A stretch of DNA of 64,000 nt, from NCBI RefSeq assembly GCF_002233675.1, contig NZ_NMUQ01000001.1, forward strand, positions 1,871,590 through 1,935,589, in the 5' to 3' direction. The position numbers and the translations under genes are program-made. Each line of letters opens with the position of its first letter. The stretch's first letter is position 1. The notes beneath the pieces were generated by a model. That model made no database searches and was not told the DNA's origin. It worked only from the letters and a program-made list of their open reading frames with translations. This DNA comes from Paenibacillus herberti. Its GTDB lineage: Bacteria > Bacillota > Bacilli > Paenibacillales > Paenibacillaceae. Positions 1 to 64,000 of this stretch are shown here, piece by piece.

Positions 1-153
1 CTTGAATAGCGGATTCGTGGCTCGGACGGACTAACCAAGTAGTCGAAGTTACTTGAATAGCGGATTCGTGGCTCGGACGAGCGAACCAAGTAGTCGAAGT
101 TACTTGAGAAGCGGAAATGTGACTCGGATGAGACAACCAAGTAAAAGAAGAAG
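1..153. repeat. 51-bp tandem repeat, at least three copies, cut by the window edge
   Basis: Copies lie at 1-51, 52-102 and 103-153. The first two are almost identical, and the third has drifted but keeps the register. Since 51 is a multiple of three, the array reads open as a 17-residue repeat (Leu-Asn-Ser-Gly-Phe-Val-Ala-Arg...) from a TTG at 53, but there is no ribosome binding site and no conserved protein follows, so I do not call a gene. The array begins at base 1, so its full length is unknown. It lies downstream of yqzK, where xerD would be expected in Bacillus. Confidence 0.85.
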
Positions 154-190
154 CTGTACCCAGGGCGACCACCTTGTTCAATCCAATGTG

Positions 191-217
191 AAAAGCCCGC
201 AGCCAATTGGCCCGGGC
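191..217 (-). terminator. probable terminator downstream of yqzK
   Basis: Read on the minus strand, GCCCG and CGGGC arms enclose a second palindrome (GCCAATTGGC) and are followed by TTTTC. It lies about 40 bases past the yqzK stop codon. The short U-run makes it a modest terminator. Confidence 0.5.
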
Positions 218-254
218 ATTGTTGCCACAGCGACAGCCTGCAAGCTCACCGTCG

Positions 255-488
255 TCACTCTCCATTGTAATAGAACCAGCGCAGCCGGTCTGTGATGGAA
301 CCGCCCTCTGGCGGAGCTTCATTGAGCTCGAACACCTTCAGTGCCTGGCCCTGTGGAACAGCATAGGGATCGAATGGACGGATCCAGCTTGCTCCTAGCT
401 GAAAGCTTTCATAAACCAGCACGGTCAGGCAAGCGAACAACGCGGCAAATACGAGCCTTGACAACCATCTGCGTACCGAGACGATCAT
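255..488 (-). CDS. yqzK: YqzK/DUF4227-type single-pass membrane protein
   Basis: A 77-residue protein with an arginine-containing N terminus, one hydrophobic segment (about residues 10-27) and a soluble tail with the pattern WIRPFDPY-x-VPxGxALKVF. The ATG at 488 is chosen over an upstream in-frame codon because GGGGGAG stands about nine bases before it. In Bacillus, yqzK lies next to fur, and here fur follows on the same strand with only the protease gene between, which supports the identification. Its function is not established; a short membrane-anchored protein with its tail probably outside is all the sequence shows. Confidence 0.75.
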   Translation of the reverse strand: MIVSVRRWLSRLVFAALFACLTVLVYESFQLGASWIRPFDPYAVPQGQALKVFELNEAPPEGGSITDRLRWFYYNGE

Positions 489-631
489 TCGTGAGACTCC
501 CCCTTTCACACAGACAAGGTATGCGCCGGACAAGCAGGATATGTCCACTTCCGGCCTTACCATGAGCCCGATCCGCCAGCCGCACGCCCCCATACACTGA
601 GAGGGAATGACTCAGGGGAGGAATAAGGCGT

Positions 632-1978
632 ATGAAGTCCATTGGAAAATGTCTATGCGAGTGCGCGGCGAACAGCCCCGGTAAACATACCAAGAAGCAC
701 ATTATCTCGCTGCGCAGTCGCAAAGCTTATGATGAAGCGATCAAGGAGCTTAAGCTGGCCGGCATCAAGCCGGCGCACGCCTGGAGAGGGAGCTGCATCA
801 TATGTCTTCATCTTGATCAACGTATCAGCTTGAAGGAACTTCACCGTCATCACCATGTGAGCAGTTTGGAAAAGGATGTGATCATGCGGGCTTTAGGAGC
901 TTCTCCGAAAGGCTCCCGCAAATCCCTCGTGTCCTGTGAGTCCTGTGAGTCCTTCGAATCCAACAAATCGCGTAGCTCCGAAAGATCCCGCAGCTCCTGC
1001 AAAACCCGCAAATCGCATGTTTCCTGTGAGTCCTGCAAATTCCGTAAGCCCTGCAGATCCTGTCACAAGCCACTGGCCCGACAACAGCGCTCTCGCTCCC
1101 GTCAGATCGCGGCCAGAGTCCAGTCGAGCAAAGGCTGCGGAAGCCGCATCCCCTGGAACATCCAACGAGTCGGAGCACCGGCCGCTTGGAAAAAAACACT
1201 CGGACGCGGAATTCGCCTGGCAGTCATCGACACCGGCATCGGTCCGCATCCCAATCTGACCGTTGCTGGCGGCGCCAACGTCATCAGCGGAAGCTCATAC
1301 CGTGACGACAACGGCCACGGAACGCATGTCTCTGGAATTGCAGCAGGCCGGGGTCGCTCCGGCGGACCGTTAGGTGTCGCTCCAGGTGTTTCTCTCTATG
1401 CTGTAAAAGCGCTGGACAACAAAGGCCTCGGCAGCTTATCAAGCATCCTGGATGGATTGGAATGGTGCATCAAAAACCGGATGAAAGTCGTCAATATGAG
1501 CCTTGGAACTGATTCTGGAACGAAAAGTCCCGCCTTGCAACGCGTCGTAAAACGAGCGCATAAAAACGGAATCGTACTTGTCGCAGCCGCAGGCAACTCG
1601 GGCAAAAATAGCGGTGGTATCGATATCCCCGCCGTATACCCGGAGACGATCGCCGTGGCCGCTTCGGGTCGGAGTAATCAAATTGCCGAATTCAGCAGCC
1701 GTGGCAAAGGAATTGAACTGACTGCTCCAGGTGACAGCATCTGCTCATGCTGGCTGAATGACGGGTACAAAACGGAATCCGGTACTAGCATGAGCACGCC
1801 TCATGTTGCCGGTGGGGCAGCTCTGCTGCTGGCAGCCAACCCAGGCATGAAGGGCTCACAAGTTGCTCCGATGCTGAAGCGCTGGACCCGCAAGCTGCCG
1901 AACTATAATAGCTCCTCTCAAGGCCAAGGCTTGCTGCAACTGAGCAAAACAGCCACAGCATTCAACCCGGTAAAATAA
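632..1978 (+). CDS. subtilisin-like (S8) serine protease with I9-like prodomain and Cys/Ser/Arg-rich linker
   Basis: A 448-residue protease of the subtilase family. Catalytic residues are visible: Asp200 (VIDTGI), His229 (NGHGTHVSG), oxyanion Asn322 (AAAGNSG) and Ser386 (GTSMSTPHVAG). Residues about 22-88 resemble an inhibitor-I9 propeptide, but no signal peptide precedes it. Between prodomain and catalytic domain (about 95-168) lies a low-complexity stretch rich in Ser, Arg and Cys with three CxxC pairs (102/105, 132/135, 141/144), encoded by a degenerate nine-base-periodic DNA repeat at 914-1066. Start ATG follows GGGGAGG at good spacing. It is on the opposite strand to its neighbours yqzK and fur. 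Without a leader it may be an intracellular or mother-cell/spore-layer protease. Family assignment is certain; role is not. Confidence 0.93.
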   Translation: MKSIGKCLCECAANSPGKHTKKHIISLRSRKAYDEAIKELKLAGIKPAHAWRGSCIICLHLDQRISLKELHRHHHVSSLEKDVIMRALGASPKGSRKSLVSCESCESFESNKSRSSERSRSSCKTRKSHVSCESCKFRKPCRSCHKPLARQQRSRSRQIAARVQSSKGCGSRIPWNIQRVGAPAAWKKTLGRGIRLAVIDTGIGPHPNLTVAGGANVISGSSYRDDNGHGTHVSGIAAGRGRSGGPLGVAPGVSLYAVKALDNKGLGSLSSILDGLEWCIKNRMKVVNMSLGTDSGTKSPALQRVVKRAHKNGIVLVAAAGNSGKNSGGIDIPAVYPETIAVAASGRSNQIAEFSSRGKGIELTAPGDSICSCWLNDGYKTESGTSMSTPHVAGGAALLLAANPGMKGSQVAPMLKRWTRKLPNYNSSSQGQGLLQLSKTATAFNPVK

Positions 1979-2052
1979 ATGATGCGTAAATGTAATCGCC
2001 AAGCAAAACTGCCAATCCGCTGAACCCAGAGCTTCCATCGCCATAAAAATCA

Positions 2053-2110
2053 AACAGCTCCGGCATCCATCGTCAACCCCGGTTAGGGGGACGATGAATA
2101 CGGAGCTGTT
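2053..2110 (-). terminator. fur terminator, long interrupted hairpin
   Basis: Ten-base arms AACAGCTCCG / CGGAGCTGTT enclose a second stem (CATCGTC / GACGATG). On the minus strand it is followed by TTTGATTTTTA. It overlaps the fur stop codon and may also act on the converging protease transcript. Confidence 0.75.
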
Positions 2111-2567
2111 AAGGTTTCTTAGAGTCATTAACCTCTCGACAACGTCTGCAGATGCCCTGGAAATCTAGGCGGTGATCCAGTACGGTGAATCCGAATTCGA
2201 TCTCTAACCGTTCTTCCAGAGGTCCGAGCCAGTCTTCCTTGATCTCCTCCATCGATCCGCATTGTACACAGATCAGATGATGGTGATGATGCTTGCTATT
2301 ATCTGTTCTCAAGTCATAACGGGCTACTCCGTCGCCGAAGTTCATCTTCTCCACGACGTGAAGCTCACTGAGCAACTCCAGCGTACGATAAACGGTAGCT
2401 AGACCGATCTCGGGAGCCTTGTCCTTGACGAGCATAAACACGTCCTCGGCGCTCAAATGGTCTTCTTCGTTCTCGAGCAGAACGCGTACGGTTGCTTCAC
2501 GCTGCGGGGTCAACTTGTAGCCCTGCGACTGGAGCTGCTGCTTAATGGAATCAATCCGGGCTTCCAT
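2109..2567 (-). CDS. fur: ferric uptake regulator Fur
   Basis: A 152-residue metalloregulator. The N-terminal winged helix contains YKLTPQREATVRVLLENEEDH and LATVYRTLELL, nearly identical to Bacillus Fur. A run of five histidines (about residues 92-96) precedes the CxxC pair in LICVQCG, and a second CxxC (CRRC) lies near the C terminus; these are the structural zinc site and nearby metal ligands. It represses iron-uptake genes when loaded with Fe(II). Choice of Fur over PerR or Zur rests on overall similarity and the yqzK-fur-spoIIM neighbourhood. The ATG is preceded by GGGGGGAAG. It has its own sigma-A-type promoter overlapping the end of spoIIM. Confidence 0.95.
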   Translation of the reverse strand: MEARIDSIKQQLQSQGYKLTPQREATVRVLLENEEDHLSAEDVFMLVKDKAPEIGLATVYRTLELLSELHVVEKMNFGDGVARYDLRTDNSKHHHHHLICVQCGSMEEIKEDWLGPLEERLEIEFGFTVLDHRLDFQGICRRCREVNDSKKP

Positions 2568-2590
2568 GACTTCCCCCCTGCCAGAAGAAA

Positions 2591-2650
2591 ACCGGCTTAG
2601 CCGCCGGCACTTATGAATCTATTATAGTTGCAAAAGGAGCGCGAAGTCAA
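2591..2650 (-). promoter_or_regulatory. sigma-A-type promoter of fur with hairpin in the leader
   Basis: On the minus strand TTGACT (2650-2645), an 18-base spacer and TATAAT (2626-2621). A hairpin (CCGGC/GCCGG at about 2592-2608) followed by TTTTCTT lies between promoter and start codon. It may be the spoIIM terminator placed inside the fur leader, or an attenuator. No clear Fur box was seen. Confidence 0.7.
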
Positions 2651-2654
2651 TGAT

Positions 2655-3284
2655 TCAGCCTGTTATCAGCCAGCCCGATGCCCAGGCCATGAGCGCTGGC
2701 GACAACCATGCGTCAAGCATGGAAGCTGCAGCAAGCACGATCAGCATGATTGCGGTTGTACCGACAAGAGCGGCTGCGGCAGGTAGCAGCGAGCCTGATC
2801 GGCGAATGAGCCTACAGCGGATTATGAACAAAGAAAAGGAAATAGCCGCTGCACTTGCAGCCAAATATGCCGGTACGCTGAGTAGATTGGTCGGAAGTAC
2901 GGATAAAAGGGCAAACACCAATCCTTTCCCTCCATGCTGAATAGCAAGCGTTCCGACGGCAAAGCCGACTAATACGCCCTTCAGAAAATTGAGCGCAAGT
3001 ATGACTGGCAAGCCAATAACCGCAAGCCCCATCAACGCGATGAGCAACAACCAGCGGCCATGCTGCCAGAAGCTTTGCCAGAACGCACTTTCCCGCTCCA
3101 CGGATTGCCCTTGGGAAAGTTGCATCAGAAAGCGACTTAGCTCCTCATTCAACATACGACGCTGCTCTTCATCCAGACCGCTTGCCAGCAACGTCCCGAA
3201 CACAACTCCCGCTCCGAACAATATCGTCAAAAAAAGGAGCAGCAGCCGCTCCTCCTTGAACTTCTCTCCCGCCGCTGCGAGCAT
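2655..3284 (-). CDS. spoIIM: stage II sporulation protein M (SpoIIM)
   Basis: A 209-residue integral membrane protein with about five hydrophobic segments, the usual size for SpoIIM. In Bacillus it works with SpoIID and SpoIIP in the mother cell membrane to thin septal peptidoglycan and drive engulfment of the forespore. The N-terminal ERLLLLFLTILFGAGVVFG segment and the conserved fur-adjacent position support the call. The ATG is preceded by GGGAGGGG. A sigma-E-type promoter lies directly upstream, matching the known mother-cell expression of the family. Confidence 0.9.
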   Translation of the reverse strand: MLAAAGEKFKEERLLLLFLTILFGAGVVFGTLLASGLDEEQRRMLNEELSRFLMQLSQGQSVERESAFWQSFWQHGRWLLLIALMGLAVIGLPVILALNFLKGVLVGFAVGTLAIQHGGKGLVFALLSVLPTNLLSVPAYLAASAAAISFSLFIIRCRLIRRSGSLLPAAAALVGTTAIMLIVLAAASMLDAWLSPALMAWASGWLITG

Positions 3285-3324
3285 ATTCGCCCCTCCCTGC
3301 CTAAAGCCAGTCCCGTCACGGTAA

Positions 3325-3354
3325 AGCTTATGCTCGTACGAATCATAGTATGAC
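3325..3354 (-). promoter_or_regulatory. sigma-E-type promoter of spoIIM
   Basis: Minus strand: GTCATACT (3354-3347), 14-base spacer, CATAAGCT (3332-3325). This fits the sigma-E pattern (ATA at -35, CATAnnnT at -10) and sits about 40 bases before the start codon. Confidence 0.65.
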
Positions 3355-3390
3355 GGTCAGCTGCGGCAGGCAACCGTATTCAGGCTTTCA

Positions 3391-3420
3391 GCAATACGCT
3401 GCAATACGCTGCAATACGCT
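3391..3420. repeat. three perfect copies of a 10-bp direct repeat
   Basis: GCAATACGCT is repeated three times without change, followed by a partly related sequence (GCAGCATGCAGCGGC) that recurs near 3469. It lies in the spoIIM-nudF gap, upstream of the spoIIM sigma-E promoter. No function is evident. Confidence 0.8.
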
Positions 3421-3517
3421 GCAGCATGCAGCGGCAATCAACCCTACCGGCTCAGCTCTAAGGCAACATGCAGCGGCATAACAACTCAGAAGCACACTAC
3501 ATCAAGCTTCCAGAGGT

Positions 3518-4099
3518 TCACCCACGCAAACCAATCATGCCCGTGTGCTGCGATAATCTCCACAGATAAACGGCCATCAGCGTCTTGGCGTCGCCGATAA
3601 TGCCCCGCTCGATATAATCCTGAGCCTGTTCCATCGTTAGCGCCTCTACATGCAGCTCTTCGTCCTCATCCGGCTGGCTGTCGCCTTGGACGAGCCCTTC
3701 GGCAACATATAGATACACCTTCTCATCCGCAAAGCCCGGCGATGTATAAAAAGCATCCACCAAACGCATAGACGATGCGGAGACGCCTGTCTCCTCCTTC
3801 AGCTCACGTGCTGCACAAACCGCCGGATCCTCACCTAGATCAAGCTTTCCAGCAGGAATCTCAACTTGATATTTTTCCATTGGTTTGCGGTATTGGCCAA
3901 CGGTCAGCAGCTTGCCGTCCACGATGGCAATGACCGCCGCCGCACCAGGATGCCGAATGATTTCCCTTGTCGATGTAGCGCCGCTCGGCAGCTGCACCTG
4001 ATGGACCTGAAGCGTAATGATACGCCCTTCAAATTTTGTTTCGCTGGACAGCGTAATTTCTGGACCGGGCAGGCCGCCCGTTTGCTGGGAATCACTCAT
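3518..4099 (-). CDS. nudF: ADP-ribose pyrophosphatase, Nudix family
   Basis: A 193-residue Nudix hydrolase. The complete Nudix box is visible as G-x5-E-x7-REx2EExGV (GKLDLGEDP...RELKEETGV), and a downstream SPGF motif fits the ADP-sugar pyrophosphatase branch. It splits ADP-ribose into AMP and ribose-5-phosphate in the cytoplasm. The start at 4099 is preferred over an ATG seven codons upstream because AAGGAGGA stands seven bases before it. It diverges from mciZ, the arrangement known around Bacillus nudF. Confidence 0.92.
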   Translation of the reverse strand: MSDSQQTGGLPGPEITLSSETKFEGRIITLQVHQVQLPSGATSTREIIRHPGAAAVIAIVDGKLLTVGQYRKPMEKYQVEIPAGKLDLGEDPAVCAARELKEETGVSASSMRLVDAFYTSPGFADEKVYLYVAEGLVQGDSQPDEDEELHVEALTMEQAQDYIERGIIGDAKTLMAVYLWRLSQHTGMIGLRG

Positions 4100-4116
4100 C
4101 TGCTTATCCTCCTTGA

Positions 4117-4145
4117 GCATAACTTGTCCTATTGCCGCATAACGT
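4117..4145 (+). promoter_or_regulatory. candidate sigma-E promoter of mciZ
   Basis: GCATAACT (4117-4124), 13-base spacer, CATAACGT (4138-4145), about 34 bases before the mciZ start. The layout matches the spoIIIA and spoIIM promoters in this window. Bacillus mciZ is mother-cell expressed. Confidence 0.55.
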
Positions 4146-4178
4146 TGAATTAATTAGATGCGGGGGGCGGAATGGATA

Positions 4179-4373
4179 ATGAAAATGTACCTGGGCGAAA
4201 AAGAACTGCGGCTTGTCGGTAAAGCATGGGAAATCCGCCATACGTTGCGTAAGCTAAGCCGAGAAACGGGGGAGCAGCGCCTGCTCGCTCCCGAATCCGG
4301 CGCCAAGTCCCGCAATCGCCATGCCGGTTCCGGTGCTTCCGGCAAGCTGCAAACCTATTTGGAGCGGCGCTGA
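4179..4373 (+). CDS. mciZ: MciZ, mother-cell inhibitor of FtsZ (extended form)
   Basis: A 64-residue peptide aligning from its first Met-Lys with Bacillus MciZ (40 residues); the shared core is LVGKAWEIR followed by basic/leucine-rich LRKL. MciZ caps FtsZ filaments and blocks Z-ring formation in the mother cell during sporulation. The ATG at 4179 follows GGGGGGCGG. The position, divergent from nudF, is also that of Bacillus. The C terminus differs: after the core comes a Gly/Ser/Arg-rich stretch and an ending GKLQTYLERR. The last 19 bases overlap, tail to tail, the M20 peptidase gene. The assignment rests on motif plus synteny. Confidence 0.82.
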   Translation: MKMYLGEKELRLVGKAWEIRHTLRKLSRETGEQRLLAPESGAKSRNRHAGSGASGKLQTYLERR

Positions 4374-5494
4374 GCCGCGGTAGTGCCGATAATCGCCGTA
4401 ACCAGTTCCGCTGTGAGAACCAGATCATCCGCCTTAATCTGCTCTTTGGTCGTATGGATATGCTCGTATCCGATACCCAGATTGACAGTCGGCACACCAA
4501 GACCGTTAAATACATTGGCATCGCTGCCTCCGCCGGACTGGAACGTACGCGGCGTTAAACCTAAAGAGCGAATCGCATCGGTAACCGTTTGGACGACAGG
4601 TGCATCGGGCACAAAATTGTAGGATGGATATATGAGCTCATCCTCCAGCTTTGCCGTTGCACCGAACTCCGCTGCCGTTTTCTCAACAGCTTCCCTCATC
4701 GCTTGAATTTGACGCTCCAGCTTGGCTTTGTCAAGACTTCTTGCCTCGGCAAGTAGCTTAACGTATTCGCAAACGACATTTGTTGCTCCGCCGCCTTCAA
4801 ACCGTCCAATATTCGCTGTTGTTTCACGGTCGATTCGTCCGAGTGGCATGCGCGAGATTGCCTTGGAGGCCACCTGGATAGCGCTGATACCATCTTCCGG
4901 ATTGACCCCCGCATGAGCGGAGCGGCCCGTCACATGAATTTGGATTCTGGACTGTGACGGCGCAGCAGTCGCGATGGAACCAACTTCGCCATTGGAATCA
5001 AGGGCGTAGCCGAATTCCGCACGCAGCTTGGAGCGGTCCAGCGCTCGGGCTCCGGCCAGGCCGGATTCCTCTCCTACCGTAATGACAAATTGTACTTCGC
5101 CATGCTCGGCTCCGGTTTCTTTCAGCACGCGAATTGCCTCCAGCATCGCTGCGAGGCCAGCTTTGTCGTCGCTGCCAAGAATCGTCGTGCCGTCGCTGCG
5201 GAGATAGCCGTCCTCATCGAGGCGCGGCTTAATGCCTTTTCCCGGGCTAACCGTATCCATATGAGAGGTGAAAAAAACAACCGGAGCGTCCCCCTTCCCG
5301 ACGGCTTCCAACGTAACAAACAAATTGTTCGCTCCATGTCCTGTAACCACTGCAGCCTCATCCTCTTCCAGCTTCAGTCCGAGCCCCGAGAATTTGGTCT
5401 TCAGCAGCTCGCTGATTGCTCCCTCATAACCCGTCTCACTGTCCACTTGGACAAGCTCCATGAATTCCTCAATCAGCCTGTTGCGATTAATCAT
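4355..5494 (-). CDS. M20-family peptidase, PepT-like (YqjE type)
   Basis: A 379-residue zinc aminopeptidase-like enzyme. Metal and catalytic motifs are visible: SHMDTV, GSDDKAG, GEESGL, a ligand Asp in YALDSNG and the C-terminal HIHTT. A lid/dimerisation domain sits in the middle (about residues 180-290). It resembles the peptidase T-like YqjE of Bacillus, so it probably trims small peptides in the cytoplasm; the true substrate is unknown. The ATG at 5494 follows AAAGGGTGGGAAAGGA on the minus strand. It converges on mciZ. Confidence 0.88.
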   Translation of the reverse strand: MINRNRLIEEFMELVQVDSETGYEGAISELLKTKFSGLGLKLEEDEAAVVTGHGANNLFVTLEAVGKGDAPVVFFTSHMDTVSPGKGIKPRLDEDGYLRSDGTTILGSDDKAGLAAMLEAIRVLKETGAEHGEVQFVITVGEESGLAGARALDRSKLRAEFGYALDSNGEVGSIATAAPSQSRIQIHVTGRSAHAGVNPEDGISAIQVASKAISRMPLGRIDRETTANIGRFEGGGATNVVCEYVKLLAEARSLDKAKLERQIQAMREAVEKTAAEFGATAKLEDELIYPSYNFVPDAPVVQTVTDAIRSLGLTPRTFQSGGGSDANVFNGLGVPTVNLGIGYEHIHTTKEQIKADDLVLTAELVTAIIGTTAAQRRSK

Positions 5495-5668
5495 TCCTTT
5501 CCCACCCTTTCATAAAATTGGATTTTAATTGTTGACGCCTCAAGATCATGTTAAGCTTCAGCATGCTAAACCGTGGCTTTTCACAGTGAAATTCGTTACA
5601 ATAGACCATATATGGGTTGTCCCACGCCCCTCCGGAGCGGAAGACGATCCCGGAAGGAGAAGATCAAG

Positions 5669-5764
5669 TTGAACCAAGGACGCTTAATCAAAATCGTCGT
5701 ATACGTGGTGCTGATCACCCTCCTGGTGACCACCATTTTATCCAGCATCGGCTTGTTGCTTTAA
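5669..5764 (+). CDS. prli42: Prli42-type membrane miniprotein
   Basis: A 31-residue peptide starting at TTG, nine bases after GGAAGGAG. It has a short basic N terminus (NQGRLIK) and one hydrophobic helix (VVYVVLITLLVTTIL). Length, charge pattern and helix match Prli42, the miniprotein described in Listeria as the membrane tether of the stressosome and conserved in Firmicutes. A strong terminator follows directly, as expected for an independent gene. Assignment is by length and sequence character only; no stressosome genes are in the window. Confidence 0.75.
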   Translation: MNQGRLIKIVVYVVLITLLVTTILSSIGLLL

Positions 5765-5769
5765 GCAAG

Positions 5770-5809
5770 AACGGGACTGCTCGCACGCCAGCGCGAGGGT
5801 CCCGTTTTT
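5770..5809 (+). terminator. rho-independent terminator of the prli42-like gene
   Basis: AACGGGAC and GTCCCGTT arms with an inner CTCGC/GCGAG stem, followed by TTTT. It starts five bases after the stop codon. Confidence 0.9.
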
Positions 5810-5829
5810 CGTTGTAACCTGGTGTTGTT

Positions 5830-6516
5830 TCAACCCGGAGAGAAGTCGAAGCGCTTCATGAAATGAGGCAGAATTTCTCGCGCAGCCCGTTCCAGATCCA
5901 TTTCAATTCCGGTCAAATCCTCAAAAGAAGTTACTCCGTACTCCTGAATTCCGCAAGGAACAATACCTGAGAATCCTTCCTGCCCGATACCAGCCTTAAT
6001 ATTCAGCGCAAAACCATGGCTCGTCACGAAACCTCTGCGCAGACGCGACTTATTGAACTTGATGCCGATCGCAGCAATTTTCTCATCGCCGACCCACACG
6101 CCGGTATACTCCGGCTTGCGATCGCCTACGATGCCGTAATCAGCTAACCAATCTAGGATGACTTGTTCAAGATCACGTAGGAAACCGTGCAGGTTGAGCC
6201 CCTTGGCATCCAAATAAATCAATGGATAACCGACGAGCTGGCCCGGACCGTGGTAGGTAATATCTCCGCCCCGATCGATCTCATATACTGAGATCCCCCG
6301 CTCACTCAGCACTTCTGGTGCAAGCAGCAGATGCTCGGGATGGCGATCCGTCCCTAACGTGTACGTCGGTGGATGTTGAAGAAGGAGCAGCGTCTCCACG
6401 CGCTCCCCCTTGTCAATTTCGCTGACGTACTCCTTTTGCAGGTCCCAAGCCTCGCCATAGTCGATAATATCTATATAGCGCGCAGCCAGCGGCCGCACTT
6501 CGCTTTTTGTGTCCAT
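5830..6516 (-). CDS. lipB: lipoyl(octanoyl) transferase LipB
   Basis: A 228-residue LipB. Family signatures are present: RGGDITYHGPGQLVGYP, the catalytic lysine in KIAAIGIKF, TSHGFALN and the catalytic cysteine in IVPCGI. It moves octanoyl from acyl carrier protein to lipoyl domains. It is the last gene of the 2-oxoacid dehydrogenase operon, 28 bases below the E2 gene whose lipoyl domain it would modify. Bacillus subtilis lacks LipB and uses LipM/LipL, so the direct route here is a lineage difference. The ATG follows GGAGGACCCCA. Confidence 0.95.
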   Translation of the reverse strand: MDTKSEVRPLAARYIDIIDYGEAWDLQKEYVSEIDKGERVETLLLLQHPPTYTLGTDRHPEHLLLAPEVLSERGISVYEIDRGGDITYHGPGQLVGYPLIYLDAKGLNLHGFLRDLEQVILDWLADYGIVGDRKPEYTGVWVGDEKIAAIGIKFNKSRLRRGFVTSHGFALNIKAGIGQEGFSGIVPCGIQEYGVTSFEDLTGIEMDLERAAREILPHFMKRFDFSPG

Positions 6517-6544
6517 TGGGGTCCTCCTGCTCTGGATGTCTGCT

Positions 6545-7963
6545 TCAGTATAGTTGTGTTTCTGAATTGAAGCCCTCGAGATTCTCCTTCACCCGCTGCA
6601 GGAAACGTCCGCAAATAACCCCGTCAAGAATGCGGTGATCCAGCGACAGACAGATGTTCGCCATTGAACGCACAGCCAGCATGTCATTGATGACGACCGG
6701 CCGTTTGACGATCGACTCAAAAGTAATGATCGCAGCCTGAGGGTAGTTGATGATCGGCTGAGTCAAAATGGCCCCGAACGATCCGGTATTATTCACCGTA
6801 AACGTACCGCCCTGCACATCGTCCAGCCTCAGCTTGCCCTCTCGTGTTTTACGAGCAAGCGTCTCGATCTCATGGGCGAGGCCAGCGATATTTTTCTGGT
6901 CAGCGTTTCTGATAACCGGGGTTACAACGGAATCCTCCGTACCTACCGACAGCGAGATATTGATATCGCGTTTGACGATAATTTTATCAACAGCCCAGAC
7001 CGAGTTGATGATCGGGAAATCCTTGATTGCATTGACGACCGCCTTGATGAAAAAGGACAAATACGTCAGATTCGTTCCCTCACGCTTCATAAACTCATCT
7101 TTGAGCTTGCTGCGCAGAACGACCAGATTGGTCACATCCACTTCGATCATCATCCAGCCATGCGGGATCTCGTTTACGCTCTGGCGCATCCGTGAGGCAA
7201 TCGTATTGCGCACCGGCGTCACGTCGATGAAATATTCACCACGACCCGGAACTTGCTGCGCTTCTACCTCGACCTTAGGAATACGCGGCGGCTCGGTAAG
7301 ATGCAAACCTGTGCTGCGCACCGGCCCTTGAGGTTCAACAATACAATCACCAGGCTGCATCGCCGACTGTGCTGAGGTTGCTGAAGCTGCCGCTACGGAC
7401 GCCTCACGGCCAGTAGCTTGGCTCTGCGTCGCCTTGTCGCCCCCTGCGACAAAGGCCAGAATATCTTTGCGCGTCACGCGACCGCCCGCACCTGTACCCG
7501 GTACATCGGCGGGGTTGATGTTATGCTGAGCTGATAATTGCAATACAGCTGGGGAGTAGCGCCCCCGCATGCTGACATCGCCAAGCTCCGGCCGCGCCGC
7601 GCTGGCTGACAAACCTGCGCGGTTCGTCGCTTCGCCGGACGATTGTTCTGCTCCCACTGAAGTTGCAGATGCCGCTTGAGCCGCAGCTGGAGCTGAAGTT
7701 GCAGCTTGATCCGCTTCAACCTCAATTAAGCAGATCGGCGTGCCAACATTGACCGTTTCGCCAGCGCCTACGAGCAGCTTGACGAGCGTACCCTTAATTG
7801 TCGAAGGAATCTCGGCTCCGACTTTCTCCGTTATGATTTCACATAACGGCTCATACATGCCTACCGAATCGCCGGGCTGCTTCAGCCAACGCTCGATAGT
7901 GGCGTTCACGACCGATTCCGCCAGCTGGGGCATGACGATCTCTTGCACAGTTCCTGATTTCAT
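6545..7963 (-). CDS. bkdB: branched-chain 2-oxoacid dehydrogenase E2 (dihydrolipoyl acyltransferase)
   Basis: A 472-residue E2. Domain order: lipoyl domain (about 1-85, lysine in ITEKVGAEIP), an Ala/Gln-rich linker, the peripheral-subunit-binding domain (about 135-172, RYSPAVLQLS...GGRVTRKDIL), a second linker, and the catalytic domain ending with SLDHRILDG, which holds the acyltransferase His and Asp. It passes acyl groups from E1 to CoA in the multienzyme core. Branched-chain rather than pyruvate specificity is inferred from the lipoyl motif, gene order and proximity to yqzF, as in Bacillus. The start is preceded by AAAGGAG. Confidence 0.88.
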   Translation of the reverse strand: MKSGTVQEIVMPQLAESVVNATIERWLKQPGDSVGMYEPLCEIITEKVGAEIPSTIKGTLVKLLVGAGETVNVGTPICLIEVEADQAATSAPAAAQAASATSVGAEQSSGEATNRAGLSASAARPELGDVSMRGRYSPAVLQLSAQHNINPADVPGTGAGGRVTRKDILAFVAGGDKATQSQATGREASVAAASATSAQSAMQPGDCIVEPQGPVRSTGLHLTEPPRIPKVEVEAQQVPGRGEYFIDVTPVRNTIASRMRQSVNEIPHGWMMIEVDVTNLVVLRSKLKDEFMKREGTNLTYLSFFIKAVVNAIKDFPIINSVWAVDKIIVKRDINISLSVGTEDSVVTPVIRNADQKNIAGLAHEIETLARKTREGKLRLDDVQGGTFTVNNTGSFGAILTQPIINYPQAAIITFESIVKRPVVINDMLAVRSMANICLSLDHRILDGVICGRFLQRVKENLEGFNSETQLY

Positions 7964-8046
7964 CGTATCGCTCCTTTCCGTGAGCAGCTTTAAGTCTAAG
8001 CGACAGTGCTGCCCACGGATGCATTATGCGTAGAACTTGCAGCGAA

Positions 8047-9030
8047 TTAGTAGAGAGCCAGCTCCCTCATCGCCTCAAGCACTTTATCTTTGTTCAACAT
8101 GAAAAATTTCTCACCAGGAGGGTTGATCGGCATCGCTGGCACGTCTGGCCCGCATAACCGCCGGATCGGCGCGTCGAGCTCATACAGCATCTCTTCGGCG
8201 ATGATGGCCGACACTTCCGCTCCAATGCCGCCCGTTTTGTTATCCTCATGAATAATTAGGACCTTGCCGGTACGACGCACCGCCTCGAGGATACCTTGCT
8301 TGTCCAGTGGCTGAAGCGTGCGCAAATCAAGAATATGGGCGTTTATGCCCTCTTCGGCGAGCTCTTCTGCGGCCTGCATAGCGAAGTGAAGTGGTAGGCT
8401 ATAGCTAATGACAGTAATGTCATCTCCTTCGCGCAGCACATTGGATTTTCCGATCTCGACCGTATAATCCCCATCGGGAACAGGTCCGGTTATCAGGCGG
8501 TAGCATTTTTTATTTTCAAAAAAGAGGACTGGATCGGGATCGCGAATAGCAGCTAACAGCAGCCCCTTCGCATCAGCAGGCGTGAATGGCGCCACGATCT
8601 TCAATCCCGGAGTGCCGAAAAAGACCGATTCCGGACATTGAGAATGGTACAGCCCTCCAAAAATACCACCACCAATCGGAGCGCGAATGACAACTGGACA
8701 GCTCCAATCATTGTTGGACCGGTAACGGATTTTGGCCGCTTCGCTGATGATCTGATTCGTCGCAGGAAACATAAAATCGGAATACTGCATCTCGGCAATC
8801 GGCTTCATCCCGTACATAGCCGCACCGATAGCCACGCCTGCGATAGCTGACTCCGACAGCGGCGTATCCATAACGCGGGCCTCGCCGAACTGCTCCTGCA
8901 GCCCTTTGGTCGTCGTAAAGACGCCGCCTTTAACGCCGACATCCTCACCTAGTACGAACACATCCGGATCGCGCTCCATCTCTTCTTTCATGGCAACACG
9001 AATCGCTTCTATATAGTCCATAACCGGCAT
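8047..9030 (-). CDS. bkdAB: 2-oxoacid dehydrogenase E1 beta subunit
   Basis: A 327-residue transketolase-like subunit. Typical motifs are GEDVGVKGGVF, DTPLSESAIAG, and EMQYSDFMFPA near the N terminus, and a C-terminal domain with LDLRTLQPLD. With E1 alpha it forms the thiamine-diphosphate decarboxylase of branched-chain keto acids, feeding branched fatty-acid primers. It starts just two bases after the E1 alpha stop, so translation is probably coupled. Confidence 0.9.
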   Translation of the reverse strand: MPVMDYIEAIRVAMKEEMERDPDVFVLGEDVGVKGGVFTTTKGLQEQFGEARVMDTPLSESAIAGVAIGAAMYGMKPIAEMQYSDFMFPATNQIISEAAKIRYRSNNDWSCPVVIRAPIGGGIFGGLYHSQCPESVFFGTPGLKIVAPFTPADAKGLLLAAIRDPDPVLFFENKKCYRLITGPVPDGDYTVEIGKSNVLREGDDITVISYSLPLHFAMQAAEELAEEGINAHILDLRTLQPLDKQGILEAVRRTGKVLIIHEDNKTGGIGAEVSAIIAEEMLYELDAPIRRLCGPDVPAMPINPPGEKFFMLNKDKVLEAMRELALY

Positions 9031-9032
9031 GA

Positions 9033-10055
9033 TTAATATCCCTCCTGTGGCGCATCGCCCGCGTATACATGCCAGAGGGTGCTCTCCGGGGTCGGGAACG
9101 GGGCTTCATCCGCATAACGAGTCGCCTCATCCATCTCTTGCCGGATAACCGCAGCCAGTTCTTCTTCTTGCTGCTCGCTCCATATGCCAGACTGGATCAG
9201 GTATTTTTTGAAGGCAATCACGCCGTCGCGGGCGCGGTTCTCCTCCACTTCCTCCTTCGTGCGGTAAGCCAAATCATTGTCCGACGTCGAATGAGGCGAC
9301 AAACGATACATCATCGCTTCGATCAGCGTTGGGCCCTCACCAGACAAGGCGCGTTCTCTGGCTTCCTTGACCGTTTGGAAAACGGCCAGTGCATCGTTGC
9401 CGTCCACTCGCAGTCCCGTAAAGCCATAACCAAGCGCGCGATCCGCCACTTTGCCGCCAAGCTGCTTGTGCACCGGGACAGAAATGGCGTATTGGTTGTT
9501 TTCGCACATCAGAATGACCGGTAGCTTATGCACACCAGCAAAGTTGCAGCCTTCATGGAAGTCGCCCTGATTGCTCGATCCTTCCCCGAAAGTAACAAAG
9601 CTGACAAGCTTCTCGCCCTTCATTTTGGCAGCTAAAGCGATGCCGACAGCATGAGGGACCTGGGTCGTAACCGGTGAAGAACCAGTCACAATTCTTAGCT
9701 TTTTATGGCCGAAATGGCCCGGCATTTGCCGGCCGCCGCTTGCCGGATCTTCCGCTTTGGCGAATACCGAAAGCATCAGTTCACGCAGCGTCATCCCGAC
9801 GGAAAGGACGAATCCATAATCTCGGTAATACGGCAGAAAATAATCCTCTTCTCGGTTCAGCGCCCAAGCAGCCGCTACCTGAGCAGCCTCCTGGCCGATG
9901 CCGGAGACATGGAAATTGATTTTGCCCGCGCGCTGCAGCAGTAGCACTCGCTCATCAAACATCCGGGCGCTCCTCATCATCGAATACATATCGATGGCAT
10001 CCTGATCAGACAGGCCTAACTCGCGATGCCGTGATTCAACTTGTGGTCGGCTCAT
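9033..10055 (-). CDS. bkdAA: 2-oxoacid dehydrogenase E1 alpha subunit
   Basis: A 340-residue subunit with the thiamine-diphosphate motif GEGSSNQGDFHEGCNFA...ENN and the phosphorylation-loop-like region YRLSPHSTSDND. It decarboxylates the branched 2-oxoacid with its beta partner immediately downstream. The first gene after the inter-cistronic palindromes at 10076-10118; AAGAGGAGGTTCTTCC gives a strong ribosome binding site. Confidence 0.9.
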   Translation of the reverse strand: MSRPQVESRHRELGLSDQDAIDMYSMMRSARMFDERVLLLQRAGKINFHVSGIGQEAAQVAAAWALNREEDYFLPYYRDYGFVLSVGMTLRELMLSVFAKAEDPASGGRQMPGHFGHKKLRIVTGSSPVTTQVPHAVGIALAAKMKGEKLVSFVTFGEGSSNQGDFHEGCNFAGVHKLPVILMCENNQYAISVPVHKQLGGKVADRALGYGFTGLRVDGNDALAVFQTVKEARERALSGEGPTLIEAMMYRLSPHSTSDNDLAYRTKEEVEENRARDGVIAFKKYLIQSGIWSEQQEEELAAVIRQEMDEATRYADEAPFPTPESTLWHVYAGDAPQEGY

Positions 10056-10075
10056 GGAAGAACCTCCTCTTCATT

Positions 10076-10118
10076 CCAGGTTTAATACCTGGTACTAATA
10101 CTTGATAGTAGTATTATA
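10076..10118 (-). promoter_or_regulatory. candidate internal promoter and two operator-like palindromes upstream of E1 alpha
   Basis: On the minus strand TATAAT (10118-10113) stands in the lpd-E1 alpha gap, though no good -35 is seen. Around it are two inverted repeats: TAATACT/AGTATTA (10096-10116) overlapping the -10, and CCAGGTTTAATACCTGG (10076-10092) just before the ribosome binding site. They could be repressor sites or RNA hairpins. No regulator gene is nearby. Confidence 0.45.
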
Positions 10119-10156
10119 ACGCTGAAAGCGATAAAAGGAAACCTTTGCCGCGGGGC

Positions 10157-11584
10157 CTAAAAGTTCAACGCTTTGCCGTTAATCGCGAGCATCGCTTCGC
10201 CCATCGCTTCTGACAGACTCGGATGTGGATGGAAGCTCGATCCAACTTCCCAAGGAACTGCATCCAAATACTGCGCCAGCGACGCTTCGGCAATCAGCTC
10301 GGTCACATGCGCTCCAACCATATGGACCCCAAGTAGATCCTGGCTGTTTCTATCGGCAATCACCTTTACGAAACCCTCGGTGTCGCCTTGCACGATCGCT
10401 TTGGCTATAGCAGCGAATGGAATTTTGGCCACAACAGGATCATGCCCTTTAACACGGGCTTGCTCCTCCGTATAACCGACACTGGCTGTTTCTGGACGGC
10501 TGTATACGCATCGCGGAATACGATGATCAGCAAGCGGCTGTGGATCAAGACCAAGCAAATGCTCCACTGCAAAAATGCCTTCATGAGCAGCGGCATGCGC
10601 AAGCTGAACGCCACCCGTTACATCGCCGATCGCATAAATATGCGGCTCGCCAGTCTGAAGCGTTGATTTTACTTTGATCCATCCATTTTTAACCGCAATA
10701 TCTGTGTTTTCCAAACCGATGCTTTCAACATTCGCCTGCCTGCCCACTGAGACGAGCAGCTTGTCCGCAGTGAGAGTTTCTTGGGTTTCACCAATCTTCG
10801 CGGTAATGGTTACACCAGCATCGCCACTGACGAGCGAGTCGGCCTGAATTGTTGCCCCAGTCAGGATGCGCACGCCGCGGGAGCCCAGCGCCTTGGCTAT
10901 AGCAGCCGATACATCCGGATCCTCTGCCGGCAGCAGACGAGAAGCAGCTTCAACTAATGTGACTTTCGTTCCGAAATCGCTCAGCATGCTGGCCCATTCA
11001 ACGCCGATAACCCCACCACCTGCAATAAGCAGCGTTTCCGGTAAGGCTTCCAACTTGAGAGCGTCATCGCTAGTAAGCACATGAACACCATCTGCCTCAA
11101 GTCCTGGTAATTGACGAGGTCTGGAGCCCGTTGCAACGATCAGATGTCGGGAGACGACCGATTCCATCTCACCATTATCAAGCTCAACAGCAAGTGAACC
11201 ACTCTTCGGAGAAAAAATCGAAGGACCGACAATTCTTCCTTTGCCGTAAATGACTTCAATTCCATGTTTTTTTATTAGCTGAATGAGCCCGCGATGCAAC
11301 TGTTCAACCGTCTTTTCTTTGCGGGCCTGGACAGCACCAAAATCCAGTTTGAACGCTTCTCGATCAATTTTGATTCCATATGTATCGGCATGCAGCAGGG
11401 AGGCATAAACTTCTGCGCTTCGCAGCAAAGCTTTGCTTGGAATACAGCCCTTATGAAGACAGGTTCCTCCCAATTGGCTCCGTTCAACGATCGCAACCTT
11501 TTTGCCTTCCTGAGCAGCCCTAATTGCAGCCGTGTAACCGCCAGGACCGCCTCCGAGCACAGCAACATCCACTTGAATTGGCAT
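10157..11584 (-). CDS. lpdV: dihydrolipoyl dehydrogenase (E3)
   Basis: A 475-residue flavoprotein. The FAD motif GGGPGGYTAAIRAAQ, the redox disulphide in GGTCLHKGCIPSK, the NAD motif GGGVIGVEWASM, and the C-terminal His-Pro of FHPHPSLSE are visible. It reoxidises the lipoyl group of E2. I use the ATG at 11584, after AAAGGGAAAG; a GTG eight codons upstream lacks a binding site. It is the first gene of the bkd operon, as E3 is in some Bacillales. Confidence 0.93.
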   Translation of the reverse strand: MPIQVDVAVLGGGPGGYTAAIRAAQEGKKVAIVERSQLGGTCLHKGCIPSKALLRSAEVYASLLHADTYGIKIDREAFKLDFGAVQARKEKTVEQLHRGLIQLIKKHGIEVIYGKGRIVGPSIFSPKSGSLAVELDNGEMESVVSRHLIVATGSRPRQLPGLEADGVHVLTSDDALKLEALPETLLIAGGGVIGVEWASMLSDFGTKVTLVEAASRLLPAEDPDVSAAIAKALGSRGVRILTGATIQADSLVSGDAGVTITAKIGETQETLTADKLLVSVGRQANVESIGLENTDIAVKNGWIKVKSTLQTGEPHIYAIGDVTGGVQLAHAAAHEGIFAVEHLLGLDPQPLADHRIPRCVYSRPETASVGYTEEQARVKGHDPVVAKIPFAAIAKAIVQGDTEGFVKVIADRNSQDLLGVHMVGAHVTELIAEASLAQYLDAVPWEVGSSFHPHPSLSEAMGEAMLAINGKALNF

Positions 11585-11800
11585 TGCATCTTTCCCTTTC
11601 CCAAGCACGGCCGGGCCGCGCAGTTTCTATAAATGTTACAACTCATTTGATAAAGCTAGAGAGTATTGTACCTTTTTTAACGGCTGAATAACACTACATG
11701 GACAAGCAAGCTTATGTTGAAGTATTATTAAACGAGCTAAACCTGCATCTTGAGTTGTGTATCTTAAGACGCATACAGGCTGAATTAAGGAGAGAACACC

Positions 11801-12085
11801 ATGAAAGTTGTCATTTCCAGGTTTGTTGCTATTCTTATTCTTGTCATACCTGGCATAATCGCCTGTTACGGTTTTTTACAGATGAAAACTGCCACCTTTG
11901 ATTATTTGGCGGAATTCGGCAACGACTCCGTCATACCGGACTTCAATTGGATTCCGTTCATCATTGGCTTTATTCTGTTCGTTATCGGAATCGGTTTCAT
12001 TGGCGGTTGGATCTTCTTCCGTGATCGCAAGCATAATTATGTTGCTCCACGCTTCAAAAAGAAACGTCCAAGACCCAACGTTTGA
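11801..12085 (+). CDS. yqzF: DUF2627 membrane protein (YqzF type)
   Basis: A 94-residue protein with two transmembrane helices (about 7-27 and 50-73), a short outer loop ending DFNWIPF, and a basic cytoplasmic tail RFKKKRPRP. It matches the YqzF/DUF2627 family, which in Bacillus lies close to the bkd operon. Function unknown. The ATG follows AAGGAGAG at good spacing. Confidence 0.8.
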   Translation: MKVVISRFVAILILVIPGIIACYGFLQMKTATFDYLAEFGNDSVIPDFNWIPFIIGFILFVIGIGFIGGWIFFRDRKHNYVAPRFKKKRPRPNV

Positions 12086-12165
12086 TTTATAAGGCTATGG
12101 CACAGGCAAATTCCTGCTCCTCCTCGTACTATACAATTATCCGAGAAGGAAAGGAGCTGCTTTAA

Positions 12166-12528
12166 ATGTGCTGCCGTTGTAACAGATTTTTCCCTACAGA
12201 GACAGTGGAAGAGCCGGTTGAAACTGTTTACCGTGATGTTTATTGTCGCCAAAAGATTAGAGTCATTAGACCTATTGAGGTCGTAACACGTTACCACGCT
12301 GTTCCAGTTCGCTGTTATGAGAATAGGTACTTCTTTCGCGATGAAAGAGTAGAACCGGTTGTACCACTTCCGGAACCAATTCCAACACCATTTGTTTATG
12401 GTCAACAAGACAATGTCTACGAACAAGGCGTTTTTAATGCCGAACAACTCAACTATGAGAATGGCCCTACAATTTCCCGCAAAAAATCCAAAGCCAAAAA
12501 ATCTTCAAAATCGCGTTCCAAAAAATAG
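12166..12528 (+). CDS. small CotD-like protein of unknown function
   Basis: A 120-residue soluble protein. It opens with MCCRCNRF, continues with a Val/Tyr/Arg-rich middle containing two more cysteines (VYCRQKI, PVRCYENRY), and ends in a very basic Lys/Ser tail (KKSKAKKSSKSRSKK). Cysteine- and tyrosine-rich composition with repeated valine-arginine pairs resembles small spore-coat proteins such as CotD, but I see no firm family match. AAAGGAG precedes the ATG and a strong terminator follows, so it is a real single-gene unit. Confidence 0.7.
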   Translation: MCCRCNRFFPTETVEEPVETVYRDVYCRQKIRVIRPIEVVTRYHAVPVRCYENRYFFRDERVEPVVPLPEPIPTPFVYGQQDNVYEQGVFNAEQLNYENGPTISRKKSKAKKSSKSRSKK

Positions 12529-12552
12529 TTCAATTTCACTTGGAAACAGAAA

Positions 12553-12583
12553 CCGTTGGGCCTCAGCCCAACGGTCTTTTTTA
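12553..12583 (+). terminator. rho-independent terminator
   Basis: Perfect nine-base arms CCGTTGGGC/GCCCAACGG with a four-base loop, followed by TCTTTTTT. Confidence 0.95.
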
Positions 12584-12714
12584 TTTACCAATTACTAGTA
12601 TACTTTGATACTCATCCTTGTCAATGAACGTGTTTTGTCGGATTTAGTCTAATGATATCGATTAATAAGTCAATACTTCTCTCAACGAACACTGTCTGAG
12701 ACTAATTATTTAAA

Positions 12715-13140
12715 TCATACTTTTTGAATTTTAAAGGTGAATTCCCAATTTGCTTGCTCGCCAGAATAACGTCCCCGATTTTCTACGACGGTTACATCCA
12801 AAGTTTTTGTTACGGTGCCTTTTTTTATAGTTGAAACTTTAATGGACTTACTTGCCTCTCCATCTTCAGGAATTTTATCCTGCTCTTGAGCTTCAGCTTT
12901 AAGCTTGATCGTATCCGAGCCTTTCAAAGTAAGAGTAACGGAGCCTCCTTCTTTGAGCTCCTTACCATTGACGTAGCCGCCCGACCACCACTCATTTCCA
13001 ACATGATTATTTTCAACAAGCTCCGCACTGACAAACGTGATTTTTACTTTTGTTGTTTTGGAAGCTGCTGACAGCGGCTGAACGGCGAGAGTGACGGCAA
13101 CGATCAAACTTAACATAATTCCGACTCTTCTTTTTCCCAT
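12715..13140 (-). CDS. secreted protein of unknown function
   Basis: A 141-residue protein with a clear signal peptide: basic MGKRRVG, hydrophobic core, and a likely cleavage after PLSAAS near residue 27. The mature part is rich in Lys, Thr and Val and looks like an all-beta domain, with WWSGGYVNG and a C-terminal WEFTFKIQKV. I do not recognise a family. The ATG is preceded by GGAGG on the minus strand. The 12600-12714 stretch downstream shows only a weak inverted repeat. Confidence 0.75.
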   Translation of the reverse strand: MGKRRVGIMLSLIVAVTLAVQPLSAASKTTKVKITFVSAELVENNHVGNEWWSGGYVNGKELKEGGSVTLTLKGSDTIKLKAEAQEQDKIPEDGEASKSIKVSTIKKGTVTKTLDVTVVENRGRYSGEQANWEFTFKIQKV

Positions 13141-13241
13141 GTCAAACCTCCATTTTAGGTATATGAACCCATTTGTCCTATCATATAGCAGATAATTGGT
13201 ATATGATGGATATATATATACTGTGGCTAGGCTTTACACAC

Positions 13242-13267
13242 ATAAAAAAAGAGCCATTTTACGGCTC
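13242..13267 (-). terminator. terminator after the chimeric pseudogene
   Basis: On the minus strand GAGCC-gtaaaat-GGCTC followed by seven T. It lies 20 bases past the stop codon of the 13287-14497 remnant. Confidence 0.75.
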
Positions 13268-13286
13268 GGAATTTGAACATCAAATT

Positions 13287-14497
13287 TTAGATAAGACAAA
13301 ATTGAATTACGCCCGACTCAGGCTGAATCCAAATTGAACCCGCCCCTTTTGATAACTCGCCGACATCTCCTTTTTTGCAGTGTACCGTATAGTGATATCC
13401 GTTATATTCGTAGCCGATCTCATCGCTGGCTGCTATCATATGCGGCTCCTGTTTTCGGTCGCTCCAGATCATCTGCAGCCCCCAGTCGCATTGGTCCGCC
13501 ATGATTGTTACCGAATTCTGCGAACAGTTAATTCTCAGTGTGCCGCCTTCTATGATCTCGGCGACCATCAACAGCTCATCCTGCGAAACTTCCGTCACTT
13601 CGAGCGAATCTTCCTGACATCGAAGCGGCACAAGCTCACCATCGGACGAACGGACCATGGGCCAGATCCCCGCCTTGATAAGCGAGTTGCTCCACCTCGC
13701 ACCGTCCATCACGGGGAGTGTATCATAGATGCTGTCCGCGGTGCGGCATGGTTCATGCAAATAACGTTCAGCATAACGCTCATCAAAAATATGAAAATCG
13801 CGAATATACGCCTGCTGATCCTCCCAAAACAAATTCAAGCGATAAAATCGACTGCAATACCAGATGGATTTGCGGCCTTCTTCCTTCCAATAGTGAAGCG
13901 CCGTAATCGCAGAGGCTGGTGTGACCTCATGCTCCGCCTTAAACCAGGTGCCTGAATCCGCAAGCGTCTCTACGATAAGTTCGCCGCGTTCCTGCCAGGT
14001 TTGCAAAAGGCCGATTTGGTCGATCAAGCCGTCTTTGATCCGTGGCCAGCCGAAGGAATTCTCCTGCCCAACTTGCGTGTACCCGAACGAAAGTGCTGGT
14101 GCGCGAAAATTTAAATCGAAAAACCACTGCACCCAATAGGGATTCCCTCCTCCGCCTCGTCCGCCGCTCCCCTCCCCCGCTCCTGCATAGACTGGTTCAA
14201 GTGTGACTACCTCTTGGATCGCATTCTCATCAAGCATGTCCAAATCATATTGATAGATCGGATCACTTCCTAACATACGGAATACAGGTACCGGAATTTG
14301 CTGTGCTTTTGTCTGCGCAGGCATGAAGCTATTTAACCGGCTCGGGTAAAAAGCTTGGTTGTAATAGCCGCCCCACAGCGTATAGCCATCCGTTCCCCAT
14401 TGATCTTTGCAATTGCATGAAGCAACGATTTCATAACGATCTGTTAAATAAGCGAGGAGATGGGCGTCCATAATCCAGGATCCGACCGACTTTGGTA
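13287..14497 (-). pseudogene. 3' remnant of a carbohydrate-related gene, 5' end lost
   Basis: About 400 codons remain open, but the reading frame enters from inside a sensor-kinase fragment without its own start. The preserved part has conserved-looking aromatic motifs (CNCKDQWGTDGYTLWGGYYNQ, FRMLGSDPIYQYD, YWVQWFFDLNF) and a Cys-containing beta-rich C terminus. It resembles large uncharacterised glycoside-hydrolase-like proteins of Paenibacillus, but I cannot name the family. The in-frame ATG at 14471 has no good ribosome binding site. I read it as the 3' half of a gene joined by deletion to the kinase fragment at about 14485-14500. Confidence 0.65.
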
Positions 14498-15455
14498 ACT
14501 TGCATCACCAATATCGCAAGCGAAATCAGGGCGATAAGCAGTGTAACTATGACCACAATTATTGTTGTCTTGCGAATGGAGTCGACTTCCACCAAGAGAC
14601 TTTTTTGCGGGACCATCGCAACAACTGTCCAACCCGATGTTTTGGAGACCGCTCTGGACAAGAAAAATTTTTCTTGATTTATGGAAATACTGCTTTTCTC
14701 CATATTCGGAATTTGATTAAAATCATGTAAAGATCCGATCGTTTGCCTTAACCGATGAGATGCGTTTGGATAAATCAAATTTCCTTCTTCATCAAAAACC
14801 ATAAATTCCGTCTCATTATCCACTTGGGATATATCAATCATTTTCTTAATGACGGACGAGTCAACATCAATTCGGATCACACCGATCACATCGAAGTTTT
14901 CCGTATTTTTAATTTGGCGGGCAAACGTGAAAAATTGCTCTTTCTCTGGTACAAATCTTTCTGCTGCAAACACATAAGGGTCTTTTTTGGATTTAACCGT
15001 TTGGAACCATGCCTGATCCTTCCAAGGCTCGATGAAAGGTTCATGGGATGAAATGAAGGATTTGGTGAAGTAGACATTGCCCTCGGTAAAAATCGTGATA
15101 CGGCGAATGTCGCTATGTTGATACTGCAAATTGACGAGGTATCGATTCATGTAAGTCTGATCTTTAGGATCCGGGAAGTCAATTTGATCCATGGCGTATT
15201 TCATGACAATTTTACGGATATCATCGGAATATAAAGGCATCCGGCTTATTCGGTTAATGTCCCCTAACGTCTTGTTCATATACTCGTTAATCTGGAAATT
15301 CGACTAACGTCGAATATCGATTTCTTTTGAAGGACGGATAAGGAAATTTCATACGACAGATAACCGACTAATATAATTGGAATGAAGATAATGGGAAAGA
15401 ACAACAAGAGCAGCTGATTGCGAAATAACATAACTTTATTGCGTTTCCACAGCAT
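14490..15455 (-). pseudogene. 5' remnant of a YesM-type sensor histidine kinase, frameshifted and truncated
   Basis: The start ATG at 15455 follows GAGGAG and encodes a basic N terminus plus first membrane helix (FRNQLLLLFFPIIFIPIILV). About 50 codons in, near 15293-15310, a one-base shift breaks the frame; downstream the second frame continues the normal sequence (INEYMNKTLGDINRISRMP) through a Cache-like sensor domain to the second membrane helix (LLIALISLAILVMQVTK). There it stops: HAMP, dimerisation and ATPase domains are missing and unrelated sequence begins. So the gene has a frameshift and a large 3' deletion. Confidence 0.8.
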
Positions 15456-15769
15456 AAAAATATCTCCTCATTAATGCTCATATTGTAAAAGATAATTGCG
15501 GAAGCTTATTATGCAATATTATATCCGATTATAAGGCATGCAGTTCTTCTATTTATCTTAAAATAACAGAGAAGACTCCCTCTTCTACAAGGTGGAGCTG
15601 AATCGGCGTTTTTTAGCGCATCCATAAAAACGATTGGCTACGCCCGTTTCGTCTTCAATTATTTCCTGAATAAGTGGAATCAAGCCGAGACAGGGAGTGC
15701 AAGATCTTACCACACATGCTCATCGGACTTACTCCTATTAAGTTGTTGGGAGTGCCATTCGGTCAAAAT

Positions 15770-15819
15770 AAAAACACTCCTTTATTGGTTTTTGAAGCAA
15801 CCAATAAAGGAGTGTTTTT
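15770..15819 (-). terminator. very strong bidirectional hairpin, probable spo0A terminator
   Basis: Two perfectly complementary 21-base arms with an eight-base loop; both ends are A5/T5, so it can stop transcripts in either direction. It lies about 110 bases past the spo0A stop. Confidence 0.85.
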
Positions 15820-15854
15820 ATACATATCATGACGGAAGATTTATAGAGCCTGAC

Positions 15855-15897
15855 CTAGATCAAATTTATATTGATGAGGTTGGTCAAATTGATCTAG
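15855..15897. repeat. inverted repeat in the 15456-15931 gene-free gap
   Basis: CTAGATCAA (15855-15863) and TTGATCTAG (15889-15897) flank a 25-base centre. It is between the terminator and the end of spo0A. Apart from this and the 15770 hairpin I see nothing coding in the 476-base gap. Confidence 0.6.
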
Positions 15898-15931
15898 ACT
15901 CAATCCTTCAAAACCCTTACCCTGTCTAAGT

Positions 15932-16753
15932 TCAGCTAACCTTATGCTCAATCCGAAGCTTGTCAGCAACCATCGCAATAAATTCCGAGTTGGTAGGTTT
16001 TGACTTGCTGATGTTGATCGTATAGCCGAACAGATGGCTGATGCTGTCAATGTTACCGCGCGTCCAAGCGACTTCAATCGCATGCCGTATAGCGCGCTCT
16101 ACACGAGAAGGAGTCGTTTTGAACTTCTCCGCAATGGCTGGATACAACGTTTTCGTAATTGCACCCAGAATCTCAATATTGTTGTACACCATCGTGATCG
16201 CTTCACGGAGATACTGGTAACCTTTAATATGTGCAGGAACACCAATTTCATGAATTATGCTCGTAATATTGGCGTCCAAATTTTTGCCCTTGGCAATCGG
16301 TACCACATTGGACTTGATCAAAGAAGAAGCGCTGGAGAAGGCACTAGATGACGATGTCGACATTACATTTTGATTGCCGACCAATTGACGAACTCGGTTG
16401 GCAAGCATTTCCATATCAAACGGTTTCAGAATGTAATATGAAGCACCAAGCTGAACCGCTTTTTGCGTAATATTTTCTTGGCCGAATGCCGTAAGCATAA
16501 TGATTTTGGGCATCGGTTGAATACTGCTTTCGCGTAAACGTTCCAAAACGCCAAGACCGTCAAGATGAGGCATAATGATATCCAGAATCAGTACATCCGG
16601 AATACGATCTGTTTCCTTGAGCAGACGCAGCACTTCTTCACCGTTGTAGGCAATACCAGTTACTTCCATATCATCCTGTTCGGAGATATATTCGGACAAT
16701 AAATTGGTGAATTCACGGTTATCATCGGCCAGTAATACTTCAATCTTAGACAA
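15932..16753 (-). CDS. spo0A: sporulation master regulator Spo0A
   Basis: A 273-residue response regulator. The receiver domain has the acidic pair in LLADDN, the phosphoryl-accepting Asp58 (VLILDIIMP) and the conserved Lys in YILKPFD. A Ser-rich linker (about 130-145) leads to the C-terminal DNA-binding domain with [36 protein letters not shown] and [12 protein letters not shown]. Phosphorylated Spo0A starts sporulation and tunes stationary-phase genes. The start is TTG, eight bases after GAAGGAGG. Its promoter is now separated from it by an IS element only 41 bases upstream, which may severely alter expression. The coding sequence itself looks intact. Confidence 0.97.
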
Positions 16754-16793
16754 GGTTGATCCTCCTTCATCACGTTGAGATAGTCTGTTATTT

Positions 16794-16802
16794 GCTTATT
16801 AT
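16794..16802. repeat. left target-site duplication of the IS element
   Basis: GCTTATTAT, identical to 18250-18258 on the other side of the element. Confidence 0.9.
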
Positions 16803-18249
16803 CACTAGCGTTGCATAAATAATTTCCGAATGTTCAAAATCTTCAGTTTCCCTATTTCGACACAAAAAAAGATCCTTTACAATGGGTATGGGAGGTAGTT
16901 CCTGTCCATAATCCACTGAAAGGATCAGCGCATGGATAAGGATACCCTATTTTCTTCATTTGGTAAATGGGTTGCACCCATTTTTTCAACAACGTTTTTA
17001 GATCAACTTGCTCAGAATCACGCAGATGCCTACGTCAAGAAGCTTACGGTTCCGGCCTATTTGAAACTATTCTTGCATGCCCAGCTTCAACAGCGCGAAG
17101 GACTCCGGAGCATTGCAGATGATGTCCTGAGCAAAGACTTTCAGCAAGAACTGGGTTTTGAGTCCATCTCGTTTAGCCAGCTATGCCGCAAGAACAACCA
17201 GGTGAATCCTGCCTTGCTCGAAAATCTGTTTGAGCAGCTAGCCAGGAAGGTCCTACGTAGCGAAGGCGCCACGGCTGCAGATCGTAAAACCGTCCAGGTG
17301 ATCGACTCGACCACCATTTCCCTGTGCCTGCAGAGATACAAATGGGCCGAATTCCGTCAAACCAAAGCGGGCATTAAGATTCATCTACGTCTGGCGTTTA
17401 TGGGGAAAGAGAGCGTTCTGCCTGAGCGTGCGACAATTACGACGGCGAAGAAAAACGACCGTACACAGATGGACGCCCTTATCGACGAGGAAGGCGCCAC
17501 GTATCTATTCGATCGCGGTTATGTGGATTACAAGGCGTTCGATGATTACACGGAGCGCGGCATCCACTTCGTCACCCGGCTGAAAAACAACGCTGTCATT
17601 GAACCCCTAGAATCCTTCCCCATCCCGATGGAAAGCAGGGTGACGATGGATGAACGCGTACGGATCGGATCGGCGTCCAAGCGGGCTAAGCGGGAGTACC
17701 GCATGATTGAAACGGCGGATTCGGAAGGAAATCTGCTCATCCTAGTGACCAACCGCTTCGAACTGACGTGCGACGAGATTTCGGATATGTACCGGAGCCG
17801 CTGGGCAATTGAAACGTTCTTCAAGTGGATGAAGCAGCATCTTCGAATCAAACGGTTTTACGGCACCAGCGAACGGGCCGTGCAAAACCAGGTCTGGATG
17901 GCGCTCATTGCCTACTGCCTGCTCGTGCTGGTGAAAAAAAAGACGCAGACGCCGCATTCGCTGCTGATGCTAAGCCGCTGGCTCCGGGTACTGTTGTGGA
18001 AGCCGGCAGAGCAATGGTTAAGGCGGATTCATCGGCCACCGAGCCGCAAGTCGGCAGGACGCCGAAGGTTGAATTCAACCTGAGCAAAAGGGCCTGAGGC
18101 CTGTTGGTATTCACGTAGCAGAATATACATAAACTACCAAATGGACAGGACTACCTTTGAGAGGAGTTCGACCTTTTGGTTTTGTTGACATCGATAGTGT
18201 GTTTGAATATTCAATTTATTTTATTGTGAAGGTTTATGCAACGCTAGTG
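16803..18249 (+). mobile_element. complete IS4-family insertion sequence, 1447 bp
   Basis: Both ends carry the 17-base perfect inverted repeat CACTAGCGTTGCATAAA, and a nine-base direct duplication flanks them. One intact transposase gene fills the middle, with 129 bases to its left and 166 to its right. Intact gene, perfect ends and perfect duplication suggest a recent insertion. The element sits in the spoIVB-spo0A intergenic region, opposite in orientation to both. Confidence 0.96.
16932..18083 (+). CDS. IS4-family DDE transposase
   Basis: A 383-residue transposase of normal length. The three acidic residues are in VIDSTTI, YLFDRGYVDY and the YRSRWAIETFFKWMKQHLRIKRFYG region (a Y-x2-R-x3-E-x6-K signature). 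A helical N-terminal DNA-binding part precedes it and a basic tail ends it. It has no frameshift, so the element may be active. It moves the IS by cut-and-paste. Confidence 0.95.
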   Translation: MDKDTLFSSFGKWVAPIFSTTFLDQLAQNHADAYVKKLTVPAYLKLFLHAQLQQREGLRSIADDVLSKDFQQELGFESISFSQLCRKNNQVNPALLENLFEQLARKVLRSEGATAADRKTVQVIDSTTISLCLQRYKWAEFRQTKAGIKIHLRLAFMGKESVLPERATITTAKKNDRTQMDALIDEEGATYLFDRGYVDYKAFDDYTERGIHFVTRLKNNAVIEPLESFPIPMESRVTMDERVRIGSASKRAKREYRMIETADSEGNLLILVTNRFELTCDEISDMYRSRWAIETFFKWMKQHLRIKRFYGTSERAVQNQVWMALIAYCLLVLVKKKTQTPHSLLMLSRWLRVLLWKPAEQWLRRIHRPPSRKSAGRRRLNST

Positions 18250-18258
18250 GCTTATTAT
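18250..18258. repeat. right target-site duplication of the IS element
   Basis: GCTTATTAT, matching 16794-16802. Confidence 0.9.
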
Positions 18259-18260
18259 AT

Positions 18261-18381
18261 CGATTCGACAGCTCAGATTGATTTCCTTCTGTCGAATATT
18301 ATTTTTCTTTCTTTTTCCAACTTGATTATGTATAATAAATAATTTACTACATTTATTGACCTTATGAGATATTTTTCGACA
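18261..18381 (-). promoter_or_regulatory. spo0A sigma-H promoter with Spo0A boxes, now cut off by the IS
   Basis: On the minus strand GAAGGAAAT (18289-18281), an 11-base spacer and GTCGAATCG (18269-18261) fit the sigma-H consensus RnAGGAwww-N11-RnnGAATww. Three perfect Spo0A-box cores TGTCGAA stand at 18270-18264, 18290-18296 (opposite direction) and 18381-18375. The expected start point falls in the IS target duplication, so the native leader would have been about 50 bases. Confidence 0.75.
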
Positions 18382-18390
18382 TACAAACAA

Positions 18391-18426
18391 CAAAAATCTC
18401 AGGGCTAAGCAGCCTTGAGATTTTTG
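18391..18426 (-). terminator. spoIVB terminator
   Basis: CAAAAATCTCA and TGAGATTTTTG arms with an inner GGCT/AGCC stem. The spoIVB stop codon lies inside the loop side of the hairpin. Confidence 0.85.
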
Positions 18427-19730
18427 TTAGCTGTACGCAACATGATGCCAGCATCTTGAAGCATCCATTCAATAAAACAACCATAACCCGATGAAGGATC
18501 ATTGACAAATACATGGGTTACAGCTCCAATCAGTTTTCCATTTTGAATGATTGGACTGCCCGACATTCCTTGTACAATACCTCCAGTCAGCTCCAGCAAT
18601 TTAGGATCGGTAACTTTGATAACCATCCCTTTTGTTGCAGGCTGCTTCTGCTTACTCACATGACTGATTTGAACTTTGAACCGTTCAACCTTCTGTCCAT
18701 TGAGGACGGTCAGAATTTCAGCTGGACCTTCCTGAACCTCTTCAGAAAAAGCGACCGGTACTGCTTCGGACTGATAGCTGTGACCTGGAAGCTGCCCCAT
18801 CTTGCCAAAGATGCCAAATGGCGTATTACGCTCGATATTGCCCAAAATATTCGCTTCATTTACAAATGTAGCTCGTTTTTCTCCTGGCTCACCGTTTTGA
18901 CTTTTGTTGATCGACGTAACATTGGATTCTAATATTTGACCCTCGCCCACCTCAATTGCCGTACCTGTGTCGAGATCGGTGATTACATGGCCTAATGCGC
19001 CATAGACGCCTTGATCAGGGGCAAAGAAGGTCAACGTACCAACACCTGCAGCTGAATCGCGAATATACAGTCCAATCCGCCACGCACTATCCTCATAGTC
19101 GTAAGCAGGCTTAAGCTTAACGGACATGAGTTTTCCTGAACGTTTGATCGTAAGCTTCATCGGATGCTGGTTGCTTCCCGCTTGTTCGGTGAACTTTGCA
19201 ATTTGCTTGACTTCACGGACTCTGTGACCGTCAATTTCCATAATTAGATCACCTAAACGGATGCCAGCTATCTCTCCCGGAGAAACTTTAGTATCGGCGT
19301 TTTCATGTACAAGATGATGGCCAACAACAAGGACACCGGAGGACTTCACTTTGACACCAATGGTTTGTCCACCTGGTATCACCTTAAGATCAGGGACGAC
19401 ATCGACATGTACCGTTTTAAAAGGAATTTTGCCAAACAGCTTCAGGGACATTGTAGCTCGACCGCTTTGACGCGGTTCGATCGAAATCGGCTTTTGCAAA
19501 TCAAGCACTTGGCGATGCTCAGCTTTCCCATTTACATGAAGGATGTTTGAATCCACCGTCATGTCCGCATGGACAGGCATGTTGTATTCCAGCCGTTTCA
19601 ATTGCCCGGAGAACAAACGCAGTTCATTCGGAAACGAGGCATAATTCAGGAACGGACTGGAGATGCCGATCATGCAAACGAAGAATACGAGAACTAGTCC
19701 GAACCACCGCTTCCGCTGGTTGGCGTTCAT
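18405..19730 (-). CDS. spoIVB: SpoIVB serine peptidase (signal for sigma-K activation)
   Basis: A 441-residue protein: N-terminal membrane anchor (about 8-28), a PDZ domain (about 130-215, with GIRLGDLIMEIDGHRV), and the S55 peptidase domain with GALGHVITD (catalytic His) and GMSGSPIIQNGK (catalytic Ser). It is secreted from the forespore and cleaves SpoIVFA so that pro-sigma-K is processed. The ATG at 19730 is preceded by GGGAG; an upstream ATG has no binding site. Gene order recN-spoIVB-spo0A is the classical one, except for the IS between the last two. Confidence 0.95.
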   Translation of the reverse strand: MNANQRKRWFGLVLVFFVCMIGISSPFLNYASFPNELRLFSGQLKRLEYNMPVHADMTVDSNILHVNGKAEHRQVLDLQKPISIEPRQSGRATMSLKLFGKIPFKTVHVDVVPDLKVIPGGQTIGVKVKSSGVLVVGHHLVHENADTKVSPGEIAGIRLGDLIMEIDGHRVREVKQIAKFTEQAGSNQHPMKLTIKRSGKLMSVKLKPAYDYEDSAWRIGLYIRDSAAGVGTLTFFAPDQGVYGALGHVITDLDTGTAIEVGEGQILESNVTSINKSQNGEPGEKRATFVNEANILGNIERNTPFGIFGKMGQLPGHSYQSEAVPVAFSEEVQEGPAEILTVLNGQKVERFKVQISHVSKQKQPATKGMVIKVTDPKLLELTGGIVQGMSGSPIIQNGKLIGAVTHVFVNDPSSGYGCFIEWMLQDAGIMLRTANKNLKAA

Positions 19731-19782
19731 GATCTCACGCTCCCTGTAGTTCCATCGCTTGACGATTGGTCTCGCCAATTGC

Positions 19783-19797
19783 GTACCTATAAGGTAC
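19783..19797. promoter_or_regulatory. perfect 15-bp palindrome upstream of spoIVB
   Basis: GTACCTATAAGGTAC, adjacent to a C-rich run (19797-19808). It lies about 55 bases before the spoIVB start. It could be an operator; no clear sigma-F/G promoter was identified around it. Confidence 0.4.
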
Positions 19798-19847
19798 CCC
19801 GCCCCCCCTGATTTATGTCCGATAAAACATTCCCTGAAAGGCTGACA

Positions 19848-21548
19848 TTAGGCTCCTTTTTGTCGATCTGCCAGTACAAGCATTTCTTGTGCATGATGCC
19901 TTGTTTTGTCCGTAACTTCTACACCGCCGAGCATCCGCGCCAGCTCTTCAATCCGTCCCCGATCGCTCAGCTCCTTTACGGAAGTGACAGTCCGATCTCG
20001 AACGACATCCTTGCTGATCTCATAATGGAAATCCGCCATGCAAGCCACTTGAGGCAGATGGGTAATTGAAAACACTTGGCATTTGCCAGATAATTGCGAC
20101 ATTTTCTCCGCGATTGCTTGAGCGGCTCGTCCACTGACACCGGTATCGACCTCATCAAACACCAGAACCGGTACTTGGTCAATCTCGGCAAAGATGCTCT
20201 TAAGTGCCAGCATAATACGCGACATCTCGCCGCCGGAAGCAATTTTGCTGAGCGGTTTAAGCGGTTCCCCTGGGTTAGGTGCAAGCAAAAAGGCTGCTTC
20301 ATCAATTCCATGAAGAGTAAGCTTAAGGGGCTCATCCGCTGAATGCGTCTCCACATTGGCTCTGAATTGAGTCCGGCTCATTCCGAGGTCCTTGAGCTGT
20401 GCTTCCACCGATGCGGACAGCAACTCAGCAGCGGACTGCCGTTTAAGAGAAAGGTCAAGCGCATATTGTGAACAAACAGCATGAGCTTCCTTAAGGGATT
20501 TCTTCAGAAATTGGATATGCTCATCCCGGTTCTCGATTAAATCAGCTTCATGTTTGATTTTTTTGTAATAAGCCATAATATCCGGTATGCTGTCTCCGTA
20601 TTTGCGACGAAGACTGTTGATCAGATTGATCCGATCTCCGATTGCAGCAAGCCGTACCGGATCGCTCTGAATATTCTCCCGATATCCGCGAAGCTGATGT
20701 GCAGCATCCTCTGCCTGGTAATAAGCGCTCTTAAGCTGCTCCATCAGTGGACCGAGTAAGGCTGGGTTATAACCCGAAATTTCTTCCAGCTTCTCGATGG
20801 CCGTGCTGAACGCGTCTAATGCACCGCTGTCATTCAGTAACTCGTATGCTTCAGAAGTGTGGGTCATGATCTTATCGGCATGACCAAGAACGTCCTTTTC
20901 CTCCTGCAGTTGATCCCATTCCTCTACGCGAAGGCTGGCCGAACGGATCTCTTCCATCTGGAATTTATACAAGTCGAGCATCTGCATATTCTGGCGGCTC
21001 GTATCCATCGTGCTCTTAAGCGAACTGCGAAGCTCACCATACTTAAAAAAGGCCGCTTGATATTGCTTCTTCAATGCTGCTACCTCTTCGCCGGCGAAAA
21101 GATCAAGCCATTCCAAATGCTGCTCACTGCGCAGCAACGATTGATGCTCATGCTGGCCGTGGATATTAACGAGACACTCTCCGACTTCGCGAAGCATGGT
21201 CAGGTTGGCTATGGAACCATTTAAACGGCAAGAGCTCTTGCCTTGAGCCGAAAGTTCCCTGCGAATGGTAAGCAAATCTTCCGAAGATCCCTTCAAGCCA
21301 AGCCTGTCCAGTACATGCCAAACCGGATGGGAAGAGGGAAGGTCAAAGGAGGCCTCCATCTCCGCCTTGTCACATCCGTAACGAACCATATCCGAAGATC
21401 CTCTTCCACCAATAAGCAGAATAAGCGCGTCAATCAGAATGGACTTGCCGGCCCCAGTCTCTCCTGTGAGGACATGAAAACCGTCATGAAACCCCACTGT
21501 AACTTCTTCAATTACGGCAAGGTTGCGGATGGACAATTCACGAAGCAT
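19848..21548 (-). CDS. recN: DNA repair protein RecN
   Basis: A 566-residue SMC-like ATPase. Walker A is GETGAGKS near residue 30, followed by long coiled-coil arms (about 150-360), and the signature/Walker B region LSKIASGGEMSRIMLALK...VLVFDEVDTGVSG. It gathers broken DNA ends early in double-strand break repair. I start at the ATG at 21548, seven bases after GAAGGAG; a GTG three codons earlier abuts the binding site. It is third in a unit with an unnamed membrane gene and argR that has LexA-like boxes in front. Confidence 0.96.
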   Translation of the reverse strand: MLRELSIRNLAVIEEVTVGFHDGFHVLTGETGAGKSILIDALILLIGGRGSSDMVRYGCDKAEMEASFDLPSSHPVWHVLDRLGLKGSSEDLLTIRRELSAQGKSSCRLNGSIANLTMLREVGECLVNIHGQHEHQSLLRSEQHLEWLDLFAGEEVAALKKQYQAAFFKYGELRSSLKSTMDTSRQNMQMLDLYKFQMEEIRSASLRVEEWDQLQEEKDVLGHADKIMTHTSEAYELLNDSGALDAFSTAIEKLEEISGYNPALLGPLMEQLKSAYYQAEDAAHQLRGYRENIQSDPVRLAAIGDRINLINSLRRKYGDSIPDIMAYYKKIKHEADLIENRDEHIQFLKKSLKEAHAVCSQYALDLSLKRQSAAELLSASVEAQLKDLGMSRTQFRANVETHSADEPLKLTLHGIDEAAFLLAPNPGEPLKPLSKIASGGEMSRIMLALKSIFAEIDQVPVLVFDEVDTGVSGRAAQAIAEKMSQLSGKCQVFSITHLPQVACMADFHYEISKDVVRDRTVTSVKELSDRGRIEELARMLGGVEVTDKTRHHAQEMLVLADRQKGA

Positions 21549-21582
21549 AGATAACACTCCTTCGATCCAATTAGAGTTCTAG

Positions 21583-22032
21583 TTAGCTCATCATTCCAAG
21601 TAGTTGCTCGACAATTTTATTGCCATGCTCTTTTTTGCGGCATATTAACAAAAGCGTGTCGTCACCACTGATCGTTCCCATAATTTCGGGCCATTCCATG
21701 CCGTCAACCAAGGAAGCAATAGCATTGGCCGTGCCTGGAAGGCACTTCATGACAACCAGATTGTCTGCTTGGTCAACATGAAGAAAGTTGTCCAGCATGG
21801 AACGCTTAAGCTTATTAACAGGAATAAAACGCTGTTCCTGAGGAAGTGAATATTTGTAACGGCCATCCTCGGAAGGAATCTTGATGAGCTGCAATTCCTT
21901 GATGTCTCTTGAGACCGTTGCCTGCGTTACCTGTAGGCCAGCCGTGCGAAGCGCGTCCACAAGCTCGTCCTGGGTCTCAATTACATTGCGTCCGATAATT
22001 TCGCGAATTTTTACATGTCGCAATCCCTTCAT
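21583..22032 (-). CDS. argR: arginine repressor ArgR/AhrC
   Basis: A 149-residue regulator. The winged-helix N terminus has KIREII, TQATVSRDIKEL, and YKYSLP; the C-terminal hexamerisation/arginine-binding domain has GTANAIASLVD and IMGTISGDDTLLLIC. With arginine bound it represses biosynthesis and activates catabolism genes. AAAGGAGG precedes the ATG. Position next to recN is conserved in Bacillales. Confidence 0.96.
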   Translation of the reverse strand: MKGLRHVKIREIIGRNVIETQDELVDALRTAGLQVTQATVSRDIKELQLIKIPSEDGRYKYSLPQEQRFIPVNKLKRSMLDNFLHVDQADNLVVMKCLPGTANAIASLVDGMEWPEIMGTISGDDTLLLICRKKEHGNKIVEQLLGMMS

Positions 22033-22035
22033 ACT

Positions 22036-22503
22036 TCAGGCCTCCTTTAGTTTAGGTTCTACATTAATATCGAACTTAACCGTTCTTATGGTGTTGTACT
22101 CATTGTCCACGATCAGTATACCCTCCAGCTCCGGAAGCAGAAGTGTAAATACGAGTAGACGGTCTCTTAATCCGCTGCCTGTCCATTCCATCGGCTGGCG
22201 GTCCCGCACAAGCTTCACCGCATACATGCTGTCATCACGGACCACTATATAGTCCACGTACAGCCGGCTGTACATCTCCTGCCCGTCCAAATCTACGACG
22301 AGCGGAACGCGGTGTTTCCCCGAGACGACCTCATATCCTTGTGATTCAAGAAATAACACATGAGGGTCATCCGGCGCTAATATCTCTCCCCGTCCTAACA
22401 CAAGTCGCTTTATACCCCTCGGCTCATGAAGCCAGTTGTAAAAAGCCCGATAAACCCAAAAGCCGATCAACAGCGCAGCCGCGATCATAACGATCCCGTC
22501 CAA
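22036..22503 (-). CDS. membrane-anchored protein of unknown function in the argR-recN unit
   Basis: A 155-residue protein: one N-terminal transmembrane helix (IVMIAAALLIGFWVYRAF), then a soluble domain. The soluble part has YVDYIVVRDDSMYAVKLVRD and LRDRLLVFTLLLPELEGILIVD, a beta-beta-helix-beta pattern reminiscent of restriction-endonuclease folds, but the expected acidic E-x-K is VKL here, so activity is doubtful. Start TTG at 22503 follows GGAGGAG. It ends three bases before argR and is the first gene behind the LexA-like promoter. I do not know a named family. Confidence 0.7.
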   Translation of the reverse strand: MDGIVMIAAALLIGFWVYRAFYNWLHEPRGIKRLVLGRGEILAPDDPHVLFLESQGYEVVSGKHRVPLVVDLDGQEMYSRLYVDYIVVRDDSMYAVKLVRDRQPMEWTGSGLRDRLLVFTLLLPELEGILIVDNEYNTIRTVKFDINVEPKLKEA

Positions 22504-22584
22504 GATATCTCCTCCTGGTTCGTGATGAGGGTAGACTTCTATTCGGACATAGGATTATCCTTCCAGGCTAGGGGAGAGAGTCCC

Positions 22585-22636
22585 CGAACATTTGTTTGCT
22601 GCAATCAGAATACCAGAACATGCGTTTGTCTGTAAA
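22585..22636 (-). promoter_or_regulatory. probable SOS promoter: sigma-A promoter with two LexA-like boxes
   Basis: Minus strand: TTTACA (22636-22631), 18-base spacer, TATTCT (22612-22607). Two sites of the form GAAC-N4-GTTT, close to the Bacillus LexA box, lie at 22615-22628 (inside the spacer) and 22585-22598 (at the expected start point), exactly 30 bases apart. This arrangement would let LexA block RNA polymerase for the membrane gene, argR and recN. Confidence 0.6.
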
Positions 22637-22650
22637 GAGGGAAAACGGAA

Positions 22651-23478
22651 TTATTTGCCGGAATGAAAATGTTCGGCCGCTTGGCGCACGAGCTGTTCCA
22701 GCTTTTCGGCCCATGCATCAAGAGGCTCCGGATCAGCATCCCGTACCCAATGCGCAAGGAATTCGATATTGCCTTCACCGCCTGTAATGGGTGAAAAGGT
22801 CAAATGCCTAAGACTTAAGCCGGCCGTCGCTGCTGCGGCAACTACGTTTTGCAGAACTTCAAGATGCACCGCTTGCTCCCTGACAACTCCGGACTTGCCC
22901 ACCTTGTCCCGTCCCGCCTCAAACTGAGGTTTAATCAGGCCGACTACATCCGAGCCTTCGGCAATTAGAGGCGCAAGGGCAGGAAGAATCAGCTTGAGCG
23001 AGATAAACGATACATCGATGGATGCGCAGTTCGGGACTGGCCCCGTCAGATCCTCAGGCTTGATATAGCGAAAGTTGACCCGCTCCATTACATTGACTTT
23101 GGGATGCTGGCGGAGCGACCAGTCCAGCTGATTGTAGCCAACATCAATGGCATACACATAGTCGGCCCCATTTTGGAGCGCACAATCGGTAAAACCTCCC
23201 GTAGATGCTCCGATATCAAGCATGACTCGGCCCGACATATCAATCCCGAATTCCCGGATCGCCTTTTCCAGCTTCAAGCCGCCTCGGCTCACATAAGGAT
23301 GGACGTTCCCCTTCACCTTGATGACGGATTCACGTTTTATTTTTGTTCCACTTTTATCAATCGGCTCATTATCAACGAGCACGAGTCCAGCCATCAGAGC
23401 AGCCTTCGCTTTTTCTCGACTTGGAAAATAGCCAAGCTCCACGAGCAGAATATCGATTCGTTCTTTGGTCGTTGTCAT
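22651..23478 (-). CDS. tlyA: TlyA/YqxC-type rRNA methyltransferase
   Basis: A 275-residue protein with an N-terminal S4 RNA-binding domain (ERIDILLVELGYFPSREKAKAALMAG) and an FtsJ-like SAM-dependent methyltransferase domain (MLDIGASTGGFTDC, DVSFISLKLILP, IKPQFEAG). The family 2'-O-methylates ribosomal RNA. The ATG at 23478 follows AAGGAGAG; the upstream ATG lacks a site. Its place between dxs and argR is the usual one. Confidence 0.92.
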   Translation of the reverse strand: MTTTKERIDILLVELGYFPSREKAKAALMAGLVLVDNEPIDKSGTKIKRESVIKVKGNVHPYVSRGGLKLEKAIREFGIDMSGRVMLDIGASTGGFTDCALQNGADYVYAIDVGYNQLDWSLRQHPKVNVMERVNFRYIKPEDLTGPVPNCASIDVSFISLKLILPALAPLIAEGSDVVGLIKPQFEAGRDKVGKSGVVREQAVHLEVLQNVVAAAATAGLSLRHLTFSPITGGEGNIEFLAHWVRDADPEPLDAWAEKLEQLVRQAAEHFHSGK

Positions 23479-23545
23479 TCCAGCTCTCCTTATAACCATA
23501 GAATGGCCTGCAGCCGGAATCGCCGCAGGCCATACAAAGGCTTAT

Positions 23546-25441
23546 TTAATGCTGATTGGTCGCCCGCTTGCGCTTAGGCTGCAAAGCAAGCACCTCTGCT
23601 GCGAGGCGCTCCGGAGTAAGACCCGCGACTACCTGCTGCTCCTCAATGGAGGCATGCTCGATAAATTCATCGGGAATGCCGATCAGGCTGACAGGAGTTC
23701 CCGCTCGTCCCGTGAGCGAATAATGCTCGAGGATGGCGCTGCCGAGACCGCCTTGAACAGCACCTTCTTCCATGACAAGAAGCGGTAGCCCCTCTTCCGC
23801 CAAACTATCCAGCATCGCCGTATCCAGCGGCTTGATGAAGCGGGCATTGATCACTCTCAGCGAAAGTCCTTCGCGGCGAAGCAGTTCTGCAGCCCTCTCA
23901 GCCACCTCCACCATTGGGCCGATCGCCATCACAGCAGCGGAGTCGCCTTGACGCACAACTTCCCAAGTTCCAATTGGAATCGGCGTCATGACGGGGTCCA
24001 GCTCCACGCCCCTGCCGCTTACACGCGGATAGCGAACCGCTATCGGTCCTTCATTATAGTCTACGGCCGTTTTGAGCATATTCCGCAGCTCATTTTCGTC
24101 CTTAGGCATCATCATGACCATATTTGGGATATGCCGCATGAATGAGATGTCGAATACGCCGTGATGCGTTTCGCCGTCAGGTCCTACGAACCCAGCTCGG
24201 TCAATTGCAAATATAACGTTAGCGTTATGGCGGCATATATCGTGCACGACCTGATCGTAAGCCCGCTGAAGGAACGTAGAGTAAACCGCGTAAACGGGCT
24301 TCATTCCTTCCATTGCCAAAGCAGCGGACATCGTAGCCGCATGCTGCTCGGCTATTCCCACATCGATCATCCGACCCGGGAATCGCGCCGCAAACTTCAT
24401 CAAGCCAGAACCGGCCGGCATGGCCGGAGTCACTGCGACGATCCGCTCATCGCGTTCAGCCAACTCGATAAGAGCATTGCCGAACACCTCCGTATACATA
24501 GGCAGGCCGGCGGCTTTCAGTACTTGACCGGATTCGATTTTATAGGGGCTAATGCCATGCCATTTCAAGGAATCAGCTTCTGCCGGCTTATAACCCTTAC
24601 CCTTTAGCGTTACAACATGCACCAGAACTGGCCCCGGCATATGGCTTGCTTGCTGAAGCGTCTCCAGCAATTGCTCCATGTCATGGCCGTCTACAGGTCC
24701 AAGATAATGCAATCCGAACTGCTCAAACAGAATACCGCTGACTAGCAAATACTTGAGACTATCCTTGAATCGCTCGGCCGTTTTGGCTAACTTGCCGCCG
24801 ATTGCTGGTACCTTTTGAAGAAGCGATTGAAGATCCTCTTTGGCCTTTTGATAATGGCGATCCGCACGAATTCGGCCCAAGTACTGATGCATCGCACCAA
24901 CGTTCGGAGCAATCGACATCTCATTATCATTGAGTACGACGATCATATTCCGCTTCTCATGGCCGATATGGTTCAGTGCTTCAAGCGCCATCCCGCCGGT
25001 AAGCGCACCGTCGCCGATAATCGCAACAACCTTGTTCGACTCACCTTTGAAGTCGCGAGCCATCGCCATGCCCATAGCTGCGGACAGCGAAGTGCTGCTA
25101 TGCCCAGCTTCCCACACATCATGCTCGCTCTCAGCTCGCTTGATGAAGCCGCAAAGTCCACCTTGCTTGCGCAGTGAATCAAAGCGATCCATGCGCCCGG
25201 TCAGGATCTTATGCACGTAGGATTGGTGGCCGACGTCAAAAATAAATTTATCATTTGGACTGTCAAACAGAAAGTGCAGCGCAAGAGTCAGCTCCACAAC
25301 ACCAAGATTTGGCGCCAAATGTCCTCCCGTGGCCGAAAGCTTCGTCACGAGAAAATCTCGGATTTCGCCCGCGAGCTGTTCAAGCTCCAGGACGGAGAGG
25401 CCTTTCAGATCTTGAGGTCCGTTAAGTTTATCGAGCAGCAC
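23546..25441 (-). CDS. dxs: 1-deoxy-D-xylulose-5-phosphate synthase
   Basis: A 631-residue thiamine-diphosphate enzyme, normal length. Visible motifs: [45 protein letters not shown] (ThDP/Mg site), the transketolase pyrimidine region [18 protein letters not shown], and a C-terminal Rossmann-like domain. It joins pyruvate and glyceraldehyde-3-phosphate in the first step of the MEP isoprenoid pathway. GTG start after GAGGAA. The ispA gene just upstream in the same direction continues the pathway. Confidence 0.97.
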
Positions 25442-25543
25442 ATTAGGTTCCTCGCTTTCGTGAGCGGCAAGAAAGTTGCCGTCCAGTCAATACACATTAT
25501 TCTCCATTATACCATACAAGACGACATGAATCCTCTTTCCTTG

Positions 25544-26455
25544 TCACCGATCTCGGTTCATTAGGTAATCGGACAGTTGAAGCAGCCGGTCAGGTCGCTT
25601 CAGCTTTGCTTCATACAACGCTTGTTTCGCTTCCTCAGTCAGCTTCTCCATCAACCGGCGACTCTCTTCCATGCCGATCAGATACGGATAAGTCACTTTT
25701 CCCGCGACAGTATCGCTGTTCGTCTTTTTGCCAAGCTTTTTCTCATCCCCAATCAAATCCAGAATGTCATCCTGAATCTGAAAAGCCAGACCGATTTTGC
25801 GGCCGAACGTCGTCAGCTTTGCCAACGTTTCAGCGTCGGCTCCGCCGAGCCTTGCACCGGCCCTTACAGAGAAGACGATTAAGTCACTCGTTTTGTGTTC
25901 ATGAATATATTCCAGCTCGGCAAGTGTCGTTATTCCCTGCTCTCCTTGCATGTCTGCGGCTTGGCCGCCAACCATGCCTGCAGCTCCGGACAAGCGGGCA
26001 AGATCCTCGACAATATCCAGCACATCTACCGGGCTCGCTCCATAGTGACGAGCGGATGCTGCCAGCTGAAAGGCATGAGTAAGTAATGCGTCCCCAGAGA
26101 GAATCGCCATCGCTTCGCCAAAAACGCGATGATTCGTCGGCTTTCCACGACGGAAATCATCATTGTCCATCGCAGGCAGATCATCATGGATAAGTGAGTA
26201 AGTATGGATCAGCTCCACAGCACAAGCGACACGAAGAGCTGCTTTGCTGTCGCGCTCATCGCCTCGTGCTGCCTCGGCTGAGGCTAACACGAGTACTGGC
26301 CGCAGTCTTTTGCCGCCAGCAGACAACGAATAGTTCATTGATTCCCGGAGTTTAATTGGGATGTCCCATTCGGTAGGCAGCGACCTTCCCAGCTCCTCCT
26401 CAACGAGGGAAACAGAGGTAGCTAAATAATCGCCAAGCATAGCTTGCTCACTCAC
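25544..26455 (-). CDS. ispA: farnesyl diphosphate synthase (short-chain polyprenyl synthase)
   Basis: A 303-residue all-helical synthase. The first aspartate-rich motif is HDDLPAMDNDD and the second FQIQDDILD, with GKRLRP near the N terminus. It condenses IPP and DMAPP to farnesyl diphosphate. The GTG start overlaps the end of xseB, so these genes are translationally coupled. Confidence 0.95.
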   Translation of the reverse strand: MSEQAMLGDYLATSVSLVEEELGRSLPTEWDIPIKLRESMNYSLSAGGKRLRPVLVLASAEAARGDERDSKAALRVACAVELIHTYSLIHDDLPAMDNDDFRRGKPTNHRVFGEAMAILSGDALLTHAFQLAASARHYGASPVDVLDIVEDLARLSGAAGMVGGQAADMQGEQGITTLAELEYIHEHKTSDLIVFSVRAGARLGGADAETLAKLTTFGRKIGLAFQIQDDILDLIGDEKKLGKKTNSDTVAGKVTYPYLIGMEESRRLMEKLTEEAKQALYEAKLKRPDRLLQLSDYLMNRDR

Positions 26456-26715
26456 AGAGTCTCCCCCCGATCTTCACCCGCAGAGGCAAAAGGCTCTGTC
26501 CTAAGCTCAGGCCCTCCATCAAGCAGCGCTTCGATTTTTCTTTCGACCTGTTCGAGCTTACCGCCACACAGATGGGAAAGCTTCATGCCTTCTTGGAACA
26601 GCTCGATAGCAGTCTCCAGCGGCACATCGCTGCTTTCAAGCCGCTCTACAATCTCTTCCAGCTTCTCCATTGCCTGCTCAAAGCTGAGCGCCTGCTCTAG
26701 CGTCTCATCGCTCAT
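26452..26715 (-). CDS. xseB: exodeoxyribonuclease VII small subunit
   Basis: An 87-residue coiled-coil-forming subunit with the family pattern SFEQAMEKLEEIVERLES...LETAIELFQEGM. It binds the large subunit; together they degrade single-stranded DNA. It overlaps xseA by four bases upstream and ispA downstream. The C-terminal tail (ELRTEPFASAGEDRGETL) is unstructured. Confidence 0.95.
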   Translation of the reverse strand: MSDETLEQALSFEQAMEKLEEIVERLESSDVPLETAIELFQEGMKLSHLCGGKLEQVERKIEALLDGGPELRTEPFASAGEDRGETL

Positions 26716-28070
26716 TCCTGCTCATCCTCCTTGATCGACCATACGTGACACTGCGCGCTGCCGTCAGGCAGGCGGACATGAACCACATCGCCGAGCTCCA
26801 GATCCTTTACGGAACGGACCAGCTTATCGTTGCTTTCTTCGTATACAAGACTGTACCCACGAGACATTACTTTAAGTGGACTAAGAGCATCCAGCTGTCG
26901 CACAGAAGACAGTGTTCGTTGCCGCGCGTCTTTCACATTCGAACGGATAGACTTTTCAAGTCTCTCCATCAAGCGCCCCAGTTCGCGGCGGGACTCGCCA
27001 GCTCTGCTATGCGGTGATTGAGTGTCGAGTCTTCTTTGCAATCTCTCCAGCTTATGTGCGGCCCGTTCGGGATGCCGCCCAGCACGCTCCTCCAGCCGCT
27101 GGCGAAGTCGGTCAAGCCGCTGAGCTTGATCCAACATATAACGGCGCGGATGGACAAAGTAAGGGGAGCGACGCGCGCGCAGCAGTCGCTCCTTGCGGAT
27201 GCGAACCTTATTAAGAACGGCCGCTTCCAAACGCTGGTCCAGCCTGGCCAGTGATTCCCGGAGCTCCGCCATATGCGGCGCAGCAATCTCTGCTGCCGCT
27301 GTAGGTGTCGCAGCACGCTGATCAGCTGCAAAATCAGCGATCGTAAAGTCCGTCTCATGGCCAACGGCGGAAATGATAGGGATAAGCGAGGAAGCAATGG
27401 CTCGGGCCACTGCTTCCTCATTAAATGCCCATAACTCCTCCAGCGAGCCGCCTCCACGGCCAACGATCAACACATCGGCCTTGCCATGACGATTCATGGC
27501 CTCAATGCCTCGCACAATGGAAGGAGCAGCGCTTTTACCCTGTACAACTGCGGGATAGATCAAAATCGCTGCCGCCGGATATCGCCGCTGCAGTGTTGTA
27601 ATGATATCCCGAATTGCAGCGCCTGTCGGCGAGGTTATTACGCCAATTACGGCAGGATAGCGCGGCAGCGGCCGCTTACGCGACTCATGGAACAAACCTT
27701 CCTCTTCCAATCGAGCTTTGAGCTGCTCATACGCCAGATAAAGACTGCCAAGTCCGTCCGGCTGCATACTCGTGCAGTAGAACTGGTAATTGCCATCACG
27801 CTCATATACGGATATGTTGCCTCTGGCAATGACCTTGGTGCCTTCACGCGGAATAAAGGGAAGCCGCTGATTGTGAGTCGCAAACATGATGCATTTGAGT
27901 CGGCTATCCTTATCCTTGAGAGTATAGTACATATGGCCGCTGGAATGATGGGTAAAGTTGGAGATTTCTCCACGAATCCATACGTCGCCAAGCAGACGAT
28001 CGCCTTCCAGCTTCATGCGAATATATTTGGTCAGTTCTTTGATGGAATAAATACGAGGTGTATCGGCCAC
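26712..28070 (-). CDS. xseA: exodeoxyribonuclease VII large subunit
   Basis: A 452-residue protein: N-terminal OB fold (about 10-105, DVWIRGEISNFTHHSSGHMYY), catalytic domain (about 130-330, VITSPTGAAIRDI, GRGGGSLEELWAFN, SAVGHETDFTIAD), and a coiled-coil arm with an Arg-rich stretch. It starts at GTG after AGGGG, four bases beyond folD. Confidence 0.96.
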   Translation of the reverse strand: MADTPRIYSIKELTKYIRMKLEGDRLLGDVWIRGEISNFTHHSSGHMYYTLKDKDSRLKCIMFATHNQRLPFIPREGTKVIARGNISVYERDGNYQFYCTSMQPDGLGSLYLAYEQLKARLEEEGLFHESRKRPLPRYPAVIGVITSPTGAAIRDIITTLQRRYPAAAILIYPAVVQGKSAAPSIVRGIEAMNRHGKADVLIVGRGGGSLEELWAFNEEAVARAIASSLIPIISAVGHETDFTIADFAADQRAATPTAAAEIAAPHMAELRESLARLDQRLEAAVLNKVRIRKERLLRARRSPYFVHPRRYMLDQAQRLDRLRQRLEERAGRHPERAAHKLERLQRRLDTQSPHSRAGESRRELGRLMERLEKSIRSNVKDARQRTLSSVRQLDALSPLKVMSRGYSLVYEESNDKLVRSVKDLELGDVVHVRLPDGSAQCHVWSIKEDEQE

Positions 28071-28074
28071 TGGA

Positions 28075-28929
28075 TCAAACCCCTGCCTGAAGCTGGGCTG
28101 CCTTCAGGGTATTCTTCATCAACATGGCGATCGTCATCGGACCGACTCCGCCTGGAACCGGCGTAATTGCGGACGCCTTGTCAAGGCAATCGTCATAGTC
28201 GACATCGCCGGCAAGCTTGCCATTGTTAAGCCGGTTGACGCCAACGTCGATTACAACGGCGCCAGGCTTGATGAAGCGGCTGTCGATCGCCTTGGGTTTA
28301 CCAATGGCAACGACGAGAATATCAGCCTCCGCAGCGATTCGCTCCATGTTTTCCGTACGAGAGTGGCAGATGGTAACGGTGGCATTTTCGCGGAGCAGCA
28401 ACATCGCAACAGGTTTGCCTACAATATTGCTACGTCCAATGACAACCGCATGTTTGCCTGAGATGTCCATGCCGGTACGTTTGATCAACTCAATGATGCC
28501 TGCAGGAGTGCATGGCAGAAGGCTCTCATCACCGATAACCAGATTGCCAGTGTTTTGAGGACTGAAGCTATCTACGTCCTTGTGGACCGCAATCGCATCG
28601 ATTACCAACTTCTCGTTGATGTGCTTCGGCAGCGGAAGCTGGACGAGGATTCCATGCACGGAATCGCTGCGGTTCAGACTTCCAACAAGCTGAACAAGCT
28701 CAGCTTCCGTCGTTTCCTCCGGCAGTCGATGAACCTCGGAGTAAAAGCCCATTTCGCGGCAGGTTTTCTCCTTATTGCCGACATAAACAGCCGAAGCCGG
28801 ATCCCCGCCGACCAAAACGACCGCCAGACCAGGTACAATTCCTTGCCCCTTCAAGTTCTCTGTTTCCAGTCGTATCTCATCCTTGATTTCCTGTGCGATA
28901 CGTTTGCCGTCAATAACCTTTGCACTCAT
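28075..28929 (-). CDS. folD: methylene-THF dehydrogenase/cyclohydrolase FolD
   Basis: A 284-residue bifunctional enzyme. The catalytic lysine and tyrosine are in [11 protein letters not shown], and family motifs [22 protein letters not shown] and [15 protein letters not shown] are present. It interconverts methylene-, methenyl- and formyl-tetrahydrofolate. It is the usual neighbour of xseA in Bacillales. Confidence 0.97.
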
Positions 28930-28970
28930 GAGAATCTCTCCCCTCGGAACGTTGACCTCTTGTGAACGGT

Positions 28971-29417
28971 TTATTGGGATTTGAGCTTGTCCAGTTCCGC
29001 AATAAGTCTGCCCAGTACACCGTTGACAAACTTGCCCGATTCGTTCGTGCCGAAATGTTTGGACAGCTCGATGGCTTCATTGACAACCGCCTTGGGCGGT
29101 ACATCGACGCCGAAGACAAGCTCATAACAGGCAAGTCGCAGCACCTGGTGATCAACCTTGGACAGACGATCGACCTGCCAGCCCGTCAAATATTGCTGCA
29201 GCATAGCGTCAATGGCTACTTTGCGTTCGATAACGCCAAGCACGAGTTGCTTCGCGAACTCTCCCGTCTCGCCTTCTTCCACCTTATCTGCGCCGATCTC
29301 ATTCTCATCCCGGGCTTCTGCAAGCAGCATTGCTACCGCTTCCTCCACTGTTACCTCGTTCATTTCCATATGGTACAGGCTCTGTACCGCAATTTCACGC
29401 GCCAACCTACGTTTCAT
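28971..29417 (-). CDS. nusB: transcription antitermination factor NusB
   Basis: A 148-residue helical RNA-binding protein. It has [18 protein letters not shown] at the start and [12 protein letters not shown] and [11 protein letters not shown]...[10 protein letters not shown] at the end. With NusE (S10) it binds boxA in rRNA operons. It is preceded by a terminator, so it probably begins the folD-xseA-ispA transcription unit with its own promoter in 29418-29471. Confidence 0.95.
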
Positions 29418-29471
29418 AGTGCCTCCTAGCCTAAGCTATATAATTGTATAGGGATTTTCGTGCTAACCCTT

Positions 29472-29552
29472 AAAAAACCTATGATCTCCTCCCTGCTCCG
29501 AACAACCACGCGTTCGCGCAGCAAAGGTCCGAAGTACGGAGGAGATCACAGG
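29472..29552 (-). terminator. large terminator between the Asp23 operon and nusB
   Basis: Minus-strand arms at 29552-29538 and 29492-29478 pair over 15 bases (one G-U), followed by TTTTTT. The 45-base loop has some secondary pairing. It begins one base past the DUF2273 stop. Confidence 0.8.
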
Positions 29553-29553
29553 A

Positions 29554-29784
29554 TCAGCGATACCGTTGAAACCGATCTTCAAGCCATGCCGCGATCCTTC
29601 TCCAGGGCACTAGCGGCTCGCCGCCGGTATCCTTGCGGAAGCCGACCGTATAGCCTATCCACAGGAGCAAGGCCACAAAAAGCATGTCCCAGAAGCCGGA
29701 GACCAGAAATATAAGCGCCAAAAACAAGGCGGTACCTACTCCGGCTATTCTGCCGCCGTAAACTTCCCACCATTCTTTCCACAT
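29554..29784 (-). CDS. DUF2273 small membrane protein
   Basis: A 76-residue protein with two hydrophobic helices (about 12-28 and 31-48) and a Trp/Arg-rich end. This family regularly follows amaP and asp23 in Firmicutes, and does so here, 13 bases after amaP. It is likely a membrane partner of the Asp23 envelope-stress complex; this is inferred from context. Confidence 0.8.
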   Translation of the reverse strand: MWKEWWEVYGGRIAGVGTALFLALIFLVSGFWDMLFVALLLWIGYTVGFRKDTGGEPLVPWRRIAAWLEDRFQRYR

Positions 29785-29797
29785 CGTTGCCCGCCTC

Positions 29798-30358
29798 CTA
29801 TTCTACACGGCTCTTGAAGGAAGGAGAAGGAACAACATTGGCTACATACACCGACACGGCCGCAACCGGAATCCCCGTTATTTCCTCCACATGATCCTTG
29901 ACAGACTTCTGAATGTCCTCGGTCAGAAGAGGAATGGAAGTTTCACCGTCCACAACAGCGCGAATCGCGATCTCAAGTCCGGCTTCAGCTGCTGTAATAC
30001 GAGTTTTGAGGTCCTTCACACCACGCTGGCGGCCAGCTGCCTTAAGCACAAGGCTCTCTACCGTATCCATTGAAATGCGAATGTCACCAAAGTCGTTGCG
30101 TTGATCGATGGAAGAAGAAGCAGTTCCCGCAACCCGGATCGACACATAGAACAACCGCACACTGATTAACAGCATGACAATCGCACCGATCAGAATGGTC
30201 AGATTAACCATACTACCGGTCTCGTACCACTCGGATATGAAACTTGCCGCGTCATTTTCCTTGAAGCCTCCGGCGCTGAAAATAATCGCAATTACCGCTA
30301 TGATACCTGCCACAAGACTGTACAGAAACAAGAGCAGTCTGTCCACAATTCGACTCAC
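29798..30358 (-). CDS. amaP: AmaP-type membrane anchor of Asp23
   Basis: A 186-residue protein: two N-terminal transmembrane helices (about 5-28 and 50-72), then a soluble Asp23-like domain (VLKAAGRQRGVKDLKTRITAAEAGLEIAIRAVVDGE). In Staphylococcus AmaP tethers Asp23 to the membrane. I choose the GTG at 30358, nine bases after GAGGAGGT. Confidence 0.85.
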   Translation of the reverse strand: MSRIVDRLLLFLYSLVAGIIAVIAIIFSAGGFKENDAASFISEWYETGSMVNLTILIGAIVMLLISVRLFYVSIRVAGTASSSIDQRNDFGDIRISMDTVESLVLKAAGRQRGVKDLKTRITAAEAGLEIAIRAVVDGETSIPLLTEDIQKSVKDHVEEITGIPVAAVSVYVANVVPSPSFKSRVE

Positions 30359-30390
30359 GCGAGGTAGACCTCCTCTATAAAGCGGAATAA

Positions 30391-30429
30391 ACCCCCTTGC
30401 GCCGAGCGGCTGCCCAATCACAAGGGGGT
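30391..30429 (-). terminator. inter-cistronic hairpin between asp23 and amaP
   Basis: ACCCCCTTG/CAAGGGGGT arms with a 21-base loop, followed on the minus strand by TTTATT. Probably a partial terminator or RNA-stability element reducing amaP relative to asp23. Confidence 0.5.
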
Positions 30430-30442
30430 GATGGATCAAAAC

Positions 30443-30850
30443 TTATTTTACTCTCAGAGCAGCGTCTTCCTCTTCGGGACGCTCCCCTGACTTGAAGTAA
30501 ACGTCATGAATATGTACGTTCACCTCAACTACGATCAGGCCCGTCATCATCTCGATGGATTTCTTGACGTTGCGCTGAATCTCGGCTGCGATGTCAGGAA
30601 TGGGATTGCCGTATTCCACGATAATGGACACATCAACCGCGGCCTCGCGATGACCAACTTCCACCTTCACGCCTTTGGACAAATTCTTGCGTCCCAGAAG
30701 CTCCGCGATGCCGCCTCCTAGACCGCCGCTCATCCCTGCCACGCCTTCGATCTCGATTGTTGCGAGTCCTGCAATAACCTCGATTACTTCAGGCGCAATC
30801 TGGATGGTGCCGATGTCTGTTTTCTCGTAGTCCGCTGCCATGATGCTCAT
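30443..30850 (-). CDS. yqhY: Asp23/Gls24 family envelope stress protein (YqhY type)
   Basis: A 135-residue protein of the Asp23 family with GTIQIAPEVIEVIAGLATIEIEGV and VEVGHREAAVDVSIIVEYGNPIPDIA. Asp23 proteins are abundant, membrane-tethered through AmaP, and linked to cell-wall stress; Bacillus YqhY is next to accBC and tied to acetyl-CoA carboxylase activity. Here accC lies immediately upstream too. The ATG follows GGGAGGT. Confidence 0.92.
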   Translation of the reverse strand: MSIMAADYEKTDIGTIQIAPEVIEVIAGLATIEIEGVAGMSGGLGGGIAELLGRKNLSKGVKVEVGHREAAVDVSIIVEYGNPIPDIAAEIQRNVKKSIEMMTGLIVVEVNVHIHDVYFKSGERPEEEDAALRVK

Positions 30851-30926
30851 CTGCTAAGCGCACCTCCCGCTTGATAGGCTTCCCCCGGTCCTAGTACCGA
30901 GGGCTCATCCGTTTTCATATTCCTAT

Positions 30927-30955
30927 ACTATAACATTCCATGGGTTTTATGACAA
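30927..30955 (-). promoter_or_regulatory. sigma-A-type promoter of the Asp23 operon
   Basis: Minus strand: TTGTCA (30955-30950), 17-base spacer, TATAGT (30932-30927). It stands between accC and yqhY, about 70 bases before the start. Confidence 0.7.
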
Positions 30956-30961
30956 ACGGAT

Positions 30962-32338
<1,377 letters not shown>

Positions 32339-32369
32339 AATGCTAGTCTCCTCCCTGCGCAACGTCATC

Positions 32370-32861
32370 TTATTCCGGACGGACCAGGAACAGCGGCTGG
32401 CCGTATTCGACCAATTGGCCGTTCTGCACGAGCACCTCGACGATTTCGCCGCGCACCTCGGCTTCCAGCTCGTTCATCAGCTTCATCGCCTCAAGAATGC
32501 AGACGACGCTTTTCTCGGTTACCTTACTACCCGGCGTTATAAAGGGAGGGTTGTCCGGAGAAGCGGCGGAATAAAAAGTGCCGACCATCGGCGAAACGAT
32601 CTGATGCAGGTTTTCCTGCGGCACACTCGGCGCTGCCGCTGCAGGCGTCTGGGCAACTGCTGCAGCTGACGTAGGGGCTGCGGCTTGGTCCGGAGCAGGC
32701 ATATATGTATGGACAGCAGGCGCATTTTGATAGATGATCGCCTCCGTCTTGCCCGGCTTACGGATCAGCAGGCGGGTACCTTCGTTCTCAATCTCGAATT
32801 CTTGCACGGAAGTCTGGTCAATCAGCTTGATCAGCTCTTTGATTTCGTTAAGTTTGAACAT
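32370..32861 (-). CDS. accB: biotin carboxyl carrier protein
   Basis: A 163-residue carrier: N-terminal region ([15 protein letters not shown]), Ala/Pro-rich flexible linker (about 62-90) and C-terminal biotinyl domain with the target lysine in LEAMKLMNE. The ATG at 32861 follows GAAGGAG; an upstream start lacks a site. It is adjacent to accC. Confidence 0.95.
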
Positions 32862-33069
32862 GCGATTCACTCCTTCGACGGTTGCAGCATAGATAGCAGC
32901 ATTCATGCTACTCCAGCCGCGCTGCTAGCCTGAGCCACTGGCTCCTAGCGGCCAGACGTAGTGTATTATAGCACAAGCCCTCCTTCAGCACGAGTAGGAA
33001 TGCCAAAGGAGATCTGTTCTATTTCACTCTACTAAACTAAGATGCCTGACTCGCAAGCTCCGCCGGACG

Positions 33070-33104
33070 AAAAAAGGCTTTCCGGGGAGGCCGGAAAGCC
33101 TTTA
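33070..33104 (-). terminator. terminator of the spoIIIA operon
   Basis: GGCTTTCCGG/CCGGAAAGCC arms with a five-base loop; on the minus strand followed by TTTTTT. It separates spoIIIAH from accB. Confidence 0.9.
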
Positions 33105-33123
33105 ATTAAGCTCTAAAGTTGCC

Positions 33124-33894
33124 TTATGGTAAGTACTGCACGAGCACATCGCCTGCATTGATGTTCAGCGTCGTGCTCACTTTCGTAATGATAGCAGCCG
33201 CTTGGCTGCGCTGCAGCTTCTCGCTTTGCACGACGACTTTGACGGACTCGCCGTTTTCGTCGATCACGACATTTTTGAAGTCCTTGCCAAGCTGATCGCG
33301 AAGCTCAGTCAGCTTATCCTGACGCGCCTCGAAGGTGTCGAGCTCAGCTACCGCTTTAGTCGATCCCTCTGCGTCCTGTTTAACGTCGGAAATTTTGTTC
33401 ATTAACTCCTCATACTGCTGGTTGACGCGCTCTTGGGAGCGAACCCCCATCTCCTGGAACTGGCTGGAAGCCCCGCCAGCTTCGTATTGCTGGAGCACAG
33501 CCAGATCATCTGGCGTCAAGCCCGTTTCCGCAGAAGTTTCTTTAGTGGCATCGGTACCTTCCTTGGTCGTTCCGCTATCCTTGCCCCCTGCAGCATCGGT
33601 GCCCTTTGCCGGCTCCTGCTGAGCTCCTTGGTTATCCTTTGGATCTTGGCCTTCCATTGTACCTTGTTGCTCAGCAGCTTCAACGGCAGCTTCCTCTTCA
33701 AGAGCTCCATTACCAGTAACTTGCTGTACATCAATGCCTTCCGAGCTTGATACCTCAGCAGCTCCCGCCTGAGTTTGAGCCGTATCTTTAAGCCCCTTCG
33801 TACCGGTGTCTTCAGTGAACAGATAATAAGCGGACAAAACAACCATCAAGCTCAGCATCGAAACTAGCCATATTGTTTGACGTTTGGAATTCAT
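33124..33894 (-). CDS. spoIIIAH: stage III sporulation protein AH
   Basis: A 256-residue protein: short cytoplasmic start, one transmembrane helix (TIWLVSMLSLMVVLSAYYLF), a Glu/Gln/Thr-rich spacer of about 95 residues, and a C-terminal ring-building domain (VVVQSEKLQRSQAAAIITKVSTTL). In Bacillus it crosses the intermembrane space and binds SpoIIQ of the forespore. The ATG follows AAGGAGGG. The acidic low-complexity spacer is longer than in Bacillus. Confidence 0.93.
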   Translation of the reverse strand: MNSKRQTIWLVSMLSLMVVLSAYYLFTEDTGTKGLKDTAQTQAGAAEVSSSEGIDVQQVTGNGALEEEAAVEAAEQQGTMEGQDPKDNQGAQQEPAKGTDAAGGKDSGTTKEGTDATKETSAETGLTPDDLAVLQQYEAGGASSQFQEMGVRSQERVNQQYEELMNKISDVKQDAEGSTKAVAELDTFEARQDKLTELRDQLGKDFKNVVIDENGESVKVVVQSEKLQRSQAAAIITKVSTTLNINAGDVLVQYLP

Positions 33895-33972
33895 TGTTTT
33901 TAACCCTCCTTGGATTAGTATCCTCATATTCCATTCCGTGTTTTCCGTCTAGTAGATGACTTCTTCGACTCA

Positions 33973-34611
33973 TCATGTCTTGCGAGGAACGATCGAAATG
34001 GCGGATAGCGGCACATCCATTCCCCGTTCAACTGCTTCCGTAATAATCCGTCGCACGGTGGCGTTTTCCGCCCCTTTTGCTACGACCAGTACCCCCCGAA
34101 TTTCCGGTTTGATGATTTTTGTGACGACCGGCTTTTGCTCCCCTGACACCTCGTACATGACAATCTGTCCACTGCTGGTCATCTGCGTCACATGCCGCTT
34201 GCCGCCAGCTTTATCCGTTTCCTCCGTTGTCTGCTGCGAGGTGTTGTCGTCTTTCCCCCAAATCATTTCCTCTGTCGAGTCCACCGTTACTAACACGCTG
34301 ACCGTACCGACTCCGACAATCTGCTCCAGAATCTCCTTCAGCCTGTTCTCCAGCGGTGTCTCGATTGAAGTAAAATCCGCCCCGGACGACTGGACCCGAG
34401 ATCCAAGCACGCTCTGATCCTCTGGCGCCGGAAGTGGAGGGTTGGCCCCTGGGCCTGTGCCGACTTCCCGAAAGTTCAGTACGTTGCCGGCAATGATCAG
34501 AGCAATTCCAATGCCTCCGAGCACTAACAACCAGCGCAGCGATTTAATTCTGCCCGGACCACCGGAACCGCTTCCGGCCGCCTGCTCCAGCTTTTCCCAC
34601 CATTTGGCCAC
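33973..34611 (-). CDS. spoIIIAG: stage III sporulation protein AG
   Basis: A 212-residue protein with one transmembrane helix (WLLVLGGIGIALIIAG) and a C-terminal ring-building fold (VEILVT-like: TVSVLVTVDSTEEMIW; GVLVVAKGAENATVRRIITEAV). It forms the large ring of the feeding channel between mother cell and forespore. GTG start after GGGGAGG. Confidence 0.92.
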   Translation of the reverse strand: MAKWWEKLEQAAGSGSGGPGRIKSLRWLLVLGGIGIALIIAGNVLNFREVGTGPGANPPLPAPEDQSVLGSRVQSSGADFTSIETPLENRLKEILEQIVGVGTVSVLVTVDSTEEMIWGKDDNTSQQTTEETDKAGGKRHVTQMTSSGQIVMYEVSGEQKPVVTKIIKPEIRGVLVVAKGAENATVRRIITEAVERGMDVPLSAISIVPRKT

Positions 34612-34627
34612 AACAGCCTCCCCCTCC

Positions 34628-35407
34628 CTAGCCGCTTCGGGACGGCTCCAGCTCTACACGGATGCTGCCGTTCCCGATCTGCCAGCCGTTGCTGACCAAA
34701 GCCCGAATCCGGCGCTCCAGCTCCGGCGGTACGCTTGCTCCTTCATCAGCAGGCTCGATCGAGCCGCCCATCACCGGAACAGAGTCCTCGCCGCCTTTGG
34801 CTCCCTCATCTAATCCCGTCTGTCCTTGGCCGCCGCCGTCATTAGGCGACACCTCGATTTCGACTGCCTGCACCGGCTGAATAGCCGATTCCTTAACCGT
34901 CTCCGGCGTGCCCGTACCTTCTTCAGCACCAGCCGGTGCTCCGTTCGAATCCAATGCGAGCGTCACTACGACGGAAGAGATCGTACCGCTTCCCTGGCCG
35001 TCCCATTTAACCGCAGCGTCCACCGCGCTGACACCAGCACCTGTTTCCTGCTCGATTGCTGTCTCGATGCCAGCTTCCAGCTGGGTCCGAGCCAGCGAGA
35101 CAACCTGCTCTTGCGAGCTTCCAGCGGCGATCTCGGCGCGGCGCATAATTTCGTCCAGAGATGGCATTTTCACCTGTGAATTCTCTAGCTCCCGGTTCCA
35201 CTCCTGATAGCCGGTTTCCAGCTTCATCTGGAAATCTCCCTGCACCAGCCTCAGTAAAGGCGTCAGAATGACCAGCAGTACGATCAGGCCCGTAATCAGT
35301 CTCGCATACCGCTGCATCCTTTCATTCGGCAGCAGCAGGTCGACCACTGCCGCCAGCAAAACGACAGCAACGACGTCACGCAGCCAGGAGCTCAGCCAAT
35401 CCAACAC
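34628..35407 (-). CDS. spoIIIAF: stage III sporulation protein AF
   Basis: A 259-residue membrane protein with two helices at the N terminus (DVVAVVLLAAVVDLLLP and LITGLIVLLVILTPLLRLV) and a soluble ring-building-like domain. Its middle carries a Gly/Glu-rich insertion (about 170-225) that makes it longer than Bacillus SpoIIIAF. GTG start after GGGGAGG. Confidence 0.9.
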   Translation of the reverse strand: MLDWLSSWLRDVVAVVLLAAVVDLLLPNERMQRYARLITGLIVLLVILTPLLRLVQGDFQMKLETGYQEWNRELENSQVKMPSLDEIMRRAEIAAGSSQEQVVSLARTQLEAGIETAIEQETGAGVSAVDAAVKWDGQGSGTISSVVVTLALDSNGAPAGAEEGTGTPETVKESAIQPVQAVEIEVSPNDGGGQGQTGLDEGAKGGEDSVPVMGGSIEPADEGASVPPELERRIRALVSNGWQIGNGSIRVELEPSRSG

Positions 35408-35450
35408 AACTAACGCCTCCCCGGGCTCCTGCAGGAGCCTTGCTCAAAGC

Positions 35451-36689
35451 TCATCTCATCATGATGGCCGCATTGCCGGCAGTCAGAATAATCGTTACAG
35501 CCAGGAAAAACATCAGGCTGACCGCCGCCAGCGCACCAAACACGTAGAGCATCGTTTTGCCTATCGTGCTTAGGCAGACTGTAATCGGGCTCGACCCAAG
35601 TGGCTGCAGCACCGCTCCGCATACGTTGTAGATGGCTGCCAGTACGAGAATTTTGATGGCCGGGAATGCACTTAGGAATATTAGGATGATAACTCCTGCC
35701 AGCCCGACGGCGTTTTTGGCCAGCATGGACGCTGAGATGACCGTATCCGCTGCATCCGAGAAGGATTTGCCGACGACGGGTACGAAGCTGCCGCTAATGA
35801 ACTTGGCCGTTCTCATCGTCACCCCGTCCGTCATCGACCCCGTTGCACCTTGAATGGAGATTACTCCCAGGAACACGCTGAGCATCACTCCGAGCAGCCC
35901 TGCGCCCACTGTCCGCAACAGATTCGCCAGCTGTGTGACCCGGAAACGGTCTGACATCGCACTCGCGATATGCAGCACCGCCGAGAAGAACAGCAGCGGG
36001 AACACAACGGTGTAGATGAGCGTGCCGACCAGATGAACCATGAAGATAATGACCGGATGCAGCAGCGTCACTGTGGCGATGCTGCCCGTGCTGGCGATAA
36101 GCGTCATGAGCAGCGGCACCATGGCCATCATGAACTGGATCATCGCCTCGATTGCATCTCTGGCATAACCGATCGCCACATGGAAGCTGTTGACGGCTAG
36201 CACGATAAGCACCATATAAGCGACTGCGTAGGCGACCTGGCTGACCGCCTGCCGCTCGAAAGCGGACTGCAGCGTCTGCAGGATGGAGCTGAATACAGCG
36301 AGCAGTACGATCGAGACGAGCAGTTTGCCATTATACAGCACTTCATGCGCCAGCATGGCGAATAGTGCTTTCAACACGGATGCAGGTTTCAGCCCTTCGC
36401 CGCCCGGCGTGATCATCTCCATAAAGCTCGGCATCTTTCCCTCTGGAAAATAACCGCCATACTGTTTCACGAGATCATCCCAGTACGTTTCCACGGCGTC
36501 CGTTCCATAGTTGTTTGCCTGCTCCCTTGCCAATTTCTCCGTCATATCGGCCGCTGCCTGGCCGCCCGCATCTCCCGGTGCAATCTCGCTTGCCTGAGGC
36601 GGCGCGGTGGCCGAAGCTATATTCGGCAGAGCTAGTAGCATAAGCGAGGCGAACAGCATCAGCAGCAATCTCGTCCAAGTTCCCCGCAA
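35451..36689 (-). CDS. spoIIIAE: stage III sporulation protein AE
   Basis: A 412-residue polytopic membrane protein with a signal-like first helix, a soluble region (about 25-110) and seven or more hydrophobic helices with conserved Gly/Ser-rich loops (GSFVPVVGKSFSDAADTV). It is the membrane transporter-like core of the SpoIIIA complex. TTG start after GGGGGTGAAGG. Confidence 0.92.
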   Translation of the reverse strand: MRGTWTRLLLMLFASLMLLALPNIASATAPPQASEIAPGDAGGQAAADMTEKLAREQANNYGTDAVETYWDDLVKQYGGYFPEGKMPSFMEMITPGGEGLKPASVLKALFAMLAHEVLYNGKLLVSIVLLAVFSSILQTLQSAFERQAVSQVAYAVAYMVLIVLAVNSFHVAIGYARDAIEAMIQFMMAMVPLLMTLIASTGSIATVTLLHPVIIFMVHLVGTLIYTVVFPLLFFSAVLHIASAMSDRFRVTQLANLLRTVGAGLLGVMLSVFLGVISIQGATGSMTDGVTMRTAKFISGSFVPVVGKSFSDAADTVISASMLAKNAVGLAGVIILIFLSAFPAIKILVLAAIYNVCGAVLQPLGSSPITVCLSTIGKTMLYVFGALAAVSLMFFLAVTIILTAGNAAIMMR

Positions 36690-36693
36690 GCCT

Positions 36694-37089
36694 TCACCCC
36701 CCGGCCGGCAGCAGGCCGACTACCGTTTCGACGATCACATTGATGATCGGCACTGCCAGTACGAGGATCAGCACCTTGCCGGCGAACTCTACCTTGGCCG
36801 CTACTCCTTCGGCGCCTGCATCCCGGATAATTTGCGCAGCGAATTCCGCAATATAGGCGATGCCGATCATTTTCAAAATCGTCTTCAGGTATACCGACGG
36901 AATACCCGATCGCTCCGCTAGCCCCTGCATCGTGCCGATGACAGCCTCGATTCGTCCGATCATCATCAGAAAGATGAATATTCCCGCGAACATAGCCAGC
37001 AAGAAGGCGAAAATCGGTTTCTGTTCCTTGAGCACAAGCACCAGAATTGCTGCCAACAGGCCAATCCCTGCAATTTGAACCATTTCCAT
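36694..37089 (-). CDS. spoIIIAD: stage III sporulation protein AD
   Basis: A 131-residue protein with four hydrophobic helices; opens with MVQIAGIGLLAAILVLVLKEQKP-like sequence and contains RSGIPSVYLKTILKMIGIAYI. Small membrane subunit of the SpoIIIA channel, related to AC. Confidence 0.93.
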   Translation of the reverse strand: MEMVQIAGIGLLAAILVLVLKEQKPIFAFLLAMFAGIFIFLMMIGRIEAVIGTMQGLAERSGIPSVYLKTILKMIGIAYIAEFAAQIIRDAGAEGVAAKVEFAGKVLILVLAVPIINVIVETVVGLLPAGG

Positions 37090-37113
37090 AAGCTTCTCCC
37101 GCCCCGTCGTCCG

Positions 37114-37317
37114 CTACTGGAACAAGAAGATCGTCTTGATCTCCTGGAACAGGTCGTTCAGCATACGCACGACCATGAACAGCACAACGACGAATCCGAT
37201 CAGCGTCACCCAATGCGCCATATCTTCCTTGCCCATCTGCTTCAGCACAGTGTGGATCATCGCAACAATAATTCCGATGCCAGCAATCTGGAAGATGGCG
37301 CTTATATCCATTGTCAT
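37114..37317 (-). CDS. spoIIIAC: stage III sporulation protein AC
   Basis: A 67-residue protein with two helices (IFQIAGIGIIVAMIHTVL and HWVTLIGFVVVLFMVVRM) and the conserved spacer KQMGKEDMA. It is the smallest channel subunit, located between AB and AD. Confidence 0.94.
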   Translation of the reverse strand: MTMDISAIFQIAGIGIIVAMIHTVLKQMGKEDMAHWVTLIGFVVVLFMVVRMLNDLFQEIKTIFLFQ

Positions 37318-37330
37318 GTCATCGGCACCC

Positions 37331-37849
37331 CTAAATCATCAAAATGACGACCAGCGCGGCAATGAGAATGCCTAGCGAGCGGGACAGCTTCTCGTAACGC
37401 GCCTGGTCGTCCCGGGCGCCGGTTTCTTCTGCCTGCATCTGCTGCTGCGCAAGCCTGAGGTGCTTCAGCTGATCCTCGCGGTCGCTCATGCCAAGCGTGG
37501 AGCCAAGCCGCTTCATCGTCGCCAGCTCCGTCTTACGCATCGCCGTTAAAGGCCAGCATTGCTGGAGCGATTCCTCCCAGCACTCCTCGAAGGAGTTGGC
37601 ATCCGCCAGCTCAAGCCTGTCCGCGGCACCGCTGAAAATCGATGCGGCAGGCTGAGTCATCGGGGCGCCTGTCCGGCGCAACGCCTCAGGGAGTAGTGTG
37701 TAGCCGTATCCAATCTCCGTTTCGAGGCGCTGCAGCCCGTGGATCAGCTCCCGCAACTGCTGAGGTCTTTTCGCAAAGCGGGCGGCTTGCAGAAATCCGA
37801 TCAGCGTGCCTGCGAGCAGAATTAAAACCGCTCCAGCCCCTTTGATCAT
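37331..37849 (-). CDS. spoIIIAB: stage III sporulation protein AB
   Basis: A 172-residue protein anchored by N- and C-terminal helices, with a helical middle (RPQQLRELIHGLQRLETEI). It resembles GspF-like secretion platform fragments. It overlaps spoIIIAA by four bases. Confidence 0.93.
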   Translation of the reverse strand: MIKGAGAVLILLAGTLIGFLQAARFAKRPQQLRELIHGLQRLETEIGYGYTLLPEALRRTGAPMTQPAASIFSGAADRLELADANSFEECWEESLQQCWPLTAMRKTELATMKRLGSTLGMSDREDQLKHLRLAQQQMQAEETGARDDQARYEKLSRSLGILIAALVVILMI

Positions 37850-38853
37850 GGACCTCCACCTCCTACTACGAAATCTGCAGTCGGCTCTCTCGCCGTCGGC
37901 TGCGAATGTCGGAGCGCGATGGCTTGTGCCATAAACCCACTGTGTCCGCGGCTGAGGATGACACAGCGGGAGAACGTTCCTTCAAGCAGCAGCTCTCTCA
38001 GGATCGGCCTGCCCTTAGCTTCCTCTAGGCTGGACGCATGGGCGGTTGCTACAACCGCAACTCCGGCATGAGCAGCTTCCCGTACCGCCGCCGCATCTTC
38101 CGCCCGGCCGATCTCATCGGCCATGATCACCTCGGGCGACATCGACCTGAGCATCATCATCATTCCTTCCGCTTTCGGGCATGCATCCATCACATCGGTC
38201 CTAGGGCCGACATCAAAGGAAGGAACCCCTTTGACGGATGCCGCGATTTCCGAGCGCTCATCTACGATGGCGACCCTTCTTCCCGGCCAACCTGCCTGTG
38301 CAGGATCCTTCCAGGCACCGGAGCTGACGATGCGGGCCAGATCACGAAGCATCGTGGTTTTGCCCATTCTCGGCGGCCCGATAATCAATGTGGAAAGGAT
38401 CGTTCGTCGTGATGAATCTGCGAGTTGGGGTGCCAACCTGTCCGCCGCGCCAACCGCCTCCCTAGCGATCCGAATGTTGAAGCCGCCAATGTCACGGATT
38501 GCTTTTACTTCGCCGTGCTCAAGCACGGTACGACCGGCCAGTCCAACCCGATGGCCGCCAGTCACCGTGATATAACCTTTTTTCAACTCTTCTTCCATCG
38601 CATAAAGGGAATGTCCGGTCAGCCTGCCGAGCAGCTTGCGACACAATTCGGCGGAAGGCTTGAACGCTTGTTGTGGAGTGTCGCTCCAACCTCCCCTGTC
38701 CGTCAGAAACCCCGACTTGCCCAGGCTAACGAGCTCCAGCGGCCGGTCTTCACGCACCCTTACCTCTTCAAGCCCGGTTTGCAGAGGATGCGGCAGCAGG
38801 CTGATTCGTTCATAGAGCTCTGGCGGCAGCAGATGCGCGATAACTTTCAACAT
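37846..38853 (-). CDS. spoIIIAA: stage III sporulation protein AA, ATPase
   Basis: A 335-residue secretion-type ATPase with Walker A GPPRMGKTTML and Walker B EVIMADEIGR, preceded by an all-beta/alpha N-terminal domain with GGHRVGLAG. It is the only energy-converting member of the SpoIIIA complex and acts on the mother-cell side. First gene of the operon, 31 bases after the sigma-E -10. Confidence 0.95.
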   Translation of the reverse strand: MLKVIAHLLPPELYERISLLPHPLQTGLEEVRVREDRPLELVSLGKSGFLTDRGGWSDTPQQAFKPSAELCRKLLGRLTGHSLYAMEEELKKGYITVTGGHRVGLAGRTVLEHGEVKAIRDIGGFNIRIAREAVGAADRLAPQLADSSRRTILSTLIIGPPRMGKTTMLRDLARIVSSGAWKDPAQAGWPGRRVAIVDERSEIAASVKGVPSFDVGPRTDVMDACPKAEGMMMMLRSMSPEVIMADEIGRAEDAAAVREAAHAGVAVVATAHASSLEEAKGRPILRELLLEGTFSRCVILSRGHSGFMAQAIALRHSQPTAREPTADFVVGGGGP

Positions 38854-38890
38854 TGGCGTTCACCCCTTCCCTGGCTAGTCCTTAGAATTA

Positions 38891-38919
38891 TTTGTATGCT
38901 TGTCTAGCCGCATTATGAC
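38891..38919 (-). promoter_or_regulatory. near-consensus sigma-E promoter of the spoIIIA operon
   Basis: Minus strand: GTCATAAT (38919-38912), 13-base spacer, CATACAAA (38898-38891). This is the clearest sigma-E promoter in the window. Confidence 0.85.
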
Positions 38920-38952
38920 GCCTGCTATAAAGAAGTTTCATAGACTCGCATT

Positions 38953-39219
38953 CTATTTTTTGAAAATACCGATTAGTAGGCAAACGATTCCGGCCCCGAC
39001 CCAAAGCAGCTTGGAAGGCGATAGTTTATCCGACAATCCGATCAGGCCAACCGTAGTTGTCGTCAGCAAAACGATCGGCCCGACAAAGGCAAGCGAGGAA
39101 TTGACAAGCAATGCCTTGTCAATTTGGTTCAAGCGCAGCATCAGCAGAGCAGCCAATATTTCAATGGAGCCCGACACAAGTCGCAGCGAGGCCATCGTGA
39201 CGACAACTTTGTTCAACAT
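38953..39219 (-). CDS. yqhV: YqhV/DUF2619 membrane protein
   Basis: An 88-residue protein with three hydrophobic helices (IEILAALLMLRL, IVLLTTTTVGLIGL, WVGAGIVCLLIGIF). The family sits just upstream of spoIIIAA in Bacillus, as here. Function unknown. The ATG follows GGGAG. Confidence 0.85.
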   Translation of the reverse strand: MLNKVVVTMASLRLVSGSIEILAALLMLRLNQIDKALLVNSSLAFVGPIVLLTTTTVGLIGLSDKLSPSKLLWVGAGIVCLLIGIFKK

Positions 39220-39450
39220 TCCACTCCCAACTTTCCGTAAACGTCGTAATCCAAGCCTATGCCGGCTTGTCTGCGATTATGGCAGACACCTGTCCATCTT
39301 CTTTTGGGACCGCAGATGAAGCTCTAACCTCCTACTCTATCAACGCCATTGTCTGCTATCACGGAGGCCTGTACACCGATCGCCCTTCTGAGAGAATCCA
39401 GGAACTGTTAGCCGAGCATCGTGGGTTTAAAAATATCCTATAAATAAAAA

Positions 39451-39484
39451 GGCGGCCCAGGACGAGTTACCGTCCTGGGCCGCC
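39451..39484. terminator. strong bidirectional terminator
   Basis: Perfect 13-base arms GGCGGCCCAGGAC/GTCCTGGGCCGCC, flanked by AAAAA and TTTT, so usable from both sides. The 39220-39450 stretch before it holds no gene I can support. Confidence 0.9.
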
Positions 39485-39506
39485 TTTTGTTGTCCCAAGC
39501 AAAAAA

Positions 39507-39532
39507 ATCCCTCAAGCGCCCGCTTGAGGGAT
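39507..39532 (-). terminator. lysC terminator
   Basis: ATCCCTCAAGCG and CGCTTGAGGGAT arms with a minimal loop; on the minus strand followed by TTTTTT. It lies 16 bases past the lysC stop, back-to-back with the 39451 hairpin. Confidence 0.9.
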
Positions 39533-39547
39533 GAATCGAATCAATCC

Positions 39548-40066
39548 TTAGCGGCGTTCCGAAGGACCGCCAACAAATACCTGCCCCGCTGTATCCAAGC
39601 CGTATGCGGTATGGAGAGCGCGAACTACTTCCTGCAGCGGACCAGCCTCGATGACACAGGAGGTTTTGATCTCCGAGGTGCTGACCATCTTGATGCTGAC
39701 GCCAGTCTCTGCCATGACGCGGAACATTTTGGCGGCAACACCCGGATTGCTCACCATGCCGGCGCCAACGATCGAAACCTTCACAAGGCCGTCTTCAGAG
39801 GTCGTTTCACGGTAAGGAACGTGGTCACGGTTGCCTTCAATAATGGCCATAGCCTTATCGCGGTCGCCGCTGCCGATCGTGAAGCTGAAATCGGCTTTGC
39901 CTTCCATGACTCCGCTCTGCACGATGATGTCGACATTAATACCGCCGTCTGCCAGTGCGCCGAATACGCCCGCGAGCACGCCAGGTACATCCTCCACGCC
40001 CAGAATGCTGATGCGGACAACATCTTTGTCGAACGCAATTCCGCTTACCACGATTCCTTGTTCCAT
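39548..40066 (-). CDS. lysC: in-frame aspartokinase beta subunit (internal translation start)
   Basis: An ATG at 40066 inside lysC is preceded at eight bases by AAGGAGG, a much stronger site than that of the full-length gene. It would give a 172-residue protein consisting only of the two ACT domains. Bacillus subtilis aspartokinase II is an alpha2beta2 enzyme whose beta subunit is made in this way, so the same arrangement is expected here. Confidence 0.78.
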   Translation of the reverse strand: MEQGIVVSGIAFDKDVVRISILGVEDVPGVLAGVFGALADGGINVDIIVQSGVMEGKADFSFTIGSGDRDKAMAIIEGNRDHVPYRETTSEDGLVKVSIVGAGMVSNPGVAAKMFRVMAETGVSIKMVSTSEIKTSCVIEAGPLQEVVRALHTAYGLDTAGQVFVGGPSERR

Positions 40067-40801
40067 GACCGCTTCCTCCTTGACCGTCGTTCCCTCATTA
40101 TGGTTGAAGCTCGACCGGACGACCAGCTTCACATTGTATTGCTTCGCATATTCAACCGCCCTTGGGTGCAGCACAGCCGCCCCCAGGTTCGCGAGCTCCA
40201 GCATTTCATCATAGGAGATCTCATCCAGCTTGCGTGCATTTTTGACGACGCGTGGATCGGTGGAATAGATGCCGTCCACATCGGTGAAAATCTCGCAAAC
40301 ATCCGCTTCGATCGCCGCAGCAAGCGCCACAGCCGTCGTGTCAGAGCCGCCTCGTCCAAGCGTTGTAATCTCTCCAGTGTCCGTCATACCCTGGAATCCA
40401 GCTACGATGACGACCCCGCCGTCATTGAGTGCCGCATGAATACGCTCCGGCTGAATATCCGTAATCCTTGCCTTGCCATGCAGAGCTTCCGTCAGGATGC
40501 CTGCCTGCCAGCCTGTCATCGAGACGGCTTCGCGTCCCAAAGCATGTATGGTCATCGACAGCAAGGCGACCGAGATCTGCTCGCCTGTCGTCAGCAGCAT
40601 ATCCATTTCACGAGCCGGAGGGTTCGGGTTCAGCTCTCTGGTTTTGTCGATCAAGTCATCCGTCGTATCTCCCATTGCAGACACCACGACAACAACTTTA
40701 TGCCCCGCATCCCTGTTCTCAACAATCCGTCGCGCAACTCTTTGCATCCGTTCTGTCGTGCCGACCGAACTGCCGCCGAACTTCATTACGATCAACGACA
40801 C
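39548..40801 (-). CDS. lysC: aspartokinase (LysC/AKII type), alpha subunit
   Basis: A 417-residue kinase. Catalytic motifs: VMKFGGSSV, LLTTGEQIS, TLGRGGSDTTA and EIFTDVDGIYSTDPR. Two C-terminal ACT domains (about 255-405; VRISILGVEDVPGVLA, VSIVGAGMVSNPGVA) are the regulatory part. It phosphorylates aspartate at the head of the lysine/methionine/threonine pathway and supplies diaminopimelate. The GTG start aligns with the family and follows AGGGAG. A strong internal start yields a separate beta subunit. Confidence 0.95.
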   Translation of the reverse strand: MSLIVMKFGGSSVGTTERMQRVARRIVENRDAGHKVVVVVSAMGDTTDDLIDKTRELNPNPPAREMDMLLTTGEQISVALLSMTIHALGREAVSMTGWQAGILTEALHGKARITDIQPERIHAALNDGGVVIVAGFQGMTDTGEITTLGRGGSDTTAVALAAAIEADVCEIFTDVDGIYSTDPRVVKNARKLDEISYDEMLELANLGAAVLHPRAVEYAKQYNVKLVVRSSFNHNEGTTVKEEAVMEQGIVVSGIAFDKDVVRISILGVEDVPGVLAGVFGALADGGINVDIIVQSGVMEGKADFSFTIGSGDRDKAMAIIEGNRDHVPYRETTSEDGLVKVSIVGAGMVSNPGVAAKMFRVMAETGVSIKMVSTSEIKTSCVIEAGPLQEVVRALHTAYGLDTAGQVFVGGPSERR

Positions 40802-40842
40802 CGCTGTTCACTCCCTACCTAAGCTGATACAATCAAGTACCG

Positions 40843-40851
40843 ATTATAGCA
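40843..40851 (-). promoter_or_regulatory. extended -10 promoter element of lysC
   Basis: Minus strand TGCTATAAT about 42 bases before the GTG; no good -35. The leader is too short for a lysine riboswitch. Confidence 0.5.
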
Positions 40852-40912
40852 CATTCCCGCATTACAGAGTAGATGAAATTCCCGACCTTTTGCCCGCTCC
40901 AAAATGGAATAA

Positions 40913-40934
40913 GCCGCCCGGCAAGCCAGGCGGC
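40913..40934 (-). terminator. weak terminator after efp
   Basis: GCCGCCTGG/CCGGGCGGC arms (one wobble) with a four-base loop, followed on the minus strand by TTATTCC. Confidence 0.55.
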
Positions 40935-40983
40935 CAATTCCCAATATGATTGCCTTTCCAAATAAAGGAACGGCTACTATTCG

Positions 40984-41541
40984 CTAGGCGCGGGAAATGT
41001 AACGACCTTCGCGAGTATCGATCAGAAGCACGTCGCCTTCGTTGATGAACAGTGGAACTTGGACCGTAAAGCCCGTTTCCAACGTAGCATTTTTCGTAGC
41101 GCCTTGAGCTGTGTTTCCTTTAACGCCTGGCTCGGTTTCCGTTACCTTCAGCTCAACGCTGTTAGGCATCGTGATTCCGATGATTTCGCCTTTGTAGCTG
41201 GCGATGTTAACGTTCATGTTTTCTTTAAGGAAGTTGATTTCCCACTCCAGCTGTTTTTTGTCCAGGTTGAACTGGTCAAAGGACTCATTGTCCATGAAGC
41301 TGTATTCAGCGCCGCTATTGTACAGGTACTGTACTTCGCGGTTCTCAACATGAGCGCGGCCAAGCGTTTCGCCGGCACGGAAAGTTTTTTCCACGATGTT
41401 GCCGTTGCGGAGGTTTTTGAGCTTGGTGCGGACGAATGCAGCGCCTTTGCCCGGTTTAACGTGTTGGAACTCAATAACGGCGAAAATATCGGTTTCTACT
41501 TCAATCGTAATGCCGGTTTTAAAATCGTTCACTGAAATCAC
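40984..41541 (-). CDS. efp: translation elongation factor P
   Basis: A 185-residue protein with three beta domains. The modification/tip loop is KPGKGAAFV (lysine near 32), and the C-terminal signature is present ([15 protein letters not shown]). It frees ribosomes stalled at polyproline. This matters here because GerPC nearby is very proline-rich. GTG start after AGGAGG. Confidence 0.97.
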
Positions 41542-41565
41542 AGGTGATTCCTCCTAAGATGGGTT

Positions 41566-42636
41566 TTAAAGCACGATCAGTTGTTGCTTAGGTGAAGAGG
41601 TCAAAATGCGAATGCCGCTGTCCGTAATGACAACGTCATCCTCGATACGAACGCCGCCGAAGCCTGGGACATAGATGCCTGGCTCCACGGTGACGACCAT
41701 GCCGGGAGCAAGCACCATGTCGCTGCGCATGTTCAGCGTAGGCTGCTCATGCACCTCCATGCCAAGGCCATGACCTAGGCTATGGCCGAAGTTATCGCCG
41801 TAGCCATACTTCGTGATGATGTCGCGAGCCAGCGCATCGGCTTCTTTGCCGGTCATCCCGGGGCGAATGTTGTTAAGCGCATGAAGCTGCGCCTCAAGCA
41901 CAATGTCATAAATTTCACGATGCTTGTCCGACACCTCTCCAACCGCCACCGTACGGGTAATGTCGGAGCAGTATCCATGATAAAGAGCGCCGAAGTCGAG
42001 CTTCACGAACTCGCCTATGCCGATGATCCGATCGCTGGCTACACCGTGCGGAAGTGCAGAGCGCTCACCGGAAGCTACGATCGTATCGAAGCAGGATGAG
42101 GTTGCCCCGCCGGAGCGCAGGAACACTTCTAGCTCCAGAGCGACATCGGATTCCTTCATGCCGGGCTTGATAAGCCCTTGGATGTACTGGAAGGCACGAT
42201 CCGCGAGATCAGCTGCCTCTTGCATGATGGCAAGCTCAGTCTCGTCCTTGATTATGCGCAGCTGCTCCACAAGCGCCGGGGCAGGCACTAACTTGATGCC
42301 CTGGAGCGTCTTGCTCCATTTGACATACTGAGCATACACCGTATGCTCCTGCTCGAAGCCGAGTGAGGTGATACCTTCGCTGCGAAGCAGTTCTCCTACC
42401 GTAACGAGCGGATCCGATCCATGCTGCACGATCTCAAAACCATGCACCTGCTCGGCTGCCTGAACGGTATAACGGAAATCGGTAAGGAACCAGCTCTTGG
42501 CCGCAGTTACGAGGACCCATCCAGCCGATCCTGTGAATCCGCTTATGTATTGGCGATTGTAAGTACTGCCGATAAGCAGCGACTCCAATCCTTGACTAGC
42601 CAACTTCTCACGAAGCTTGTTTAACCGGTGCTTCAT
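41566..42636 (-). CDS. yqhT: M24 aminopeptidase, Xaa-Pro dipeptidase-like (YqhT)
   Basis: A 356-residue pita-bread-fold peptidase. Dinuclear metal ligands are in VKLDFGALYHGYCSDITRT, GHSLGHGLGMEVHE and the C-terminal VTVEPGIY...VRIEDDV. It probably cleaves X-Pro peptides in the cytoplasm. The ATG at 42636 follows AAGGAGG. Located between efp and aroQ as in Bacillus. Confidence 0.93.
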   Translation of the reverse strand: MKHRLNKLREKLASQGLESLLIGSTYNRQYISGFTGSAGWVLVTAAKSWFLTDFRYTVQAAEQVHGFEIVQHGSDPLVTVGELLRSEGITSLGFEQEHTVYAQYVKWSKTLQGIKLVPAPALVEQLRIIKDETELAIMQEAADLADRAFQYIQGLIKPGMKESDVALELEVFLRSGGATSSCFDTIVASGERSALPHGVASDRIIGIGEFVKLDFGALYHGYCSDITRTVAVGEVSDKHREIYDIVLEAQLHALNNIRPGMTGKEADALARDIITKYGYGDNFGHSLGHGLGMEVHEQPTLNMRSDMVLAPGMVVTVEPGIYVPGFGGVRIEDDVVITDSGIRILTSSPKQQLIVL

Positions 42637-42688
42637 GCTGCCGGCCACCTCCTTCAAAGCTGATATGTCCTTCCAGCGGGCTGTCTCT

Positions 42689-43138
42689 TCACGCCGATTG
42701 ATTAGCCTTCAAATGATCCAAAAGCGCTTGCAAGCCCAGCGTGTAGCTGGCTGCTCCGAACCCAGCTATCTGTCCGATTGCCACCGCGGCAGTAACCGAG
42801 ACATGACGGAACGCCTCTCTTTTGTGGATATTCGATAAATGGACCTCAACCGTTGGGATGGAAACAGAGCTGATTGCATCCCTCAGCGCATAGCTGTAAT
42901 GCGTCAGCGCCCCCGGATTCAAGATCAGCCCGTCCACTCCACCAAAGGCAGCATGAATCCGATCGATCAAGGCTCCCTCATGGTTGGATTGAAAACATTC
43001 TAGCTCAGCTCCAGCAGCAACAGCCTGCTCGTGAAGCATCGCTTCAATCCCTTCCAAGGTGACCGTGCCGTAAACACCCGGCTCCCGAACTCCCAGCATG
43101 TTGAGATTCGGGCCATTCACTACGAGAATTCGGATCAT
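42689..43138 (-). CDS. aroQ: type II 3-dehydroquinate dehydratase
   Basis: A 149-residue flavodoxin-like enzyme. Active-site motifs: [18 protein letters not shown] (catalytic Arg/Tyr), [25 protein letters not shown] and [11 protein letters not shown] (catalytic His). It makes 3-dehydroshikimate in the aromatic pathway. The ATG at 43138 follows TTGGAGG. Confidence 0.96.
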
Positions 43139-43306
43139 CCCGCGCCTCCAATGCCAAGTCTTCAAGCATTACGGCAGCACCTTCCTAATGGGCGGTGTCC
43201 GTATGCAATGGGAATACGAGAACTATATCGCTAAGGATATAAATTCCAGCAGGTTGAAAAAAGGCTACTTGCCATTCTAACACAAAAAAGGAGCCGTTGA
43301 GAAGGG

Positions 43307-43834
43307 CTATTCCGCCTTCTGGGGCTCGCGCGAAGCCTCATCATTGAACTCAAAGGCAATAGAATATCCGATAAAGATCCCCCACACCGCAAATAAGCTC
43401 AGCTCCGAAAGTACACCGCCCCATCCGAGTTGATTGACCGGATTCATCATTCCGAGCAGCGGGCCGAAAGCAAGGAAAATCATCGTCCACCATAACAAAC
43501 CATAAATCAGCCCCGGCCACGGTCCTTGAAAGCGACCGAGCAGCAACTTGTACAGTAATGCGGCCAGGATCGAAAAGAGGATAAAATAGACCAAGCCTGC
43601 GACATGCCCCCAACCTGTGACGAGAAAGGAACGTCTATAAAATGGCTCGGCCATAAAACCAGGCAATATCGGTGTGAACCGGAATGTATACATCAACCAG
43701 TGAATACCGCCCCAGATCAGCCCTGCCCAGAAGCCGATCATAAGGCAGAATTTCCATGGATTCGTTACCTTTCTGTGATAGGGTCCCCGATCTCTGCTTC
43801 TACCCCCTGAAGCCGCTGCTGCGGATGCACTCAT
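43307..43834 (-). CDS. yqhR: YqhR membrane protein
   Basis: A 175-residue membrane protein with four helices after an Ala/Ser/Arg-rich cytoplasmic tail (MSASAAAASGGRSRDRG). The first helix includes FWAGLIWGGIHWLMY. It matches YqhR by size, topology and place between aroQ and yqhQ. Function unknown. The ATG at 43834 follows GGAGGAGG. Confidence 0.85.
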   Translation of the reverse strand: MSASAAAASGGRSRDRGPYHRKVTNPWKFCLMIGFWAGLIWGGIHWLMYTFRFTPILPGFMAEPFYRRSFLVTGWGHVAGLVYFILFSILAALLYKLLLGRFQGPWPGLIYGLLWWTMIFLAFGPLLGMMNPVNQLGWGGVLSELSLFAVWGIFIGYSIAFEFNDEASREPQKAE

Positions 43835-44006
43835 ACTCACAACCTCCTCCAATGTCATGGGGGTAGTATGGCACCAATAAAGCGTCCCAATACCGGTAAG
43901 CTGCCTGTAAGGCGCGCTGGCATTGAACTGGCTCATCAAGTACAATAGAAGCATACAGATTCAGCGGATTCATGCCGCTGCGGACACACAGAAAGGTGGA
44001 GCTTCG

Positions 44007-45005
44007 TTGCCAGAGCCGATAACATCCATATACGGCGGACAAGCGGTCATTGAAGGCGTCATGTTCGGAGGACGCAACGTCAATGTTACAGCTGTTCGGC
44101 GCAAAAATGATGAAATCCAATATTTTGAGGTTCCTGCAAGCCAGAAAAAACCTTGGTATCAACCGCTCAAGAAAATTCCGTTCATTCGTGGTGTCATCGG
44201 CATTCTTGAATCCAGCGCGAGAGGGTCTCAGCATCTTAACTTCTCCATGGAAGCCTATGCGGAGGACAGCGAGGAAGACGACGGCAAGACCGAGGTCGAT
44301 AAGACCGAGAAAGTCGAGAAGGCAGAGCCCAAGTCTGAGAAAAAGGAAGGCTGGAGTCTCGCCATGGTTTTCGGCGTCGCTGTGGCTGGCGTTATCAGCT
44401 TTGTAGTCGGAAAGGTTGTGTTTACGGCAGTTCCGGCGATCGTCGAGGAGTTTTTATTCGACGGGAGATTTGACAATATTGTCGTGCACAATCTGCTCGA
44501 AGGCGCAATTAAGATCATCTTCCTGCTGGCTTATTTGTATCTACTTTCCTTAACACCGATGATCAAGCGGCTATTCCAGTATCACGGAGCGGAGCATAAG
44601 GTTATTACCGCTTACGAGAACGGTTCCGAGTTGACTGTAGATAAAGTGCAGAAGTTTACTCGGCTGCATTATCGCTGCGGCAGCAGTTTTATTATTTTTT
44701 CTGTCATTGTCGGCGTCATTGTCTATTCCTTCTTCACTTGGGATACTCTATGGGAGCGGGTTTACATCCGGATTCTGTTGTTGCCGGTCGTACTCGGCAT
44801 CTCCTATGAGGTACTTCGCTTAACAAACTCTCTCCGCGACGTTCCTGTGCTGCGCTTCCTGGGATATCCGGGACTGTGGCTACAGATGTTGACGACTAAG
44901 GAGCCGACGAATGATCAAGTAGCCGTCTCCATCGCTTCCTTTAATCGGATGAGAGAACTTGAGAAAAAGGTCAACGCTCCGCAGTCGGCAAGCTCAGCGG
45001 TGTAG
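44007..45005 (+). CDS. yqhQ: YqhQ/DUF1385 membrane protein
   Basis: A 332-residue protein of the DUF1385 family. It begins near IYGGQAVIEGVMFGGRN, has an acidic cytoplasmic insertion with repeated Lys/Glu/Asp (about 90-120), several membrane helices, and conserved MIKRLFQYHGAEHKVITAYE and LHYRCGSSFIIF. Function is poorly known. TTG start after AAAGGTGGAG. It diverges from yqhR. Confidence 0.92.
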   Translation: MPEPITSIYGGQAVIEGVMFGGRNVNVTAVRRKNDEIQYFEVPASQKKPWYQPLKKIPFIRGVIGILESSARGSQHLNFSMEAYAEDSEEDDGKTEVDKTEKVEKAEPKSEKKEGWSLAMVFGVAVAGVISFVVGKVVFTAVPAIVEEFLFDGRFDNIVVHNLLEGAIKIIFLLAYLYLLSLTPMIKRLFQYHGAEHKVITAYENGSELTVDKVQKFTRLHYRCGSSFIIFSVIVGVIVYSFFTWDTLWERVYIRILLLPVVLGISYEVLRLTNSLRDVPVLRFLGYPGLWLQMLTTKEPTNDQVAVSIASFNRMRELEKKVNAPQSASSAV

Positions 45006-45044
45006 GTGTAGATGGGAGTCATACAGCGAAAGGCGGGATTTTCC

Positions 45045-45353
45045 ATGAAGCGTAAGACGGCATCGATTTGGATGGTTGTTCTGTCTGTTCTGGCGGTGAT
45101 CGGCTTGTTTGACATGCTGCTCGACCGTAATTACGTCATGCTGCTGCCTCTGGCGGTGCTGGCCATTATATTCGCGCTTTACAAATGGAATCCCGGACGG
45201 CGCAATGCTCAGCCACGTATCAAGCCGAGGGGACCAGCTGCCGGCAAACCACGCTCTGCTTCCACCGCTGCCAAAAACCGCGTCCGTAAGACATCCCCTT
45301 TTAGGGTTATCGATGGCGGTAAGGATGACGATAGCATGCCGAAGTATCATTGA
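45045..45353 (+). CDS. yqhP: YqhP-like (SA1362 family) small membrane protein
   Basis: A 102-residue protein: two helices (SIWMVVLSVLAVIGLFDML and MLLPLAVLAIIFALYKW) and a basic, unstructured tail. Identified by topology and by place between yqhQ and mntR. The ATG at 45045 follows AAAGGCGGG. A strong terminator follows. Confidence 0.7.
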   Translation: MKRKTASIWMVVLSVLAVIGLFDMLLDRNYVMLLPLAVLAIIFALYKWNPGRRNAQPRIKPRGPAAGKPRSASTAAKNRVRKTSPFRVIDGGKDDDSMPKYH

Positions 45354-45363
45354 GTCGCATCGC

Positions 45364-45412
45364 AAAGAACCTCTTTCTCCACCTAAGCAGTGGAGAAAGA
45401 GGTTCTTTTTTT
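45364..45412 (+). terminator. strong terminator after yqhQP
   Basis: Nineteen-base perfect arms with a seven-base loop and a run of T; also bounded by AAA on the left, so it can stop mntR transcripts partly too. Confidence 0.95.
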
Positions 45413-45484
45413 GATAATTTCAGACCAACAAAAGGCTTTAAAAAAGCAAATCGGCCCTTGGAAAGCTCTTTAGCTCTTTTGAAC

Positions 45485-45907
45485 TTAAGCTTCCGAGTCC
45501 AGCTCGCTGCGAAGATTCCGAAGCGACTCCACGCGCCCGCCATCACGCCGGAAATATTCGATCAGCGTCTCGATGCAAGTGATGGAATCCCAGCTCAGAT
45601 GATGCTCGATTCCTTCCACATCCTGATAGATATTCTCCTCTTGAACGCCTATCAGCTGCAGAAACTCTTCAAGCAAATGATGCCGCTCAACGAGACGTTT
45701 GCCCATTTTTTTGCCTTTGCTGGTTAATACAAGTCCGCGATACTTCTCATAAATGAGGTACTGATCCTTGTCCAGCTTCTGTATCATCTTGGTTACCGAT
45801 GAAGGATGTACTTCAAGACCTTCTGCTATATCCGAGACGCGGGCATAACCCTTCTCCTCAATCAGCTTGTAGATCCGTTCCAAATAATCTTCCATGCTCG
45901 GTGTAGG
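45485..45907 (-). CDS. mntR: manganese-dependent transcriptional regulator MntR
   Basis: A 140-residue DtxR-type regulator almost superimposable on Bacillus Mnt[56 protein letters not shown], and metal ligands in [13 protein letters not shown]. It shuts off Mn uptake when Mn(II) is high. The ATG at 45907 follows AGGAGGG. Confidence 0.96.
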
Positions 45908-46102
45908 CATGTAAACCCTCCTAACCGGCTGTACACCTGCACTGGTGACTGCCATGCTCTTATGTATCATACAACGTAAAGAATTGCGACTGCAACTTGC
46001 TGCTGCCCCTAATTTACCGGATTGTTAGGCTGGAAGTCAGGTCAGACTAAACAAGGCGTTACGAATCAATGATCTTTGATCATCCCAAAGGAGGAATGAC
46101 TT

Positions 46103-47161
46103 CTGAGCACAACATTAGAGCGGCCCCGCACAGGCCGACCGGATGTGTTCGTTCCGGAGCTCGTCTATTTTGAGCCTGATGCGATGAATTATCCTAAGGG
46201 CAAACGCATCCATGAATGGGCCGTCAAGCAAGGCTTGCCGATCCGCATGACTACCTCCCATAACCGCATCACAAACTTGCCCGGCGAATCCGAGCTAGAG
46301 CAATACAAAATCGCCAAGCGCACACTCGTCGTCGGCATTCGCAAAACACTGAAGTTTGATCAGTCCAAACCTTCAGCGGAGTATGCCATTCCTATTGCAA
46401 CTGGCTGCATGGCTCATTGCCATTATTGTTACCTGCAAACGACACTCGGAGCAAAGCCTTATATCCGTATCTATGTCAACACAGACGAGATCATGGAGGC
46501 GGCCAATGGCTACATCCAGGAAAGAGTGCCGCAAATCACCCGCTTTGAAGCGGCTTGTACCTCTGATCCAGTTGGACTTGAGCCGATCAGCGGCTCGCTA
46601 GCGGAGCTGATAGAATTCATGGCAGAACAGGAATTCGGACGGCTGCGCTTTGTGACCAAATTCCACCATGTCGATTCTCTGCTTGGGCTAAAGCATAACG
46701 GGCATACTCGCATCCGCTTCAGCGTTAATTCACGGTACGTCATCAAAAACTTCGAACCTGCCACCTCTCGCTTCGAGCAGCGCATTGAAGCCGCTGGCAA
46801 GGTTGCTCATGCGGGTTATCCCATCGGCTTCATTATCGCGCCGATCATTTGGCATGATGGCTGGGAGGAAGGTTATGCCGAGCTGCTGGAAAACTTGGCG
46901 AAAACTCTGCCTCCCGGCATTAATGACTTAACCTTTGAACTGATTCAGCATCGCTTCACGAAAACAGCTAAAAACACCATTGAAAAACGATATCCAAAAA
47001 CAAAGCTTGAAATGGATATCGAAAAACGCAAGTACAAATGGGGCCGCTGGGGACAGGGCAAATATGTTTACCCCGATGAACAAGCAAATGCGCTCCGCTT
47101 GTTTATCTCGGAGCGCATCTTTGACCATTTTCCACAGGCAACGATCGACTACTTCACTTAA
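46103..47161 (+). CDS. splB: spore photoproduct lyase, probable CTG start
   Basis: A 352-residue radical SAM enzyme. The iron-sulphur triad is in ATGCMAHCHYCYLQT; the conserved catalytic cysteine is in EAACTSD. It reverses the spore photoproduct (a thymine dimer) during germination. In this frame a stop at 46097-46099 precedes only two possible starts: CTG at 46103, eight bases after AAAGGAGG, or GTG at 46145 with no binding site and a shortened N terminus. CTG is therefore most likely. It diverges from mntR. Confidence 0.95.
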   Translation: MSTTLERPRTGRPDVFVPELVYFEPDAMNYPKGKRIHEWAVKQGLPIRMTTSHNRITNLPGESELEQYKIAKRTLVVGIRKTLKFDQSKPSAEYAIPIATGCMAHCHYCYLQTTLGAKPYIRIYVNTDEIMEAANGYIQERVPQITRFEAACTSDPVGLEPISGSLAELIEFMAEQEFGRLRFVTKFHHVDSLLGLKHNGHTRIRFSVNSRYVIKNFEPATSRFEQRIEAAGKVAHAGYPIGFIIAPIIWHDGWEEGYAELLENLAKTLPPGINDLTFELIQHRFTKTAKNTIEKRYPKTKLEMDIEKRKYKWGRWGQGKYVYPDEQANALRLFISERIFDHFPQATIDYFT

Positions 47162-47168
47162 TCCTCGA

Positions 47169-47879
47169 TTAGAATTTCAGCCAATCCGGCGTGATGCTGT
47201 TCAGATAGACCGTGATCATGAACATGCGGTCAGTGAACAGCAGAACGCCCATTACTAACATGAGTCCGCCTCCGACTTTCATCATTATGGACGAATATTT
47301 CTGAATCCAACGAGCCGATCCAATGAAAAACGCCATAATGAAAAATGGAATTGCGAAGCCAAGCGCATAAGCAGTAGTAAGTCCGAACCATGTTCCCGGA
47401 TCAGATGCGGCAAGCGCCAGAATACCGGCCAGAATCGGCCCAATGCACGGCGACCAGCCGGCCGAGAAGCCTATTCCGAATATGAAGGAACCTATATACC
47501 CCGACTTAAACTTCACCGGCAACTTGAAGTCTCTCATCAGCGCCCGGGGCTGAAATATCCCGAGCAGGAACAGCCCCATCAGCATGATCAGAATGGCCGA
47601 CAGCATACGGATCAAATCCTGATAATCAGAGAACACCTCGGCTAGTTTATTCGTGCTGTAACCGAGCGTGTAATAAACGACCGAGAAGCCAAGGATGAAA
47701 AACAACGTATGGCTCATCGTCCGCTTGCGGATCTCGGCACTCGGTTTGTTGCTCTTGAGATCAGCAACAGATATGCCGGTTACATAAGAAAGATAAGAAG
47801 GATAAAGTGGCAGGCAGCACGGCGATATAAACGATGCAAATCCGCCGACGAAGGCCAAGCCGAGATTCAGCGTAGACAT
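47169..47879 (-). CDS. ccdA: CcdA-type thiol-disulphide transmembrane protein
   Basis: A 236-residue protein with six hydrophobic helices. The two redox cysteine regions are in FISPCCLPLYPSYLSYVTG and GFSAGWSPCIGPILAG. It carries reducing equivalents across the membrane for cytochrome c maturation or spore-coat disulphides. The ribosome binding site GGGGGAA is followed directly by CCCCCC, forming a small hairpin that could hide it. It converges with splB with seven bases between. Confidence 0.9.
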   Translation of the reverse strand: MSTLNLGLAFVGGFASFISPCCLPLYPSYLSYVTGISVADLKSNKPSAEIRKRTMSHTLFFILGFSVVYYTLGYSTNKLAEVFSDYQDLIRMLSAILIMLMGLFLLGIFQPRALMRDFKLPVKFKSGYIGSFIFGIGFSAGWSPCIGPILAGILALAASDPGTWFGLTTAYALGFAIPFFIMAFFIGSARWIQKYSSIMMKVGGGLMLVMGVLLFTDRMFMITVYLNSITPDWLKF

Positions 47880-47922
47880 AAGCGGGGGGTTCCCCCTTTC
47901 ACGTATCTTGAGAGATGCGTTC

Positions 47923-50298
<2,376 letters not shown>

Positions 50299-50304
50299 AT
50301 GGTA

Positions 50305-50334
50305 ATAATACCGAATGCCGACACGACATGTCAA
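50305..50334 (-). promoter_or_regulatory. sigma-A-type promoter of the metG T-box leader
   Basis: TTGACA (50334-50329), 18-base spacer, TATTAT (50310-50305). Confidence 0.85.
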
Positions 50335-50340
50335 GGAAGG

Positions 50341-50562
50341 TCATGGCACCGGATCTATTCCCCCGGGATGAAACGGATGGCAGCGCAGAATACGTCTCGC
50401 CGAGAGCCAGGAGCCCTTGGCTACGCCATGTTTCTCGATCGCTTCCAGCGCATAGGCGGAGCAGGTGGGATAAAAGCGGCAGGTCGGCGGTTTCAGCGGG
50501 GAAATGACCTTGCGGTATACATGTATCGGGATTTTGACCACAAACCTCACACTCACTTCCAT
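50341..50562 (-). CDS. yidD: YidD membrane-insertion efficiency factor
   Basis: A 73-residue protein with the family motifs [18 protein letters not shown] and [16 protein letters not shown]. It is associated with YidC/SpoIIIJ-dependent membrane insertion. The ATG at 50562 follows AAGGAGG. Confidence 0.93.
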
Positions 50563-50791
50563 ACTCCTCCTTTCCTCTTGTCCACGCTGTAAGTAACTCC
50601 TTCTATTTTGAACCAATCCGAATCTGGAATCAACTGCCGATGAGCGCAAGATAGCATAAAGATTGCCCTACTTTGCCTCTGTCACTTCTGCGTTAGCTGT
50701 GCTACCTTTAAGCCAAGCGAACGAGGAAGCGCTCTCACGCATTTCCCCCGCTCTGATGCAGTTCATATTCGGAAGGAGCTTGACTACACTT

Positions 50792-51787
50792 ATGAAAATT
50801 CGTATTGCAAAACTTAGCTACTGGCATGTTCATGCTTGGGAGTATACCGATTTTGCCCTCCAACATCCCGACACGGAAATTGCCGCCGTCTGGGACGAGC
50901 TGCCGGAACGCGGTCGGAAAGCTGCCGAGAAGCTTGGCGTACCCTTCGTCGCAGACCTGGACGAGCTGCTCGTCCGCGACGATATTGATGCCGTTATTGT
51001 AGATGCTCCGACGACGATGCACCGTGATGTGATGGTCAAAGCCGCCCGCGCTGGCAAACATATTTTCACAGAAAAGGTCGTTGCGCCGACAACAGCCGAA
51101 CTGAATGACATTTTAGCCGCTGTCCAGGAATCCGGCGTTAAGCTGATCGTTTCGCTGCCTCGTCTGTACGATGCCTACACGGTTGCGATTCGCGAAGTGC
51201 TGCAGCAGGAATCACTGGGCCAGCTGACTCAGGTTAGGGTACGCCTTGCGCATGACGGCTCCATTTCCAATTGGCTTCCTCAGCATTTTTATAACCTTGA
51301 GCAGACGGCTGGCGGTGCACTGATCGACCTTGGCTGCCACCCTATGTATTTGAGCAGCCTGTTCCTCGGCGGATTGCCAGAGAGCCTAACAGCGACCTAC
51401 GGTTATGTAACAAACCGCGACGTTGAGGACAATGCCATTGCCGTCCTCTCGTATCCGAACGGCGCCGTTGCTGTAGTAGAGGCTGGCTTCGCGGCCAAGC
51501 ACTCCCCGTTCCAAATCGAGATTAGCGGCACTGCTGGCTCCTTGCTCTACGGCATGCCGGAAGATCGGCTGCTCATTCGCACTGACAAGACTGAAGGATG
51601 GAGCGAGCTGCCGCTTGCGGAGCGCTCACCGAATGCATTCAACCAGTGGGTCGGTCATATTCAAAATGGAACCAATGCCGATGAAAATATTGAGCTGGCA
51701 AGCAACCTCACCCGGCTCATGGAGGCGGCCAATCTGTCCGCCGCTCAAGGCCGCCGTATTCTTCTATCTGAGCTATCCGAAAACTAA
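50792..51787 (+). CDS. Gfo/Idh/MocA-family oxidoreductase
   Basis: A 331-residue protein with an N-terminal dinucleotide-binding domain and C-terminal alpha/beta domain (TAGGALIDLGCHPMYLSSLFLGGLP, with the likely catalytic His). It lacks the usual first glycine loop: the sequence there is KLSYWHVHAWEY. EKVVAPT matches the EKP motif position. Substrate is probably a sugar or inositol; not determinable. ATG after GGAAGGAG with rather long spacing. First of a two-gene unit. Confidence 0.88.
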   Translation: MKIRIAKLSYWHVHAWEYTDFALQHPDTEIAAVWDELPERGRKAAEKLGVPFVADLDELLVRDDIDAVIVDAPTTMHRDVMVKAARAGKHIFTEKVVAPTTAELNDILAAVQESGVKLIVSLPRLYDAYTVAIREVLQQESLGQLTQVRVRLAHDGSISNWLPQHFYNLEQTAGGALIDLGCHPMYLSSLFLGGLPESLTATYGYVTNRDVEDNAIAVLSYPNGAVAVVEAGFAAKHSPFQIEISGTAGSLLYGMPEDRLLIRTDKTEGWSELPLAERSPNAFNQWVGHIQNGTNADENIELASNLTRLMEAANLSAAQGRRILLSELSEN

Positions 51788-51811
51788 ACGAGGAACTCAA
51801 GGAGTGACAAT

Positions 51812-52927
51812 ATGAGCATCCAGAACATTCGAGTCGGTATCATCGGCAGCGGCGGAATTGCGGGCATGCATGCTGCAGCCTACAAAACGATTCTTGGCGT
51901 GGAAATTGTAGCTATAGCCGATGCCATTCCAGGAAAAGCAGCTGAATTCATCGAAAGACATGGCCTTCAAGGGGCTCAAGCGTTCGACGATTACCGCGAG
52001 CTGCTGAAGCTCGACCTGGACGGAATCAGCGTCTGCACTCCTAACTCGGCGCATCGCCAGCCAACGGTGGACTCACTTGAGGCCGGCAAACATGTACTGC
52101 TTGAGAAACCAATGTCCGTAACGCTGGATGAAGGTCTCGATATGGTGCGCGCTTCCCGCCGCAGCGGACGCATCCTTACCATCGGCTTCCAGCCACGCTA
52201 CGACCCTAACATGAAGCTGATCCAAGACATCGTGCGCTCCGGTAAGCTCGGCAAAGTGTATTATGTGGAAACTGGAGGCGGACGTCGCCGCGGCATGCCA
52301 GGAGGCACATTTATTCGCAAAGAGCTGGCTGGCGCCGGTGCAATGGCCGATATTGGCTGTTACTCGCTCGACATGGCGCTGAACGCTCTTGATTATCCGA
52401 AGCCGCTCACGGTTTCTGCGAGCACATTCAACCATTTCGGCCGCAATCCAATTCATCATCCTGAAGCCGATAAGTTTGACGTTGAGGACTTTGGAGCGGC
52501 AATGATCCGTTTTGAGGGTGATCTGACGCTGCATTTCAAAATCAGCTGGGCGATGCATCTGGACTCGCTCGGTACGACCAATTTCCTCGGTACAGATGCT
52601 GGCCTGAAAATCACTCCGTTTGGCCAAGGCAACTGGTCCGGTGTATGGGACGGCAAAGTCGGCAGCATTCAGATGTTCCATGACTTCATGGGCGGCCAAA
52701 CGATGACGCAGGTCCCGCTTATCGAGCATCAGCTGGACCTGTTCCGCGAGAAGGTGCGTGACTTCGTGGACGCGATTCGCGAAGGACGCGGCGCGCCGAT
52801 TCCCGGCGAGCAAATTTTGATCCAACAAGCGATCATTGACGGCGTGCTCCGCTCCGCGGAGCAGCGTGCTGAAGTAAGCGTCGTTGTGCCTGACTACGCC
52901 GGCGGCTCTGCAGACGAGCCAAACTAG
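51812..52927 (+). CDS. Gfo/Idh/MocA-family oxidoreductase
   Basis: A 371-residue protein with a canonical nucleotide loop (VGIIGSGGIAGMHAAAY), EKPMSV motif and the catalytic region AGAGAMADIGCYSLDMAL. It is 24 bases after the first oxidoreductase gene and preceded by AAGGAG, so the two probably act on one sugar-derived pathway. Neither has a transporter nearby. Confidence 0.93.
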   Translation: MSIQNIRVGIIGSGGIAGMHAAAYKTILGVEIVAIADAIPGKAAEFIERHGLQGAQAFDDYRELLKLDLDGISVCTPNSAHRQPTVDSLEAGKHVLLEKPMSVTLDEGLDMVRASRRSGRILTIGFQPRYDPNMKLIQDIVRSGKLGKVYYVETGGGRRRGMPGGTFIRKELAGAGAMADIGCYSLDMALNALDYPKPLTVSASTFNHFGRNPIHHPEADKFDVEDFGAAMIRFEGDLTLHFKISWAMHLDSLGTTNFLGTDAGLKITPFGQGNWSGVWDGKVGSIQMFHDFMGGQTMTQVPLIEHQLDLFREKVRDFVDAIREGRGAPIPGEQILIQQAIIDGVLRSAEQRAEVSVVVPDYAGGSADEPN

Positions 52928-52939
52928 GCTTAAAACCAA

Positions 52940-52976
52940 AACAGCCCCCCGATATCAATCATATCGGGGGGCTGTT
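52940..52976. terminator. bidirectional terminator
   Basis: AACAGCCCCCCGATAT and its complement with a five-base loop, between converging genes; TTCGTT follows on plus and TTTTGGTTTT on minus. Confidence 0.88.
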
Positions 52977-52982
52977 CGTTGA

Positions 52983-54935
52983 TTAGTTCTTCTCAGCGGG
53001 AAGCGGCTGGAAGATCATCGTAACCGGCAGATTGCTGCCAGATGCGATAAGGTAGGTCAGATTAAGCGTTTCGCGCGAGTTACCGGAGCGATAGATCACC
53101 ATCGCTTCATTTTGCGAGCGCAGCCAGCCGCTTGTCGGCACCGGAATGAGGCTTCCGTTTACGATAAATGCGCCGGTATACAGGCCGCCGCGCGGGTTAA
53201 GCGCAACGAGTGTGCGCGGGGAGAGCTGGATGTTCATTTTGTACAGGACGCCGAAGTTGCCTTTGTTCAGCTGCAGCGAGCCGTCTGTGTTGTCGTATCC
53301 GTCCAGATAAGGGTCAAGCTTGTTGTCGCCAAGCACGATGCGTTCCGGCTTGCTGCCGAGCACGCCCGGCACGTCGATCGCTCGTGTCGCGTTGTTGAAC
53401 GAGCCGCGGGTGTGCTTGCCGTCTGCCGGCATCAGCTCCATCCGGTTCACTTCCTTCAGCGGGTCCTTGCCGTCAGCGACGACAACAACGCGGAAGCGAA
53501 GCGTCTCATCGGAAGTGACATCCGCATAAGCGGAGTAGACCATTCCCGTCTTGATCGCAGACGAAGAAATTTCCGACAGCACCACTTTGGATTGTCCCGG
53601 CTTGATGCTTGTGGATTTGATTTGCGGGTTGGTGAGCAAGGAATCCATGTAGCGTACCGTGGACATTTTGCCTGTTGTGTCCTCATATTGAGCCGGACCA
53701 CCAGCTCCAAAATGTTTCACTCCAAAGTTTGCCGTACGCCAGCCCTCATTGGTAGCAACGAGGTACATGCGAAGCGGGATATTAGAAGTGTTTTTGTTAT
53801 GGAACAGCAGCCGGATTTCGCCTTGGAACTGATCATCATAAGCGATTCCTTCCGATGTCCATAACTCCGGACTGTTGCTTCGAACCAACTTGGATGGCTC
53901 AGAGTGGAATTCATAGGACAGAGTCGGGATGCTCAGCACCGACTTGCCATCCACTGGGAACATCTCGCCGATGGCAGTGAACAACTTGCCGTATTCTTCA
54001 CGAGTGTACAGGACCTCATCCGAGATTCGGATCGTCTTTGTAATGCTGGAGGCATAGCCTTCTTCATCGGTTACTTCCAGAGTAATCGACTTCTCCCCTG
54101 CCTCGAAAAATACATCTTGTTTGCCGATCCAATATTCCTTCAGATTGGTCGTTGCATCATCCGAGCTCAAGCTTGTAAAGGTGATGCGCTCCCCCTGACG
54201 GTAAACCTCTTTGTCGGTGCGGAAATCCGCGACAGGAGGCTGGTTCGGTGCGAGTACCTCGATCGTGACTGTGAACGGATCACTCCATGCGCCCGAGGCG
54301 TCCTGCACAGAACGAGTAACCGTATACGTTCCAGGATCAAGGAACACCTCCTGGCGACCTTGCCACTCCTCGTTAACCATCGGCTCACCGGATGGAGAGC
54401 TGTATTTATCCACGTAGGTTACAGGATCTCCCGTGTAGATTTTGGTAGGCTGTACGCTGAAAGCGGCGCTAGGCTTGGTGTCCCAGGCCAGATTGACCTT
54501 AACGCCTGAAGCAGACACGCGGCTGTTCGTCGCCTGAGCCCAGGTGCGGATAGGAACCATCATGGAACCATTCAGCGAAAAGGAAGCCGCCTGGCCCGTA
54601 ATTTTACTGCCATTTACAAGTACAACCTTTGTATTCATGCGGAAACGGATCTCGCCGGAAGCGCTGCGCGCGACGGATTCCTTGGTCTTAGCGTCGTAGG
54701 AAACAGCATAGCCGTAACGGGCAGCCATCGAGCTGAATGACGCGTAGGACACGCCATTACGAATTGTGAGCGGTTGTGCGCCGATAAAGGCGGTGCCATT
54801 GAGCACCATCGACTTGCTGTTCTTAGTGAGGACGAGTAAATTGGACGCACCGAGCGCCGTAGCGGGACTCGCAGCTATGCTCCCCAGTAGAGATAAAAAG
54901 ACGGAAAAAGCCAACAACAACTTGAATAATTTCAT
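52983..54935 (-). CDS. secreted stalk-domain/PKD-like protein
   Basis: A 650-residue exported protein. Signal peptide (about 1-29, ending ATALGA), a copper-amine-oxidase N-terminal type stalk domain (about 32-150, VLNGTAFIGAQPLTIRNGVSY...MVPIRTWAQ), two PKD-like domains (about 155-230 and 235-305), and a C-terminal beta-rich domain of about 340 residues that I cannot assign. The Paenibacillaceae have many such stalk-domain proteins on the cell surface. Function unknown; no enzyme motif seen. Confidence 0.85.
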   Translation of the reverse strand: MKLFKLLLAFSVFLSLLGSIAASPATALGASNLLVLTKNSKSMVLNGTAFIGAQPLTIRNGVSYASFSSMAARYGYAVSYDAKTKESVARSASGEIRFRMNTKVVLVNGSKITGQAASFSLNGSMMVPIRTWAQATNSRVSASGVKVNLAWDTKPSAAFSVQPTKIYTGDPVTYVDKYSSPSGEPMVNEEWQGRQEVFLDPGTYTVTRSVQDASGAWSDPFTVTIEVLAPNQPPVADFRTDKEVYRQGERITFTSLSSDDATTNLKEYWIGKQDVFFEAGEKSITLEVTDEEGYASSITKTIRISDEVLYTREEYGKLFTAIGEMFPVDGKSVLSIPTLSYEFHSEPSKLVRSNSPELWTSEGIAYDDQFQGEIRLLFHNKNTSNIPLRMYLVATNEGWRTANFGVKHFGAGGPAQYEDTTGKMSTVRYMDSLLTNPQIKSTSIKPGQSKVVLSEISSSAIKTGMVYSAYADVTSDETLRFRVVVVADGKDPLKEVNRMELMPADGKHTRGSFNNATRAIDVPGVLGSKPERIVLGDNKLDPYLDGYDNTDGSLQLNKGNFGVLYKMNIQLSPRTLVALNPRGGLYTGAFIVNGSLIPVPTSGWLRSQNEAMVIYRSGNSRETLNLTYLIASGSNLPVTMIFQPLPAEKN

Positions 54936-55060
54936 GCTTCGACTCCTTTTTTGTCGGACTGCACCGGATGCCGTACTTTCCCTATGTCGTTAGCATAAAC
55001 GCTTCGAACACAGGAAAGTTGCGTTTAGTCAAGGAATCGTCATAAAACGTCCACATGAAA

Positions 55061-55282
55061 TCAGCCGTTCATCTTCACATCTGTGAGGAATGCGGTGGCC
55101 ATAACAACGAACAATATGACGGAGACAAGGGCCGCTACTTTTCTACGGCGCCGATGCCGCACAAGCTTCTCGGCTGAGTCCTTGCGAAACAGCGCGTCGG
55201 CGTAAGCCCGATGCAAAAACATATACCAAATCAGTGTCGCGACAAAGGCGATATTGCTGAAAAACCAAATGACTTTCCACAT
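55061..55282 (-). CDS. small two-helix membrane protein of unknown function
   Basis: A 73-residue protein: helix (VIWFFSNIAFVATLIWYMFL), a basic loop with KLVRHRRRRK, and a second helix (VAALVSVILFVVMATAFL). The ATG follows AGAGG. No family recognised. Confidence 0.6.
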   Translation of the reverse strand: MWKVIWFFSNIAFVATLIWYMFLHRAYADALFRKDSAEKLVRHRRRRKVAALVSVILFVVMATAFLTDVKMNG

Positions 55283-55412
55283 AAGGCAACCTCTTTTCCG
55301 TTCCAAAAATAATATACTGGCTTCCACTTTAAACACAAAAAACCGCGGCAGCGCCAGCGGTCCATCCGAAAAGATAGGCTCCGGATTCATAGAATTTGTC
55401 CCAATATAAGAG

Positions 55413-55613
55413 CTAAATATACCAAAGATCAAGTAACAAATAGAACACGACGGCGCTGACAACACTTCCTGCAAAGTAGAACCATCCGGCGCGGAAACGC
55501 TCCTGGAACATTCTCAGTACACCGAGGCTGAGCAAAGAAAAAATAAGCAGAATAAAGATGACTCCTAGAACGAATAAACCAGCGGGAACACTGCTTACAT
55601 CAACGGCTGACAC
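55413..55613 (-). CDS. small two-helix membrane protein of unknown function
   Basis: A 66-residue protein with two helices (GLFVLGVIFILLIFSLLSLGVL and FAGSVVSAVVFYLLLDLWYI) and a basic connecting loop RMFQERFRAG. GTG start after AGGGAG. No family recognised. Same strand as the 55061 gene, 130 bases apart. Confidence 0.6.
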   Translation of the reverse strand: MSAVDVSSVPAGLFVLGVIFILLIFSLLSLGVLRMFQERFRAGWFYFAGSVVSAVVFYLLLDLWYI

Positions 55614-55764
55614 CTTCGCCACTCCCTTATGTATGATTAGTCTTCTTGCATCATAAAGGAAGCGTTTGCCAAACGCAACCTGATTGGCCTGTCTTGAGTA
55701 AAGCTGCTCGCTCAAATTTGTCGAGTCTGCAAACTTAAAAAAGCGAGAGTTAACTTACCCTCGC

Positions 55765-56256
55765 TCAGTCCGTACCTTCTTCAACGGAAATCTCAATAAA
55801 ACGGCTCGCCTGTTTCTTTTTCATGCGAATTCTCAGAACGCCTCCCCGCAGGACAGCACGGGTAGACCTGGGCAGAATCGGGCTTGGAAGCTTAAGAACC
55901 TGTGGCTTGCGACCGGGCAGCCCTTCGAGCTTAAGTTTATCTTCTTTGGCCATAACGCGCAGCGTATCCCAATCCGGATCTCCGTTCATCGGCAGTTTGA
56001 GTACTAAATACTCTCGGCTTTCGCTCCATTTGGCTTCAACAGAAGAAATCGCTGCTTGGAACTCCCTATCCTTGCCTTCCTGCTCAGCGGTTTCCTGTAA
56101 GCCAGACAGTCCCGCCGAAGGATTGCCGCTCATTGCGCTTTCCATCATGCCTTTGACGAAGCTGGCAACCCATTCCGGATCCTTCATCATATCGAACCCT
56201 CGCGGAAGCTGCTGTTTGGACAGCCAATCCTGCATTCGATCGAATCTGCCTCCCAT
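55765..56256 (-). CDS. Hsp20/alpha-crystallin-fold protein, possibly spore-related
   Basis: A 163-residue protein: a helical N-terminal half and a C-terminal alpha-crystallin-like beta domain (SREYLVLKLPMNG...LKLEGLPGRKPQVLKLP...RGGVLRIRMKKK). The overall pattern fits small Hsp20-type coat proteins such as CotM/YocM. It lies divergent to gerP. The ATG at 56256 follows AAAGGAGG; the TTG two codons upstream is too close to it. Confidence 0.72.
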   Translation of the reverse strand: MGGRFDRMQDWLSKQQLPRGFDMMKDPEWVASFVKGMMESAMSGNPSAGLSGLQETAEQEGKDREFQAAISSVEAKWSESREYLVLKLPMNGDPDWDTLRVMAKEDKLKLEGLPGRKPQVLKLPSPILPRSTRAVLRGGVLRIRMKKKQASRFIEISVEEGTD

Positions 56257-56338
56257 GGGCAATCGCCTCCTTTATGCCCTACGCTATGCACCAGCATCTC
56301 CAAAGGTGACAGCTCACGTCCTTCCGGCTCGGCTTTTG

Positions 56339-56367
56339 ACACATTTGGGCGAATGCCGCATATAGTG
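56339..56367 (+). promoter_or_regulatory. candidate sigma-K promoter of the gerP operon
   Basis: ACAC (56339-56342), 16-base spacer, CATATAGTG (56359-56367), close to the sigma-K pattern AC/CATAnnnTA. Bacillus gerP is a sigma-K operon. Confidence 0.55.
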
Positions 56368-56433
56368 GGGATAAAGGCGGCAACCCCGAATGCTTAGAGG
56401 ATTGCCCACATCTACCGATTAGAGGTGAATTTC

Positions 56434-56673
56434 ATGCCAGCTGCGATAGGCTTCGTTAATATAGTCAGCGTCGGCTCCAGCGGAGTTGTGCAGTTCGGGG
56501 ATACTGTTCAAATATCTCCTGCGAGCACCTCCAAAACATACGCCGGCTCCGGCTCATTTCTGACCGGCGGCTTGACTAACGCCAACAACGGGCTCAGTGC
56601 TACCAACACGCTGGATCCGGATCTCCAGGACAACTCAAGTAACGAGATTGCCTCGGGAGCTAATGTCATATGA
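56434..56673 (+). CDS. gerPA: spore germination protein GerPA/GerPF type
   Basis: A 79-residue protein of the GerPA/GerPF family: MPAAIGFVNIVSVGSSGVVQFGD, then SPASTSKTYAGSGSF and NTGL-like asparagine-rich C-terminal part. GerP proteins in the coat are needed for nutrient germinants to reach their receptors. The ATG at 56434 follows GAGG. PA versus PF cannot be decided by sequence alone; I use gerPA because of first position. Confidence 0.88.
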   Translation: MPAAIGFVNIVSVGSSGVVQFGDTVQISPASTSKTYAGSGSFLTGGLTNANNGLSATNTLDPDLQDNSSNEIASGANVI

Positions 56674-56882
56674 ACCTGACCGTACACCAATCCATTACCA
56701 TTAACCAATTACGCGTCGACACCGTCACGAATAGCTCTGTGCTGCAGATTGGCAGTGCGGGATCGATTAGACCCGTCTCGCAACTGTATAATTCCGGAGG
56801 ATTCAATAAGCCGGCAGCACAGCTCACCAGCGAGGAAAGTGCGAACTCTCTCAACTTCGTCCCATTGCCCAAACCAAGCTGA
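56670..56882 (+). CDS. gerPB: spore germination protein GerPB
   Basis: A 70-residue protein: NLTVHQSITINQLRVDTVTNSSVLQIGSAGSI, followed by YNSGGFNKPA, all GerPB signatures. Its ATG overlaps the preceding stop (ATGA), so translation is coupled. Confidence 0.92.
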   Translation: MNLTVHQSITINQLRVDTVTNSSVLQIGSAGSIRPVSQLYNSGGFNKPAAQLTSEESANSLNFVPLPKPS

Positions 56883-56906
56883 TCCCTCAAGGAGGTGACT
56901 GACCGG

Positions 56907-59096
56907 ATGCAACATAAGGAATCTTCCGCTCCAGGCGGTGTACAGCAGCAAGCGGAGGCTCCCCAGGTACATCCGAATCGTCCTATTCCTCTCACCTCTG
57001 CGCTAGGGGTTCTGACTGGTATGAGTGGCCTAGGAGGCAAAGGCGGCCTAGGGAACGGTATCGCTTCTAATCTACTTGGCAAAGGTATGGCCTGGCCCGG
57101 TCTGGGTGGCGCATTCCCAGGCATGATGGGCAAACCTGGAGCCGGCTTCCCGCCGAAATGGCCGCCTTATCAGGGAGGCAATCCCGGGCAAGGTTGGCTG
57201 CAGCCGCCAGGCGGTCCACAAGGAACACCATTTGCCGCGGCTCCGAAAGGGTACCCTCCGCCAGGAGGCGCAGGTTGGCCTTCCCCCAAAGGCTGGCCCG
57301 CAGGGGCGGGCGCCGGATGGCAATACCCCGCTGGTCCACCTGCAGGGGCGGGTCAAAGTTGGCCTCCCCCCGGCGGCCAACCGGCAGGGCCAGGGTGGCA
57401 ATCCCCAGGTGGCCCAGCACCAGGGCCAGGACCCGGGTGGCCCGCCCCAGGAGCAGGTGCAGGTTGGCCTGGCCCGGGCGGCTGGCCCGCAGGCGCTGGC
57501 CCTGGTTGGCCCGGTCCCGGTGGTCCGCCACCAGGAACGGGCGTCGGAAAGCAAGGAAGCCCGAACAAGGAAGAGCCGATTTCCGAGCTTATTGAAGGCA
57601 GCAATACGTTTGACGTGCATGGCGCGACATTTGAACTGACGCCTGGCGGAATTGTTGAAATACCAGGTGAGGAGAAAGCGGCAGCAGAGTCTAGCTTGCA
57701 GCACACTGGCCAGCTTGGATCTCAAGGAAGCAACTTCACCATCGGTCCTAATGGCGGACTCCAGCAAGGAGGTTTTCCAGTTGGGATCGGTATCCCTGGA
57801 CTGGATCCAAACGCAATTCCAGGTGTTAATAAAAATAGTGTTCCTCAATTTTTCCAAGCTCTTGACCCCGGGTTTCCGCAGCAATGGGAGCAATATGAGG
57901 GCTGGCCCTTTTCCGGCCCTCCTAATATGGTCCCGCTGCCAAATAACTCAGCAAGCTCCCCCAGCTTGCAGGCGGAAACCTCCACTACGGTGCAAAATCC
58001 ATGCTTGGGCAACCTACAAGACCCCTATTGCTTACAGCAATGCCTCGGGACTATGGCCGCTGGTTTGGCCGAGCAGCAACAACTTAATCTGCAGTTGACT
58101 GCCTATATGAAATTGTTGTGGGAAAGATTGCAAGAGCTGGAGACGAAGCCATCCTATACGATTGAGAAGCTAGAGTACAATTTTGATCAGCTGAAAGTAG
58201 AGCAGTTAGACGGTACGCTCAACATCGGTATGACTGCTCCGTCCGAATCACAGCTGCAGGAATTCGGCCAAATGTCACTGCCCAATAAACAAACGAATGC
58301 GGGAGCCAAAGTTTATCCATTGCCGATTCCCCAATCTGCTACCGCCGGGCCAAGCAACTCAACAAATGCCGTCGGTGCGGTGAATGGTACTTCCACTCCC
58401 GCAAAAGCACAACAACCGTTACAGCCGCAAGCAATCTCTGGCCAACCAGCTACTTTCTTTCAGCCGAGCTTGGGCAATGTCCCGGCTCCAGGTACGGGCC
58501 TCGCTCCAGGCGCGGCGGCAATTCCTGGCTTCTCGGGCCCTCCGGTTCCGAGCATGCCCGGGAATGGAGGAGCCGCTGGTAACAGCTTTGCCCAGCCAGG
58601 GTTTATTCCCGCCTCTCCCGGCTTAGGGATACCGGGAGCACAAGGCAATCTCCAACCGGAGTCCGGCCCTTTCACCGCTCAGCCGCCAGCCGGAAGCCCC
58701 CCCTCCTCAGCTCAGGCAGCAGCATTGGGAACAGCTCCATCTCCTATCCCTTTGCCAGGCTTTACCGATGTCCGCTCCTATGTGAACGGCTGGCTGAATG
58801 AATCCGCTCATGAAATATTAGAAATAGCGGCCAAATCAAGCAAGCTTCCGCTGGACCCAACCCATCGGCAAATGGTCATCGAGGACGTCAGGCGCCAGCT
58901 TCCTGAACGGATACACTTTTACATGAACGAAGAACTGGGTAGTCAAAGGCCATCTGGAACAAGCCCGGATAACGCCCTGCTGAGCAATGCGCAGCTGCGC
59001 CGGACGGCAGAGCGGACGCTTCGCGACGCGGAATCCGCGCTCAAAAGCTATGTCCAGCAACTTGCCAGCAACGCGCCTGAAGGAAGAAGGAGATGA
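56907..59096 (+). CDS. gerPC: giant GerPC with Gly/Pro/Trp-rich expansion
   Basis: A 729-residue protein; Bacillus GerPC is about 200 residues. The GerPC core is still there: coiled-coil segment at about 391-441 with TIEKLEYNFDQLKVEQLDGTLNIG, and the C-terminal domain at about 617-729 (DVRSYVNGWLNESAHEIL, QMVIEDVRRQLPERIHFYM). Everything else is extra: an N-terminal low-complexity region (about 81-211) of G-W-P-A-G type repeats, an intermediate domain (about 220-380), and a Pro/Ala/Gly/Gln-rich spacer (about 460-615). The ATG follows a perfect AAGGAGGTGA. No frameshift. GC-rich repeats also create long mirrored open frames, which are shadows. Confidence 0.9.
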   Translation: MQHKESSAPGGVQQQAEAPQVHPNRPIPLTSALGVLTGMSGLGGKGGLGNGIASNLLGKGMAWPGLGGAFPGMMGKPGAGFPPKWPPYQGGNPGQGWLQPPGGPQGTPFAAAPKGYPPPGGAGWPSPKGWPAGAGAGWQYPAGPPAGAGQSWPPPGGQPAGPGWQSPGGPAPGPGPGWPAPGAGAGWPGPGGWPAGAGPGWPGPGGPPPGTGVGKQGSPNKEEPISELIEGSNTFDVHGATFELTPGGIVEIPGEEKAAAESSLQHTGQLGSQGSNFTIGPNGGLQQGGFPVGIGIPGLDPNAIPGVNKNSVPQFFQALDPGFPQQWEQYEGWPFSGPPNMVPLPNNSASSPSLQAETSTTVQNPCLGNLQDPYCLQQCLGTMAAGLAEQQQLNLQLTAYMKLLWERLQELETKPSYTIEKLEYNFDQLKVEQLDGTLNIGMTAPSESQLQEFGQMSLPNKQTNAGAKVYPLPIPQSATAGPSNSTNAVGAVNGTSTPAKAQQPLQPQAISGQPATFFQPSLGNVPAPGTGLAPGAAAIPGFSGPPVPSMPGNGGAAGNSFAQPGFIPASPGLGIPGAQGNLQPESGPFTAQPPAGSPPSSAQAAALGTAPSPIPLPGFTDVRSYVNGWLNESAHEILEIAAKSSKLPLDPTHRQMVIEDVRRQLPERIHFYMNEELGSQRPSGTSPDNALLSNAQLRRTAERTLRDAESALKSYVQQLASNAPEGRRR

Positions 59097-59101
59097 ACAA
59101 A

Positions 59102-59452
59102 ATGGCAATGAATGTTCATATTACGAATCATTTGCTATCCGTTGGCTGCCTTGAGCTGACAGGTGTCGCTGCGGCTTCCATGCTGCAGATCGGCGATACC
59201 GATTCCATTAATCTGTATTCCATTTTTGATACACCACCCGAGGCCATCATTATCGGCCCTTTTGCACCGTTGCCTGCTCCGGGCGGAGGAGAGACAGAGA
59301 CTGGCATCATCCAAGGCGCTGGCGGACAATCCATCGTACCTATTCAAAACACTACCGGTACTGTTCAATCAGCAGCAACACCGGGAAGACCAGCATCTAT
59401 AAATAGGAACGGCTCCATAATTCCTGCTTCCGCCGTTAACCTTACCTTATGA
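59102..59452 (+). CDS. gerPD: spore germination protein GerPD
   Basis: A 116-residue protein with MNVHITNHLLSVGCLELTGV, IGDTDSINLYSIFDTPPE and IIIGPFAPL, characteristic of GerPD, plus a 50-residue Gly/Ser/Thr/Asn-rich tail that Bacillus GerPD lacks. ATG at 59102 lies nine bases after AAGGAG; a possible earlier ATG at 59093 overlaps the gerPC stop. Confidence 0.9.
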   Translation: MAMNVHITNHLLSVGCLELTGVAAASMLQIGDTDSINLYSIFDTPPEAIIIGPFAPLPAPGGGETETGIIQGAGGQSIVPIQNTTGTVQSAATPGRPASINRNGSIIPASAVNLTL

Positions 59453-59934
59453 TCGACTCCGACACTTCCATCCGCACCTCATACATCGGTTCCGTCGAAA
59501 TGATCACCGTTGGGTTATCCTCCGTCATTCAGTTCGGGGATACCGGCACCATCAACGCCAAATCGACCGGTATTGCCGTGCAGCGTCAGCTCGACCACCG
59601 CGTCGGAGGAGAGGTAGACTTCAGTGGTTACTCGCTATTTAGCATGCCATTCAATCCTATGCCGGAGGAGAGCCTGGACGAAGCAGATGTGCGTACAATC
59701 CGCTCCAATCCGGTTCCGGCCATTCAGCTCGGTTCGCTTTATGTCATCACCTGCAGCTCCTCCTCCATTCTGCTTGGAGGTAGTGCCGTTGAAGTCAATC
59801 TAGAGTCCCGCCTGAAGCATTTTCGGCAATATGCTTATTCGCTCCAATCAACTCCTACTCCAAGTACAGACGTAAGCGAGATCATCCAGAACGCTGACGC
59901 CCGCGGTTCGAACCTGAACGCAGGCAGCGATTGA
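59449..59934 (+). CDS. gerPE: spore germination protein GerPE
   Basis: A 161-residue protein: SYIGSVEMITVGLSSVIQFGDTGTIN, AVQRQ, and the second repeat LGSLYVITCSSSSILLGGSAVEVNLESRLKHFRQ. The ATG overlaps the gerPD stop (ATGA) with no ribosome binding site of its own. It closes the operon: no separate gerPF follows. Confidence 0.9.
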   Translation: MIDSDTSIRTSYIGSVEMITVGLSSVIQFGDTGTINAKSTGIAVQRQLDHRVGGEVDFSGYSLFSMPFNPMPEESLDEADVRTIRSNPVPAIQLGSLYVITCSSSSILLGGSAVEVNLESRLKHFRQYAYSLQSTPTPSTDVSEIIQNADARGSNLNAGSD

Positions 59935-60087
59935 TCTAACGATGCCATTCAATTCCAGCGCATGAACCGGGACAGATGCCGGGGTCAGTAAACATGCCCC
60001 CCGCATACATTGTAATTGTGAAGTCCGCCAATCAGCATGGCAGGGTCAATCGGACTTCATAACATCATTGTATGGGAGGCATTCAGA

Positions 60088-60261
60088 ATGGGTTATGGGG
60101 TCGAAGGCGCTGGTGTCGGGTACGGGCCAGGCTGGGGAGCAGGCTGTGGACAGAACTGGGGCGGTTGCGGAACGGGCTGCGGAGGCAATGGCTCGACCAT
60201 AGGTATGATCTTGGTTCTGTTTATTCTGCTCGTCATTATTACCCGCGCCTTTTTCATCTAG
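60088..60261 (+). CDS. YjcZ-type sporulation membrane miniprotein
   Basis: A 57-residue peptide: Gly/Tyr/Cys-rich N-terminal half (GVGYGPGWGAGCGQ...CGTGCGG) and a C-terminal transmembrane helix GMILVLFILLVIITRAFFI, the signature of the YjcZ/YhjA family of sporulation peptides. GGGAGG precedes the ATG. CATACATT at 60004-60011 could be a sigma-E-like -10. The same helix heads the 61208 and 61759 proteins. Confidence 0.85.
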   Translation: MGYGVEGAGVGYGPGWGAGCGQNWGGCGTGCGGNGSTIGMILVLFILLVIITRAFFI

Positions 60262-60391
60262 TTGAAATTCGTACAATTCGAATAGAAGCATGATGGGCTC
60301 CGCAGCTTGACCTGGCAGTAGAATGCCTGGGATAGACTAACTGCGTTGAGAAGTCGGGCAGGGAATAATTCCTTTTCAGCAATATTTTAAG

Positions 60392-60436
60392 AGGGCGTTC
60401 CTAAAGCAGCAGACTGCTTTAGGAACGCCCTTTTTG
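60392..60436 (+). terminator. strong terminator after the YjcZ-type gene
   Basis: Eighteen-base perfect arms with a four-base loop and a following T5; usable by the converging acetyltransferase gene as well. Confidence 0.93.
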
Positions 60437-60496
60437 AAAGCTGAGAACTCCCTCCACTACTCTTCTCCCTATTCATCGTTCATTTCTTCTCTCCGT

Positions 60497-61075
60497 TTAT
60501 CCTTCCCTTCCTTCCTCTTCGATTTCCAGAGCATCGTTCAGCATCACCATATGGATATGGTCTTCCCATTTGCCGTTAATCTTGAGATACCGCTTCGCCA
60601 ATCCTTCCTCCTGAAAGCCCAGCTTGCGAACAACCGACAAGGAAGCGGCGTTGCGGGGAATAATATTCGCTTCAATCCGATGAAGCCCAAGACTGTCGAA
60701 GCCATGCTTCACGATCATCTGCACCGCTTCCGGCATATAGCCCTTTCCAAGCAACCCTTTGTCCAGACGATAGCCTAAATTACAGCTTAAAAATACACCT
60801 CTCACGATGTTGCCCAGCACAACGGAGCCGATAACGGTGTCTGGGTCCTCTTGCAAAGAAATCCAAAGCTTGACCAACCCGCCGCTCTCTATCACTTGCT
60901 GGTCCGCTTCCAACAGCGCACGCTGGGATTCCTCCGAAAAAAAAGCCTCCTCACGTTTCGGCTCCCATGGCGCTAGAAACTCCTTGTTACGAATTACATA
61001 GTTGGTAATGACCGCTGAATCTTCTGGACTCGCTTCACTTAACAACAGTCTGTCTGTCTGCAATATACTTATCAA
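60497..61075 (-). CDS. RimJ/RimL-type GNAT acetyltransferase
   Basis: A 192-residue N-acetyltransferase of the RimJ/RimL group: begins LQTDRLLLSEA, has NYVIRNKEFLAPWEP, GSVVLGNIVRG, the CoA-binding LDKGLLGKGYMPEAVQ and the final IPRNAASLSVVRKLGF. It acetylates an amino group, likely a ribosomal protein or small molecule. I choose TTG at 61075 behind AAGGGG; upstream ATGs have no binding site. Confidence 0.88.
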   Translation of the reverse strand: MISILQTDRLLLSEASPEDSAVITNYVIRNKEFLAPWEPKREEAFFSEESQRALLEADQQVIESGGLVKLWISLQEDPDTVIGSVVLGNIVRGVFLSCNLGYRLDKGLLGKGYMPEAVQMIVKHGFDSLGLHRIEANIIPRNAASLSVVRKLGFQEEGLAKRYLKINGKWEDHIHMVMLNDALEIEEEGREG

Positions 61076-61207
61076 TCCATTTTCCCCTTTTGTCAAAATT
61101 ATCATTCTATTGGACATTTGCCAGAGTCCGCATACCTTCCTACCACATAGATTACTTGTAGACAAGTGAAACGAAGAGTATTTCTCTACTTACTGGAGGG
61201 ACCCATT

Positions 61208-61738
61208 ATGAAAAATATCGCCAGAAAAACCTCGATTAGTAATTATAAGGGCGGCCTTGGATCAAGCATGGGCATCATTCTGATTCTATTTATTTTGCTA
61301 GTCATCGTTACGCAAGCTTTTTCTCAAAAACAAATCGCACCCTTCCCCATCGAACCGCCGGATGATGGATCATCCTCCATCGCAATCTCCCAAAGGTTCA
61401 ATATCATCAACAACACGCAATCAATTACGTTCCAGCGAACTGAAATTTCTGGAAGAATTATTGATCCCCTCCCACCCACCAATCTTCTTCCCCTTGGCGG
61501 AGAACAGATCTATAATGTATCGATTCGGCTAAATAGGACAGCTGAAGGTACTGTCAATTATATTTGGTACTTGAATGACTTTTCTAGAACAGGTGAGTTG
61601 CAATTCACGCTTCGGGTACAAAACGTTAGCCTAGAAGGACTTTACGTAAATACACCTTCCATCATTGGCATTAGTACAGATGCACCGGTACGTTGGAACA
61701 CGACCCGCGAACGTTTGACCATCTCCGATGAAGTCTAG
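61208..61738 (+). CDS. YjcZ-anchored protein with novel outer domain (paralogue A)
   Basis: A 176-residue protein: basic N terminus, a helix GIILILFILLVIVTQAF identical in style to the YjcZ peptide, a Pro/Asp/Ser linker with DDGSSSI, and a predicted beta-rich domain of about 120 residues (FNIINNTQSITF...LTISDEV). The paralogue immediately downstream shares anchor, DD-SSSI linker, FNIINNT motif and the LTI-x-D ending. The ATG follows GGAGGG. CATAGATTA at 61146-61154 resembles a sigma-K -10. No family known to me. Confidence 0.75.
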   Translation: MKNIARKTSISNYKGGLGSSMGIILILFILLVIVTQAFSQKQIAPFPIEPPDDGSSSIAISQRFNIINNTQSITFQRTEISGRIIDPLPPTNLLPLGGEQIYNVSIRLNRTAEGTVNYIWYLNDFSRTGELQFTLRVQNVSLEGLYVNTPSIIGISTDAPVRWNTTRERLTISDEV

Positions 61739-61758
61739 TCCTACAGGAGGAGTTCAAT

Positions 61759-62271
61759 TTGAATAAAAATAATACAGAAGACTCGGGCGGCTCCAAATTT
61801 AACTTAGGTATTATTCTGATTCTATTTATTCTGCTAGTCATCGTTACCTGCACCTTCAGCATTGGCTCAAACCGCCCCGCTTATATCGAATTTGACGATG
61901 AGTCATCCTCCATCACAGACACGCGAGTTTTCAATATCATCAATAACACGAGCAGCCTCACACTTAACGTCGTCTCTATCGTTGGGCCCTCGAGTTGGCC
62001 CACCCCCTCCATTATTGTTCCTAATGGAGGAGTGACCAGCTTCTATGTGTCGTCCAATGGATTCAATACGACCCGTGCTGAAGTGAGGCTTAATGTGAAC
62101 AGCGCTAACCGAGTGAGTGTAGGCGGACTACAATGCACACTCGTAAATTTAAACAGTCAGGACAAGGCCTACTTTAGCAACGTTTCAATAACTACTCCAA
62201 TTAGAGCCGCACCTCAACAATCGCAGTACCCTGAAAATATCGCGAAGTTGACTATCTACGACGTGTTCTGA
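61759..62271 (+). CDS. YjcZ-anchored protein with novel outer domain (paralogue B)
   Basis: A 170-residue protein: Asn-rich start, helix GIILILFILLVIVTCTF, linker with DDESSSI, then a beta-rich domain with FNIINNTSSLTL and ending LTIYDVF. TTG start seven bases after AGGAGGAG and 21 bases past paralogue A, so the two are one operon that ends at the 62295 terminator. The domain has serine/asparagine/valine-rich strands and no catalytic motif. Confidence 0.75.
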   Translation: MNKNNTEDSGGSKFNLGIILILFILLVIVTCTFSIGSNRPAYIEFDDESSSITDTRVFNIINNTSSLTLNVVSIVGPSSWPTPSIIVPNGGVTSFYVSSNGFNTTRAEVRLNVNSANRVSVGGLQCTLVNLNSQDKAYFSNVSITTPIRAAPQQSQYPENIAKLTIYDVF

Positions 62272-62294
62272 AGTACGTAGTTTTTAAAATGTAC

Positions 62295-62340
62295 AACATA
62301 GAAATCCCGGCTCCACAATCGGAACCGGGATTTCTATGTT
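62295..62340. terminator. bidirectional terminator
   Basis: Sixteen-base perfect arms with a 14-base loop that can pair further; AT-rich sequences on both sides. Confidence 0.88.
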
Positions 62341-62348
62341 TATAAATT

Positions 62349-62420
62349 CTAATCCAGTACATAACTCTAATCCAGTACATAACTCTAATCCAGTAAATAA
62401 CTCAAATCCATTAAATAGCT
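62349..62420. repeat. 18-bp tandem repeat, four copies
   Basis: Unit CTAATCCAGTACATAACT; copies at 62349-62366, 62367-62384, 62385-62402 (one change) and 62403-62420 (several changes). It begins just after the 62295 hairpin and runs to the stop codon of the GH15 gene. Confidence 0.92.
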
Positions 62421-64000
62421 TAATTCACCGCAAGCTCCTTGTACTTCGCCGCATACTTGGAGACGCTCTGAACGAACGTCGCATGAGACCAGGTGAGCGG
62501 AGCAACAGATAATGGAGTTCCGTCATACGGATTCAATTGCTCTGGGAGCAAGCCGCTTTCAAGAGCTTGCGACACGACCCACTCCAGCGTACGGCGCGGC
62601 GCCTCAAGATCGGCCAGTGTCCGTGCGGAGTCAATTTCATAGTTGGCTACCCACAGCGTGCAAATGATCCACGGATTACCGGGAACTTTGTCGATCTCGC
62701 CGGACTGCTGGAAGTAATAGTCATTGGTATAACGTGCGATGCCGCCAACATGGGTACGTACTGCCAGCCCATCGCGAATCGACTCCATCGTGTGGACGAC
62801 TCGGTAGTCATCTGCCGGCAGCACGCCGAATTCTAGCACAGCGAACAAGCTGCTTTCCAGCGTCATATCTTTCACCCAGCCGCCGTCCTTCTGGACCAAT
62901 CCACGAGCGAAACGGCCACTATCTTCATCCCAGAGATGAGTCAAAATACCTTGTTTGACGTCTGCAGCAGTCCGCTTGTAATGGTCGCTGCGCTCATAAT
63001 CGCCGAATAGCTCCGTGAAAAAGGCTGCTGCCATCAATCCGCCATATACAGAAGCCGCCGTATACGTCCAGATTCCGTAGCGTTCCTCCCACAAGTCGTA
63101 GCTCGGCTTCGGTAGCGAGAGCGAGTGCTCCATATAACTGCTTAAGAAGGCAGCGGCTTTACGGATCAGCTTGCTATACATCGATTGCGGCAGCTCGATG
63201 ATTTGATGACGCTGGTAATCGCGCCACAGAGCGAACAATACTAAAGCCGTTTCATCCTCTTGGATCGGCAGTCTTTTGGAGCCTTGCACCGTGTAGGGAT
63301 GCCAGCTTGAGCCTACCGTACCGTCCGGATTGAACTTATGATTGAGATAACCTTCCGGGGTGAGCGCTTCCGTGCAAAATTGGAAAAATGGCGCAATGAC
63401 GGTCTGATAACCGGCCAGCGACATCGCATCTGCCACAAGCGCCCCGTCACGAGGCCACATATAGCTGTAATGGTCACGATTGTATTGCAAAATATCTGTA
63501 TCATTAGCGGCGATAATCGCACCACGTTCATCGGTTTGCGTGCGCACGACCAGCAAGCTGTGCCGGAACAAACGCGACACGGAAGGTGGCAAATCGCCGA
63601 GCTCCCTTTCCGCACGGTTCAACCAGTGGTTCCAGTAAATGACGACGCGGCTGAGCAGCTGTTCAGGATGATTATCCTCCACATACTGGTTGAGCTTCTT
63701 GACCTCTTCCAGACTTTTGCCGATCGACATCCAGTAGTAGATCGTCTTCTCGCCGCCAGCCGGAATAACCGTGCTGAAGCTGATTGTGCTGTCCACCGAG
63801 CCCTGAGCGATTGCGTTGCCCATGAGTACGCCGTCCTCAGCGTCGCGCCATGTCCCTTCTGCGGAGTGGAATCGCTTGATACCCGTGGAGTACTGCGTCA
63901 TCCCGCCCTCCTCCGAGAAGCCGTTGAACATGAAGTAGGACGAGCGTTTATAGTGGAACAACGTATGATTATCCGGGTAATAGGCGGCGGTATCGCCCAC
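62420..64000 (-). CDS. GH15 glucoamylase-like glycoside hydrolase, 5' end outside the window
   Basis: The last 526 residues of a glucoamylase/glucodextranase-type (GH15) enzyme. Motifs: YMWPRDGALVADAMSLAGY, QEDETALVLFALW, EERYGIWTYTAASVYGG (helical barrel core) and VPGNPWIICTLWVAN. The Glu of EERYG and of PEQLNPYDG are probable catalytic acid and base. It releases glucose from alpha-glucans; no signal peptide can be assessed. It converges with the paralogue pair; its stop is in the last copy of the 18-bp repeat. Confidence 0.92.
   Translation of the reverse strand: MGDTAAYYPDNHTLFHYKRSSYFMFNGFSEEGGMTQYSTGIKRFHSAEGTWRDAEDGVLMGNAIAQGSVDSTISFSTVIPAGGEKTIYYWMSIGKSLEEVKKLNQYVEDNHPEQLLSRVVIYWNHWLNRAERELGDLPPSVSRLFRHSLLVVRTQTDERGAIIAANDTDILQYNRDHYSYMWPRDGALVADAMSLAGYQTVIAPFFQFCTEALTPEGYLNHKFNPDGTVGSSWHPYTVQGSKRLPIQEDETALVLFALWRDYQRHQIIELPQSMYSKLIRKAAAFLSSYMEHSLSLPKPSYDLWEERYGIWTYTAASVYGGLMAAAFFTELFGDYERSDHYKRTAADVKQGILTHLWDEDSGRFARGLVQKDGGWVKDMTLESSLFAVLEFGVLPADDYRVVHTMESIRDGLAVRTHVGGIARYTNDYYFQQSGEIDKVPGNPWIICTLWVANYEIDSARTLADLEAPRRTLEWVVSQALESGLLPEQLNPYDGTPLSVAPLTWSHATFVQSVSKYAAKYKELAVN

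What the first reader, a model, noticed from the sequence alone, without database searches (positions are those of the whole stretch)
16794..18381. Complete IS4-family element inserted at the start point of the spo0A sigma-H promoter
The sequence shows perfect 17-bp ends, a 9-bp duplication and an intact transposase gene. On its right side remains a good sigma-H promoter with three Spo0A-box cores reading toward spo0A; on its left the spo0A start codon is only 41 bases away. So promoter and gene are now 1.45 kb apart, with the transposase in the opposite direction. I found no clear outward promoter in the IS end. Either spo0A is poorly expressed and the strain sporulates badly, or read-through or a hidden promoter rescues it. 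As all sporulation genes depend on Spo0A, this one event may decide the phenotype.
Basis: partly seen in the sequence, partly recalled or inferred. Interest (0 to 1): 0.78.

Follow-up and report, generated by a model that had tools for sequence, protein, structure and literature searches.

The report
Jumping gene splits spo0A from promoter
A complete, apparently recent insertion sequence sits between the master sporulation gene spo0A and its conserved control region in a Paenibacillus-type bacterium, and it carries a terminator-like hairpin facing spo0A, so sporulation is probably weakened or lost in this strain, although no expression or spore data were available to prove it.

Summary
A 1447-bp IS4-family element (16803-18249) with perfect 17-bp inverted ends, a 9-bp target duplication and an intact transposase lies between spo0A (TTG start at 16753) and the spo0A sigma-H/Spo0A-box control region (18263-18381). 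The closest genus member held, 93% identical here, has the empty site. In 107 of 107 other loci where the spoIVB-spo0A gap could be estimated it is 151-447 bp; here it is 1651 bp. Five identical copies of the element, each with its own perfect 9-bp duplication, argue for a recent burst and against an assembly error. On the other strand the same hairpin covers the transposase ribosome-binding site. No outward promoter better than chance was found. The likeliest reading is that transcription from the retained promoter runs antisense through the element and mostly stops before spo0A, so the strain sporulates poorly or not at all. Expression and phenotype are untested. This is a notable case of a well-known kind of event.

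The parts
16803..18249 (+). IS4-family insertion sequence, 1447 bp
   Evidence: perfect 17-bp ends; 5 identical copies in the genome
16794..16802 (.). left copy of 9-bp target duplication GCTTATTAT
   Evidence: single copy in relative G007
18250..18258 (.). right copy of 9-bp target duplication
16932..18083 (+). transposase gene, 383 aa, DDE, IS4 family
16871..16926 (-). hairpin in IS left end; on the minus strand followed by U7 (terminator-like, facing spo0A); on the plus strand it includes the presumed transposase Shine-Dalgarno sequence AAAGGAT (16919-16925)
   Evidence: folds of both strands with shuffles, conservation in related elements, window-wide terminator scan
16864..16870 (-). U7 tract directly after the hairpin, reading toward spo0A
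15932..16753 (-). spo0A, 273 aa, TTG start, intact
18263..18287 (-). retained sigma-H-type spo0A promoter (AGGAAAT - 13 - CGAAT)
   Evidence: block conserved in relatives
18264..18270 (-). Spo0A-box core TGTCGAA overlapping the -10
18290..18296 (+). Spo0A-box core, two bases upstream of the -35 stretch AGGAAAT
18375..18381 (-). third Spo0A-box core, farther upstream
18405..19778 (-). spoIVB, intact upstream neighbour

Best explanation
A young, probably active IS4-family element jumped into the predicted start point of the spo0A sigma-H promoter (insertion shown by the empty site in a relative, the duplication and the identical copies). The conserved Spo0A/sigma-H control block is now on the far side of the element (shown). 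Transcripts from that block must run about 1.45 kb antisense to the transposase and then meet a hairpin + U7 that ends 110 bases before the spo0A start codon (sequence shown, termination inferred). With no outward promoter better than chance found, the Spo0A auto-activation loop is probably broken and spo0A is expressed at a low level, giving a sporulation-deficient or poorly sporulating strain (inferred). The hairpin is a normal part of this group of elements: on the sense strand it would hide the transposase ribosome-binding site in transcripts entering from outside, and on the antisense strand it would act as a terminator (both inferred from conserved sequence).
For: Exact ends and duplication. 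Empty site in G007. spoIVB-spo0A gap 151-447 bp in 107 of 107 estimated loci. Paired Spo0A boxes framing the promoter in 96 of 109 upstream regions, the block lying on the far side here. A 96-base stretch around the hairpin folds at -29.7 kcal/mol on the minus strand, z -3.48, 2 of 200 shuffles as good. Strict terminator scan: 6 sites in 64 kb against 0-3 in each of 10 random sequences; this hairpin is one of the six. Hairpin pairs kept in 251 of 259 cells and a U-tract of 5-7 in 20 of 20 distinct left ends. Promoter scans of the left end no better than shuffles. Single spo0A. CRISPRi of spo0A strongly reduced spore formation in Paenibacillus sonchi (PMC7229006, passages read).
Against: No RNA or spore data. 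Consensus scans miss weak or unusual promoters, and low spo0A expression may suffice for some sporulation. The hairpin is long, with only three G-C pairs in its eight basal pairs, so its termination efficiency is unknown. Pair changes are nearly all one-sided (one cell with a change on both sides), so covariation support is weak. spo0A and the other sporulation genes that matched their families are intact, so nothing shows that the lineage has long lost sporulation. Changes upstream of spo0A need not lower sporulation: a Clostridium isolate with a mutation there sporulated early (PMC9239077, passages read).
Confidence: 0.68

Rival explanations
1. The insertion is tolerated: read-through, a weak outward promoter in or next to the IS left end, or a hybrid promoter at the junction gives enough Spo0A, with altered timing but near-normal sporulation.
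For: spo0A and the other sporulation genes that matched their families are intact. The junction has a GATAAT hexamer reading toward spo0A, with CGGAAA 19 bases upstream, 8 of 12 matches in all.
Against: The best sigma-A-like score in 16754-16960 (9) is reached or passed by 86 of 100 shuffles, and the GATAAT site scores lower (7). No sigma-H-like site: best score -12.0 in the IS and -19.9 in the left region against 22.9-44.3 for the promoters of relatives. The hairpin + U7 faces read-through.
Confidence: 0.25
2. Assembly artefact: the element is a repeat wrongly joined into the spo0A upstream region.
For: The genome has 17 contigs and five identical copies of the element, the situation in which misjoins occur.
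Against: Each of the five identical copies has its own perfect 9-bp duplication. Both flanks here are the two halves of the orthologous spo0A region and meet at the place of the single GCTTATTAT of G007. All five copies lie inside contigs.
Confidence: 0.03
3. Reversible switch: the element is lost from part of the population, so sporulation is an on/off trait, loosely like the skin elements in sigK of other spore-formers.
For: The transposase is intact and copies are identical, so the element is probably mobile.
Against: Ordinary IS excision would not be expected to restore the single target cleanly (recalled). Nothing seen points to developmental timing; no separate recombinase was searched for.
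Confidence: 0.04

Closest known systems
IS4 family, including IS4Bsu1 of Bacillus subtilis (Nagai et al. 2000; only its title seen, as a reference in PMC10654089; the paper is not held)
   Same: DDE transposase of the IS4 type; by that title IS4Bsu1 makes poly-gamma-glutamate production unstable, so it too changes a regulated trait by insertion
   Different: The sequence of IS4Bsu1 was not compared. The ISfinder name of the window's element could not be looked up.
Transposase control by RNA structure or antisense RNA: ISPpu9, IS10, IS30, IS200 (PMC8450116, passages read); IS10/IS50 hiding of the ribosome-binding site in incoming transcripts is recalled
   Same: A structure in the transposase leader covers the ribosome-binding site
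   Different: Here the opposite strand of the same hairpin ends in a U-tract and so looks like a terminator; no antisense promoter was shown.
IS insertions that separate a gene from its promoter (common spontaneous regulatory mutation; general knowledge)
   Same: Promoter and gene are intact but parted by the element
   Different: The target is spo0A, and the parted block also holds its self-activation sites.

Membership tests
IS4 family | transposase of IS4 type | tested here: met
   NF033592 249.2 bits, cut-off 115, positions 4-331 of 332; PF01609 118.8 bits
IS4 family | YREK signature Y-x2-R-x3-E-x6-K (motif recalled) | tested here: met
   present in YRSRWAIETFFKWMK of the translation, read by eye
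IS4 family | terminal inverted repeats and 9-12 bp duplication (range recalled) | tested here: met
   17 of 17 bp ends; 9-bp duplication at 5 of 5 identical copies
IS4 family | observed transposition | not testable with these tools
   five identical copies suggest it; no assay
Intrinsic terminator | stable stem-loop directly followed by a U-tract | tested here: met
   the stock scan does not list it, its loop limit being 3-8 bases
Intrinsic terminator | stops transcription | not testable with these tools
   needs RNA or reporter data
Outward promoter in IS end | -35/-10 or hybrid promoter reading toward spo0A, better than chance | tested here: not met
   (consensus scans only)
spo0A sigma-H promoter with Spo0A boxes | conserved block TTCGACA, AGGAnnT, TGTCGAA upstream of spo0A | tested here: met
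   own sequence has TTCGACA-N19-TGTCGAA; the pair with N17-20 is found in 96 of 109 upstream regions of relatives

The most novel reading that the evidence does not exclude
The conserved left-end hairpin makes this group of elements self-insulating in both directions, so that an insertion in a promoter region in this orientation becomes a ready-made off switch for the gene behind it; here it has uncoupled the Spo0A auto-activation loop, and the lineage lives with a low, no longer self-amplifying Spo0A level that favours biofilm growth over spores and can revert by loss of the element.
Probability: 0.08. Interest if true: 0.65.

Novelty: new member of a known kind. Interest (0 to 1): 0.42.

Why it matters
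spo0A starts sporulation and also controls biofilm and stationary-phase traits, so one insertion here can decide how the organism survives. The layout offers a clean natural test of how much sporulation depends on the self-activating promoter when the coding gene is untouched. The two-sided hairpin is a simple, testable rule for predicting which insertions of this element group silence a neighbouring gene.

Tried and rejected
Sigma-A and sigma-H promoter search in the IS left end: nothing above shuffles. A plus-strand promoter-like site (16775-16802, 10 of 12) reads from the left flank into the element, not toward spo0A; the region holds 3 such sites against 4.8 expected, so I do not build on it. 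A second terminator-like site inside the transposase gene (minus strand 17957-17943, T8; 3 terminator-like sites found against 2.9 expected) has lost its T-run in the 75-76% relatives L136 and L127, and no match was found in L146 or L147, so I do not rely on it. A Spo0A-box core inside the IS (16856-16862) is absent from the four other full-length elements compared (L136, L127, L146, L147) and is treated as chance. Rfam at gathering thresholds: 0 matches in the window. Plasmid collection: 5 records, none covering 80% of the element, best 78% at 68.9% identity. A second spo0A in the genome: none; the next of 82 matches is 57.4 bits against 581.8. Literature: eight searches of the paper library (some listings capped at 15 rows); I saw only titles and abstract starts there, and none of the listed ones reports an IS between spo0A and its promoter in Paenibacillus; most subscription journals are not held. 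I could not name the species: near records may be left out of the named collection.

What the counts cover. Two of the 109 (L050, L077) gave no gap. Gaps are estimates, as the spoIVB end was extrapolated from the alignment. Left ends: 26 stretches were found; 24 had the A-run/stem core (not L127_5, a short palindrome of two IS ends, nor L015_25, truncated); 23 had a readable start codon by my pattern; 20 were distinct. L154, dropped at that step, has a less regular U-tract. They come from loci of the best matches only. In one search at most a few candidates per genome were scored, so its copy counts are lower bounds. The promoter set includes G007, whose promoter stretch is identical to this one. 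The random sequences keep only neighbour frequencies.

Full report
What was checked. The window lies in contig C1 of a 5.41-Mb, 17-contig genome, 99.99% complete, of a Paenibacillus-type bacterium: the 80 best spo0A relatives kept from the named collection are nearly all labelled Paenibacillus or Cohnella. The species itself could not be named. The element is 16803-18249, 1447 bp, with 17 perfectly inverted terminal bases and the duplication GCTTATTAT on both sides. Its transposase frame (16932-18083) is complete and passes the NCBIfam IS4 cut-off.

It is a real and apparently recent insertion. The genome holds five copies that are 100% identical over 1447 bp, and each of the five has its own perfect 9-bp duplication, five different sequences. 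A second group of five copies is 76% identical; four of these five have matching duplications and one (L010) does not. By stop-to-stop frames running up to both ends, two of the other four identical copies (L003, L004) lie inside open frames and two (L002, L005) lie between them, so there is no sign that the element aims at spo0A. In the genus, 3 of 8 genomes have any match to the element; apart from this genome the only full-length one is a 75% copy in G007. G007, 93% identical in the spo0A region, has the uninterrupted sequence with one GCTTATTAT. In 109 other loci of Paenibacillaceae and relatives the spoIVB-spo0A gap could be estimated in 107; it is 151-447 bp, median 224, against 1651 bp here.

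What was split. In 96 of the 109 upstream regions the pair TTCGACA ... TGTCGAA is present with 17-20 bases between; 91 distinct ones have 19. Between them sits GAAGGA, the sigma-H -35, and the second box overlaps the -10. Conservation falls off within about 12 bases after the -10. In the window this entire block is on the right side of the element. The retained promoter scores 30.1 on a matrix from 90 promoters whose own range is 22.9-44.3 (the set includes the identical stretch of G007). In G007 the -10 ends about 55 bases before the start codon; here about 1510.

What the element puts in front of spo0A. The left end holds a hairpin, 16871-16926, with A7 before it on the plus strand. Read toward spo0A it is a stem-loop followed at once by U7; a 96-base stretch around it folds at -29.7 kcal/mol (z -3.48, 2 of 200 shuffles as good), and at -26.5 on the plus strand (z -2.39, 2 of 200). 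A strict scan for stems of at least five basal pairs and -15 kcal/mol directly before a T-run found six sites in the whole window; ten random sequences of the same neighbour frequencies gave 0-3 each. Four of the other five lie 40-52 bp past the end of an open frame on their strand; the fifth (45406, plus) is about 400 bp past one. The sixth is this hairpin. Among 20 distinct left ends of related elements, the 13 counted pairs are kept in 251 of 259 cells, and a U-tract of 5-7 follows in 20 of 20. The changes are nearly all one-sided, so this is conservation of sequence and structure together, not strong covariation. On the plus strand the same stem includes AAAGGAT, the presumed Shine-Dalgarno sequence, 6 bases before the transposase ATG. 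The plausible native role is to keep transposase translation low in transcripts that enter from outside and to stop antisense transcripts; both are inferred.

Rescue looks weak. No minus-strand sigma-A-like site was listed in 15900-18500. A looser scan of 16754-16960 gave a best score that 86 of 100 shuffles reach or pass. The best sigma-H-like score is -12.0 in the element and -19.9 in the left region. These scans cannot exclude a weak promoter. The genome has one spo0A. spoIVB, spoIIE and the spoIIIA genes AA, AB, AD, AE, AF and AG pass their family cut-offs with open frames, so there is no sign of long decay of sporulation, in line with a recent event. The 267-aa frame where SpoIIIAH is expected gave no NCBIfam match at 1e-5; SpoIIIAC was not examined.

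Likely consequence. In Paenibacillus sonchi, CRISPRi of spo0A lowered its mRNA, strongly reduced spore formation (no formed spores seen up to 72 h in one passage; 'few spore counts' in the discussion) and increased biofilm (PMC7229006, passages read). By analogy this strain probably sporulates poorly or not at all. Against this, a Clostridium isolate with a mutation upstream of spo0A sporulated early (PMC9239077, passages read), so the direction of an upstream change cannot be taken for granted. No RNA or phenotype was available here.

Verdict. Observation confirmed; interpretation sharpened toward loss of expression by the terminator-like hairpin, confidence 0.68. The kind of event is well known; the target and the two-sided hairpin make it worth a simple experiment.

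Noticed in passing
window 12526-15931: In relative G007 a CotD-like gene (name by eye) lies just beyond the 3' end of spo0A; here its 85% match is at 12166-12525, so some 3 kb of extra DNA lies between. It holds a frame that looks like a truncated sensor protein (14431-15279) and an overlapping frame 13287-14471 of glycosidase-like look (both by eye).
   Followed up: partly
window 15600-15740, + strand: A short stretch whose translation resembles the N-terminal part of an IS605-type TnpB, cut off (recognised from memory).
   Followed up: no
L127 136-190: A palindrome of about 55 bp made of two ends of this IS back to back, with the same 17-bp termini: a possible minimal MITE in G007.
   Followed up: no
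window 16893-16909 and the mirrored place in the right end: A motif like AGGTAGTNCCTGTCCAT lies about 90-93 bp from each IS end in inverted orientation, also in L136 and L127; in L146 the right copy is at 83, and in L147 only the left one was found. The right-end copy is part of a hairpin that may end the transposase transcript.
   Followed up: partly
L087 (Paenibacillus bouchesdurhonensis): The spo0A sigma-H promoter with its Spo0A box is present twice, 28 bp apart.
   Followed up: no
L003 and L004 (copies at C7:829529-830975 and C12:52763-54209): Identical copies of the element split open frames; the one in L004 begins with a P-loop-like stretch (by eye).
   Followed up: no
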